A stretch of DNA of 34,079 nucleotides from a virus. The translations under genes and the position numbers were made by a program. The notes beneath the pieces were generated by a model. That model made no database searches. It saw nothing but the letters and a program-made list of their open reading frames with translations, and was not told the DNA's origin. The stretch lies in the IMG/VR virus record IMGVR_UViG_3300032116_000754, positions 1-34,079 of that record; one strand, 5' to 3'. Shown in pieces: positions 1-34,079 of the stretch (position 1 is its first letter; every line of letters starts with the position of its first letter).

Positions 1-200
1 TGACCACCCCATCCCTCCCCTACGACAAACCGCGCTGCCGTGGCGATGGCTACGAAGAAGATGGCGTGATTGACTGGCGCGAAGGCTGCGAAACTTGCCT
101 GAGGCGCACCGCGCCGCCACATCCTGATCCATCGCGTCAGCAGTGGATCGAGCCGCCGCTAATCATTGCATTTGAATGTGAGTACCTAATCAAACCATGA
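1..200 (+). CDS. Small Cys-containing hypothetical protein (5' end cut by window edge)
   Basis: The first bases read TG ACC ACC, so the A of an ATG most likely lies one base before the window. From there a 66-residue frame runs to TGA at 198-200. The protein has a C-x11+-C-x2-C pattern (Cys near residues 13, 31 and 34) and an aromatic/hydrophobic C-terminal part (QQWIEPPLIIAFECEYLI). That suggests a small metal-binding or structural fold, but no family is recognised. The stop overlaps the next start as ATGA, so the two are probably translationally coupled. It could be longer if the true start is further upstream. Confidence 0.6.
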   Translation, partial: TTPSLPYDKPRCRGDGYEEDGVIDWREGCETCLRRTAPPHPDPSRQQWIEPPLIIAFECEYLIKP

Positions 201-448
201 AACTCAGTAAATTAAAGATCGCTCTATTGGAGCGTGCATTTGCGGCAGAGGTTGACTCTGCGCACCACAAGTGCCCAAACCTGATCCAGCCCAGATCTGC
301 CACAGCTCTTCAGCTTGTTGAAGATGGCCTGCTCTTTCACGCAAGAGTTGTGTGGCGTGGGGCTATACTGGAAGGGTTCCGGTTGAGCATTCCTGGCATG
401 ATTGCTTACTGTGAACACTGTGCTTCTCAACCCAATCCCGAGGCTTAA
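197..448 (+). CDS. Hypothetical protein, 83 aa
   Basis: The ATG overlaps the preceding stop (ATGA), and the next gene begins at the base after this stop, so it sits tightly within a small operon. The sequence has an amphipathic basic N-terminus (MKLSKLKIALLERAF) and a C-terminal C-x2-C (CEHC). There is no signal peptide or membrane segment. No family recognised. Tight packing on both sides supports it being real. Confidence 0.6.
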   Translation: MKLSKLKIALLERAFAAEVDSAHHKCPNLIQPRSATALQLVEDGLLFHARVVWRGAILEGFRLSIPGMIAYCEHCASQPNPEA

Positions 449-898
449 ATGTCTGAACCTAAACAACAATTCAAGGATCCCGCAAACCGAATTATCAGAG
501 ACACCGCGCTCTGGCTAGCAGCGATGCTTGGCCCTGATATGGATGGTGCTCAGTGCCTCGACGCTATTTATGGGTTTGCCAAAGGTGTTGAGAAGTGTGA
601 TGAGGAGTGCAAGCCGGTTCTCCCCCCTGAAAGCAAGACCAAGCGAGTCAGGGCCGCAGCCTATGTCACTCCATCGGGCAACTGGGCTGTGCTTGGCCGC
701 CCACTCGTCTCAAACTTCGCGCCATTTCATGGCGAAAAGCTATACAGAGACAAAGACATGGTGGAAGAGCTTTTCGTGTTCTCTCCTTCAGAGGAAGATG
801 ACACAAGGGTTTGCATGGTTGACATTGACCTGCCGCTGCCAGTGCACAATCCAGCCGAAGTGATTCAAGCGGCAAAGGTTGAGGAGGTGGCGGAATGA
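449..898 (+). CDS. Hypothetical protein, 149 aa
   Basis: It begins immediately after the previous stop (TAA-ATG) and its own TGA overlaps the thyX start (ATGA). The N-terminal half is probably helical (NRIIRDTALWLAAMLG). A middle segment of alternating hydrophobic residues around residues 70-95 suggests a beta-rich core, and the C-terminus is acidic. No conserved motif is recognised. Operon position links it to the thyX neighbourhood but does not reveal a function. Confidence 0.65.
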   Translation: MSEPKQQFKDPANRIIRDTALWLAAMLGPDMDGAQCLDAIYGFAKGVEKCDEECKPVLPPESKTKRVRAAAYVTPSGNWAVLGRPLVSNFAPFHGEKLYRDKDMVEELFVFSPSEEDDTRVCMVDIDLPLPVHNPAEVIQAAKVEEVAE

Positions 899-1632
899 CC
901 CACCCCTTGGACGACCGCTTCCGTGTTGCGCTGATCGCGGCCACTCCCAACCCTCAGCAGTGCGCCTATGCCGCGATGCACACTGACTACAGCGAAGGTT
1001 TTGTGGCTGATGACCGTGCTGTCTGGCCTGACGAAACACGAGCCGGTGAAATATGCGTAAAGCGCTTATTGGCTGGAGATAGGGCTCATTACGGCCCCCT
1101 GGAAAACACACAAATCGTGCTAAATGTGGGCTGGTTTCCCCATTCCGTAATGCAACAAGCCCGCACTCACCGGGTAGGCATCAGCTTTGACGTGCAATCC
1201 ATGCGCTATACAGGAGACCGCATCTGCAAGGCTGCCAATGACGAATTAGACCTTGAGGAGGTTTTCTATCTGCGAAAGCTTGATTTATACCGTGACCGCA
1301 ATGGCCATGTTTATAAATACACACAAGCACATAGAGCCATTGATCTAGAGCTTTGCCTTGCAGCGGCGCAACGGTATCGCGATCTGATCGCCCAAGGCTT
1401 CGCGGAAGAGCACGCCAGGGGGATCCTGCCCTTCGACTACCGGCAACACTTCGTGGTCAGCTTCACCATGCGAGCGCTGATGCACTTCCTCGACTTGCGG
1501 TCCAAGCTCGATGCACAGCTTGAGATCCGCGCCATGTGCGACCTGATGTGGCCGCACTTTGAGGAGTGGGCGCCTCAGATCGCGGGGTGGTATCAGCAGC
1601 ATCGCCGTTACAAGGCGAGGCTGGCGCCGTGA
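895..1632 (+). CDS. thyX: Flavin-dependent thymidylate synthase (ThyX)
   Basis: ThyX methylates dUMP to dTMP using methylene-tetrahydrofolate and FAD/NADPH. The diagnostic ThyX signature is visible at residues 90-105 as RTHRVGISFDVQSMRY, the variant form familiar from cyanobacteria and their phages, which carries the residues that position FAD and dUMP. Length (245 aa) is normal for the family. The C-terminal part (HFVVSFTMRALMHFLDLR) matches the conserved helix of the ThyX core. The start overlaps the upstream stop (ATGA), and the stop overlaps a GTG start downstream (GTGA), so it lies in a coupled operon. Together with dCTP deaminase (2668) and NrdJ (21489) it supplies dTTP for phage replication. 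Confidence 0.96.
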   Translation: MTHPLDDRFRVALIAATPNPQQCAYAAMHTDYSEGFVADDRAVWPDETRAGEICVKRLLAGDRAHYGPLENTQIVLNVGWFPHSVMQQARTHRVGISFDVQSMRYTGDRICKAANDELDLEEVFYLRKLDLYRDRNGHVYKYTQAHRAIDLELCLAAAQRYRDLIAQGFAEEHARGILPFDYRQHFVVSFTMRALMHFLDLRSKLDAQLEIRAMCDLMWPHFEEWAPQIAGWYQQHRRYKARLAP

Positions 1633-1826
1633 CCCCCACGGAGAAGATCCCCGGCTGGGGCCTGATCCAGATCCTGGACACCCGCGCCAGCCCAAGGGGT
1701 AAGGAAGCCTTAATCCTCCCCGAAGACAGCGAGGCCCCCTTCTGGGCGGGCCTGGAAGAGGTTCAGCGCCATCAAGGGCGCATCATCTATCGCGACACCA
1801 CCAACACCACCCAGGAGGGCACATGA
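1629..1826 (+). CDS. Small hypothetical protein with GTG start, 65 aa
   Basis: The GTG at 1629 overlaps the thyX TGA as GTGA, a coupling pattern that recurs throughout this genome, so I prefer it to the in-frame ATG at 1566 inside thyX. The product (TPTEKIPGWGLIQILDT...) is soluble with no recognised domain. Its TGA overlaps the next ATG at 1823. Confidence 0.6.
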   Translation: MTPTEKIPGWGLIQILDTRASPRGKEALILPEDSEAPFWAGLEEVQRHQGRIIYRDTTNTTQEGT

Positions 1827-2083
1827 CGACACCAGCGGCTGACAGGTTGATTTTTGCGGGGGAAGAGTTTGCCAAGATCTGTATAAATAAAGCCATCAAC
1901 GCGGTATGTCTACGTGGCTCAGCGGGGGATGGTGTTCACGCGCAAGCATGGGCTTCCGCAGAGCAGCTCAAAGCCCAGCCCCCCAACCAATCCCCCAAGC
2001 AACACCTAGCCGCCGCCCGCGCCGACCGCAGGGCCAGGGCACAGCGACAGAAGCCCAGGCTGAAAAGACCTGTCACCTATTGA
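1823..2083 (+). CDS. Hypothetical protein, 86 aa, basic C-terminus
   Basis: The ATG overlaps the previous stop (ATGA). The N-terminal half is mixed (DRLIFAGEEFAKICINKAINAVCL). The C-terminal half is rich in Q, P, R and K (RADRRARAQRQKPRLKRP) and could bind nucleic acid. No family recognised. A rival ATG at 1906 in another frame is less likely because it lacks coupling. Confidence 0.5.
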   Translation: MTTPAADRLIFAGEEFAKICINKAINAVCLRGSAGDGVHAQAWASAEQLKAQPPNQSPKQHLAAARADRRARAQRQKPRLKRPVTY

Positions 2084-2104
2084 AACCCCTTCGCAAACAA
2101 AACC

Positions 2105-2638
2105 ATGAAACCTTTCACCGTCACAGATGACAAAGGGCGTAAGATTGAATGCGCCTTAGAGCACGCCATTCCTATTGATGGGGTGGATTATGTGCTTTTG
2201 ACGCCAAATGATACACCAGTTGTTTTGGTGCGGATTGGCGAAGGCGACGGGGATGATGAATTGATTGAAGACTTGGAAGGCATTGATAATGCTATTCTTG
2301 CTGCCGCTGATATCTGTTTGGCAGAGCACGATCTAACCCTTGTGCGCTCTGCTGTGACCTTGACGGTGGCGGGCGAACCTCTCCCTGTTGAAGAAGAAGA
2401 AGACGTTGAAGACATTGAGATTGAAGATGACACGACAGGAGAGACCGATCTATTTGAGTTGCTTATCCCCTTTCTGCACGATGGTCAAGAGTACGGGCTT
2501 TATGTTCCTTTCGACCCCTTCTTCGTTGTTGCTCGCGTGACAGGCGACAACGAAGCTGTTGTGGTTGTGGATGCGGAGTTTGAACGCATTCAGCCAATCA
2601 TCGAAGCTGAACTAGACAGGCGCGAACAAGACACCTGA
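2105..2638 (+). CDS. Cyanobacterial DUF3727-like protein (host-type gene)
   Basis: The 177-aa product matches my memory of the cyanobacterial DUF3727 family (related to DUF1292/YrzB). It has an N-terminal beta module (YVLLTPNDTPVVLVRI), a central segment with EHDLTLVRSAVTLTVAGE at about residues 78-95, an acidic linker (EEEEDVEDIEIEDD), and a C-terminal module (EYGLYVPFDPFFVVAR) followed by FERIQPIIEAEL. The cellular role of the family is unknown. Presence in a phage suggests acquisition from the host. It lies 29 nt before dcd and starts after the C/A-rich leader AACCCCTTCGCAAACAAAACC. The family call is from recognition and needs a profile search. Confidence 0.75.
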   Translation: MKPFTVTDDKGRKIECALEHAIPIDGVDYVLLTPNDTPVVLVRIGEGDGDDELIEDLEGIDNAILAAADICLAEHDLTLVRSAVTLTVAGEPLPVEEEEDVEDIEIEDDTTGETDLFELLIPFLHDGQEYGLYVPFDPFFVVARVTGDNEAVVVVDAEFERIQPIIEAELDRREQDT

Positions 2639-2667
2639 GTTAGAATAACCACGCAGCCAGCAACCCC

Positions 2668-3336
2668 ATGAACTTCATTCAACGCCTTAACCGTTTGTTT
2701 TATCGCCCCAGTGGCGGCCTGATTCCCGATTGGAGGATTCGGTATCTCGTAGAGCGCTACGGGATGATTGAACCGTTCTACCCGTCAAAGGAGCGCTATC
2801 GCAGAGACGCAGATGGCGACATCGTTTTTTCTCTCAACGATGGATACCCGGATCCGATCATTAGCCGTGGCCTGGGTCACTACAGCTATGATCTGACGCT
2901 TTCACCGAAAGAGTTTCTTGTCTTTCGCAATACTCCCGGCACGGTCGTTGATCCCAAAGACTTCAACCCAACCTGTCTTGGGCCGGCCACGCTTCACAGC
3001 GACAGGAAAGGGTCTTTCTTCATCCTTCCTGCGCACACCTATGCGTTAGGCTTTACCGTGGAATATCAAAGGATTCCCGATAATGTCACAGTCGTTTATA
3101 TTGGTAAAAGCACTTACGCAAGAACGGGAGTCATCGTCAACACAACGCCTGGCGAGGCAGGTTGGGAGGGGCATCTGACCATAGAGATCAGCAACTCCAG
3201 TGGCGCAGATGTCCGCATCTACGTCAACGAGGGCATCTGTGCTGCCTTGTTCTTCGAAGGGGTGCAATCAAACACCACCTACGGGAGGGGAAAGTATCAG
3301 GGCCAAGGGGCTGGTGTTGTTTTTGCGAAGGTTTGA
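2668..3336 (+). CDS. dcd: dCTP deaminase (Dcd family)
   Basis: Dcd deaminates dCTP to dUTP, feeding dUMP to ThyX. The trimeric dUTPase/Dcd fold signature is visible: YIGKSTYARTGVIVNTTPGE (about residues 145-164) matches the family's GKSSxARxGLxV segment. It is followed by GWEGHLTIEISN, whose Glu corresponds to the catalytic glutamate that activates water in Dcd. The N-terminal extension (about 35 residues before the PSKER region) makes it longer (222 aa) than the usual 170-190. No separate dUTPase is seen in the window, so a bifunctional deaminase/dUTPase is possible, but this cannot be decided from sequence alone. Confidence 0.9.
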   Translation: MNFIQRLNRLFYRPSGGLIPDWRIRYLVERYGMIEPFYPSKERYRRDADGDIVFSLNDGYPDPIISRGLGHYSYDLTLSPKEFLVFRNTPGTVVDPKDFNPTCLGPATLHSDRKGSFFILPAHTYALGFTVEYQRIPDNVTVVYIGKSTYARTGVIVNTTPGEAGWEGHLTIEISNSSGADVRIYVNEGICAALFFEGVQSNTTYGRGKYQGQGAGVVFAKV

Positions 3337-3374
3337 AGATGCCACGGGCACTCATAACGTAAAAATAGCAAATA

Positions 3375-4994
3375 ATGCCCCCAAATATCCTCCGCTACGC
3401 CACAGCCGCACACTTCGGCGGCAACCCAATACAACAGGCGATCACTGAGCGGAGGAGGGCGGAGGAGGCTGAGGCGGCGGCGGTGGTGGAAGTTGTTCCC
3501 TACACGAAAACCTTCGAGCAATACATCGCCGATAGCTATCCACGCTTCCCTTTCACCACGCACACCAGGCGATTAATCGCCATTGGGCAGGAGGTTGCAG
3601 ACGGTAGCCTCCCCCGCGTGATGGTGGAGCTTCCCCCGCGCCACTGGAAGTCCACGATCTTCAGCCGCTTCCTGCCTGGCTACTGCCTACGCCGCTTCCC
3701 CGATCGCTCTGGGGGTATCTGCTGTCAGACCCAAGATCTTGCGGTGGGGTTCAGTGAAAATGCTCGGGATTACTTTGTGGCCAGCGGTGGCATCCTCAGC
3801 CGCTCCCAGGCCGGCAAGGAGGAGTGGTCATCAGCCGAGGGCATCGGAAGCATTTGGACCGCTGGCATCGGCAAGGGCACCGGCAAGCCTGGCCACTTCC
3901 TCTTCATTGATGACCCAATCAAGGGCCGCGAAGAGGCCGAGAGCGCAGCATTCCGCAGGCAGGTCCACAACTGGTGGGATTCCGTGCTGAGCACCCGCGA
4001 AGAGCCCGGCAACAGCGTTGTCGTGGTGCACACCCGCTGGCATGAGGCGGATCTGATCGGCTACCTCCTCGGCAAAAACTTGGAGCTGGAAAAGGAGGGG
4101 ATGGAGGATGACTGCGAGCGCTGGCATGTGATCAGCCTCCCAATCGAGGCGGTTGCTGCAAACGACATCAAACCCCTGCCAGCCACGGTCACCCGCGAAC
4201 GGGATTCAAGGCAGCCGGGCGAAGCGTTGGATCCGGGCCGCTTTGATAAGCGATGGATCAAACGGAAAAAGGCAAACACTCCAGAACGCGATTGGGAAAG
4301 CGTCTTCCAGCAGCGGCCAAGCAGCGGCAAGGGCACGGTCTTCTTTCTGGATCGGATGCTGTTCTATGGCTGCCCGCAGTGGCCCGGCCGAGAGGGAGAC
4401 CATGCGCTTCCTGATCGCTTCATCAGGAAGATCCTGTCAGTCGACTGCACGTTTGACGACACGGCAGGTAGTGACATGGTGGCCATGGGCCTATGGGGGC
4501 AGAATCACCAAGGGGCATGGTTGCTTGATCTTGTAAACGAAAGGCTAGACTTTCCTGCTACGGTAAAAATGATAAAGTCGATGTTTGTTCGCCATAGTTT
4601 CGGTGAGCTGTTGATTGAGAAAAAAGCAAATGGGGCAGCAGTTATCAAGACGCTGGTAACTGGTGCACAGGGTTATTCAGTGATCGCCGCTGGTGTTGGT
4701 GATATGGGCGGCAAAGAATCCAGGGCGAATGCTGCAAGCGTTGAATTCAACAATGGCCGTGTTTTCTTCCCCCGCTCTGCGCCGTGGACAAACACCGTGG
4801 TGCAGCAACACGTCAAATTCCCCGCCGATACCCATGATGACATCGTTGATCAAACGAGTCAGCTCCTGATCTACCTGACCAGCTCTGGCCCCATGAGTTT
4901 CAGCACCGTCTCCTACGGCTACGGCACCACCCAAGCCACCCCAGACCCGCGACACCTTGCCGGACAGAGCTATTCAGGGACTATCATAAGCTAG
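3375..4994 (+). CDS. terL: Phage terminase large subunit
   Basis: TerL pumps DNA into the prohead and cleaves the concatemer. The N-terminal ATPase shows a Walker A-like ELPPRHWKST (residues 85-94), a Walker B HFLFIDDP (174-181) and a coupling motif near VVVVHTRWHEADL (215-227). The C-terminal RNase H-like nuclease has its three acidic positions at D357 (SVDCTFDDT), E415 (LIEKKANG) and D488/D489 (HDDIVDQ). Length 539 aa is typical. No strong ribosome binding site precedes the ATG, which is common here. No small terminase is recognised upstream. The gene is followed 16 nt later by the sigma-like gene. Confidence 0.95.
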   Translation: MPPNILRYATAAHFGGNPIQQAITERRRAEEAEAAAVVEVVPYTKTFEQYIADSYPRFPFTTHTRRLIAIGQEVADGSLPRVMVELPPRHWKSTIFSRFLPGYCLRRFPDRSGGICCQTQDLAVGFSENARDYFVASGGILSRSQAGKEEWSSAEGIGSIWTAGIGKGTGKPGHFLFIDDPIKGREEAESAAFRRQVHNWWDSVLSTREEPGNSVVVVHTRWHEADLIGYLLGKNLELEKEGMEDDCERWHVISLPIEAVAANDIKPLPATVTRERDSRQPGEALDPGRFDKRWIKRKKANTPERDWESVFQQRPSSGKGTVFFLDRMLFYGCPQWPGREGDHALPDRFIRKILSVDCTFDDTAGSDMVAMGLWGQNHQGAWLLDLVNERLDFPATVKMIKSMFVRHSFGELLIEKKANGAAVIKTLVTGAQGYSVIAAGVGDMGGKESRANAASVEFNNGRVFFPRSAPWTNTVVQQHVKFPADTHDDIVDQTSQLLIYLTSSGPMSFSTVSYGYGTTQATPDPRHLAGQSYSGTIIS

Positions 4995-5010
4995 ATAAAT
5001 TGGCCAAATT

Positions 5011-5937
5011 ATGACAGCGGCCACAAGGCGCGTTAAGGGAGCAAGAAGCCTCAAGGCTAGGCCTGAAGCACAGCAGGGCGAAGCCAAGCTGGGAAGCTTC
5101 CCACCGCCAACGGAGCAGTCTGAGCAGCTTGCAATCGACAATCAAGGTCTTGCGCAAGACATGGCTGTTCGCATGGCCAAGGCGACTCGCATGGATCTGG
5201 AATCCCTCCAGGCGGTTGCTCTGTTTGGCCTGCTGAAGGGTTGCCGCCTGTATGACCCGGCCAAGACCAACCCGGCCAACGGCCGCCCCTACCGCCTCTC
5301 GACCTGCGTGGTGCCCTTCATCCGTGGGGCAATGCTGCACTACCTGAGGGACAAGGGGCACACCTCGGGAGTCCGGTTCCCTGATGCCTGGCGCGATGTT
5401 GCCCCCCGCGTGCGGAGGCTGGCGTCAGAGGGCGCGAGCCTTGATGCCATCAGCGCTCAGGTTGGATTGCCGGCGCAGGAGGTTGAGGAGATCTTGCAGG
5501 CGCAGCGCACGACCGCTCTGTTTGACCCTGAGATTGGCGACGTCCACCGCGACAGGCGCTGGCGGTGCGCTCCAGACCCCCTCGACGAGGCTGAGGAGCA
5601 CCATGAGTTGGCGGAAGCCCTGGCCATCGTGGATCAGGCCTTTGCGGCGATGAGCTGGCCGGATCAGCAGATGCTGATCAAGGGGTGGCAGGCGAAGCGC
5701 GGGCCACAGCTCGCCTCCATGCCCCATGGTCAGTTTGTGCGGCGCGTGCGGCGGATCCTCATGGGGCTCCCGGTTGCCGCGCCACAGCAGCCCCGCGTCA
5801 CCAGCTCAAAGCAGATCCTCGACGCGGCGAAGCAACTGGGCTTTTTTGATGCTCCCGAGCAAGGCGGGAAAACTCCAGCAGCAGATATAGGCAGTGCAGG
5901 TGAAGGCGATTCAGAAGATCAACCACCCGACCGATAA
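5011..5937 (+). CDS. Sigma-70-family-like transcription factor
   Basis: Residues about 40-115 resemble sigma region 2 of the SigB/SigF/WhiG-like group: NQGLAQDMAVRMAKATR, then LESLQAVALFGLLKGCRLYDP, then STCVVPFIRGAMLHYLRDKG, matching the usual GL..A...FDP...F..Y....IRG.I..YLRD pattern. A helix-turn-helix-like segment follows (LDAISAQVGLPAQEVEEIL, about 140-160), consistent with region 3. A degenerate region 4 may lie at QQMLIKGWQAKRG...FVRRVRRILMGL. The acidic tail after residue 265 is dispensable-looking. Location between terminase and portal is unusual. It may direct host RNA polymerase to phage late promoters such as the GGGAAAAC motifs described below; that link is inference. The 3' end overlaps the portal start by 44 nt. 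Confidence 0.75.
   Translation: MTAATRRVKGARSLKARPEAQQGEAKLGSFPPPTEQSEQLAIDNQGLAQDMAVRMAKATRMDLESLQAVALFGLLKGCRLYDPAKTNPANGRPYRLSTCVVPFIRGAMLHYLRDKGHTSGVRFPDAWRDVAPRVRRLASEGASLDAISAQVGLPAQEVEEILQAQRTTALFDPEIGDVHRDRRWRCAPDPLDEAEEHHELAEALAIVDQAFAAMSWPDQQMLIKGWQAKRGPQLASMPHGQFVRRVRRILMGLPVAAPQQPRVTSSKQILDAAKQLGFFDAPEQGGKTPAADIGSAGEGDSEDQPPDR
5866..5874 (+). promoter_or_regulatory. Late-gene motif GGGAAAACT, copy 1 (portal)
   Basis: GGGAAAACT lies inside the 3' end of the sigma-like gene, 28 nt before the portal GTG at 5894. It is the same motif and spacing as seven other copies upstream of morphogenesis genes. It supports 5894 as the portal start. A promoter -10-like role is inferred. Confidence 0.5.
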
Positions 5938-7399
5938 CGGCGAACTGCCTTCATTCGTTCACCCAACACTGGCCGAAAACCTCAGCGACCTAGACCTTGT
6001 TGATGACTGCTGGGAGCAGCTGAAAGGAGAAGCAAAAAAGGAGCATCTTCCCAAGGAGCCTGGCGAGCCTGTCGCGGCCTACAAAAACCGCGTGCGGAGA
6101 TCTAGCTACCCTAGTTTCTACCGCGATGGCATCATTGCGTTTTCTGGAATTCTCAGCCGCTACGAGCTGCGAAAGGCTCCCGAAAGCCTGGTAAGCGCAG
6201 CGCAGAATATCGACGGCAAAGGGAATAGCTTAAAAAAATGGGGCATGATGGCCAACTGCCTGGGATTCAGGCACGGCGGTTGCGTGTTGATGGCAGATAT
6301 GCCAGGCGGCAAGCCTTCATCTCGCTCCGATGAGAGGGCTGCAGGCAGGCGTCCCGTGCTGACGATGGCAGAGCGCAGGAATGTGTTGAACTGGGAGGAG
6401 GAGGAGATTGGCGGCCGGATGGTTCCGGTTCGGGTGACCATTCTGGAGTGGCATCGGGTCAAGAGTGGGAAATATGGCGTCAAGCTCGAACCTCGCTACA
6501 GGGTGATGGAGGGCGGGGAATGGCAGTTGCTGGAGATCCGGGGCACAGGGGGGAAGGACGGCTTTAGTGTTGCGGAGGTGGATTCTGGCCAATTCCTTGG
6601 TTCTGGCAATCAACCCTTGGATTATCCCCCCGTCTGCTGGTACAGCCCCACGGGTGACAGCTTCGGAGAGGGTGATATTCCTATGCTGAGCCTTGCTAAT
6701 TTGTCGCTTGATTGGTTTAGATCGTACAGCTCACTTAAGGAGCTGCTGAATAAATGCGCGTTGCCAGTGACTTGGATTCGTGATGCTGGCCGGCCAAGGG
6801 ATATGCCGTTGGTTTTGGGGCCAAATAGTTGGGTGCATTTGATTGCCGAAAATTCAGCGATAGGGTTTGCTGAGCCAAGCGGTAGCAGCCTTGAGCAGCA
6901 TCTGAAGCACATGGAGGGCATCGAAAAGCTGATCGACAAATCGACCCTGGCCTTTATGGGCGAGGGCTCTGGCGGCCGCACGGCCACGGAAGCACTACTG
7001 GATAGCGCTCAGCTTCAGGCGACGATCACGTCCTCTGCTGAAAGCATGTCATCCGCGTTTGAGACGCTCTTCAGGCTGTGGGGGCAGTTCACCGGGGAGG
7101 TGGTTGAGGCTGGCGCGGGGCTGGACATGCTCCAGGGGCTGACGGACAGGCCGGTGGACGATCCACTGCTGCAGCTTGCGAGCACGCTGTTTGACAAGGG
7201 CCTGCTGATGCGTGAGACCGTGACCCACCTGGCGGCCAAGCGGGGCATGTTGCGGCCTGGTGTGTCGGCTGAGGATGAGGCCAAGGCGCTGGCCGAGGAG
7301 GATGCCAAGCGGGAGGCGTTGCTGAACCCGCCGCTGCCAGATGAAACGGACCCGGACCAGCAAGACGACACCGATGCGCAGGGCCTGCCGTTGGTGTGA
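5894..7399 (+). CDS. Phage portal protein (DUF4055-like)
   Basis: The portal forms the dodecameric ring through which DNA enters the capsid. The protein (501 aa) has the arrangement I associate with DUF4055 portals: an N-terminal YKNRVRRSSYPSFYRDGIIAFSGILSR segment, a central domain with PVCWYSPTG and IPMLSLANLSLDWFRSYSSL, and a C-terminal helical part with RTATEALLDSAQLQATITSSAES (about residues 360-385), typical of portal stem helices. GTG at 5894 (or 5900) is the only reasonable start; it lies 28 nt after a GGGAAAACT motif. The order terminase-(sigma)-portal-(basic)-MuF supports the call. Confidence 0.85.
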   Translation: MQVKAIQKINHPTDNGELPSFVHPTLAENLSDLDLVDDCWEQLKGEAKKEHLPKEPGEPVAAYKNRVRRSSYPSFYRDGIIAFSGILSRYELRKAPESLVSAAQNIDGKGNSLKKWGMMANCLGFRHGGCVLMADMPGGKPSSRSDERAAGRRPVLTMAERRNVLNWEEEEIGGRMVPVRVTILEWHRVKSGKYGVKLEPRYRVMEGGEWQLLEIRGTGGKDGFSVAEVDSGQFLGSGNQPLDYPPVCWYSPTGDSFGEGDIPMLSLANLSLDWFRSYSSLKELLNKCALPVTWIRDAGRPRDMPLVLGPNSWVHLIAENSAIGFAEPSGSSLEQHLKHMEGIEKLIDKSTLAFMGEGSGGRTATEALLDSAQLQATITSSAESMSSAFETLFRLWGQFTGEVVEAGAGLDMLQGLTDRPVDDPLLQLASTLFDKGLLMRETVTHLAAKRGMLRPGVSAEDEAKALAEEDAKREALLNPPLPDETDPDQQDDTDAQGLPLV

Positions 7400-7400
7400 C

Positions 7401-7409
7401 GGGAAAACT
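7401..7409 (+). promoter_or_regulatory. Late-gene motif GGGAAAACT, copy 2
   Basis: Located 31 nt before the ATG at 7432, directly after the portal stop. The wider sequence (ACGGGAAAACTCAG, then CAGTAGCA) is nearly identical to the copy at 12885, so conservation extends about 24 nt. Confidence 0.55.
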
Positions 7410-7431
7410 CAGTCAGTAGCAAAAACTTCTC

Positions 7432-7965
7432 ATGGCCAAAGGCGGCAAACGCACCTACACAAGGGACGGTAACGGGCGCTTCGCCTCGTCTTCCGGCGGG
7501 AGAAGCGCCAAAGCTCCAGCCTCCAAGCAACTATCAAAACCCAAGGGCACAGTTGACAGCCCTAGAGGATTCAGTCCAAAGTCTTCGCCGTTGGCGAAAA
7601 GCAAGCGTCAATTTATACAAGCAAGTGCCAAGGGAAAGCGCGGCGAGGTTACGGCTAAACTAGTTGCCGACCGAAGGAAACTTGCTCAAGCCAAGACAGG
7701 TGTATCTAAGGCCAGTAAAGCTCCAGCCTCCAAGCAACTATCAAAACCCAAGGGCACAGTTGACAGCCCTAGAGGATTCAGTCCAAAGTCTTCGCCGTTG
7801 GCGAAAAGCAAGCGTCAATCCGCACAGGCGAGTTACAAGCGCACAACTGAAAGGCTTTTGGCCAAGCGGGCTAACGAGCGGGCTGGCAAGAAAACGCTAA
7901 AAGATCGCATTTTAGCTCCGATCGCTCGTCGCATTGGCAAGGTCAAGAAGATGTTTGGTCGGTGA
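7432..7965 (+). CDS. Basic MAKGG-tag protein 1, with exact internal duplication
   Basis: A 177-aa Lys/Ser/Arg-rich protein. It begins MAKGGKRTYTRDGNGRFAS, almost the same N-terminus as proteins at 12915 and 24858. It contains a 34-residue segment twice (about residues 27-60 and 96-129; KAPASKQLSKPKGTVDSPRG and following), encoded by a 103-bp exact direct repeat at 7510-7612 and 7717-7819. The C-terminus is strongly basic (AKRANERAGKKTLKDRILAP...KVKKMFGR). No enzymatic motif is seen. A DNA-binding, capsid-internal or scaffold-like role would fit its place between portal and minor head protein; this is inference. The 'RDxxGRFA' element recalls short motifs in other phage head proteins, from memory only. 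Confidence 0.75.
   Translation: MAKGGKRTYTRDGNGRFASSSGGRSAKAPASKQLSKPKGTVDSPRGFSPKSSPLAKSKRQFIQASAKGKRGEVTAKLVADRRKLAQAKTGVSKASKAPASKQLSKPKGTVDSPRGFSPKSSPLAKSKRQSAQASYKRTTERLLAKRANERAGKKTLKDRILAPIARRIGKVKKMFGR
7510..7612 (+). repeat. 103-bp exact direct repeat, unit 1
   Basis: Identical to 7717-7819, offset 207 bp (69 codons), so the reading frame is kept. It lies wholly inside the first MAKGG gene. Exact identity at synonymous sites indicates a recent duplication or gene conversion. Confidence 0.95.
7717..7819 (+). repeat. 103-bp exact direct repeat, unit 2
   Basis: Second copy of the 7510-7612 unit; the sequences diverge at the base after each unit (TTATAC versus CCGCAC). Confidence 0.95.
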
Positions 7966-7966
7966 C

Positions 7967-7974
7967 GGGAAAAC
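7967..7974 (+). promoter_or_regulatory. Late-gene motif GGGAAAAC, copy 3 (minor head gene)
   Basis: GGGAAAAC follows the previous stop (GTGACGGGAAAACAGG) and lies 29 nt before the ATG at 7996. The downstream CAGTAGCA extension is absent in this copy. Confidence 0.45.
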
Positions 7975-7995
7975 AGGTTTTGCCGCGGCCAACCC

Positions 7996-9054
7996 ATGCC
8001 CTCCGAACTCCAGCTCGCCGACGACTACGCAGGCGCCCTCAAAGCGATCGAAGCCCGCGCCGTGGTCAACACCACCGCAGCGCTGCAGCGGTCGCTCACG
8101 GCTCTGCTCAGGAACCTCAGGCGCTACTACGGCCAATACGTTGACCCCTCTCTCCCCAACCAACAGAGCGCCGATGGCGTCACCCGCCGCCCTGGCTCCT
8201 ACTCGATCCAAGACGGCTCTGCCAAGTTCGCCGAGCTGATCAAGCTCTCCCAGGGCTTCCTGCCAGATTCGCAGCTCCGGGCCATTGAGCGGGCGCTGAG
8301 AACCTCCTTCGAGGAGGCTGTGACCCTGGGGGGCGACCTTGGCCAGCAGTTGGCACGGGAGGCGGATCCATCCCTGCCTGACCCCAGGGGCGTGTTCGTG
8401 GGGGCATCCAAGGAGGCGATCAAAGCTGCCGCCGCCACCGCAACCGCCTACATCCGGGGGGAGGTGGAGAGCTTCAGGGACAATGTGACCCGCATCGTCA
8501 CCGATGGCATCGGCCAGGGTGTCGGGCCTCGCAAGCTGGAGCAGCAGATCAGGACCGCTCTGCTGGGCGCCAAGGATCCGCAGGGGTTGAACAACATCAT
8601 GGGGCTCAAGCAACGGGCGGAGCTGATCGCACGGTCTGAGGTCGCGAATGCCTATGTAGACGCGCAGAAGGCCTCAGCGGCGCGGAATGGGTTCGCCTAT
8701 GGCCGGTGGATCGCGACGAAGGATGAGCGGACATGTCCCGTGTGCGCCTCACGCCATGGCCGGATCTATCGCCTGGATCAGATGGTGGGCACCTTGCACC
8801 CTCGCTGTAGATGCAGCATCTCCCCGGTCTCTACTGATGCCGTAGAAGAATCAGATCCAAAGTTACGCGCTGTTTTGTTGCGCGATGATTACTGGGAAAA
8901 TGCCAGGAAGAATATAACAGATCAATTCGCCGAATCCAAGAAGTGGCCCTTTGAGCGGGCCTCCAAGGTGCTGGAGGATGCCGTGCTCAAGCCCTCAACC
9001 AGTGAAAAGCGGCGCTACCCAGACATCAAGGAAGCGCCGCAGCCGGTGGGGTGA
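7996..9054 (+). CDS. Phage minor head / head morphogenesis protein (MuF, SPP1 gp7-like)
   Basis: The C-terminal half holds the MuF signature: TCPVCASRHGRIYRL at about residue 246 onward and LHPRCRCSISPV, i.e. C-x2-C ... HPxCRC, a probable zinc-knuckle. It is preceded by the characteristic helix LKQRAELIARSEVANAYVDAQ. The N-terminal 200 residues are helical. Length 352 aa suits the family. These proteins sit in the capsid near the portal and assist assembly or DNA ejection. It follows the portal with one basic-protein gene between. The stop is followed by a hairpin shared with the converging minus-strand gene. Confidence 0.92.
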   Translation: MPSELQLADDYAGALKAIEARAVVNTTAALQRSLTALLRNLRRYYGQYVDPSLPNQQSADGVTRRPGSYSIQDGSAKFAELIKLSQGFLPDSQLRAIERALRTSFEEAVTLGGDLGQQLAREADPSLPDPRGVFVGASKEAIKAAAATATAYIRGEVESFRDNVTRIVTDGIGQGVGPRKLEQQIRTALLGAKDPQGLNNIMGLKQRAELIARSEVANAYVDAQKASAARNGFAYGRWIATKDERTCPVCASRHGRIYRLDQMVGTLHPRCRCSISPVSTDAVEESDPKLRAVLLRDDYWENARKNITDQFAESKKWPFERASKVLEDAVLKPSTSEKRRYPDIKEAPQPVG

Positions 9055-9055
9055 G

Positions 9056-9083
9056 ACCATTTTCGTGAGGCCAGGAAAATGGT
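9056..9083. terminator. Hairpin between convergent genes (probable bidirectional terminator)
   Basis: ACCATTTTC (9056-9064) pairs perfectly with GAAAATGGT (9075-9083) around a 10-nt loop. It fits almost exactly between the MuF stop (9052-9054) and the stop of the converging minus-strand gene (9083-9085). The arms are AT-rich and supply short T-runs on either strand. There is no classical long T tract, so efficiency is uncertain. Confidence 0.6.
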
Positions 9084-9517
9084 TAGGTGTTTTGCTTCCT
9101 TGCGGCTTTGATATATTCTTCTGGTACCTTAGTAAGGTATCTGTGACTACCTCTATAGCTTCGTTTTTCGGTGCTGCAAAACCTGTCTTCATACGCATAC
9201 GGGGAAATCTTAAACCGAATCTCTGCTTTAACGGTGGATCCCACAGGACGGCAAACAAGTTGGCCTGTTGGTGTTTGGCGCAAAATGACAACCTGCCCAA
9301 CACTCCCGCCGCCAGACCAGCCGGTTTCGCAAAGCGTTGCCTGCGGCAAATGCTCATCGGCCTTAAGGAGCGCCTCTGAAAGCTCTTTTTGTGCTTGGCA
9401 GTGGGCATCGCGAAGCCGTTCTAATTCTTCCCTTGCTGATTCAATTTGAGACCTGAAACCTTCAACTCTTTGCCGTGCTTCAATCACTTCCGGCGATTCC
9501 TTGGGCGTTGTTTTCAT
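9083..9517 (-). CDS. Coiled-coil hypothetical protein, 144 aa
   Basis: Residues about 8-55 form a charged heptad-like helix (SPEVIEARQRVEGFRSQIES, AREELERLRDAHCQAQKEL). A beta-rich C-terminal part follows (GQVVILRQTPTGQLVCRPVG, VKAEIRFKISPYAYEDRF). It is the last gene of the minus-strand cluster. Its ATG overlaps the upstream gene's stop (ATGA). No family recognised. Confidence 0.65.
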   Translation of the reverse strand: MKTTPKESPEVIEARQRVEGFRSQIESAREELERLRDAHCQAQKELSEALLKADEHLPQATLCETGWSGGGSVGQVVILRQTPTGQLVCRPVGSTVKAEIRFKISPYAYEDRFCSTEKRSYRGSHRYLTKVPEEYIKAARKQNT

Positions 9518-9738
9518 GGCTTGTTTTGGGATTGCTGTTTTTTGTTGTGCCTGGATTTAGCTACTCTATCCCGACGCGCCTTTCTCCCCTCTTCTGTTGC
9601 CTTCTCCCAGCATCGCGGGCAGATGCCACCGTGCTTGCCCAGGTGGTTCCGTGGGCATGTGTCGCACCTGAGGCGCACTACAGGGGGCAGCTTGCCCGCT
9701 TTGCGTGGGCGGGCTGTTTTGTTGTAGCTAGATGCCAT
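9514..9738 (-). CDS. Small zinc-finger-like basic protein, 74 aa
   Basis: It contains C-x2-C ... C-x2-C (RCDTCPRNHLGKHGGICPRC) followed by WEKATEEGRKARRDRVAKSR and a Lys/Gln tail. The layout closely resembles the plus-strand gene at 28938 (FVCAACG...WCSRCREKLTPEGRAVKARR), so the two appear to be paralogues. Probably a small zinc-ribbon, possibly nucleic-acid-binding; function unknown. It overlaps its upstream neighbour by 11 nt and the downstream one by ATGA. Confidence 0.7.
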   Translation of the reverse strand: MASSYNKTARPRKAGKLPPVVRLRCDTCPRNHLGKHGGICPRCWEKATEEGRKARRDRVAKSRHNKKQQSQNKP

Positions 9739-10120
9739 GGCGATCTAGGACCGCATGGAGATCGGCCACAAGCTCGGGGGAGGCGTGGTCGAGCTTTGAC
9801 TTGTACTGGTTCTTACTTAAAGACGCAATGCGTGCAGACAGCCGCTTTCGCTCTTCCAGTTCGGCGACATGTGCATCATGCGCTTCTTTGGAGGGCCAGA
9901 CATCAAAGCCCCAGCCATTCATGCGGGCGCTTGAGTTGTCGTTATGCACGCTTTGACCTGTGAGCAGGTCAAATGGTTCTTGCCGCGCATACTTCAAGAT
10001 GTAGCCATACTTTCTGCCAACTTTTTTTATTTCGACAAAGCAAGGTTCAAGCGTTCCCATTCTTTGCGGGACCACGTAAACTTGGTCGCCGGCCTTGAGG
10101 TGCTTGAAGCTCATGGTCAT
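9728..10120 (-). CDS. Hypothetical protein, 130 aa
   Basis: I choose ATG at 10120, which overlaps the preceding TGA as ATGA, rather than the TTG six bases upstream. The N-terminal part looks like a small beta barrel (LKAGDQVYVVPQRMGTLEPC, FVEIKKVGRKYGYILKY). The C-terminal part is helical and charged (KEAHDAHVAELEERKRLSARI). No family recognised. Confidence 0.65.
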   Translation of the reverse strand: MTMSFKHLKAGDQVYVVPQRMGTLEPCFVEIKKVGRKYGYILKYARQEPFDLLTGQSVHNDNSSARMNGWGFDVWPSKEAHDAHVAELEERKRLSARIASLSKNQYKSKLDHASPELVADLHAVLDRHGI

Positions 10121-10572
10121 TCCCAAGTGATTGTGCTGTATCTAATGACTATGCCATCTGTGCATCTGCGCACTGATCCTTGTGAGTTGCTGAAATAGAT
10201 TGGCTGGGGCTTTTCTGGATAGTTCTCCTCTAGCCACTCCTTTTCTTTGCCGTATGGCAAGTCTGGGGGAGCAACGATCTTTTTTGGGGTGAAAGTTTTC
10301 TTCTTGCCAATGCGATCATCGGCCGCGCAGGTGACGCCGCTTACATCGCTCACGAGCGCTCCTGTTATGGCTTCTGCGAATTGCGCAAAAGTCAGCTCAA
10401 GGTCGGCGAGGACGATTCTTGAAGTTGCATCTGTTATTTTCATGGTGATGCACTCCCGTCCGTCACCGCATTGCGGCCTGGAGATGGTGATGTGGGCTTT
10501 GATTTCTTTTTTGGGTGTTGCGGTCATGGGGATTGGTGTGAAAGGTTTGTGAGGCTTGGCGGGGGTGCTCAC
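10117..10572 (-). CDS. Hypothetical protein, 151 aa (or 136 aa from ATG at 10527)
   Basis: Two starts compete. GTG at 10572 overlaps the upstream TGA as GTGA. ATG at 10527 follows a C-rich leader that recurs before other genes of this cluster (see 10528-10565). If GTG is used, the extra N-terminus is STPAKPHKPFTPIP. The body has a beta-rich first half (EIKAHITISRPQC, ECITMKITDATSRIVLADLE) and ends with IVIRYSTITWE. No family recognised. Confidence 0.65.
   Translation of the reverse strand: MSTPAKPHKPFTPIPMTATPKKEIKAHITISRPQCGDGRECITMKITDATSRIVLADLELTFAQFAEAITGALVSDVSGVTCAADDRIGKKKTFTPKKIVAPPDLPYGKEKEWLEENYPEKPQPIYFSNSQGSVRRCTDGIVIRYSTITWE
10528..10565 (-). promoter_or_regulatory. C-rich leader repeat, copy A
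   Basis: Read on the minus strand, the bases before ATG 10527 include GCCAAGCCTCACAAACC, then TTCACACCAATCCCC. This matches the leader before ATG 11153 at about nine of ten positions. A role in translation initiation without a Shine-Dalgarno sequence is possible. Confidence 0.4.
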
Positions 10573-10886
10573 TGATTGCTGGGACCTGCCAGGAGAAACC
10601 CTTCGCCAGGGGCAAAGACGCTGCCACCAGGCTCAGCTTTGAGGCCGAACACTGGCTTTTGCCTGACCAAGCTTTGATACGGCACAACAAGCCAATAAGG
10701 CTCTTGCCATCTACAAGGCTCGTTGAGGTTTCCATGTCCGCCAACCCACCCGCCAGGTTGGAAGATGAATTCTGCATATCCTGCGAGAGGATGCTGTTGT
10801 TGCCAATTTGGGGTGGCGTCTTTGAGGGAGATTCTTTCGCAGTTTCTATAAACGGACGTAGCCTGTTGATTTTCGTAGTAGCTCAT
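10569..10886 (-). CDS. Hypothetical protein, 105 aa, aromatic-rich
   Basis: Rich in Gly, Pro, Trp and Tyr (GYAEFIFQPGGWVGGHG, WQEPYWLVVPYQSL). This suggests a compact beta structure, perhaps secreted or structural, but there is no signal peptide. No family recognised. Its TGA overlaps a GTG of the downstream gene. It is preceded by another copy of the C-rich leader. Confidence 0.6.
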   Translation of the reverse strand: MSYYENQQATSVYRNCERISLKDATPNWQQQHPLAGYAEFIFQPGGWVGGHGNLNEPCRWQEPYWLVVPYQSLVRQKPVFGLKAEPGGSVFAPGEGFLLAGPSNQ

Positions 10887-10922
10887 GGTGTGCTGTGCAA
10901 GTGGGTTTGTGAGGTTTGGCGG
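10887..10922 (-). promoter_or_regulatory. C-rich leader repeat, copy B
   Basis: On the minus strand, CCGCCAAACCTCACAAACCC then ACTTGCACAGCACACC directly precedes ATG 10886. The first half matches copies at 10528 and 11154; the second half (TGCACAGCACACC) matches the leader before 11709. Confidence 0.4.
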
Positions 10923-10934
10923 GGTAGGGCGGGT

Positions 10935-11153
10935 TCAGTCTTCAGGCCCCAAGAACCCGCGACCGCTTGCCAGGGCAAGGGCGCGAGCCTCTTCCCTGAC
11001 CAGGTAACGAGACTGCCCTAATAGAATCACGGTACGACGCGGGCGTTCGTGGCTTGCTGGCTGCTGATGGATAGACGTTATTGATGAAACGCTCAAGAAA
11101 ATTGGTTCGCCCGTTTCAAAGTCTGTAGCGGACAAAAATTCAAGCTTGGCCAT
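10935..11153 (-). CDS. Hypothetical protein, 72 aa
   Basis: A small soluble protein (MAKLEFLSATDFETGEPIFL) with a beta-like N-terminal half and a basic helix at the end (YLVREEARALALASGRG). The first part resembles small phage proteins that regulate or bind DNA only in a general way. No family recognised. ATG at 11153 follows a C-rich leader. Confidence 0.55.
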   Translation of the reverse strand: MAKLEFLSATDFETGEPIFLSVSSITSIHQQPASHERPRRTVILLGQSRYLVREEARALALASGRGFLGPED

Positions 11154-11192
11154 GGGGGTTGGGGTGAAGGGTTTGCGAGGCTTGGTGAGGGG
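11154..11192 (-). promoter_or_regulatory. C-rich leader repeat, copy C
   Basis: On the minus strand, CACCAAGCCTCGCAAACCC then TTCACCCCAACCCCC directly precedes ATG 11153. It aligns base for base with copy A. No start codon lies in frame here, so this copy is probably untranslated, which argues that conservation is at RNA or DNA level. Confidence 0.4.
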
Positions 11193-11214
11193 GTGGAGTG
11201 GAGCAAGGCAAGGG

Positions 11215-11709
11215 TTATTGCCAGCCCTGGGCTTGCAGGGTTGGGCTGGCAGTCACAGCTGCCAAGACACGGGGAGACTCCTCAAGCTCTTCGCCCTCAA
11301 TAATGAGCATTGAAGTGCTCATGTCCGGCTCCCAGTGAACCGCGCCGTGGGTTGGCAGGTCCGCTGTAGACCAGCCACCACTTCCAATAAAAAGTGTTGT
11401 CGTGTGGCTATCGGACTGCCAAACGAGGCTGACCGTCCCGTCTGGGCGAATCCCGACCTCCATGCCTCGGGGCATGAATCGACCTTCGTTGTTCCGGTAG
11501 ATAGAGCGGGCGGCAGCGGCCACAGCCTCAAGAATGTCAAATGCGTCGAACAAATCATCGACGTCATCGACTAACTTTATGCCATGTTCTTCCCAGTTAC
11601 GGGAAAGAACTTCCGCGACGCGTCCTGGCATAATCGCGCCGGCCTCACCGGCTGCAGCCGCCCACGCGGCAATGCCTTCGCTGGTGGGCAATGAAGATTG
11701 AAGAAACAT
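11215..11709 (-). CDS. Hypothetical protein, 164 aa
   Basis: It has a helical N-terminal half (SEGIAAWAAAAGEAGAIMPG, DDVDDLFDAFDILEAVAAAA) and a beta-rich second half (GTVSLVWQSDSHTTTLFIGS, STSMLIIEGEELEESPRVL). The second half resembles small phage proteins with a ligand-binding or immunity-like fold only loosely. No family is assigned. Confidence 0.6.
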   Translation of the reverse strand: MFLQSSLPTSEGIAAWAAAAGEAGAIMPGRVAEVLSRNWEEHGIKLVDDVDDLFDAFDILEAVAAAARSIYRNNEGRFMPRGMEVGIRPDGTVSLVWQSDSHTTTLFIGSGGWSTADLPTHGAVHWEPDMSTSMLIIEGEELEESPRVLAAVTASPTLQAQGWQ

Positions 11710-11750
11710 TGGCGTGCTGTGCGAGTGGGTTGATGGTGCTTGGTAAGGTG
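11710..11750 (-). promoter_or_regulatory. C-rich leader repeat, copy D (divergent)
   Basis: On the minus strand, TTACCAAGCACCATCAACCC then ACTCGCACAGCACGCCA precedes ATG 11709. The second half matches copy B (ACTTGCACAGCACACC); the first half is only partly conserved. Confidence 0.35.
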
Positions 11751-11757
11751 GAGTGGG

Positions 11758-12060
11758 TCAGGCGAGTTTGGCGGAAACGCGGATAGATCCAGCCGGTTCA
11801 TCTGCATGGTGATAGGCCGCCATTCGATGGCCATAGTCCAGGGCGTCGCTTTCGTTTGTGTGCCATGTTTCCAGGCCCCAAAGGAGCTTGCCGCAACCGT
11901 TGATAATGGAGATGGCGTAAAGCTGGCGGCCGTTGATTGTGCGAGTCGCTGTTGTTGACGCGGTGGAATTGTGTGCCCAGATTGCCGACAACTTGGCAGG
12001 CTCTGGGCGGGCCAGGGGTTGAACCCCGTGAGAGGCGTGATCGCCTCCCCATGCCCACAC
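11758..12060 (-). CDS. Hypothetical protein, first gene of minus cluster, start uncertain
   Basis: The C-terminal 70 residues look like a genuine fold (TRTINGRQLYAISIINGCGK, LLWGLETWHTNESDALDYGH). The frame can start at GTG 12060 (100 aa), but the first 25 residues are unconvincing, and a TTG giving about 77 aa is possible. No family recognised. It is divergent from the plus-strand gene at 12169, and the 80 bases between hold the GGGAAAACT motif for that gene. Confidence 0.5.
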   Translation of the reverse strand: MWAWGGDHASHGVQPLARPEPAKLSAIWAHNSTASTTATRTINGRQLYAISIINGCGKLLWGLETWHTNESDALDYGHRMAAYHHADEPAGSIRVSAKLA

Positions 12061-12140
12061 TGTAACGACGATCTACCACCCCTGCACCCCTCCCCTTCAC
12101 AAACTGTCACGATCCCCCGAATGCACGCGATCCACTGGCC

Positions 12141-12149
12141 GGGAAAACT
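12141..12149 (+). promoter_or_regulatory. Late-gene motif GGGAAAACT, copy 4
   Basis: GCCGGGAAAACTGAG lies 28 nt before ATG 12169, at the divergent end of the minus-strand block, where the plus-strand late genes resume. That position fits a promoter. Confidence 0.5.
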
Positions 12150-12168
12150 GAGGCAGCATCTGACGTGT

Positions 12169-12375
12169 ATGGCCCTCCCCCCAACCCTGCGCCTGGCACT
12201 GGCACTGACCGTCGCGACTGAGCAGCGCTCCAAGCCCGCAGCACTGCAAGCCCTCAGGATGCTCTGGGAGCAGAGCGAGACCGACGATGCGGCTGCACGC
12301 GCCGCAAGACAGGTGAGCGGCTGCCTTGAACCTGTTCAGCGACACTGGCTGGGCTGCCTCCGCTCTGCGTCTTGA
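12169..12375 (+). CDS. Small helical hypothetical protein, 68 aa
   Basis: ATG at 12169 is chosen because it lies 28 nt after the GGGAAAACT motif; longer frames upstream have no motif support. The product is all helical (LALALTVATEQRSKPAALQ, RMLWEQSETDDAAARAARQ). It precedes a putative connector gene by one base, so a small head or connector accessory protein is possible. No family recognised. Confidence 0.55.
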   Translation: MALPPTLRLALALTVATEQRSKPAALQALRMLWEQSETDDAAARAARQVSGCLEPVQRHWLGCLRSAS

Positions 12376-12376
12376 T

Positions 12377-12883
12377 ATGGCACTCCCCAACCTGAATGCC
12401 CTGTGGGGGCCGAACAACACGCGCACGGTGCAGGATCGCTCCCTGCTGCGCGTCTATCTCGACCTGCCAGCCAGTGACGAGGCCATGGTGCATCTGTCCA
12501 CGCAGATGAACTCCGTCGCCTCCGTGGATCCCCCCAGCGTGGCGCAGGTTCAAGCGTGGCTGGATGAAATCCTCACCCTGGAGCAAACCGGGGCGGATGA
12601 GGTGGACTCTGGCACTGCGCACCTCGGCAATGCCACCAGCTACGAGGGTCTCGCCCCGGGCAAAACGCTCACCCGTGACGACAAGCTGAGCCAGGCCAAG
12701 ACGCTGCAATGGGATACGAGCCTGGACAAGGTGAAATACGAATTTGGCTCCAGCCCCCGCGCAACGGCACAAGGCCAGCGAGAGGAGCGGATCAGTGTGC
12801 TCAAACAGCGGATCACCACGGCACTGAACCTCCGGGTGTCTGGCGCGGGCGGCATGGGCGGCGGCGTGCTGATCAGGGGCTGA
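12377..12883 (+). CDS. Putative head-tail connector protein, 168 aa
   Basis: ATG at 12377 follows the previous stop by one base; the in-frame TTG at 12326 is rejected. The protein has a helical first part (VAQVQAWLDEILTLEQTGAD), a central loop region (SYEGLAPGKTLTRDDKLSQA) and a Gly-rich end (GAGGMGGGVLIRG). Size, helicity and position between the minor head gene and tail-completion genes suggest a connector, but no motif proves it. Confidence 0.55.
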   Translation: MALPNLNALWGPNNTRTVQDRSLLRVYLDLPASDEAMVHLSTQMNSVASVDPPSVAQVQAWLDEILTLEQTGADEVDSGTAHLGNATSYEGLAPGKTLTRDDKLSQAKTLQWDTSLDKVKYEFGSSPRATAQGQREERISVLKQRITTALNLRVSGAGGMGGGVLIRG

Positions 12884-12884
12884 C

Positions 12885-12893
12885 GGGAAAACT
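12885..12893 (+). promoter_or_regulatory. Late-gene motif GGGAAAACT, copy 5
   Basis: ACGGGAAAACTCAG then CCAGTAGCA lies 30 nt before ATG 12915, directly after the previous stop. The extension shared with copy 2 spans both the motif and the CAGTAGCA element. Confidence 0.55.
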
Positions 12894-12914
12894 CAGCCAG
12901 TAGCACAACTCACC

Positions 12915-13577
12915 ATGGCCAAAGGCGGCGGCAAACGCTCCTACACGCGCGACAGCAACGGGCGCTTCGCCTCGGGCGGCGGCAAGTCCGGCGCGATGAA
13001 GGGCGGCACCTTGGCCGCACGCAGCAGCCTCAAGCGCTCGAAAGCCAAGAACGTGCCTGGCGCCAGCCGTCAACAGGCTGGCGCCGTCACCCGCGCCAAG
13101 GGCAAGTTGTCCAGCGCAATGGAAAGCTCCAAGCGCCAAGGGCCAGCCATGCGCGGCGTGCTCCGGGGTAGCGCCGCGAAAAAGGCCAAGGCTGATGCCA
13201 CCAAAGAATTCGTCAAGTCTTACGAAACTTCTCGCGCCAAGGGTAAATCGCCGACAGAGGCTTATACCGCTACAACAAAAGAACGTGGCAAAAAGTTAGC
13301 GCAGAAGTTCGCTGCTAGCGGCAAAAAGACAGCCCCCAAAAAAGCGGCCAAGGCAACCCCTAAGCCAGTGGAGCCAATGGCCAAGAAGGCTGCACCCACA
13401 AAAGCGGCTCCAAAGCGCACACCAAAGGGATCTGGCGGCACGAGCGTTGCGGCAGGGCGGAAGGCGAAGGAAAAGTGGGAAATGAAGCGGGCTAATCAGC
13501 GGTTCAAAAAGTCGCCGCTCCCCGCTGGCTATTCACCCAAGCAAACACGCAAATTCCGTAGGGTTGGCGGTTTCTAA
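12915..13577 (+). CDS. Basic MAKGG-tag protein 2, 220 aa
   Basis: It begins MAKGGGKRSYTRDSNGRFA, nearly identical to proteins at 7432 and 24858, then GGGKSG and a long Lys/Ala-rich low-complexity body (KKTAPKKAAKATPKPVEPMA, KKAAPTKAAPKRTPKG) reminiscent of histone H1 tails. A C-terminal basic module follows (WEMKRANQRFKKSPLPAGYS). No catalytic motif is visible. Likely a virion-internal or DNA-associated protein; inference from composition and late-gene context. The stop overlaps the next start (TAATG). Confidence 0.7.
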   Translation: MAKGGGKRSYTRDSNGRFASGGGKSGAMKGGTLAARSSLKRSKAKNVPGASRQQAGAVTRAKGKLSSAMESSKRQGPAMRGVLRGSAAKKAKADATKEFVKSYETSRAKGKSPTEAYTATTKERGKKLAQKFAASGKKTAPKKAAKATPKPVEPMAKKAAPTKAAPKRTPKGSGGTSVAAGRKAKEKWEMKRANQRFKKSPLPAGYSPKQTRKFRRVGGF

Positions 13578-14047
13578 TGGCGACACCTTTTGCACCCTTC
13601 GCCTCGATCCGCATGGTCTGGGAACGCCCCACCGCAGCGCTCACCAGCCTCCGCGATGGCACCCGCGCCACAGTGGATCAGGTGGTGATCGAGGCCTTCC
13701 TGGACGAGCTGGGAGGCAGTGGTGAGCAGGCCATCGGTGCTCAGGCGGTCTCAGGAAGCTCCATCTCTGGCAACCTGACCCGCTGGGCTGTGCTCCCATC
13801 CGGGGCCTCCTGGCTTGATTCTGGGGCCTCCTGGACATGGGACGAAACCGGGCTCAGGCCTGACGGTCTGCCGCGAGGTGAACAGCTTCAGGCCTTCATC
13901 GGGAACCTTTCCGCCTTGCCGGCTGTGGGGCAGGCTGAGATTGGCCATATCACGATCGCCACGCTCTCCACCGAAGGAGGCATTGATGGGCTGGTGCGTG
14001 CCCTGGCTGGTGATGAATTCACTGGCACGTTCGCGGCAGGCAGGTGA
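13577..14047 (+). CDS. Putative head-tail joining protein, 156 aa
   Basis: Starts on the last base of the upstream stop (TAATG) and its TGA overlaps the next GTG (GTGA). The first part is beta-like (FASIRMVWERPTAALTSLRD), the middle is Gly/Ser/Trp-rich (GASWLDSGASWTWDETG), and the end is helical and acidic. It sits directly before a gp10-like gene, where a neck or head-closure protein is usually found. No motif is recognised, so the role rests on position. Confidence 0.5.
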   Translation: MATPFAPFASIRMVWERPTAALTSLRDGTRATVDQVVIEAFLDELGGSGEQAIGAQAVSGSSISGNLTRWAVLPSGASWLDSGASWTWDETGLRPDGLPRGEQLQAFIGNLSALPAVGQAEIGHITIATLSTEGGIDGLVRALAGDEFTGTFAAGR

Positions 14048-14541
14048 GGCTGAAGAGCCGCATTAGCGTGCAAGTCAAGATCGATGTTGCCGGCAAAAGC
14101 CAGCGGGCGGCGGAGGCAGCGGCGCGGATTGTCTTCCCTGAGCTGAACAGCGCGTTTCAGGACGCGATCGGCTCGCCTGTCTGGCAATGGCCGCGTGAGA
14201 CCGTCCGGGGGGCGACCTATCGCCGCGATGGCACGCGCACGCCGGGAAAGGTGGTCGGATCGCCTCGCAACATCGTGGATCTGGGCACCCTGAGGGATTC
14301 CAACTACTTCAACATCAGCGGCACTATGGGCACCTTCCGTTGGGCCGTGGGCTATGCCACAGCCGTGCACTATGGCGCGAACATCCACCCATGGGGCGAC
14401 AAGACGCGAACGGTCAACCTGCCGGCAAAGCCGTGGACAGATGCGGTGCTTGGCAAGATCCTTGTTCCTGGCATTGAGTCCTATAATTACAAGGAAGTCT
14501 ATAAGGCAGCATTCATCAGCGCATGGAAAAGACAGCGTTAG
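14044..14541 (+). CDS. HK97 gp10-like tail completion / neck protein
   Basis: GTG start overlapping the upstream TGA (GTGA). Residues near 100-145 carry the gp10-like end pattern: VGYATAVHYGANIHPWGD followed by LPAKPWTDAVLGKIL, corresponding to the Y-x-x-x-V-x-x-G ... RPF/PxxP end of this family. The N-terminal helix (AAEAAARIVFPELNSAFQDA) also fits. Such proteins join the head connector to the tail. Length 165 aa is normal. Next is the tail chaperone gene, overlapping by 19 nt. Confidence 0.7.
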   Translation: MRLKSRISVQVKIDVAGKSQRAAEAAARIVFPELNSAFQDAIGSPVWQWPRETVRGATYRRDGTRTPGKVVGSPRNIVDLGTLRDSNYFNISGTMGTFRWAVGYATAVHYGANIHPWGDKTRTVNLPAKPWTDAVLGKILVPGIESYNYKEVYKAAFISAWKRQR

Positions 14542-15287
14542 ACCTGATCCCCTGGCAGCAGCAACCGAAACTGCCTGAGCAGCGGGTTCATGTGATCGAA
14601 TGGAATGGGGGGACGTTTGAAATCCCACGGTTTGGCTGTCTGATCGTTGACGAGCTTGATCAGATCCAAGCTGTTGACCCCAAAAACGCCTTATACCGAC
14701 TCACTGCGGAGACTTCCGTAAAGCTCAGTCGTGCCAGTGGCAGCATTGAACATCGCCAAGCGTTTGCACTGCTCACCATGCTTCATGCGCGTGACCTTGG
14801 TGCAAGAGTTGAGCTATCAAAGGAGGAGGATAGTCTTCGCATTGAACACAGTGAAATCATCGGCTCATATCTTGAGCAAGCCTTGACCATGGTGAATCGC
14901 GTCATCATTCGATCTTGCACGGTTGTCTTGCGGCGAATCAAGCCAGAGTGGGTGGATGAGCAGACACGAAAACTCCCCCAACCATTGATCAGCGCGATCT
15001 ATGCCTTTGAGCAGGAGGAGGAGCGTGCTCAGCAGGGGCAACAGGATCCTGAGGCGTCGATGCGGGAGCTGGATGACGCCCTGGGAAAGTTGGCCGAGGC
15101 GAATCGCTCGATTGCGACCGCCCCAACTGGCGACAGCTCTACTGGGATTGCGCCCGCCTCTGGCCCGGACGACATGAATTCAGCCGCGAAACCTTCGGAC
15201 GCCTCCCCGGCGCCTACGTCCTCCAAGCGGTCAAGGAGGGTCATGAGGCCGAAAGGCTCCGGCTTCACCACGAAGAGCGAGCTATAG
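14523..15287 (+). CDS. Tail assembly chaperone G (zero-frame product)
   Basis: The 254-aa zero-frame product has a folded part to about residue 185: an initial beta segment (VHVIEWNGGTFEIPRFGC), then helices (AFALLTMLHARDLGARVELS, LEQALTMVNRVIIRSCTVVL, LPQPLISAIYAFEQEEERAQ). After the GGGAAAG slippery heptamer (15083-15089) the zero frame becomes low-complexity Ala/Ser/Pro/Thr-rich, as expected when the downstream region is selected in another frame. In lambda-like phages G and the frameshifted GT load the tape measure during tail-tube assembly. Here the tape measure is 15 kb away. Call rests on the frameshift architecture and position. Confidence 0.75.
   Translation: MEKTALDLIPWQQQPKLPEQRVHVIEWNGGTFEIPRFGCLIVDELDQIQAVDPKNALYRLTAETSVKLSRASGSIEHRQAFALLTMLHARDLGARVELSKEEDSLRIEHSEIIGSYLEQALTMVNRVIIRSCTVVLRRIKPEWVDEQTRKLPQPLISAIYAFEQEEERAQQGQQDPEASMRELDDALGKLAEANRSIATAPTGDSSTGIAPASGPDDMNSAAKPSDASPAPTSSKRSRRVMRPKGSGFTTKSEL
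15083..15089 (+). promoter_or_regulatory. Programmed -1 ribosomal frameshift site GGGAAAG
   Basis: In the zero frame the codons are CTG GGA AAG, so the heptamer reads G GGA AAG, the X XXY YYZ form, identical to the phage lambda G/GT slippery site. The -1 frame is open from 15077 to 15778, so a slip here gives a 418-aa fusion (189 zero-frame codons plus 229). A short imperfect hairpin lies at 15100-15116. Confidence 0.85.
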
Positions 15288-15778
15288 CAAGGGTCGCCCT
15301 GCTCCAGGCGCAGGCCAACCGCATCGCCCTGGCTGCCGCTGGAGGCGAGCCAGACCGCGAGCCCTTGAGGCTTGCCGATTTCTACCAGTGGGGGCAGGCT
15401 GGAGAGGAGCCACGGCCGCCGAGTGAGGCGGGGGCGGCGCTGCTGGCGCTGATTGATCGGGATCTTTTTGAGGGCTTTTGGCTGGATGGGCCATGGTTCG
15501 CGCCGCTGATGGATCAGGGCGAAGGTGTGAAGGCCCCCTCCAGGCTCTGCCTTGCCGCGAAAGATGCCGTCATCCTGGCGCCCACCAGGCACGATGCCGA
15601 CCATTGGACCGGCTTTCTGATCGCTTGCGCCAGCGCCTCTGGAGAGGTTCGGGAGTTCGGGTCAGAGGATGGAGAGGTGGTCGTAAACCTCCGTGTGCCT
15701 GCTGATGTTGCAAGTGATTTTGGCGGCTGTCGCGCTGGCGCGGTGCTTGCGATCGAGGGACGGGAAAACTCCGGGTAG
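15089..15778 (+). CDS. Tail assembly chaperone T domain, made as GT by -1 frameshift
   Basis: This frame has no good start of its own: upstream of TTG 15365 it stays open to the slippery site. The region before that TTG is well-folded-looking: NWRQLYWDCARLWPGRHEFS, then ETFGRLPGAYVLQAVKEGHE, then ERAIARVALLQAQANRIALA. That pattern fits T-like domains that touch the tape measure. A C-terminal part (DRDLFEGFWLDGPWFAPLMD, VVNLRVPADVASDFGG) continues to 15778. It may contain a second protein with an internal start, for instance ATG 15509, so the exact product boundary is uncertain. Confidence 0.7.
   Translation, partial: VGRGESLDCDRPNWRQLYWDCARLWPGRHEFSRETFGRLPGAYVLQAVKEGHEAERLRLHHEERAIARVALLQAQANRIALAAAGGEPDREPLRLADFYQWGQAGEEPRPPSEAGAALLALIDRDLFEGFWLDGPWFAPLMDQGEGVKAPSRLCLAAKDAVILAPTRHDADHWTGFLIACASASGEVREFGSEDGEVVVNLRVPADVASDFGGCRAGAVLAIEGRENSG
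15762..15770 (+). promoter_or_regulatory. Late-gene motif GGGAAAACT, copy 6 (tail tube)
   Basis: Located within the last codons of the T frame and 34 nt before the tail tube ATG. It is followed by GGTAGCA, a shortened version of the CAGTAGCA element. Confidence 0.5.
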
Positions 15779-15795
15779 CACTTCCGCCCCGCGCC

Positions 15796-16662
15796 ATGCC
15801 CACCCAGACCAACTTCCAGCCCGTACTGGGCTACGGCCATTACATCGTGCTGATGAGGCAGTCTGCTGTTGATCTGGATCTGCTGCAGGCCGCACGAGCA
15901 AGTAACGGCGCACAGCTCAGCTCCTGGCTCGACAAAACCAAGGCCATCTCCGGCAATGCCGTGGTGAACGATTCTGGCTCTGGATCTGCCTTTGAGATCC
16001 AGATCAATCCCTCTACCCTGACCGTCACCAATGCTGAGCTTTCCTCCAATGTTGCAAAGTTGACCTTTGCCGCTGCTACCAGTGCCGCCGTGGGTGATCG
16101 CATCAGGGTGGCCAGCCTGCCCAGTCCGTTTGCCGGCCTGAATGGAACCTTCACTGTTACGGCCGTCACCACGACTCCTGCTCATACCATCAGCTATGCG
16201 CTGACCGGCACCAACATCGCCACCGCAAGCGTCAACGCTGGCACCGTGACAACCGGGATCTATCCCCTGGATGGCACTGGCAAGCCAATTCGCCTGCTGA
16301 ACATCACCAGCCTCAACCTGAATCCCTCCACCAACACGGATTCGGTGATCACCCATGATCAGGAGACCCTGGGATCTGCTATCCCCATGGCGCTTAGTGA
16401 TACCAACACCTTCCCATTTGAAGGCTCCACAATCATCAAAAGCGTGGATCACAAGATCCTTGAGCTGATTCGGATGTTTACCACGTCGGAAGGATTGGCC
16501 GTCAAGTATCTGCGGGAAGGGCCTGTTGGTACCACGAAAAAGACGATCTGCTATGGCATGATCACAGGCCTTCAGGAGGGCGGCGCTGGTGGCGCCAGGC
16601 AGACCCATTCCGGCACGCTGACCAGCATTGGCCCGGTGCTCAGCATCGCGGACAACACCTGA
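15796..16662 (+). CDS. Major tail tube-like protein, 288 aa
   Basis: The protein is beta-rich with many Thr/Asn/Gly/Ser residues. It opens with a segment typical of tail tube proteins (NFQPVLGYGHYIVLMRQ), has an inserted Ig-like domain (AKLTFAAATSAAVGDRIRVA to AGTVTTGIYP) and ends with conserved-looking beta strands (KTICYGMITGLQEGGAGG, QTHSGTLTSIGPVLSIADN). No transmembrane or enzymatic features. Position after the chaperones supports a tail tube, though the usual order is tube before G/GT. A good bidirectional terminator follows. A major tail protein is the best reading; a capsid decoration protein is possible. Confidence 0.7.
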   Translation: MPTQTNFQPVLGYGHYIVLMRQSAVDLDLLQAARASNGAQLSSWLDKTKAISGNAVVNDSGSGSAFEIQINPSTLTVTNAELSSNVAKLTFAAATSAAVGDRIRVASLPSPFAGLNGTFTVTAVTTTPAHTISYALTGTNIATASVNAGTVTTGIYPLDGTGKPIRLLNITSLNLNPSTNTDSVITHDQETLGSAIPMALSDTNTFPFEGSTIIKSVDHKILELIRMFTTSEGLAVKYLREGPVGTTKKTICYGMITGLQEGGAGGARQTHSGTLTSIGPVLSIADNT

Positions 16663-16671
16663 TCCAGCGCC

Positions 16672-16711
16672 AAAAAAACAGGCCCAGGGCTTTACAGCTC
16701 TGGGCTTTTTT
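16672..16711. terminator. Bidirectional rho-independent terminator
   Basis: Hairpin GCCCAGGGC (16682-16690), loop TTTACA, GCTCTGGGC (16697-16705), with one G-T pair, followed by TTTTTT. A run of seven A (16672-16678) precedes it and serves as the T tract for the minus strand. It sits between the convergent tail tube gene and the minus-strand gene at 16734. Confidence 0.9.
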
Positions 16712-16733
16712 GTGGCTTATGGGGTGGGCAGGC

Positions 16734-16868
16734 TTAAGCCCAGCTGCCCACTGGCAATGCAAGCCGGGTGCAGCCGTCGGTGGCACAGGTAAACCACTCA
16801 ACGGGGGGCAGCTCACCGGCCAGGCGCTGGCGGTAGATGGCGGTGCGGGCGGCGGAGGTTTCAGGCAT
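16734..16868 (-). CDS. Very small Cys-containing protein, 44 aa
   Basis: ATG at 16868 overlaps the upstream stop by 8 nt. The product ends with PPVEWFTCATDGCTRLALP, a C-x4-C pattern similar to the zinc-finger-like proteins at 9514 and 28938 but with only one Cys pair. It may be a truncated relative. A longer frame starting at 16970 is possible. Confidence 0.45.
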   Translation of the reverse strand: MPETSAARTAIYRQRLAGELPPVEWFTCATDGCTRLALPVGSWA

Positions 16869-17202
16869 GGGCGGCGCTCCATGCTGCGTCTCTGGCTCGC
16901 CACCATTCGGCCACTGCAGCGGCGACTTCGGGCGAATGATCGCCGGCCGTGCATCCGGGTGATTCTTCAAAGCCGACTTGGATCATGTGCACTTCACCTG
17001 CGATGGTCTTTTCTTTCGTGTGCGCAGGTTTGTGCCAGTAAATTGGTGAGCCTTCGTCAACCAGATTAAGGGCAGGAGTAAAGCCCGCCGGGTGATTTTG
17101 ATCCCGAAAGTCTTTGATCACGGATTTAGCTCTAGCTGTTGCTGCTTCTTCAGAAGAAAACAGCTCATGCCACGAGCCGTTCCAGCAAGAAAAAATAGCC
17201 AT
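16861..17202 (-). CDS. Hypothetical protein, 113 aa
   Basis: Start chosen at ATG 17202 (MAIFSCWNGSWHELFSSEE); an extension to 17454 is rejected because it is low-complexity and overlaps the upstream gene. It appears alpha/beta with a helix of AATARAKSVIKDFRDQ, an internal beta part (GSPIYWHKPAHTKEKTIAGE) and a helical C-terminus (EVAAAVAEWWRARDAAW). No family recognised. Confidence 0.55.
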   Translation of the reverse strand: MAIFSCWNGSWHELFSSEEAATARAKSVIKDFRDQNHPAGFTPALNLVDEGSPIYWHKPAHTKEKTIAGEVHMIQVGFEESPGCTAGDHSPEVAAAVAEWWRARDAAWSAAHA

Positions 17203-17254
17203 GATTGCAAGTGATTGGGAATGCTTACCGGGCGCATCTCCCGCGCCCATGCCC

Positions 17255-17641
17255 CTATCGTGACCCATTGGCGACGCGGTGGGAGGGGTGGGGTGGGACT
17301 GTTGACAATTCGTCACAGGGCGCCGCGAGCTTGGCCCTGAGCAGCTCCCACCTGGCAGCCCGCTCGGGGTCCAGCCGGCGACGGGTGCGGCGACGGGTAC
17401 TCCCAGCGTGTTCCGATCGGCGCAGGTAGTACCGGCCGTGCTCAGCGGTGACACGGACTATGCCCAGCCGGTTGACGGCGGCCAAGCGGCGGGAGACTTG
17501 TGGCTGGCTACGGCTCCACCGGGCCATGAGATCAGCGGTCGCGGCCCGGCCGGGCACCAGTCCGGCTTCCAGTAGTTCAAGCGTGTCTAGGATTGCCCGG
17601 TCGCGGGCAGGGGTGCCGTCGCGGAGGTGAGTGATGTTCAC
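17255..17641 (-). CDS. Winged-helix DNA-binding protein (putative regulator)
   Basis: GTG start overlapping the methyltransferase TGA (GTGA). Residues about 15-75 fit a MarR/ArsR-like winged helix: AILDTLELLEAGLVPGRAAT, then TADLMARWSRSQPQVSRRLA (probable recognition helix), then a wing (GIVRVTAEHGRYYLRR). The C-terminal tail is basic (TRRRTRRRLDPERAARWELL). It probably binds DNA, perhaps regulating this block or partnering the methyltransferase. The target is unknown. Confidence 0.65.
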   Translation of the reverse strand: MNITHLRDGTPARDRAILDTLELLEAGLVPGRAATADLMARWSRSQPQVSRRLAAVNRLGIVRVTAEHGRYYLRRSEHAGSTRRRTRRRLDPERAARWELLRAKLAAPCDELSTVPPHPSHRVANGSR

Positions 17642-19893
17642 AGCCCTAGGCCCAGCTGGTGGCCAGCGCTGGCGACGCGAGAGAGGCGGGCTTCGGCTGT
17701 GGCGTGGCTCTCCTCCTCTCGCTCAATGCCAATGAAAACGAAGCCCTCCAGCAGGGCGCCCTTACCCGTTGAGCCCGAGCCCATGAACGGATCCAGCACG
17801 ATGCCACCTGGAGGGGTGACAAGTCGGCACAGGTAGCGCATTAGATCAGTGGGCTTAACCGTAGGATGTTTGTTGTCTTTATCGCGGTCTGACTTGCTGG
17901 CTTTGGCTGTGTAGAAAAAGCGAGCGGCGCTGCCAGTGTCGCCGTATCCAGCCTCGGCATTCATTGGCTGCATTTCTCCGTAGATGCCATGAGCCCCCAT
18001 TGCAAGACCGGTCGTCGCTCCACGCCGGAGGATTGCTTTTTGCATCCCTTGGGCCTGCGGAAACAACCCAACCACCTCATCGCTGCCATCGTGGATCAGA
18101 TTGGCGGGCCAGCGGCCAAGTGTTTCGGCTTTTGCTATTTTTTCTGTGGTTGTTTTTTTAAGCAATTCAATAGCTACTGGATCATGGCGGAACGGCCTAT
18201 CCCAGCCTTCTGACACCGCAGTTGTGGCTCCACCCCCGCCAAGTGAATCGCCCGTCGCCACTCTGCACCTATCTACATTCAGCCCCCCGGTGCCATGCGC
18301 CAGCACGTTTGCGGCCACGGTGCCTTGCAGGGGTTTGCGGGCCATGGTGATCGGCTCCAGGGCTGGTTTTAGAGCTGTGCCAAATCCGGCCCACTGCTGG
18401 GCTTCGGGGGTGGCGGGGGCGGTGATGGGGTCTCCGCTTGGCATATGGATGGTGACCCCTGCTCCCGCGTTGGGGCGGCGGCTTGCGTTGGGGCCTTCTC
18501 CCACCACCTCCCGCTCCACCCCCGCCACCTTATCAATCGCCTTGCTCACGTCCAGCGACTTCGGAAAGCCGCTATTCCCAGTTGGGAAAGCCATCCCATC
18601 GCGCCAAGCGACGAAACAGCCCGTGGGCACCTTCAGGCACCAGACCTTGCCGGTGTAATGGAAGGGTTCAACCCTGACCACAGTGGCTTGATGGCCGCTC
18701 CATGCTCGAACGCCTTGTGCTGGCCGTTTGTCGCAAACAGCATCAGATTCTCCATCCGGTTGTCCGTCGCGTCGTGGTTGACGTGATGCACGGCTTCCGT
18801 CCTGGTGAGCGGTCGGCCGATCGCCTGAGCCACCAGTAGCCGGTGCTCCATCACGTAGCCATCCTTCCGCGCCATGCTCAGCAGATCCACAGGGCAACGC
18901 ACGTACCGGATCGCCTGATTGGCATAGGCTCCCTTGCGGTTGCGATACGTCAACCCGCCTTTCCATGCCGGATTCGTGGCGCCAGTCATCCGCTCGGCCA
19001 AGGCCTGCTCCGACTCGGGCCGCCAGTTGCTCCGCCCCTTGCTGGCGTGCTGCTTCCATTCCTCGCCGCGGAGCTTGCCATTGCATTGCCGGCTGCAGAC
19101 CGGCGTGGCGACACGCTTCAGCCATGAATCGGCTCTGAGCACTTCGGCGCCGCAGACTGCGCACGCCACCCGGCTGAGCTTGCGCTGCTCGATTGGCATG
19201 GGGCCGCTGTTGGCCTTGCCGATCATCGCGGCCGCGCACTCTCTGCCACAGGTCTTGTTCCTGACCGCCTGCTCCTTGGTGTGCGTTGCGAAGGGCTTGC
19301 TGCAGTGCTGGCAAGTCTTCCAGAACGGGTACACGCGCTTGCTGTTCCAGTGTCTCGGAAAGCTGGAATACTTCGCTTCCGCTTCGTTCAACAAGGCAGC
19401 GATGGTTTCGGGAGACGACTTGCTCGCCGTGATCTCCGACCAAACGGTAGGCGGTATCTGAGTAATCGTAGACGACGACATTTTGAATCGGCTGGTAGTT
19501 GTATTCCTTTGTCTCTACATTGTAGCAGAGTACGGGATCGCCTGCCTTGGCGCTATGGTACGGACTGGGGCCGTTAGGAGTGACGAGCTGAGTCTGCTCA
19601 TCAAGGCACCCGTAGACCCAGGCGATCATGTCGCGGATCTCAAACCCCGCATCCTCAATTCGCACAGCCATTCGGTGTTGCGTGCGCGTCCCAGCAAAGG
19701 CCAGCAGGTGACCCCCAGGCTTCAGCACCCGCAGGCATTCAGCCCACACCTCAACCGTGGGCACGTCGTAATCCCATTTCTTCCCCATAAATGACAATCC
19801 ATAGGGCGGATCTGTCACCACGGAATCAACTGACGCATCGGGCAGGGTCTTGAGAACCTCCAGACAGTCGCCAAGGTGAAGGGTGTAGCTCAC
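17638..19893 (-). CDS. DNA methyltransferase (beta-class) interrupted by an intein
   Basis: The extein parts form a beta-class DNA amino-methyltransferase. The catalytic DPPY motif lies at residues 28-31 (VVTDPPYGLSFMGKKW), and the SAM-binding LDPFMGSG lies near 700-707, followed by GKGALLEGFVFIGIE. A 345-residue intein (96-440) splits WVYG from SGFPKSLDVSKAIDK, which are contiguous in this methylase type. Removal would give a 406-aa enzyme. It likely methylates adenine or N4-cytosine to protect phage DNA or alter regulation. GTG start overlapping the upstream TGA. Inside the intein, the host frame from about residue 195 to 420 is Arg/Gly/Gln-rich and looks like an out-of-frame reading of the nested HNH gene. 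Confidence 0.88.
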   Translation of the reverse strand: MSYTLHLGDCLEVLKTLPDASVDSVVTDPPYGLSFMGKKWDYDVPTVEVWAECLRVLKPGGHLLAFAGTRTQHRMAVRIEDAGFEIRDMIAWVYGCLDEQTQLVTPNGPSPYHSAKAGDPVLCYNVETKEYNYQPIQNVVVYDYSDTAYRLVGDHGEQVVSRNHRCLVERSGSEVFQLSETLEQQARVPVLEDLPALQQALRNAHQGAGGQEQDLWQRVRGRDDRQGQQRPHANRAAQAQPGGVRSLRRRSAQSRFMAEACRHAGLQPAMQWQAPRRGMEAARQQGAEQLAARVGAGLGRADDWRHESGMERRVDVSQPQGSLCQSGDPVRALPCGSAEHGAEGWLRDGAPATGGSGDRPTAHQDGSRASRQPRRDGQPDGESDAVCDKRPAQGVRAWSGHQATVVRVEPFHYTGKVWCLKVPTGCFVAWRDGMAFPTGNSGFPKSLDVSKAIDKVAGVEREVVGEGPNASRRPNAGAGVTIHMPSGDPITAPATPEAQQWAGFGTALKPALEPITMARKPLQGTVAANVLAHGTGGLNVDRCRVATGDSLGGGGATTAVSEGWDRPFRHDPVAIELLKKTTTEKIAKAETLGRWPANLIHDGSDEVVGLFPQAQGMQKAILRRGATTGLAMGAHGIYGEMQPMNAEAGYGDTGSAARFFYTAKASKSDRDKDNKHPTVKPTDLMRYLCRLVTPPGGIVLDPFMGSGSTGKGALLEGFVFIGIEREEESHATAEARLSRVASAGHQLGLGL
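18574..19608 (-). mobile_element. Intein in the DNA methyltransferase
   Basis: Block A starts at Cys96 (CLDEQTQLVTPNG). Block B-like sequence is GDHGEQVVSRNHRCLVE. Block F/G at the end reads HYTGKVWCLKVPTGCFVAWR then MAFPTGN before +1 Ser. The splice residues are therefore C1, terminal Asn and Ser+1. The penultimate residue is Gly rather than His. Boundaries give 1035 nt, exactly in frame. The central part carries no in-frame endonuclease domain; instead an HNH ORF lies in the +1 frame. Confidence 0.88.
18633..19481 (-). CDS. HNH homing endonuclease nested out of frame inside the intein
   Basis: A 282-residue frame, one base off the methyltransferase frame on the same strand. It has two zinc-finger-like parts (TCQHCSKPF ... 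TCGREC and ACAVCGAEV ... CSRQC), a NPAWKGGLTYRN segment, then EHRLLVAQAIGRPLTRTEAV and HHVNHDATDNRMENL (about 232-246), the HNH motif of phage-type endonucleases. The ORF opens at ATG 19481, but its first 50 residues overlap intein splicing blocks; GTG at about 19334 (VYPFWKTCQHC) is an alternative start. It would cut an intein-less allele and promote intein spread. Translation from this frame is inferred from the motif quality. Confidence 0.85.
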   Translation of the reverse strand: MSSSTITQIPPTVWSEITASKSSPETIAALLNEAEAKYSSFPRHWNSKRVYPFWKTCQHCSKPFATHTKEQAVRNKTCGRECAAAMIGKANSGPMPIEQRKLSRVACAVCGAEVLRADSWLKRVATPVCSRQCNGKLRGEEWKQHASKGRSNWRPESEQALAERMTGATNPAWKGGLTYRNRKGAYANQAIRYVRCPVDLLSMARKDGYVMEHRLLVAQAIGRPLTRTEAVHHVNHDATDNRMENLMLFATNGQHKAFEHGAAIKPLWSGLNPSITPARSGA

Positions 19894-20039
19894 GCCCCCA
19901 CCCTCCTCACCCGCCCCACCGGCTGGCGGCGCTTCTTCTTGCCCATCTTCTCAGGCAACACCTTCCCCCGGAGATCCAGGGGATCGAGCATGGTGGCCGC
20001 CACCTCGGAAGGTGTGGGATAAAAATCAGGATTAAACAT
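19890..20039 (-). CDS. 49-aa protein resembling the N-terminus of a SAM methyltransferase (possible remnant)
   Basis: ATG at 20039 overlaps the upstream stop by 8 nt, and TGA overlaps the methyltransferase GTG (GTGA). The start MFNPDFYPTPSEVAATMLDP then LDLRGKVLPE matches the opening of a class of DNA methyltransferases (FYPTPxxVxxxML...GxxVLEPSAG). The SAM-binding motif is missing: the sequence runs instead into KMGKKKRRQPVGRVRR. It may be a truncated relic or a repurposed short basic protein. The call depends on remembered family sequences. Confidence 0.5.
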   Translation of the reverse strand: MFNPDFYPTPSEVAATMLDPLDLRGKVLPEKMGKKKRRQPVGRVRRVGA

Positions 20040-20406
20040 TGCTCACCCTCCGCATCAAACCCTCAGCCGTCTCATCCTCCAAAATCATCCTCCTCAGCGC
20101 CTTCAGCGCCTGCGCATTGACACTGCGCTCCTCCAGTCGGTCTAGCTGAACCCCGATCAGCCTCACAATCCGATCGCGCTCCAGTAGGCGCACCTGCTCA
20201 TCCCTGGCCTCTCGATCCTCAGCAGCCTGCGCAAGCTGCAGAGCGGCATGGTGTTCGATCGCCGCCGCGCACTCCGCACGCATGGCCTCCAGCCGTGCAT
20301 CAGCCTCCTGCAGGCTCTGCTCAAGCTGGCGGCGCTCCAGCACCATTGCAGGCACCGCCTCCACGAGGGCATCAAGACCCTCTCTGACCACTTCAAATGT
20401 GTTCAC
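20032..20406 (-). CDS. Coiled-coil protein, 124 aa
   Basis: Almost entirely a charged helix (LERRQLEQSLQEADARLEAM, EDREARDEQVRLLERDRIVR). GTG start overlapping the C39-like peptidase stop (GTGA), so it is probably translated with it. No membrane segment or lipobox is seen, which argues against a classical spanin. Function unknown; a lysis-accessory role by position is only a guess. Confidence 0.6.
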   Translation of the reverse strand: MNTFEVVREGLDALVEAVPAMVLERRQLEQSLQEADARLEAMRAECAAAIEHHAALQLAQAAEDREARDEQVRLLERDRIVRLIGVQLDRLEERSVNAQALKALRRMILEDETAEGLMRRVSNV

Positions 20407-21011
20407 TTTTTAATCTCCAGCCACCAGCCAGTACCCGGTTGAAACCTTCCGCCCGCGCCAACCATCCACCGCCGGCCCCAGTTCTTTTCGGAATACCATT
20501 GCCCCTTGCCACTGCCGATGGCGGTGGTCACGTAGCCACCGCGCACAAGATCCGCCTCCCCGTTGGGGTCGTTATGTCGAAAAAGAGCACGGGCTTCATC
20601 CCAACCCGTCACAAGCGACAAATGGCCGCTGCCCGAGGGGAAGGACACGTCGCCGCGATGGAGCCAGCCCACGGGTATCGGGATCCCCGCCCGCAGTTGC
20701 GCCACCAGGTTGGCAATTCTGCCGTCGAATCGCATGACGGCTGCAATTTTCAGCGTGCGCAATGCACTGATCTGCGCCGCTGCATCTGTGGTGTCGCCAA
20801 ACCGCTTAACGATCTCCAAATAAACATCATCCGGCTGCCGCCCCGGACGCTTCAGGCAACCGGGTCGCAGAAACTCGGCCGCCATGGCACAGGTTGACGA
20901 AAAGCACATCCTGTAGCCTTCGCCAGTTACAGAATCAAGCTGTGCAAAATAGGGAACATTAAGATCAATCAATGCCTTGGGTCTTTGTGGTGTTGGTGTC
21001 ACAGTTTCCAT
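20403..21011 (-). CDS. C39-like cysteine peptidase (candidate endolysin)
   Basis: The protein (202 aa) resembles Peptidase_C39_2-type papain-like folds: VPYFAQLDS supplies the oxyanion Gln, GYRMCFSSTCAMAAEFL provides the nucleophile Cys (residue about 36), GHLSLVTGWD the His, and RHNDPNGEADL a downstream Asn/Asp. It lacks a signal peptide. C39-like domains occur in phage lysins that cut peptide bridges of peptidoglycan, so lysis is plausible, but a role in processing is possible. It is followed, with a GTGA overlap, by a coiled-coil gene. No holin neighbour is obvious. Confidence 0.7.
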   Translation of the reverse strand: METVTPTPQRPKALIDLNVPYFAQLDSVTGEGYRMCFSSTCAMAAEFLRPGCLKRPGRQPDDVYLEIVKRFGDTTDAAAQISALRTLKIAAVMRFDGRIANLVAQLRAGIPIPVGWLHRGDVSFPSGSGHLSLVTGWDEARALFRHNDPNGEADLVRGGYVTTAIGSGKGQWYSEKNWGRRWMVGAGGRFQPGTGWWLEIKK

Positions 21012-21163
21012 TGGGTGATGTGTTCATGGCCCTCAAGCGTCAGTAACGCCAGGGCTTGTTCCACGTTTTCAGGGGGAACGTCTTCAACGACCGACTCGCC
21101 AATTGGCTGCCAGCCGCTGTCATCATGCGGTTCTGCGATCAGCCGCACGAGGCCGCAGGTCAC
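20999..21163 (-). CDS. Small hypothetical protein, 54 aa
   Basis: GTG at 21163 overlaps the upstream gene's TGA (GTGA); this is preferred to an ATG at 21250 that would overlap the previous gene by 90 nt. Acidic, with a helical C-terminus (PPENVEQALALLTLEGHEHI). It overlaps the peptidase start by 13 nt. No family recognised. Confidence 0.5.
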   Translation of the reverse strand: MTCGLVRLIAEPHDDSGWQPIGESVVEDVPPENVEQALALLTLEGHEHITQWKL

Positions 21164-21300
21164 GACCGGGGAGGTGCGCCGGTCTGCTGGCGGATGGCCC
21201 AGTCCGTTGCGGCTCGTTGAAGTTGCCAAGACATGAGAAATTGTTTGCATAGATTGCGTAAACTTTCGATACAGTCTACCTCGTCAATACTTCTATTCAT
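21160..21300 (-). CDS. Small helical protein, 46 aa, first gene of minus block
   Basis: ATG at 21300. The sequence MNRSIDEVDCIESLRNLCKQ then FLMSWQLQRAATDWAIRQQT reads as an amphipathic two-helix peptide, similar in style to small cyanophage proteins I have seen but cannot name. Downstream coupling by GTGA supports translation. It begins the minus-strand operon; the 188 bases to NrdJ form a divergent intergenic region in which I see no clear promoter. Confidence 0.55.
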   Translation of the reverse strand: MNRSIDEVDCIESLRNLCKQFLMSWQLQRAATDWAIRQQTGAPPRS

Positions 21301-21488
21301 TCGCTCGATGTCGAACCGCTGGGTTGTGGTCAGAGCGATTGGCCCTGTACTGGGCGGTTGCCAGTTGGGAAACGGATCAGACGCGGAAGCTTCCATGGGA
21401 TGGCTCGCGGAAGACCCGCCCATTGTGGCGGCACGGGGCCGGGGCCGCACCACAACCGCCACAATGGTTTGCACTTCACGCCGAGCCC

Positions 21489-24400
21489 GTGTCTGAGATC
21501 ACCGACTTTCCCGCGTCCGCACCTGCCGCCGAGGCCGTTTTCTACCGCACCTACAGCCGTAAGGGGTCGATGGGTCGCGAGAGCTGGCGCGAGGTGGTGG
21601 AGCGCAACCTGAGGGGTCTGACGGCCATCGGGAAGCTCACGACGCAGGAGCAGGCCCTGCTGCGCACCATGCAGCTCGAACAGATGGCGCTGCCCTCTGG
21701 CCGCTGGCTTTGGGTTGGTGGCACCAACTGGATCGAGCGCCCTGAGAACTTCAGTGGCGCCTACAACTGCAGCTCCACCAATCTGATCGACTGGGAGGCC
21801 TTCGCCCTGATGATGGATCTGGCGATGATGGGCTGTGGTACGGGCGCGGTCATTGAGCCGTGGCTGATCAAGCGGCTGCCGAAGATCAGAAACAAGATCG
21901 TGATCGAGGAGGTCACAGATGTTGGCACCGTTTCGCAGGACAGGCGGCTGTGCCTGACAAGCAAGTTTCTGGATCGCCCAAGGTCAACGGCAGTGATCAC
22001 CGTCGGCGACTCCCGCCATGGCTGGGTTGACGCCTACCGCACCCTGTTGAAGCTGAGCACGGATGAAGCCGTTGGCGCTGAGCCCATTCGCGTCACAATC
22101 GACCTCTCTCACGTTCGCCCCGCTGGCGAGCCTCTAATGGGCTTCGGCGGTGTTGCCAACCCGGTCAAGTTGCAAGACCTCTTTGGCCGGCTGGCGGCGA
22201 TCCTCAACCGCGCACACGGGCGGCAACTGACCCCCGTGGAATGCTGCCTGCTGATTGACGAAGCGGCGCTGGTGGTGGTGGCCGGGAACATCCGCCGTAG
22301 CGCAGGGATGCGGCAGTTCAACGCCAAGGACCAGGCCGCAGCCACCGCGAAGGACGACCTCTGGGAGCAAGACGGCGAGGGGGGCTGGCGCATTGATCCC
22401 GAGCGCGACGCCTTGCGCATGGCCAATCACACCCGTGTCTTTCACTCCAAGCCCAGCAAGGCGGATGTGCTGGCGAGCGTGCGGAAGCAATTCCATAGCG
22501 GGGAGGGGGCGATCCAGTACGCACCCGAAGCGGTTGCACGGTCTAACGCGGACCTGCTGGACACGGCCGGGCGGAAGCAAGACTTCATCAATGCGTATTG
22601 CCGTGGCCAGCTCGAAGGGCAAATCTATTTAGACAGGCTGGGAGACTTCCAAGAGTCGAGAGAGCAAATTGAGCACAGGGTAGGGAGGTATGGGCTTAAC
22701 CCGTGCTTTGCTGCTGGCACCATAGTCCTAACTAGAGATGGTCACTTCCCAATTGAGGCGCTTGTGGGCCGCACAGTTGAGGTTCATGATGGCAGCGAAT
22801 GGGTCACAATCAACAGCTTCCGAGTAACGGGAACAAATCAGCCCGTGCACAATGTTGAATTGAATAATGGGCAAGTGCTTACAGTTACCGGGCCTCACAA
22901 ATTCATTCTTGAGGATGGCACGCGAGTCAAGGCCACGGAGCTGTGTGGGGGAATGCGCCTCGCTCCTGCGGTGGTCACGGTTGAAGGCACCGCGCACGCA
23001 AAGGCCGCATACCTGAAGGGCTTCTTGGTTGGCGATGGCACGCGAAACCGAGAAAGCGGCATCCCTGCCTGCAAGGTTTACGAATCTAAGCGGGCCTGCC
23101 TTGATCGACTGGTTGAAAGCCAAAAAGAGATGAAGATGAAAGAAATGGTTCGCGCTAACGGCAAGGTAGTTGGGGATTCTTATGGCTTGACCGATGCAGG
23201 CTACCTGCGCAATCTGAATCACCCTGAGAGTGATTGGATGCTTCCATGGTGCTCTGTTTACAAGCACGAATTCCCCTTTGAAGTCTTGAATTGGACTCGC
23301 AAGTGCCAATGTGATTTTATTGCTGGCTTATTTGACGCAAATGGCACGGCCATGGATGCAGCGAACGGCTTTGCCTATCAAATTACATCTATCTCTAGGA
23401 AGTTCCTTGAAGGCCTTGGGTTGCTGCTGACACAGCTTGGTGTCAGGTGGAAGATTGGCCCGGTTCGCAAGGGTGGGCAAAGAGATTTTGGCGCCGAACG
23501 TGGAGGCGTTTACACCGTAAAAGACAACTACAAGCTTGCAATCCCTCAGGGTAGTTCGATTGCGCTGGCGAAAATGGTCACGTTTGCAAGACTTAAAAGC
23601 TTTGCAGACCGCAAGACCGCTTACAAGACAAAAGATAATTCTTATGTCGTTTCCAAGGTCACCTTTTCGCATATTGCGGAAGAGGTTTACTGTTGCACGG
23701 TTCCTGGCAGCCACTCATTCACCTTAACCTGTGGAATAGTTAGCGCACAGTGCGGCGAGATTAGCGGTCAAGACTTCCACTGCAATCTAGCAGAAGTTCA
23801 CCTCAACCGATTAGATCCGCACTCATCCTCTGAGCAGGTTTCAGCCTTCAAGGCCGCCACCCTCTCCGCCGCCGCACTGCTGCACCACCGCTTCGAGGTT
23901 GAGCGCTTCCGCAAATCCCGCGAATGGGATCCGATCGTTGGGGTGAGCTTCACGGGCCTCTTTGACTTCTTTGTCAAGGATCTGGGCGTGGACTGGCTGA
24001 AGTGGTTCGTTGCCGGACGGCCAGACTCCAGCGAGGGCGATGCCTTCCGTGAAGCCGAGGCCGCACGCCTGCATTTCTGGCGCGAGATCGTCAAGAACGC
24101 TCTGTACGACTACTGCACAAAGCACGGCTTAAAAATGCCCAACCGCTACACCACCGTGCAACCGGCCGGCACCAAGAGCCTGCTCACCAACGCCTCCCCC
24201 GGTTGGCACCCGCCCAAAGCCCAGCGCTTCATCCGCCGCATCACCTTCCGCAGGGATGACCCCGTGGCCCTGGCGTGCCTGGATCAGGGCTTCTCCATCG
24301 TGCCCAGCCAGAGCGACAAGGACGAGCAGGGCCGCCTACTGGATGACCCCTTTGATCCCCGCTGCACGGAATGGCTGGTAGAGATCCCCACGGAGGTGCC

Positions 24401-24827
24401 ATGGGCCAACCTGCCGGGCGCCGATGAGGTGGATCTGAGCCAGATCTCAGCCCTTGCACAGTTTGATTTCTACATGCAAGTGCAGACGCACTACACCACG
24501 CACAACACCTCAGCCACCATCGAATTTCGGGAGCATGAGATTGAGCCCCTGGCCACCGCGATTCACGACGCCATCGCCAAAGACCGTGGCTACATCTCCG
24601 CCGCCCTGCTCGCCCGCTTTGACGCCAATGAGACCTTTCCCCGTCTGCCGTTTGAACCGATCGACAAGGCCACCTTCGAGCGGTTGCAGGGTGAGGTTGA
24701 GGGGCGGCGGCAGCCTGGGAGCTTCTACGAGGCGCTGCAGCGGCATGACGGGGGGCAGAGCCTGGCAGAGGTTGGCCCGGCCGGGTGTGACTCTGACAAG
24801 TGCCTGATGCCACAAGCCAAGCCGTAA
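21489..24827 (+). CDS. nrdJ: Class II (B12-dependent) ribonucleoside-triphosphate reductase with intein
   Basis: NrdJ makes deoxynucleotides using adenosylcobalamin. Class II features include FSGAYNCSSTNLIDWEAFAL, LAMMGCGTGAVIEPW, the thiyl-radical Cys in NPCGEISGQDFHCNLAEVHL (after splicing), TTVQPAGTKSLLTNASPGWH and a C-terminal CDSDKC pair used for re-reduction. GTG at 21489 (VSEITDFPASAPAAEAVFYR) matches the usual cyanobacterial start; the frame extends to TTG 21324, which would add 55 odd residues. A 349-residue intein (406-754 of the precursor) sits directly before the radical Cys. Spliced length 763 aa. The gene is on the plus strand between two accessory blocks. Confidence 0.93.
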   Translation: MSEITDFPASAPAAEAVFYRTYSRKGSMGRESWREVVERNLRGLTAIGKLTTQEQALLRTMQLEQMALPSGRWLWVGGTNWIERPENFSGAYNCSSTNLIDWEAFALMMDLAMMGCGTGAVIEPWLIKRLPKIRNKIVIEEVTDVGTVSQDRRLCLTSKFLDRPRSTAVITVGDSRHGWVDAYRTLLKLSTDEAVGAEPIRVTIDLSHVRPAGEPLMGFGGVANPVKLQDLFGRLAAILNRAHGRQLTPVECCLLIDEAALVVVAGNIRRSAGMRQFNAKDQAAATAKDDLWEQDGEGGWRIDPERDALRMANHTRVFHSKPSKADVLASVRKQFHSGEGAIQYAPEAVARSNADLLDTAGRKQDFINAYCRGQLEGQIYLDRLGDFQESREQIEHRVGRYGLNPCFAAGTIVLTRDGHFPIEALVGRTVEVHDGSEWVTINSFRVTGTNQPVHNVELNNGQVLTVTGPHKFILEDGTRVKATELCGGMRLAPAVVTVEGTAHAKAAYLKGFLVGDGTRNRESGIPACKVYESKRACLDRLVESQKEMKMKEMVRANGKVVGDSYGLTDAGYLRNLNHPESDWMLPWCSVYKHEFPFEVLNWTRKCQCDFIAGLFDANGTAMDAANGFAYQITSISRKFLEGLGLLLTQLGVRWKIGPVRKGGQRDFGAERGGVYTVKDNYKLAIPQGSSIALAKMVTFARLKSFADRKTAYKTKDNSYVVSKVTFSHIAEEVYCCTVPGSHSFTLTCGIVSAQCGEISGQDFHCNLAEVHLNRLDPHSSSEQVSAFKAATLSAAALLHHRFEVERFRKSREWDPIVGVSFTGLFDFFVKDLGVDWLKWFVAGRPDSSEGDAFREAEAARLHFWREIVKNALYDYCTKHGLKMPNRYTTVQPAGTKSLLTNASPGWHPPKAQRFIRRITFRRDDPVALACLDQGFSIVPSQSDKDEQGRLLDDPFDPRCTEWLVEIPTEVPWANLPGADEVDLSQISALAQFDFYMQVQTHYTTHNTSATIEFREHEIEPLATAIHDAIAKDRGYISAALLARFDANETFPRLPFEPIDKATFERLQGEVEGRRQPGSFYEALQRHDGGQSLAEVGPAGCDSDKCLMPQAKP
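22704..23750 (+). mobile_element. LAGLIDADG intein in NrdJ, ending in Gln
   Basis: Starts CFAAGTIVLTRDG (block A). Block B is VTGPHKFILE. Dodecapeptide motifs LKGFLVGDGTRN and FIAGLFDANGT mark an in-frame LAGLIDADG endonuclease. Block F is EEVYCCTVPGSHSFTLTCG. The end IVSAQ|C shows a terminal Gln and penultimate Ala in place of the usual His-Asn. It inserts between NP and CGEI, the active-site loop. Visibly more A/T-rich than the flanking extein. Confidence 0.9.
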
Positions 24828-24828
24828 C

Positions 24829-24837
24829 GGGAAAACT
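24829..24837 (+). promoter_or_regulatory. Late-gene motif GGGAAAACT, copy 7
   Basis: AACGGGAAAACTCAGG lies 29 nt before ATG 24858, straight after the nrdJ stop. It shares the first 14 bases of the copy-2/copy-5 type. Confidence 0.5.
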
Positions 24838-24857
24838 CAGGCAACTACTGAGATTCC

Positions 24858-25694
24858 ATGGCTAAGGGTGGCGGCAAACGCTCCTACACGCGCGACAGCA
24901 ACGGACGCTTCGCCTCCACCCCAGGCGGCGGAAAATCAGCGGCGCTGAAGGGTGGCACCTTGAGCAAGCGCAGCTCGTTGAAGGGCTCCAGGGCCAAGCT
25001 CGCGGCGAAAGACAAGGCTGACCCCTCCATCCGCAACACCCTGAGCACGCGAGCGCAGAAAGGCGCCGTGACACGCGGAAACAAGGCGCTACGGGCCGCC
25101 AAGGCTGCATCCCAGCGCACCGCTGTAGGCCGCTCGAAGGTGGGCACCGTGGCCAAGGGCAAGAAGTCGCCCGTGCTCAAGACCACCGTGCTCAAGCCTC
25201 AGGCCGCACGGGTTCCCGCAGCTCAACGCCCCGGTTCAATGACCAGCACCTTGCGAGCCACCATGGGAGCACTGGCCAAGGCCGATGCAAGGCGCATCAG
25301 GGAGATCGAGTCGATCACCGGGCAGAAGGTGAGACCCACGGCAGCCGGCGCCAAGGCGGGCAAGGAAGCGGGTGCCAGGGTCCGTGCCACGGCCAAGGGC
25401 GGGAAGGTGGCCGACACCCTGCGAGCGGGCCTGAGGGAGCTGGCGCAGAGCGATGCACGAACCATGAGAGGCATGGCGGGGATCGTGCGGGATGCGACGC
25501 CGAAGGTGGCAGGAGGGAAGGGCGGGAAGGCGCTGAAGGGGGCGAAGAAGGCGTTGCCGGCGGCAAAGGCTGAGCCAAGGCAAGTCGCGACCAGCAAGAA
25601 ATCGTTGACCAAAAACAGCAGAACGACAAGCACTACTCCAGAAAGGAAAGTTGTTGCAGATCAGATCAGAACACTAAGGAAGAAGCTCAAGTAA
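24858..25694 (+). CDS. Basic MAKGG-tag protein 3, 278 aa
   Basis: N-terminus MAKGGGKRSYTRDSNGRFA as in proteins at 12915 and 7432, here followed by STPGGGKSAALKGG. The body is Lys/Ala/Arg-rich with a diverged internal repeat of about 27 residues: TSTLRATMGALAKADARRIR and ADTLRAGLRELAQSDARTMR. Ends with VVADQIRTLRKKLK. No catalytic signature. As with its relatives, a nucleic-acid-binding or virion-internal role is inferred. Starts 29 nt after the GGGAAAACT motif. Confidence 0.7.
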   Translation: MAKGGGKRSYTRDSNGRFASTPGGGKSAALKGGTLSKRSSLKGSRAKLAAKDKADPSIRNTLSTRAQKGAVTRGNKALRAAKAASQRTAVGRSKVGTVAKGKKSPVLKTTVLKPQAARVPAAQRPGSMTSTLRATMGALAKADARRIREIESITGQKVRPTAAGAKAGKEAGARVRATAKGGKVADTLRAGLRELAQSDARTMRGMAGIVRDATPKVAGGKGGKALKGAKKALPAAKAEPRQVATSKKSLTKNSRTTSTTPERKVVADQIRTLRKKLK

Positions 25695-25718
25695 GACCAA
25701 AAGGATTCTGAAAAGGCT

Positions 25719-26282
25719 ATGAAGCGAAGAGCGTCTCTTGGAATAGGAGCATCAAGGGCTGCCACGACTACAGCAAACGCTAGATGGGCAAGAAGGGCCG
25801 AGGAAAGAGACAAAACCCTCGACAGGATTGACATGCTTCGGAATCGCGGGAAAAACCTGCCTAAACCAACCGTCGCCAAGCCGGCCGCCCCCAAGCCCCC
25901 CACCCGCACCAAAGGCAGCAAAGCCACCCTCCCCCGCACCCGTGGCACCGTCGCCAAGCCGAAGGGGTTGAAGCCGGGGGCGTTGCCGGTGACAAAGGGG
26001 GCAAAGCCGTCAGTCCCTGGATTCACCACAAAAGACTTTGAGCGTAGGGCTCGCCGTGCTTTCTACAATGTTAAAAGCACTAAGGTGAAAGATCGAGCTT
26101 TGGCGCTTTACAAGGAATTGATGGATACAGACAAAACGCCCGCGCAAGTGCAAAAAGAATTAACGACGGGGCGAAGATACTCAACTATTAAAAACAAGCC
26201 AAAGCCGGCTAGAAAAAGATTAAGACAAGGAGAAAGAGAGCATCGCGACATGCTCGCTCTTGCGAACAAGCTATTCCGCTAA
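25719..26282 (+). CDS. Basic hypothetical protein, 187 aa (no MAKGG tag)
   Basis: Follows the third MAKGG gene by 24 nt, with GAAAAGG before the ATG as a weak Shine-Dalgarno. A Lys/Pro-rich middle (KPTVAKPAAPKPPTRTKGSK) separates a helical N-terminus (ANARWARRAEERDKTLDRID) from a better-folded C-terminus (FTTKDFERRARRAFYNVKST, KTPAQVQKELTTGRRY). No family recognised. Composition suggests the same functional group as the MAKGG proteins, without the tag. Confidence 0.6.
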   Translation: MKRRASLGIGASRAATTTANARWARRAEERDKTLDRIDMLRNRGKNLPKPTVAKPAAPKPPTRTKGSKATLPRTRGTVAKPKGLKPGALPVTKGAKPSVPGFTTKDFERRARRAFYNVKSTKVKDRALALYKELMDTDKTPAQVQKELTTGRRYSTIKNKPKPARKRLRQGEREHRDMLALANKLFR

Positions 26283-26330
26283 CCCATGTACCCTGCCCAT
26301 ACCCTCCAAACCCAAACCCGCCCCACCCCC

Positions 26331-26579
26331 ATGTCCCAACCCACAATCCTCAAAAACAGCATCATCCGCCCACTCGTCAAGCTCACCCGCGAAAACAGGG
26401 ACGTCTACGAGCAGCTCCTGCGGGACAACGGCCACATCTGGGCGATCCCTGAACACTATTCATTTGAGGAGATCCTGTCCCACATGATCAGGGAAGAGAT
26501 GACCGACACACGGGAGAACCGCCGCGAGGAGCTGATCACCATCCTTGAAATGATGGATCTGAGTGACATCCCCGAATGA
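26331..26579 (+). CDS. Small acidic hypothetical protein, 82 aa
   Basis: ATG at 26331 (MSQPTILKNSIIRPLVKLTR) is chosen; an in-frame ATG at 26286 would add a Pro/Thr-rich 15-residue extension. Helical, with a charged C-terminus (MTDTRENRREELITILEMMD). TGA overlaps the next ATG (ATGA), so it is coupled to the tail-terminator-like gene. It might be a tail or connector accessory protein. Confidence 0.6.
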   Translation: MSQPTILKNSIIRPLVKLTRENRDVYEQLLRDNGHIWAIPEHYSFEEILSHMIREEMTDTRENRREELITILEMMDLSDIPE

Positions 26580-27007
26580 CCCTCCCCACCACCTCCCTGG
26601 CGATCTTCGACCTCCTCGCCGCCGACACCGCCCTCACCGCCCTCCTCGGCACGCACAGGCTCCAGAACGGCGCCACACGGCTCGCCCTGGCACACTTGTG
26701 GGAGACGGAGACCATTGAGCAGACGACCCAGCAGTTCGGGGTTGAGATCGTGGTGAAGCGCGGGCCTATGGCCACATTCATGGTCCCTGCTCACGACGGC
26801 GGCGGCGCTCAAAACCCCACGTTCCGGCTGGTGGTGAGCCAGTTCAAGCCCTCCCCCCGCGCGGGCGCCTACAACCTGGATGCCGTGCTGAACCGCCTGC
26901 AACAGCTCCTGCCGGGCAGCAACACAAACAACGTCACCGTGCCAGGCCTGACCACGGGGCTGAGCCAGTCCGTGCTGGTCTGGACATCAGTGACCGCAGC
27001 CCTTTGA
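26576..27007 (+). CDS. Tail terminator-like protein (DUF3168-like)
   Basis: The start SLAIFDLLAADTALTALLGT resembles the helix with D-L-L-A-x-D typical of tail terminator/DUF3168-type proteins. It is followed by beta strands (FGVEIVVKRGPMATFMVPAH, PTFRLVVSQFKP) and a helix (AYNLDAVLNRLQQLLPG). These cap the tail tube. Size (143 aa) is right. It is coupled to the previous gene (ATGA) and followed by a strong terminator. The assignment is by pattern and should be tested by structure prediction. Confidence 0.6.
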   Translation: MTLPTTSLAIFDLLAADTALTALLGTHRLQNGATRLALAHLWETETIEQTTQQFGVEIVVKRGPMATFMVPAHDGGGAQNPTFRLVVSQFKPSPRAGAYNLDAVLNRLQQLLPGSNTNNVTVPGLTTGLSQSVLVWTSVTAAL

Positions 27008-27037
27008 TCTGCCGGTAGCGTCACGGGCGAGAACAGT

Positions 27038-27073
27038 CCCCAGCGTGGATCCCGGTCCGCACTGGGGTTTTTT
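27038..27073 (+). terminator. Rho-independent terminator
   Basis: CCCCAG (27038-27043) pairs with CTGGGG (27062-27067), with further internal pairing (GGA/TCC), followed by TTTTTT. It closes the transcription unit ending at 27007. Confidence 0.88.
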
Positions 27074-27128
27074 GTGCCTTGCTGCGATTGCAACAGTTTG
27101 TGAATAGGCTGAGGGGTGGGAGGTGAGG

Positions 27129-27180
27129 CCTAACGCTGTGCGCTACCATTTGGATATCGGAAGCAAGGGCTTCCACCACC
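27129..27180 (+). promoter_or_regulatory. Repeated promoter/leader element with hairpin, copy 1
   Basis: CCTAACGCTGTGCGC then TACCATTTGGATATCGGA, then a hairpin GGAAGC-AAGG-GCTTCC (27159-27174). TACCAT fits a TANNNT -10 box, which would place the hairpin at the very 5' end of the transcript. Copies follow at 27615 and 29200. Confidence 0.7.
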
Positions 27181-27181
27181 C

Positions 27182-27196
27182 ATGAGTCAACCATGA
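27182..27196 (+). CDS. Four-codon upstream ORF (MSQP) before the 27193 gene
   Basis: ATG AGT CAA CCA TGA, whose TGA overlaps the ATG of the next gene (ATGA). Possibly a leader peptide delivering ribosomes by coupling, or simply chance. The other two leader copies have no such ORF. Confidence 0.3.
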   Translation: MSQP

Positions 27197-27525
27197 AAGC
27201 TCTCTACATCACTGACGAAATCAACACCTGTGAATGCTGTGGTCGTACCAACCTAAAGGCCACGGTCGCCATGCAGTTAAGCGACGGCGGCATCCTCCAC
27301 TACGGACGCACTTGTGCTGCTCGCAACAGCGGCAAAACCGGCCAGCAGGTGACCAAGGAGATCCGGGCCGAACTGAAGCTGGCTCACGGCCGCACAATGA
27401 ACCAATTGGCGGACATGCGACGCGCCGGCACGGTCCTGACCCGTCAGATCATGCGCGAGGTCGCCAATTCCTTCCGAGCTGATGCAGACGAAATCCTGCA
27501 GTGCTGGGGGCACTGGGCCGCTTGA
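27193..27525 (+). CDS. Small zinc-ribbon-like phage protein, 110 aa
   Basis: C-x2-C near the N-terminus (TCECCGRTNLK) and a downstream Cys (HYGRTCAARN) suggest a zinc-bound fold, as in many small phage proteins with a 'GRxxLK...YGxxCA' layout. The C-terminal half is helical (GKTGQQVTKEIRAELKLAHG). Function unknown. Its unit has its own leader and terminator. Confidence 0.65.
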   Translation: MKALYITDEINTCECCGRTNLKATVAMQLSDGGILHYGRTCAARNSGKTGQQVTKEIRAELKLAHGRTMNQLADMRRAGTVLTRQIMREVANSFRADADEILQCWGHWAA

Positions 27526-27535
27526 TACCCCACCC

Positions 27536-27558
27536 GCCCCCTCCACAGGGGGCTTTTT
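27536..27558 (+). terminator. Rho-independent terminator
   Basis: GCCCCC (27536-27541), loop TCCACA, GGGGGC (27548-27553), then TTTTT. A perfect 6-bp GC stem just after the 27525 stop, so the 27193 gene is a monocistronic unit. Confidence 0.92.
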
Positions 27559-27614
27559 CATGCCCACCCCCCAATGTGACAGCTTGTAACAGATGCCGCC
27601 CCTTGCATCCCACC

Positions 27615-27666
27615 CCTAACGCTGTGCGCTACCATTTGGATATCGGAGCCGAAAGGTTCCACCACT
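27615..27666 (+). promoter_or_regulatory. Repeated promoter/leader element with hairpin, copy 2
   Basis: Same core as at 27129 (CCTAACGCTGTGCGC then TACCATTTGGATATCGGA). Hairpin GGAGCC-GAAA-GGTTCC (27645-27660), with changes on both arms relative to copy 1. Located 22 nt before ATG 27682. Confidence 0.7.
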
Positions 27667-27681
27667 CACCCGACGCCAGCC

Positions 27682-27849
27682 ATGACCTTGACCACTCTCG
27701 ATCAAGTCAAGCTCCGCAAGAACGTCGCCACCGTCCCGGCCGACAGCCAAGGCCGTCAGTTCTTTGCTTTTGGCACTGGCGCCCCGCAACGTGCCATGAC
27801 TGAGCAAGAGCTGATCAGTTGGGCCAACGGCAACTATCACATTCGCTGA
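27682..27849 (+). CDS. Small hypothetical protein, 55 aa
   Basis: MTLTTLDQVKLRKNVATVPA, then a short Gly/Ala/Phe part and helical C-terminus (MTEQELISWANGNYHIR). It lies immediately after leader copy 2, which supports expression. Downstream, GCCGG/CCGGC forms a short hairpin (27862-27879). No family recognised. Confidence 0.6.
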   Translation: MTLTTLDQVKLRKNVATVPADSQGRQFFAFGTGAPQRAMTEQELISWANGNYHIR

Positions 27850-27903
27850 CCTCCATGGCCCGCCGGAGCCCATCCCGGCAACCACCCCACCGCATCCCCA
27901 GCC

Positions 27904-28071
27904 ATGACCAACCCAGGCCCACGCACCCCGGCCTACGGCTACATCCACTGGCGCAGCACCCTGACCGGCAAGGAGGGGGGCGGCACCGATCCAGTTGAAG
28001 ACCCCGCCGCCAAGGTGGCGATCCTCAACGAGAGGTTCCCCGATCTTCATCACTGGTTCATCCCTGCCTGA
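27904..28071 (+). CDS. Small hypothetical protein, 55 aa
   Basis: ATG at 27904; reads MTNPGPRTPAYGYIHWRSTL ... EDPAAKVAILNERFPDLHHW. Codon use is phage-like, with a balanced composition and an apparent helix (AAKVAILNERFPDLHHWF). Too short to assign. Confidence 0.55.
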   Translation: MTNPGPRTPAYGYIHWRSTLTGKEGGGTDPVEDPAAKVAILNERFPDLHHWFIPA

Positions 28072-28098
28072 TCTGCACACCCCACCGTCCCCAGTCCC

Positions 28099-28635
28099 AT
28101 GGATGATTCCGCCCACGCCCTGCCATTGACGGATTTACTTGGCAACACCATGGCTGAAACAATGGCGCGAATTGCGACCTTCAGCCCATGCCGCACGTAC
28201 CGCTATACCCTCTGGCGCCGCTGGGGGCCTGGCTCCTACGCCATGTTTGTCGGGTTAAACCCCAGCACTGCTGACGAGCTAAACGACGACCCAACAATCA
28301 GGCGCTGCATTGGGTTTGCGCGTGCATGGGGTTATGAGGCGCTGTGCATGGCGAATCTGTTTGCGTACCGGGCCACCAAGCCAGCCGTCATGAAAAAAGC
28401 GCCCGATCCGTGCGGGCCTGATAACGACAGCACTTTACAAGAGCTGGCGCGAAATGCTGGCGTTGTGGTGGCTGCATGGGGAGCCAATGGCACCCATCAG
28501 GGGCGCGACCGTGCCGCAAGGCTGCTGTTGCCGAGCCTGCACTACCTAAGACTCACGAAAAACGGCCACCCGGGACACCCGCTCTATCTGCCGGCAAGCC
28601 TCAAGCCGCAACCGTGGGCAAACCCCGCCATCTGA
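28099..28635 (+). CDS. DUF1643-family protein
   Basis: Contains the family signature: FVGLNPSTADELNDDPTIRR at about residues 50-70, then FARAWGYEALCMANLFAYRA, and a later VVAAWGANGTHQGRD segment. DUF1643 proteins are widespread in phages and bacteria; the function is not established. ATG at 28099 or in-frame ATG at 28150 (MAETMARIATFSPCRTYRY) are both possible. The N-terminal extension is poorly conserved-looking, so 28150 may be the true start. Confidence 0.85.
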   Translation: MDDSAHALPLTDLLGNTMAETMARIATFSPCRTYRYTLWRRWGPGSYAMFVGLNPSTADELNDDPTIRRCIGFARAWGYEALCMANLFAYRATKPAVMKKAPDPCGPDNDSTLQELARNAGVVVAAWGANGTHQGRDRAARLLLPSLHYLRLTKNGHPGHPLYLPASLKPQPWANPAI

Positions 28636-28665
28636 CCCCATCCACCCCGCCCCATCCCTAGCCCC

Positions 28666-28938
28666 GTGCCCATCACAACATGCACCTTGCACTGGAAGGT
28701 GCATTCCGCCGACATCCCAGAAGAACCCGGCTTCTATCCTGTGTTGAGGCAAGTATCCAATTTCAACCGGGAAAATCTGTCGCTAACTATTCAGCCGTTC
28801 AATGGTGTATTTTGGTGCAATCTTGACGGCAAGGAATACACGCAAGAAGAGTGCCTTGTCGCCTGGGGGCCTGTCATGACTTTCCGTGACGCAAGCCTTG
28901 CGAGACATTGTGCTTTTGAGGCCTTGGACCTCCGCTAA
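28666..28938 (+). CDS. Hypothetical protein, 90 aa
   Basis: GTG start (PITTCTLHWKVHSADIPEEP) following a very C-rich spacer. Beta-rich central part (SLTIQPFNGVFWCNLDGKEY) and a helical end (LARHCAFEALDLR). The stop overlaps the next ATG (TAATG). No family recognised. Confidence 0.6.
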   Translation: MPITTCTLHWKVHSADIPEEPGFYPVLRQVSNFNRENLSLTIQPFNGVFWCNLDGKEYTQEECLVAWGPVMTFRDASLARHCAFEALDLR

Positions 28939-29174
28939 TGCCCGACCCCACAGGAGCACAGCGTCAGCGCGACTGGGCAGCCCGCCAAAAGGCCGGCACA
29001 CCCTGGAAGCCCTTCGTCTGCGCTGCTTGCGGGGCCAACAGCAGCGGCAAGTACGACCCTTGGTGCTCGCGTTGCCGGGAGAAGCTCACTCCAGAGGGAA
29101 GAGCTGTAAAGGCACGGCGAGTGAGGAAGGCCAAGGCCAAAAAGCGTGCACTGGCGAAGTGCGACGTTTTGTGA
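28938..29174 (+). CDS. Small zinc-finger-like basic protein, 78 aa
   Basis: FVCAACG ... WCSRCREKLTPEGRAVKARR: two C-x2-C pairs followed by EK-x-T-x-EGR and a Lys/Arg tail (RRVRKAKAKKRALAK). It is the clearest relative of the minus-strand gene at 9514, although the two loci are 19 kb apart. Probably a small zinc-ribbon, maybe nucleic-acid-binding. Confidence 0.7.
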   Translation: MPDPTGAQRQRDWAARQKAGTPWKPFVCAACGANSSGKYDPWCSRCREKLTPEGRAVKARRVRKAKAKKRALAKCDVL

Positions 29175-29199
29175 AGGGGCTGGCGTGACCCCTCCCACC

Positions 29200-29250
29200 C
29201 CTAACGCCGTGCGCTACCATTTGGATATCGGAGCCGAGAGGTTCCACCGC
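29200..29250 (+). promoter_or_regulatory. Repeated promoter/leader element with hairpin, copy 3
   Basis: CCTAACGCCGTGCGC then TACCATTTGGATATCGGA. Hairpin GGAGCC-GAGA-GGTTCC (29230-29245) with a GNRA-type loop. Located 19 nt before ATG 29264. Confidence 0.7.
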
Positions 29251-29263
29251 TTGCAAGCCAGTC

Positions 29264-29416
29264 ATGAACTCCAAGGTCCTCGCAGCACGCATCGGCCAAC
29301 GCAACGCAGCCGATATGGCTATCAGATTCAAAGCGCTCAAAATGGGCGCCTCTGTTGAAATGATTAACACCATGACCGTTTTTGATCTTCTCGACTGGAT
29401 CTCCGACAATGTTTGA
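29264..29416 (+). CDS. Small helical protein, 50 aa
   Basis: MNSKVLAARIGQRNAADMAI then RFKALKMGASVEMINTMTVF then DLLDWISDNV. Composed of amphipathic helices; the N-terminal part could be a DNA-binding helix but no motif is clear. Its stop overlaps the next start (ATGTTTGA, 8 nt). It directly follows leader copy 3. Confidence 0.6.
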   Translation: MNSKVLAARIGQRNAADMAIRFKALKMGASVEMINTMTVFDLLDWISDNV

Positions 29417-29813
29417 TTCGTTTCGGGTTTGGATTTATCAAGGGCTTTGGCAAAGTGGCTATGAGCCCTATGACATGCCTGGAGCCGACGCTAGGACCAG
29501 GTACGCCCTTCGATCTGTTGACAACAGTGGGTTACCAAAAGACGGAACCTACAGGGGTGTCATGATTGCAGATAAGACTTTAAGGTTGTTTTCCGGTGGC
29601 GAAGCATTTGGTGGCTATGCCATAAATCAATCGCTTGCTGATTTTGAAGTTGAATTCGATGAGCGCTATCACGATGAATACAAGCGTGGTCTAGAGCGTG
29701 GCTACAAGGGCAAGCGCCGTTGCTCTGACCGCTACATCTGCTCCCAGTCTTCGGACTGGAGGGATGGCTACGAAAGCGGATTACAAGCAAAGCCACAAGC
29801 GCCACTCCTCTGA
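29409..29813 (+). CDS. Hypothetical protein, 134 aa
   Basis: ATG at 29409 overlaps the previous stop by 8 nt and replaces a weaker start at 29382. Aromatic-rich (MFDSFRVWIYQGLWQSGYEP), with beta strands in the middle and a charged helix (FDERYHDEYKRGLERGYKGK). The C-terminus has two Cys (RRCSDRYICSQSS). No family recognised. Confidence 0.6.
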   Translation: MFDSFRVWIYQGLWQSGYEPYDMPGADARTRYALRSVDNSGLPKDGTYRGVMIADKTLRLFSGGEAFGGYAINQSLADFEVEFDERYHDEYKRGLERGYKGKRRCSDRYICSQSSDWRDGYESGLQAKPQAPLL

Positions 29814-29818
29814 CCCCC

Positions 29819-29839
29819 GCCGGGCCTCGTAAGCCCGGC
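29819..29839 (+). repeat. GC hairpin after the 29813 stop, related to 27862-27879
   Basis: GCCGGGC (29819-29825), 7-nt loop, GCCCGGC (29833-29839), perfect stem, no T-run. Like the element at 27862-27879 it starts with CCCGCCGG and is followed by CAACCA. Could be a weak terminator or RNA-stability element. Confidence 0.5.
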
Positions 29840-29841
29840 AA

Positions 29842-29870
29842 CCATCCATCCCATCCCATCCCATCCCATG
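29842..29870 (+). repeat. CCATC pentanucleotide repeat abutting a start codon
   Basis: CCATCCATCCCATCCCATCC then CATCCCATG: four to five CCATC-type units running into the ATG at 29868. Slippage here would alter the distance upstream of the ATG, not the coding frame. Confidence 0.8.
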
Positions 29871-30008
29871 AGACACGTTTCTGCATTTTTTATAGTAACT
29901 ATGGGCCTTTGCGCGTTCTTTCATGAAGGCCTAAAGATTGACCCTAGGCCATCTCTTATGGGTGCCCTAGCGATTGCCTGCTCTGTCACCATGCTGACCC
30001 CCGATTAA
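29868..30008 (+). CDS. Small membrane protein, 46 aa, two predicted TM segments
   Basis: MRHVSAFFIVTMGLCAFFHE then GLKIDPRPSLMGALAIACSV then TMLTPD. Hydrophobic stretches at about residues 5-18 and 29-43 suggest a hairpin-like membrane protein. A holin role is conceivable, but the peptidase (20403) is far away on the other strand. Nothing in the sequence proves the function. Confidence 0.6.
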   Translation: MRHVSAFFIVTMGLCAFFHEGLKIDPRPSLMGALAIACSVTMLTPD

Positions 30009-30011
30009 CCC

Positions 30012-30437
30012 ATGCCCGCCCGCACCATCAACGGCAACCATCCCATTGCAACCATCAAAGTGAGCCCAAGATTTACCTGTCGCAAAAACATCAACGACGG
30101 CCTGGTTTGCTGGCAAATGTCTCTTCGCCTGCCAAATGGCGAGGAGCATGGGGCTCAAGTTGTGCAAGCTCAAGCTTGTGTGGAGGTTGGTCGCGGAGGG
30201 AGAGCAGCGGCGGCGGAACTGTTGCGAATGGCACGCCGAAGTCTGCGCATCAAAACAGAGTTGTTCGTCGTCTCCGCTCAAGGCCACACCCCCACCTGGA
30301 TTAAGCCGGGCGAACCGGGTCAGACCCCTCGCTTCACCTTTATCCGCCCCGAAGGCATCCCCCTGGAAGAAGCCCGCGCCCTCAAGGCTGCAGCCAACAT
30401 CTCCTGCGGTGGCACCTTGCACATCTGCCGTATCTGA
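30012..30437 (+). CDS. Hypothetical protein, 141 aa
   Basis: Starts 3 bases after the previous stop. It has a beta-rich N-terminal half (PIATIKVSPRFTCRKNINDG, LVCWQMSLRLPNGEE), a helix (GRAAAAELLRMARRSLRIK) and a beta-like end (GEPGQTPRFTFIRPEGIPLE). No family recognised. It is the last gene before the tape measure and is separated from it by a GGGAAAACT motif. Confidence 0.6.
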   Translation: MPARTINGNHPIATIKVSPRFTCRKNINDGLVCWQMSLRLPNGEEHGAQVVQAQACVEVGRGGRAAAAELLRMARRSLRIKTELFVVSAQGHTPTWIKPGEPGQTPRFTFIRPEGIPLEEARALKAAANISCGGTLHICRI

Positions 30438-30450
30438 TGCCCACCCAGCC

Positions 30451-30459
30451 GGGAAAACT
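30451..30459 (+). promoter_or_regulatory. Late-gene motif GGGAAAACT, copy 8 (tape measure)
   Basis: GCCGGGAAAACTGAA then CCAGTAGCACG lies 29 nt before the GTG at 30480. It contains both the core and the CAGTAGCA extension. Confidence 0.55.
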
Positions 30460-30479
30460 GAACCAGTAGCACGGCAAGG

Positions 30480-33400
30480 GTGGCAGGTTCAGAGGCGCTT
30501 GAAGTTTCGCTTAGGCTGATGCTCGAAGAGCAGGCCGAGATTGCTCGTGCCCTCGCTGCAGCAGGCGGAAAGGCTGGCGATGAATTCTATAAAGCTCTCA
30601 GTCCAAAGGCACAAAAAGCCTTTGACGATCTAGCGAATCAGGCGGAAAAAGCAGCCAAAGATGTTGGCGCAAAATTCAGCAAGACCGACCTGCGCTTTAA
30701 GAATAGCCAGGGCCAATTCCTGTCGCCGCAAGATCTTGATGCCCTGAGTAAAGCCAATGCCAAATTCGCGGAAGCTCGAAAAGCTGTCGACCTTTTCCGC
30801 TCTGCCGTCGTCGAAACCGGGAATCAGGCCGGCCAAAGCTTCAACCTGCTCGAATCCGCGATCACGGGCGTTGCGGTCTCCCTGACATCGCGCCTGACCG
30901 ACGCCGTGGGCACTGCGTTATCCAGTGTCAAGGGGCTGGTGGGGGGCTTCCTAGAGCTTGATGGGGAGCTGCGTCTTGCCGCCGCTGCCGCTGGTGAGCA
31001 GGGCGGTTACGAGCGCCTGGCAGCCGTAGTGGACAAGGTGGGCATTGAGGCGGCCGGCACCACGAAACAGGTGGCTGAACTGGCCACAAGCCTTGTCAGG
31101 GCTGGCTTTTCAATCAAGGAGGTTGAGGCCGCCCTTCCAGGGGTGGTGAAGGGCGCAGAGGCCACGGGCACAAGCTTCGCCAGCTTCGGCGACATCGTTG
31201 GCAACACCCTGCGCGGGTTCGGGCTGGAGGTGGAGGAAACCAGCCGCGTGGTTGACGTGTTGGTGAACACCGCAAACAGCAGCAACGCCAGCATCGAAGG
31301 ATTGGGATATACGTTTGAGTACACCGCCCCCATCGCCAAGGCCTTGGGCGTCTCCTTAGAGGAGGTGGCCGCCGCCGCTGGCTTGATGGCCAATGCGGGT
31401 ATTCAGGGCTCTGTGGCCGGCACGGGCCTACGGACAGGCCTCCAAAAGCTCCAGCAGGCTGCTGGCGGGGCATCGCCTGAGGTGATGGGTCTGATGCGGG
31501 GGCAGGAGCGACTGACCGGGGTGATGCGGAAGCTGGGGGCCACGGTGGTGGACACCAATGGGAAGCTCCTGCCACTTGATCAGGTGTTGATCAAGCTCAA
31601 AGGTGGCCTGGAAAAGCTGAACCAGGCGGATCAGGTTCAGCTTGCAAACGTCCTATTTGGCGATGAAGCCGGATCGAAGTTCCTGGCGATCCTCAACCAG
31701 TCTGACGCGGCGATCAACAAATTGTTTGGCGACATCAAGAACAGCGCTGGCGCCACCGATACCGCTCGCACCGCCATGGCCGGCATGGGGCTGGAGCTTC
31801 AGCAACTCCAGGGCACCATGGATTCCCTGGGCACCTCCGTTGGCGGCGTGATCGCGTCTGGCCTTCGGCCGCTGGTGGGGGTCGCAAATGCTGCCGCAGG
31901 GGTTGTGTCTGGGCTGCCGGCGCCAGTGAAGGCGGCTGGTGGAGCGATCATCGGCCTTGGGCTGGCATCCGCCGCCGCCGCTGTTGGGATCGGCGCACTG
32001 AATGTGGTCGTGGCTCAAATCGGAGGCTACGCCACTTTGCGCACTGCCGTCACAGCCACGGTTGCGTCGTTTGGGGGTATTGCGGCCGGCACGTCGATCG
32101 TTCTAGGCCTCGCGGCGGGCATTGGATATGCGGCCAGTGGCTTCCGGGAGACAGATAAGACCACAAAGGCGCTGATCCAAACCACGGTGGGCCTCGCTGT
32201 TGGGGTGGCTGTTTTCCGAGGAATAGCGGGCGCGGTAGGACTGCTTAATGCTGCGCAAGCGCTCTGGAATACCCGGCTCAAGGGCTCGATTGCACTGCAA
32301 ACCGTCCTGACCGCGCTTACCCCCAAGGGCCTGGTGCAGCTTGCTGTTGCCGCGACTGCCGCGACTGCTGCCTATGCAGCCGTGGGAAGCCTCGTCAGGG
32401 TTGCAGGCGAAGAGACAGAAGATCTATCGGGCAAAACAGAAGAACTTAGGGATGAAATCAAGCTCCTACAGGAAGAGATCCAGAAACGGAAAGAACTCAA
32501 CCTTGACACAACGGAAGCCCAGAAAAAGCTAGACAACCTACAGCTTGACTTACAGCAGCTTCAGGCGCCGCTTGAGATCAAGCTTGACATCCAACGGTTT
32601 GATGCTCAGATCCGGGCGCTTGAGGAGAAGGCCGGCAAGCTTGGCAATATGAGCCCAGAGCGTGCCGCGCTGCAGGCACGGATTGACGCCTTTAGATCCG
32701 TGCGTGATGAATTAATTGCAGCAGAAAAGGGGACAGGAAGCCAGCAGTTTGAAGCGCTGTCAAAATCGTCGAAAGAATTTGTGAGGCAATATGAAAACGG
32801 CTTAAATGAGATTGACAAGCTCAACCGGCAAAAACTCAACCTGCCAGGTAACGCAACAGACGAGCGCAACAAAATCAACAAGCGTATTTCTGATATACAG
32901 TCACAGTTTGACCGTACTTCAGAAAAAAGAAAACTTGAGGCGGAAGGTGATCAGATTCAGCGGCAGATTACCTTAAACAAGGAACGAATTAAAGACGAAG
33001 AGAAGCAAATTCAGCGCAGAAAAGAGCTGGCAGCGCAAGCGCTTGATCCATTAACAGCGACAAGCATGAGTGAAAGCGCGGACTTGAGAAAAGAAAATAT
33101 ACAAGCGCTTGAGAAAACAGCTCAGAGGTTGCGCCAAGCCGAAGTAAACAATAAAGAAGCCATTATAAAGGCTACAAAGACCGAACTGCGCGTAGCAAGG
33201 GATCTTGTCGCCTCCGCCAAGGAAAAGCTTGAGACCGAGAAACTCAAGCTTGAGACACAACAGGCAAGCGCATCGCTCACGGATCGGCAGAAGGGCCTAG
33301 AGAGCGGTCGGCTGCGTATCGTCCAGCAGATCGCAGACGCCTACTCAGGCCTCGCCAGTGCCCAGGCGGCGCTTGTGCAGTCCGGTTTTGATGTTGATCG

Positions 33401-34079
33401 GTCGCGGAATAGCAAAGCGCTATCCACCGCAGAGCAGGAGCTTCAGATCCTGCGTGATCGCGGAGCATCTGTTGATCAAATCCAAGCCAAAGAGCGAGAG
33501 ATTGCACGCATCAAGCGCGATGGAGAGGCGATTGAATACCGCGCAATGGATGCGGCGATCAAGGCCACCGCTGAGCGCTTTGAGATTGAGCGCAAAATCC
33601 TTGAGCTGAAGCAACGGGCTCAGATGCTGGAGCAGGAAGGCGCTGTGCGATCCGCTCGCCAAGGCGTTTTGAGCCAAGAGCAGCGGATGCTTGACCTTCG
33701 CGGCAAAGTGTTAGACCCAAACCTGCTGCCTGCGCAGAAAGCTGAAATTCAAAAGCAGATCAAATTACAAGAGCAATCAATTCAACTCAGCAAGGAGCAG
33801 GAGAAGGCAGAGCGTGACAGGCTGCAAAGCATGGGCCTAATCCTTGGCCTTGAACGGCAGTCCCAAGCAGCTCAACAGCAGACGGCATCGAATCAGCAAC
33901 GTGCCGCCGCTGCCGCCAAGGGATGGGAAAACGCCTTCAGTGGCCAGCTTGCTGCACTGGATAACGCGGCGGGCGTCTCCTATCGTGTCGTGCGGCAACT
34001 CGTTGGCACCATTGAGGAGCCAGGCAAGCCAGTGCAGAAAATCTATGAAGACGTTTTACAGGTTGTTGATGCAACAAAG
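30480..34079 (+). CDS. Tail tape measure protein (3' end beyond the window)
   Basis: The frame stays open for exactly 1,200 codons to the window edge. GTG at 30480 is chosen because it lies 29 nt after the GGGAAAACT motif; ATG at 30519 is the alternative. The TP901-like tape-measure core spans about residues 160-330 (TTKQVAELATSLVRAGFSIK, EVEAALPGVVKGAEATGTSF, LGVSLEEVAAAAGLMANAGI). Hydrophobic segments lie at about 460-625 (AAGGAIIGLGLASAAAAVGI). From about residue 640 the protein becomes a very long charged coiled coil (ETEDLSGKTEELRDEIKLLQ and onward). The protein sets tail length and is ejected with DNA. Its length implies a long siphovirus-type tail. Confidence 0.93.
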   Translation, partial: MAGSEALEVSLRLMLEEQAEIARALAAAGGKAGDEFYKALSPKAQKAFDDLANQAEKAAKDVGAKFSKTDLRFKNSQGQFLSPQDLDALSKANAKFAEARKAVDLFRSAVVETGNQAGQSFNLLESAITGVAVSLTSRLTDAVGTALSSVKGLVGGFLELDGELRLAAAAAGEQGGYERLAAVVDKVGIEAAGTTKQVAELATSLVRAGFSIKEVEAALPGVVKGAEATGTSFASFGDIVGNTLRGFGLEVEETSRVVDVLVNTANSSNASIEGLGYTFEYTAPIAKALGVSLEEVAAAAGLMANAGIQGSVAGTGLRTGLQKLQQAAGGASPEVMGLMRGQERLTGVMRKLGATVVDTNGKLLPLDQVLIKLKGGLEKLNQADQVQLANVLFGDEAGSKFLAILNQSDAAINKLFGDIKNSAGATDTARTAMAGMGLELQQLQGTMDSLGTSVGGVIASGLRPLVGVANAAAGVVSGLPAPVKAAGGAIIGLGLASAAAAVGIGALNVVVAQIGGYATLRTAVTATVASFGGIAAGTSIVLGLAAGIGYAASGFRETDKTTKALIQTTVGLAVGVAVFRGIAGAVGLLNAAQALWNTRLKGSIALQTVLTALTPKGLVQLAVAATAATAAYAAVGSLVRVAGEETEDLSGKTEELRDEIKLLQEEIQKRKELNLDTTEAQKKLDNLQLDLQQLQAPLEIKLDIQRFDAQIRALEEKAGKLGNMSPERAALQARIDAFRSVRDELIAAEKGTGSQQFEALSKSSKEFVRQYENGLNEIDKLNRQKLNLPGNATDERNKINKRISDIQSQFDRTSEKRKLEAEGDQIQRQITLNKERIKDEEKQIQRRKELAAQALDPLTATSMSESADLRKENIQALEKTAQRLRQAEVNNKEAIIKATKTELRVARDLVASAKEKLETEKLKLETQQASASLTDRQKGLESGRLRIVQQIADAYSGLASAQAALVQSGFDVDRSRNSKALSTAEQELQILRDRGASVDQIQAKEREIARIKRDGEAIEYRAMDAAIKATAERFEIERKILELKQRAQMLEQEGAVRSARQGVLSQEQRMLDLRGKVLDPNLLPAQKAEIQKQIKLQEQSIQLSKEQEKAERDRLQSMGLILGLERQSQAAQQQTASNQQRAAAAAKGWENAFSGQLAALDNAAGVSYRVVRQLVGTIEEPGKPVQKIYEDVLQVVDATK

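Follow-up and report, generated by a model that had tools for sequence, protein, structure and literature searches.

The closest described relative of the arrangement reported here is the ShiLan domain, an HNH endonuclease encoded out of frame within phage methylases while the frame of the host gene stays open (PMC11855218, 2025; earlier PMC9957025). No splicing domain was found for the ShiLan insert, and it is predicted to remain in the protein (PMC11855218). An out-of-frame HNH in a phage methylase is, as such, not new. The locus studied here lies in a 34-kb IMG/VR virus record, IMGVR_UViG_3300032116_000754; we refer to the whole analyzed stretch of 34,079 nucleotides as the window. It shares with ShiLan a phage DNA methylase as the host, a related HNH in another frame of the same strand, an open host frame and a patchy distribution. 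The ShiLan HNH (like that of Mantra), however, has the +2 phase and a downstream site and lacks a HINT domain, whereas the HNH of the window has the +1 phase and is found at YG/SGFPKS (the slash marks the insertion point) together with the two halves of a HINT domain. ShiLan gp65 does have an intein at the very site of the window intein, but with an in-frame LAGLIDADG domain in place of a nested HNH. Because ShiLan has no splicing domain and another phase, we consider the widespread splicing intein described below, with its endonuclease as a nested gene in another frame, to be new, its splicing, cleavage and homing being inferred. Our literature search found no paper on an out-of-frame endonuclease in a real intein; a preprint on a "non-canonical architecture" (10.1101/2025.01.02.630785), cited by the ShiLan paper, may overlap.

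Conventional homing inteins resemble the window intein in their HINT elements (C1, block B, block F and a terminal Asn) and in occupying a conserved site of the host gene. They differ in keeping the endonuclease in frame; here it lies outside the intein polypeptide, in the +1 phase at 66 loci, and the center of the host frame is unstructured. Dassa et al. reportedly described, in 2009, split inteins whose halves are separated by a free-standing homing endonuclease gene. The likeness is that the endonuclease is a separate protein encoded between intein halves. The host methylase of the window is not broken in two, however, but is a single ORF open throughout, and the intein shares its DNA with the nuclease gene, which is read in another frame.

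Our preferred reading, to which we assign a probability of roughly 85%, is that of a mobile intein in a phage DNA methyltransferase whose splicing and homing functions are encoded in two frames of one DNA (Table 1), with splicing, internal initiation, cleavage and homing all inferred. We directly observe two functional frames under selection, a conserved phase, intact splicing residues, an intact HNH motif, and only a weak link between the relatedness of the inteins and that of their host genes. Reading in the methylase frame would yield one precursor made of the N-extein, a HINT half, a long meaningless linker, the other HINT half and the C-extein; the two halves would fold together and excise the intein by splicing. 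Ribosomes starting at an internal codon in the intein would read the +1 frame and yield a separate HNH protein with its own start and stop, so the nuclease would never have to fold inside the intein. By inference, it would cut methylase genes without the insert near YG/SGFPKS, and repair would then copy the intein and nuclease together. If an intein can house its homing enzyme as a gene nested in a second frame, a single protein need not, as is usual, form the folds for both splicing and cutting.

Table 1. Features of the methyltransferase locus in the window.
Feature	Coordinates	Strand	Content or basis
DNA methyltransferase precursor ORF, 751 aa	17638..19893	minus	N-extein 19609-19893, C-extein 17638-18573, intein between
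Intein, 345 aa, C1 ... N345, +1 Ser	18574..19608	minus	Open in the methylase frame; Foldseek to inteins, profile match
N-terminal HINT half of the intein, residues 1-111 (C1 in block A, SRNH in block B)	19275..19608	minus	AlphaFold pLDDT about 90 or more
C-terminal HINT half of the intein, from about residue 296 to 345 (VWCLKVPTG...TGN)	18574..18723	minus	
Nested HNH endonuclease gene, 282 aa, +1 frame	18633..19481	minus	Pfam/PHROG matches
Dual-coding stretch: intein block B region (host frame) and HNH N-terminal helices (+1)	19308..19481	minus	Stop counts, codon-position differences, both folds confident
Nested-only stretch: HNH under amino-acid selection, host frame open as unstructured linker	18724..19274	minus	pLDDT below 50; shuffle test
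C-terminal overlap: end of the HNH, with its stop codon, within the C-terminal HINT half	18633..18708	minus	

The methylase flanks match Pfam N6_N4_Mtase (7.6e-31). Between them the intein opens with CLDEQTQ and closes with AFPTGN before the +1 Ser, without a stop across 18574-19608; the clear splicing blocks that an earlier note on this DNA had read at both ends are intact, from C1 to TGN/S+1. All 45 of the tabulated inteins have C1, the final GN and the +1 Ser, and block B reads Q-V/I-V-S-R-N-H, its H69 being invariant among the aligned inteins. A penultimate His is usual in inteins, not universal, and hence not strictly defining. Here it is absent, its place being taken by Gly344, which is likewise invariant among the aligned inteins. 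Given this Gly, and with no splicing data at hand, splicing is assumed from conservation. The AceL NrdHF intein is a profile match (2.2e-8), while the whole host-frame intein of 345 aa gave no Pfam match on its own because its splicing halves are far apart; for the mini-intein L086 the Pfam HINT matches were sub-threshold only. In the AlphaFold prediction, residues 1-111 and about 296-345 are confident, mostly above 90, and residues 114-294 are mostly below 50. The model thus has a HINT domain that folds confidently around an unstructured center, and the top Foldseek ranks were taken by inteins (AceL NrdHF, gp41-1) and Hedgehog HINT domains. As a side observation, the window intein and its relatives have an invariant Cys in block F (VWC) beside the invariant C1, with Gly before the final Asn, and the best fold match of the window intein is a class 3 split intein; their splicing chemistry may be unusual.

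The nested ORF matches Pfam HNH_3 (3.7e-7) and several PHROG HNH families. The claim that an HNH ORF lies in the +1 frame inside a methyltransferase intein was correct in coordinates and content, on the minus strand, and is supported by these matches, by GC by codon position and by the shuffle tests below. The protein consists of N-terminal helices, two Cys-pair zinc-finger-like parts and an EHR...HHVNHD...N...NL HNH motif; both the two zinc-finger-like parts and the full HHVNHD...N...NL motif were already recognized from the sequence. Within the family, H213, H232, H233 and N245 are invariant, and H236 and N241 are conserved at 90% or more. An AlphaFold prediction built with 41 family sequences reached a mean pLDDT of 87.4, and the N-terminal helices encoded by the dual-coding stretch (residues about 11-40) reached 96-98. 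Neither the HNH profile nor, by Foldseek, the model matched a solved structure, so the HNH identity rests on sequence profiles.

Relatives were collected from viral-contig scans with the HNH, the methylase, a mini-intein, the intein alignment and the HNH alignment, together with a genome scan and a phage collection; the search of plasmids gave no match. This yielded 66 loci that are not near-identical, the window included, with the order methylase N-part, intein N-half and HNH; nearly all of them also have the intein C-half and the methylase C-part. The two-frame layout is therefore present in at least 65 other loci, in viral and bacterial sequences that range from 33 to 63% GC and include, from the genome scan, contigs binned as Kiritimatiellae, Bacteroidota and Gallionella. 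The phase of the HNH is +1 in 66 of 66 loci, as it should be if the alternate frame were conserved in other methylase inteins, and not one host-frame stop was seen in any intein with both ends recovered. Of 80 relatives retrieved with the HNH, 76 have an open host frame; by contrast, 3-27 stops interrupt the third frame. The suspicion that this is a class of mobile element annotated wrongly is borne out for the methylase intein family of the window (66 loci): annotation as long methylases with Arg/Gly/Gln-rich centers misses the endonuclease.

A second group of 26 non-redundant loci (L042, L045, L047-L049, L052-L054, L056-L058, L061, L063-L070, L072-L077) carries this same HNH in the +1 frame of the methylase, between SGFPKS-L/H-N-I and GTALKPA, with no intein halves detected. 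In many of these loci, Cys motifs of the host frame flank the HNH part, CxC before and CGRCGKP after, as though the insert were anchored at its base by a zinc ribbon. One further contig (L032, the same contig as L306, about 3384-5084) has an antisense HNH between two methylase halves; the methylase's own frame has many stops in this gap, and no Rfam intron was found in it.

The evidence for two selected frames comes from composition, from stop codons and from substitutions. In the nested part of the window, GC at the three codon positions of the HNH frame is 0.60/0.50/0.83, against 0.83/0.61/0.49 for the host frame; the third-position comparison, which had been proposed as a check, thus favors the HNH frame there. 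Synonymous HNH codons were then reshuffled, only where the HNH overlaps no folded intein, in 47 loci: 380.7 host-frame stops were expected and 0 observed, which supports the claim that the host frame remains open across the whole ORF (in the window, without a stop in 345 aa). The same shuffle in the group without inteins gave 189.9 expected versus 2 observed, the 2 probably being junctions where in-frame stops had been dropped. Conversely, redrawing the host codons over intein residues 49-100, where the HNH N-terminus overlaps, gave 81.3 expected HNH-frame stops in 45 loci versus 0 observed, with 104 in the third frame. Homologues with a closed alternate frame had been named as grounds for refutation; we found the HNH frame closed in the overlap region only where the HNH has a later start (L038, L044) or is missing (the mini-intein L086).

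Substitutions were compared in 15 independent pairs. Differences per HNH codon position were.125/.242/.204 in the overlap and.233/.214/.441 in the nested middle, and by host codon position.227/.187/.390 in the intein before the overlap; within the dual-coding overlap no codon position is free in either frame. Together with the stop tests, these differences indicate that the overlap codes for two proteins, and that in the nested middle only the amino acids of the HNH matter, the host frame being merely kept open. As judged from the sequences alone, then, one stretch of DNA is under selection for double reading, which makes the family a large and statistically clear example of phage DNA that codes twice on one strand over a long distance. 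Dual coding at both ends of the HNH had been proposed in the earlier note with overlaps of 150 and 60 nt; the dual coding stands, but the lengths do not, the N-terminal overlap being about 175-205 nt (19481 to about 19275-19308) and the C-terminal one about 76 nt.

How the nuclease would be started is less uniform. A conserved start position lies one codon ahead of where the family HMM begins; it has ATG in 32 and GTG in 5 of 66 loci, and Shine-Dalgarno pairing upstream of these codons averages -4.9 kcal/mol against a background of -2.2 kcal/mol (p=8e-7). In four loci (L008, L024, L186, L218) a stop interrupts the HNH frame 1-3 codons before its ATG, which makes internal initiation the simplest reading. 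These starts and upstream closures also support the idea that protein splicing is separated from endonuclease production, with expression being inferred. However, 29 of the 66 loci (about 44%), the window included, have no ATG or GTG at the conserved start; 14 of the loci, again with the window among them, have ACG, and the ATG of the window at 19481, four codons before this ACG, has no Shine-Dalgarno sequence. For such loci initiation remains unexplained. These loci, and the many in which the HNH frame is open well upstream, would suit ribosomal frameshifting, by which the HNH would be a +1 extension of the methylase-intein precursor without a start of its own. The four closed frames and the stronger-than-background Shine-Dalgarno pairing at the ATG/GTG sites speak against this, and no common slippery motif was noticed, although no systematic search was made for one; we regard frameshifting as unlikely, if still worth keeping in mind.

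A ShiLan-type insertion, in which the out-of-frame HNH would be retained in the methylase protein without splicing, has the homology of both the HNH and the host gene on its side, as well as the match of the ShiLan and Mantra HNHs to the family HMM and the 26 relatives with a nested HNH and no detectable intein. It leaves the conserved HINT halves, the invariant C1 and N and the confident HINT model in the window and its group without a role, and the ShiLan HNH itself is in the +2 phase, further downstream in the same gene; we see only a slim chance for it here. As a separate observation, in two loci (L222, L225) the nested HNH intein (+1 phase) is followed downstream by another HNH match, whose +2 phase is that of ShiLan, and there may be two kinds of hidden nuclease within one methylase gene.

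The remaining alternatives can practically be set aside. That two frameshift errors in a decayed or mis-sequenced in-frame HNH intein made both frames was stated beforehand as a result that would refute the nested gene, and nothing but the layout itself suggests it; it is excluded by the 65 other contigs with the same phase and both frames open, by a single phase across 66 divergent loci and by selection on both frames, and no in-frame HNH version was found. The single phase-0 match (L255) lies at a contig end and appears to be a product of misassembly. Group I introns often host HNH genes, and their endonuclease is, as here, a product separate from the splicing element. A self-splicing RNA intron with an HNH ORF has hardly any credibility at this locus, however: a scan of 17000-20600 against Rfam was negative even with E values up to 1 allowed, HINT halves are present, placing splicing at the protein level, and the host frame has been kept free of stops, for which an intron would have no use. 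It could finally be argued that only the HNH is real and that the host frame stays open passively in GC-rich DNA. The window is indeed GC-rich, but shuffling the HNH codons at equal usage produced about 8 stops per locus in the host frame, the openness extends to loci with 33-45% GC, and free-standing homologues have 10-31 stops in that frame; nor was any close intein homologue found with host-frame stops and a conserved HNH. This explanation, too, is negligible.

The site YG/SGFPKS occurs in several states. It is empty in L088 and L089, the methylase N-part of L088 matching that of the window at 92%, and it holds an in-frame LAGLIDADG intein in ShiLan and Akhila. The mini-inteins at this site, L086 (154 aa) and L248 (141 aa), share the splicing family of the window intein but have no nuclease, and the +1 frame of L086 has a stop within the overlap region. 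With empty sites, mini-inteins, in-frame LAGLIDADG inteins and nested HNH inteins at one methylase site, the evolution of homing elements can be compared directly. Mantel correlations, a simple measure of mobility, were not significant between extein and intein (rho 0.13, p=0.10), but were significant between intein and HNH (rho 0.44, p=0.002) and between extein and HNH (rho 0.33, p=0.002). The signs of homing activity are only indirect, namely the patchy distribution and the weak extein-intein correlation; cleavage and insertion are inferred.

A free-standing, full-length homologue of the HNH (L292:2468-3304; 48% identity over residues 7-268) starts at an ATG of its own and has neither an intein nor a methylase nearby; the frame kept open in inteins here contains 31 stops. 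In the HNH tree it groups among the intein-borne HNHs with moderate support; it may be an intein-born nuclease that has escaped. In the same tree, nested copies with and without an intein are intermixed, so the nuclease seems to have moved between these two contexts. Block B is part of the HINT fold, which is ancient; the overlap is therefore most simply explained, by inference, if the N-terminus of the HNH originated through overprinting of the intein and departed with the nuclease later on. The fuller proposal is a class of mobile inteins with homing and splicing in overlapping frames. Overprinting of block B would have created the N-terminal helices of the HNH de novo (about 45 residues that perhaps contact DNA), and the new module would then have become free-standing, as in L292. 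We offer this proposal tentatively, at a little less than even odds. The block B overlap, which is also present in the free-standing nuclease, provides a testable case of a protein segment born by overprinting.

Some minor observations on other inteins may be added. One relative (L243) has a 199 aa intein with its HNH only partly left, and another (L258) a 144 aa mini-intein with a stop codon, which together form a decay series. The splicing-domain family of the window intein (VWCVTVPTGAFVARRNGK), with an in-frame LAGLIDADG domain, was also found in an apparent terminase large subunit in L251, L256 and L257. The window itself has a conventional intein with an in-frame LAGLIDADG domain at 22704-23750 on the plus strand; its host gene, opposite in strand to the methylase and about 3 kb away from it, encodes a class II (B12-dependent) ribonucleotide reductase.
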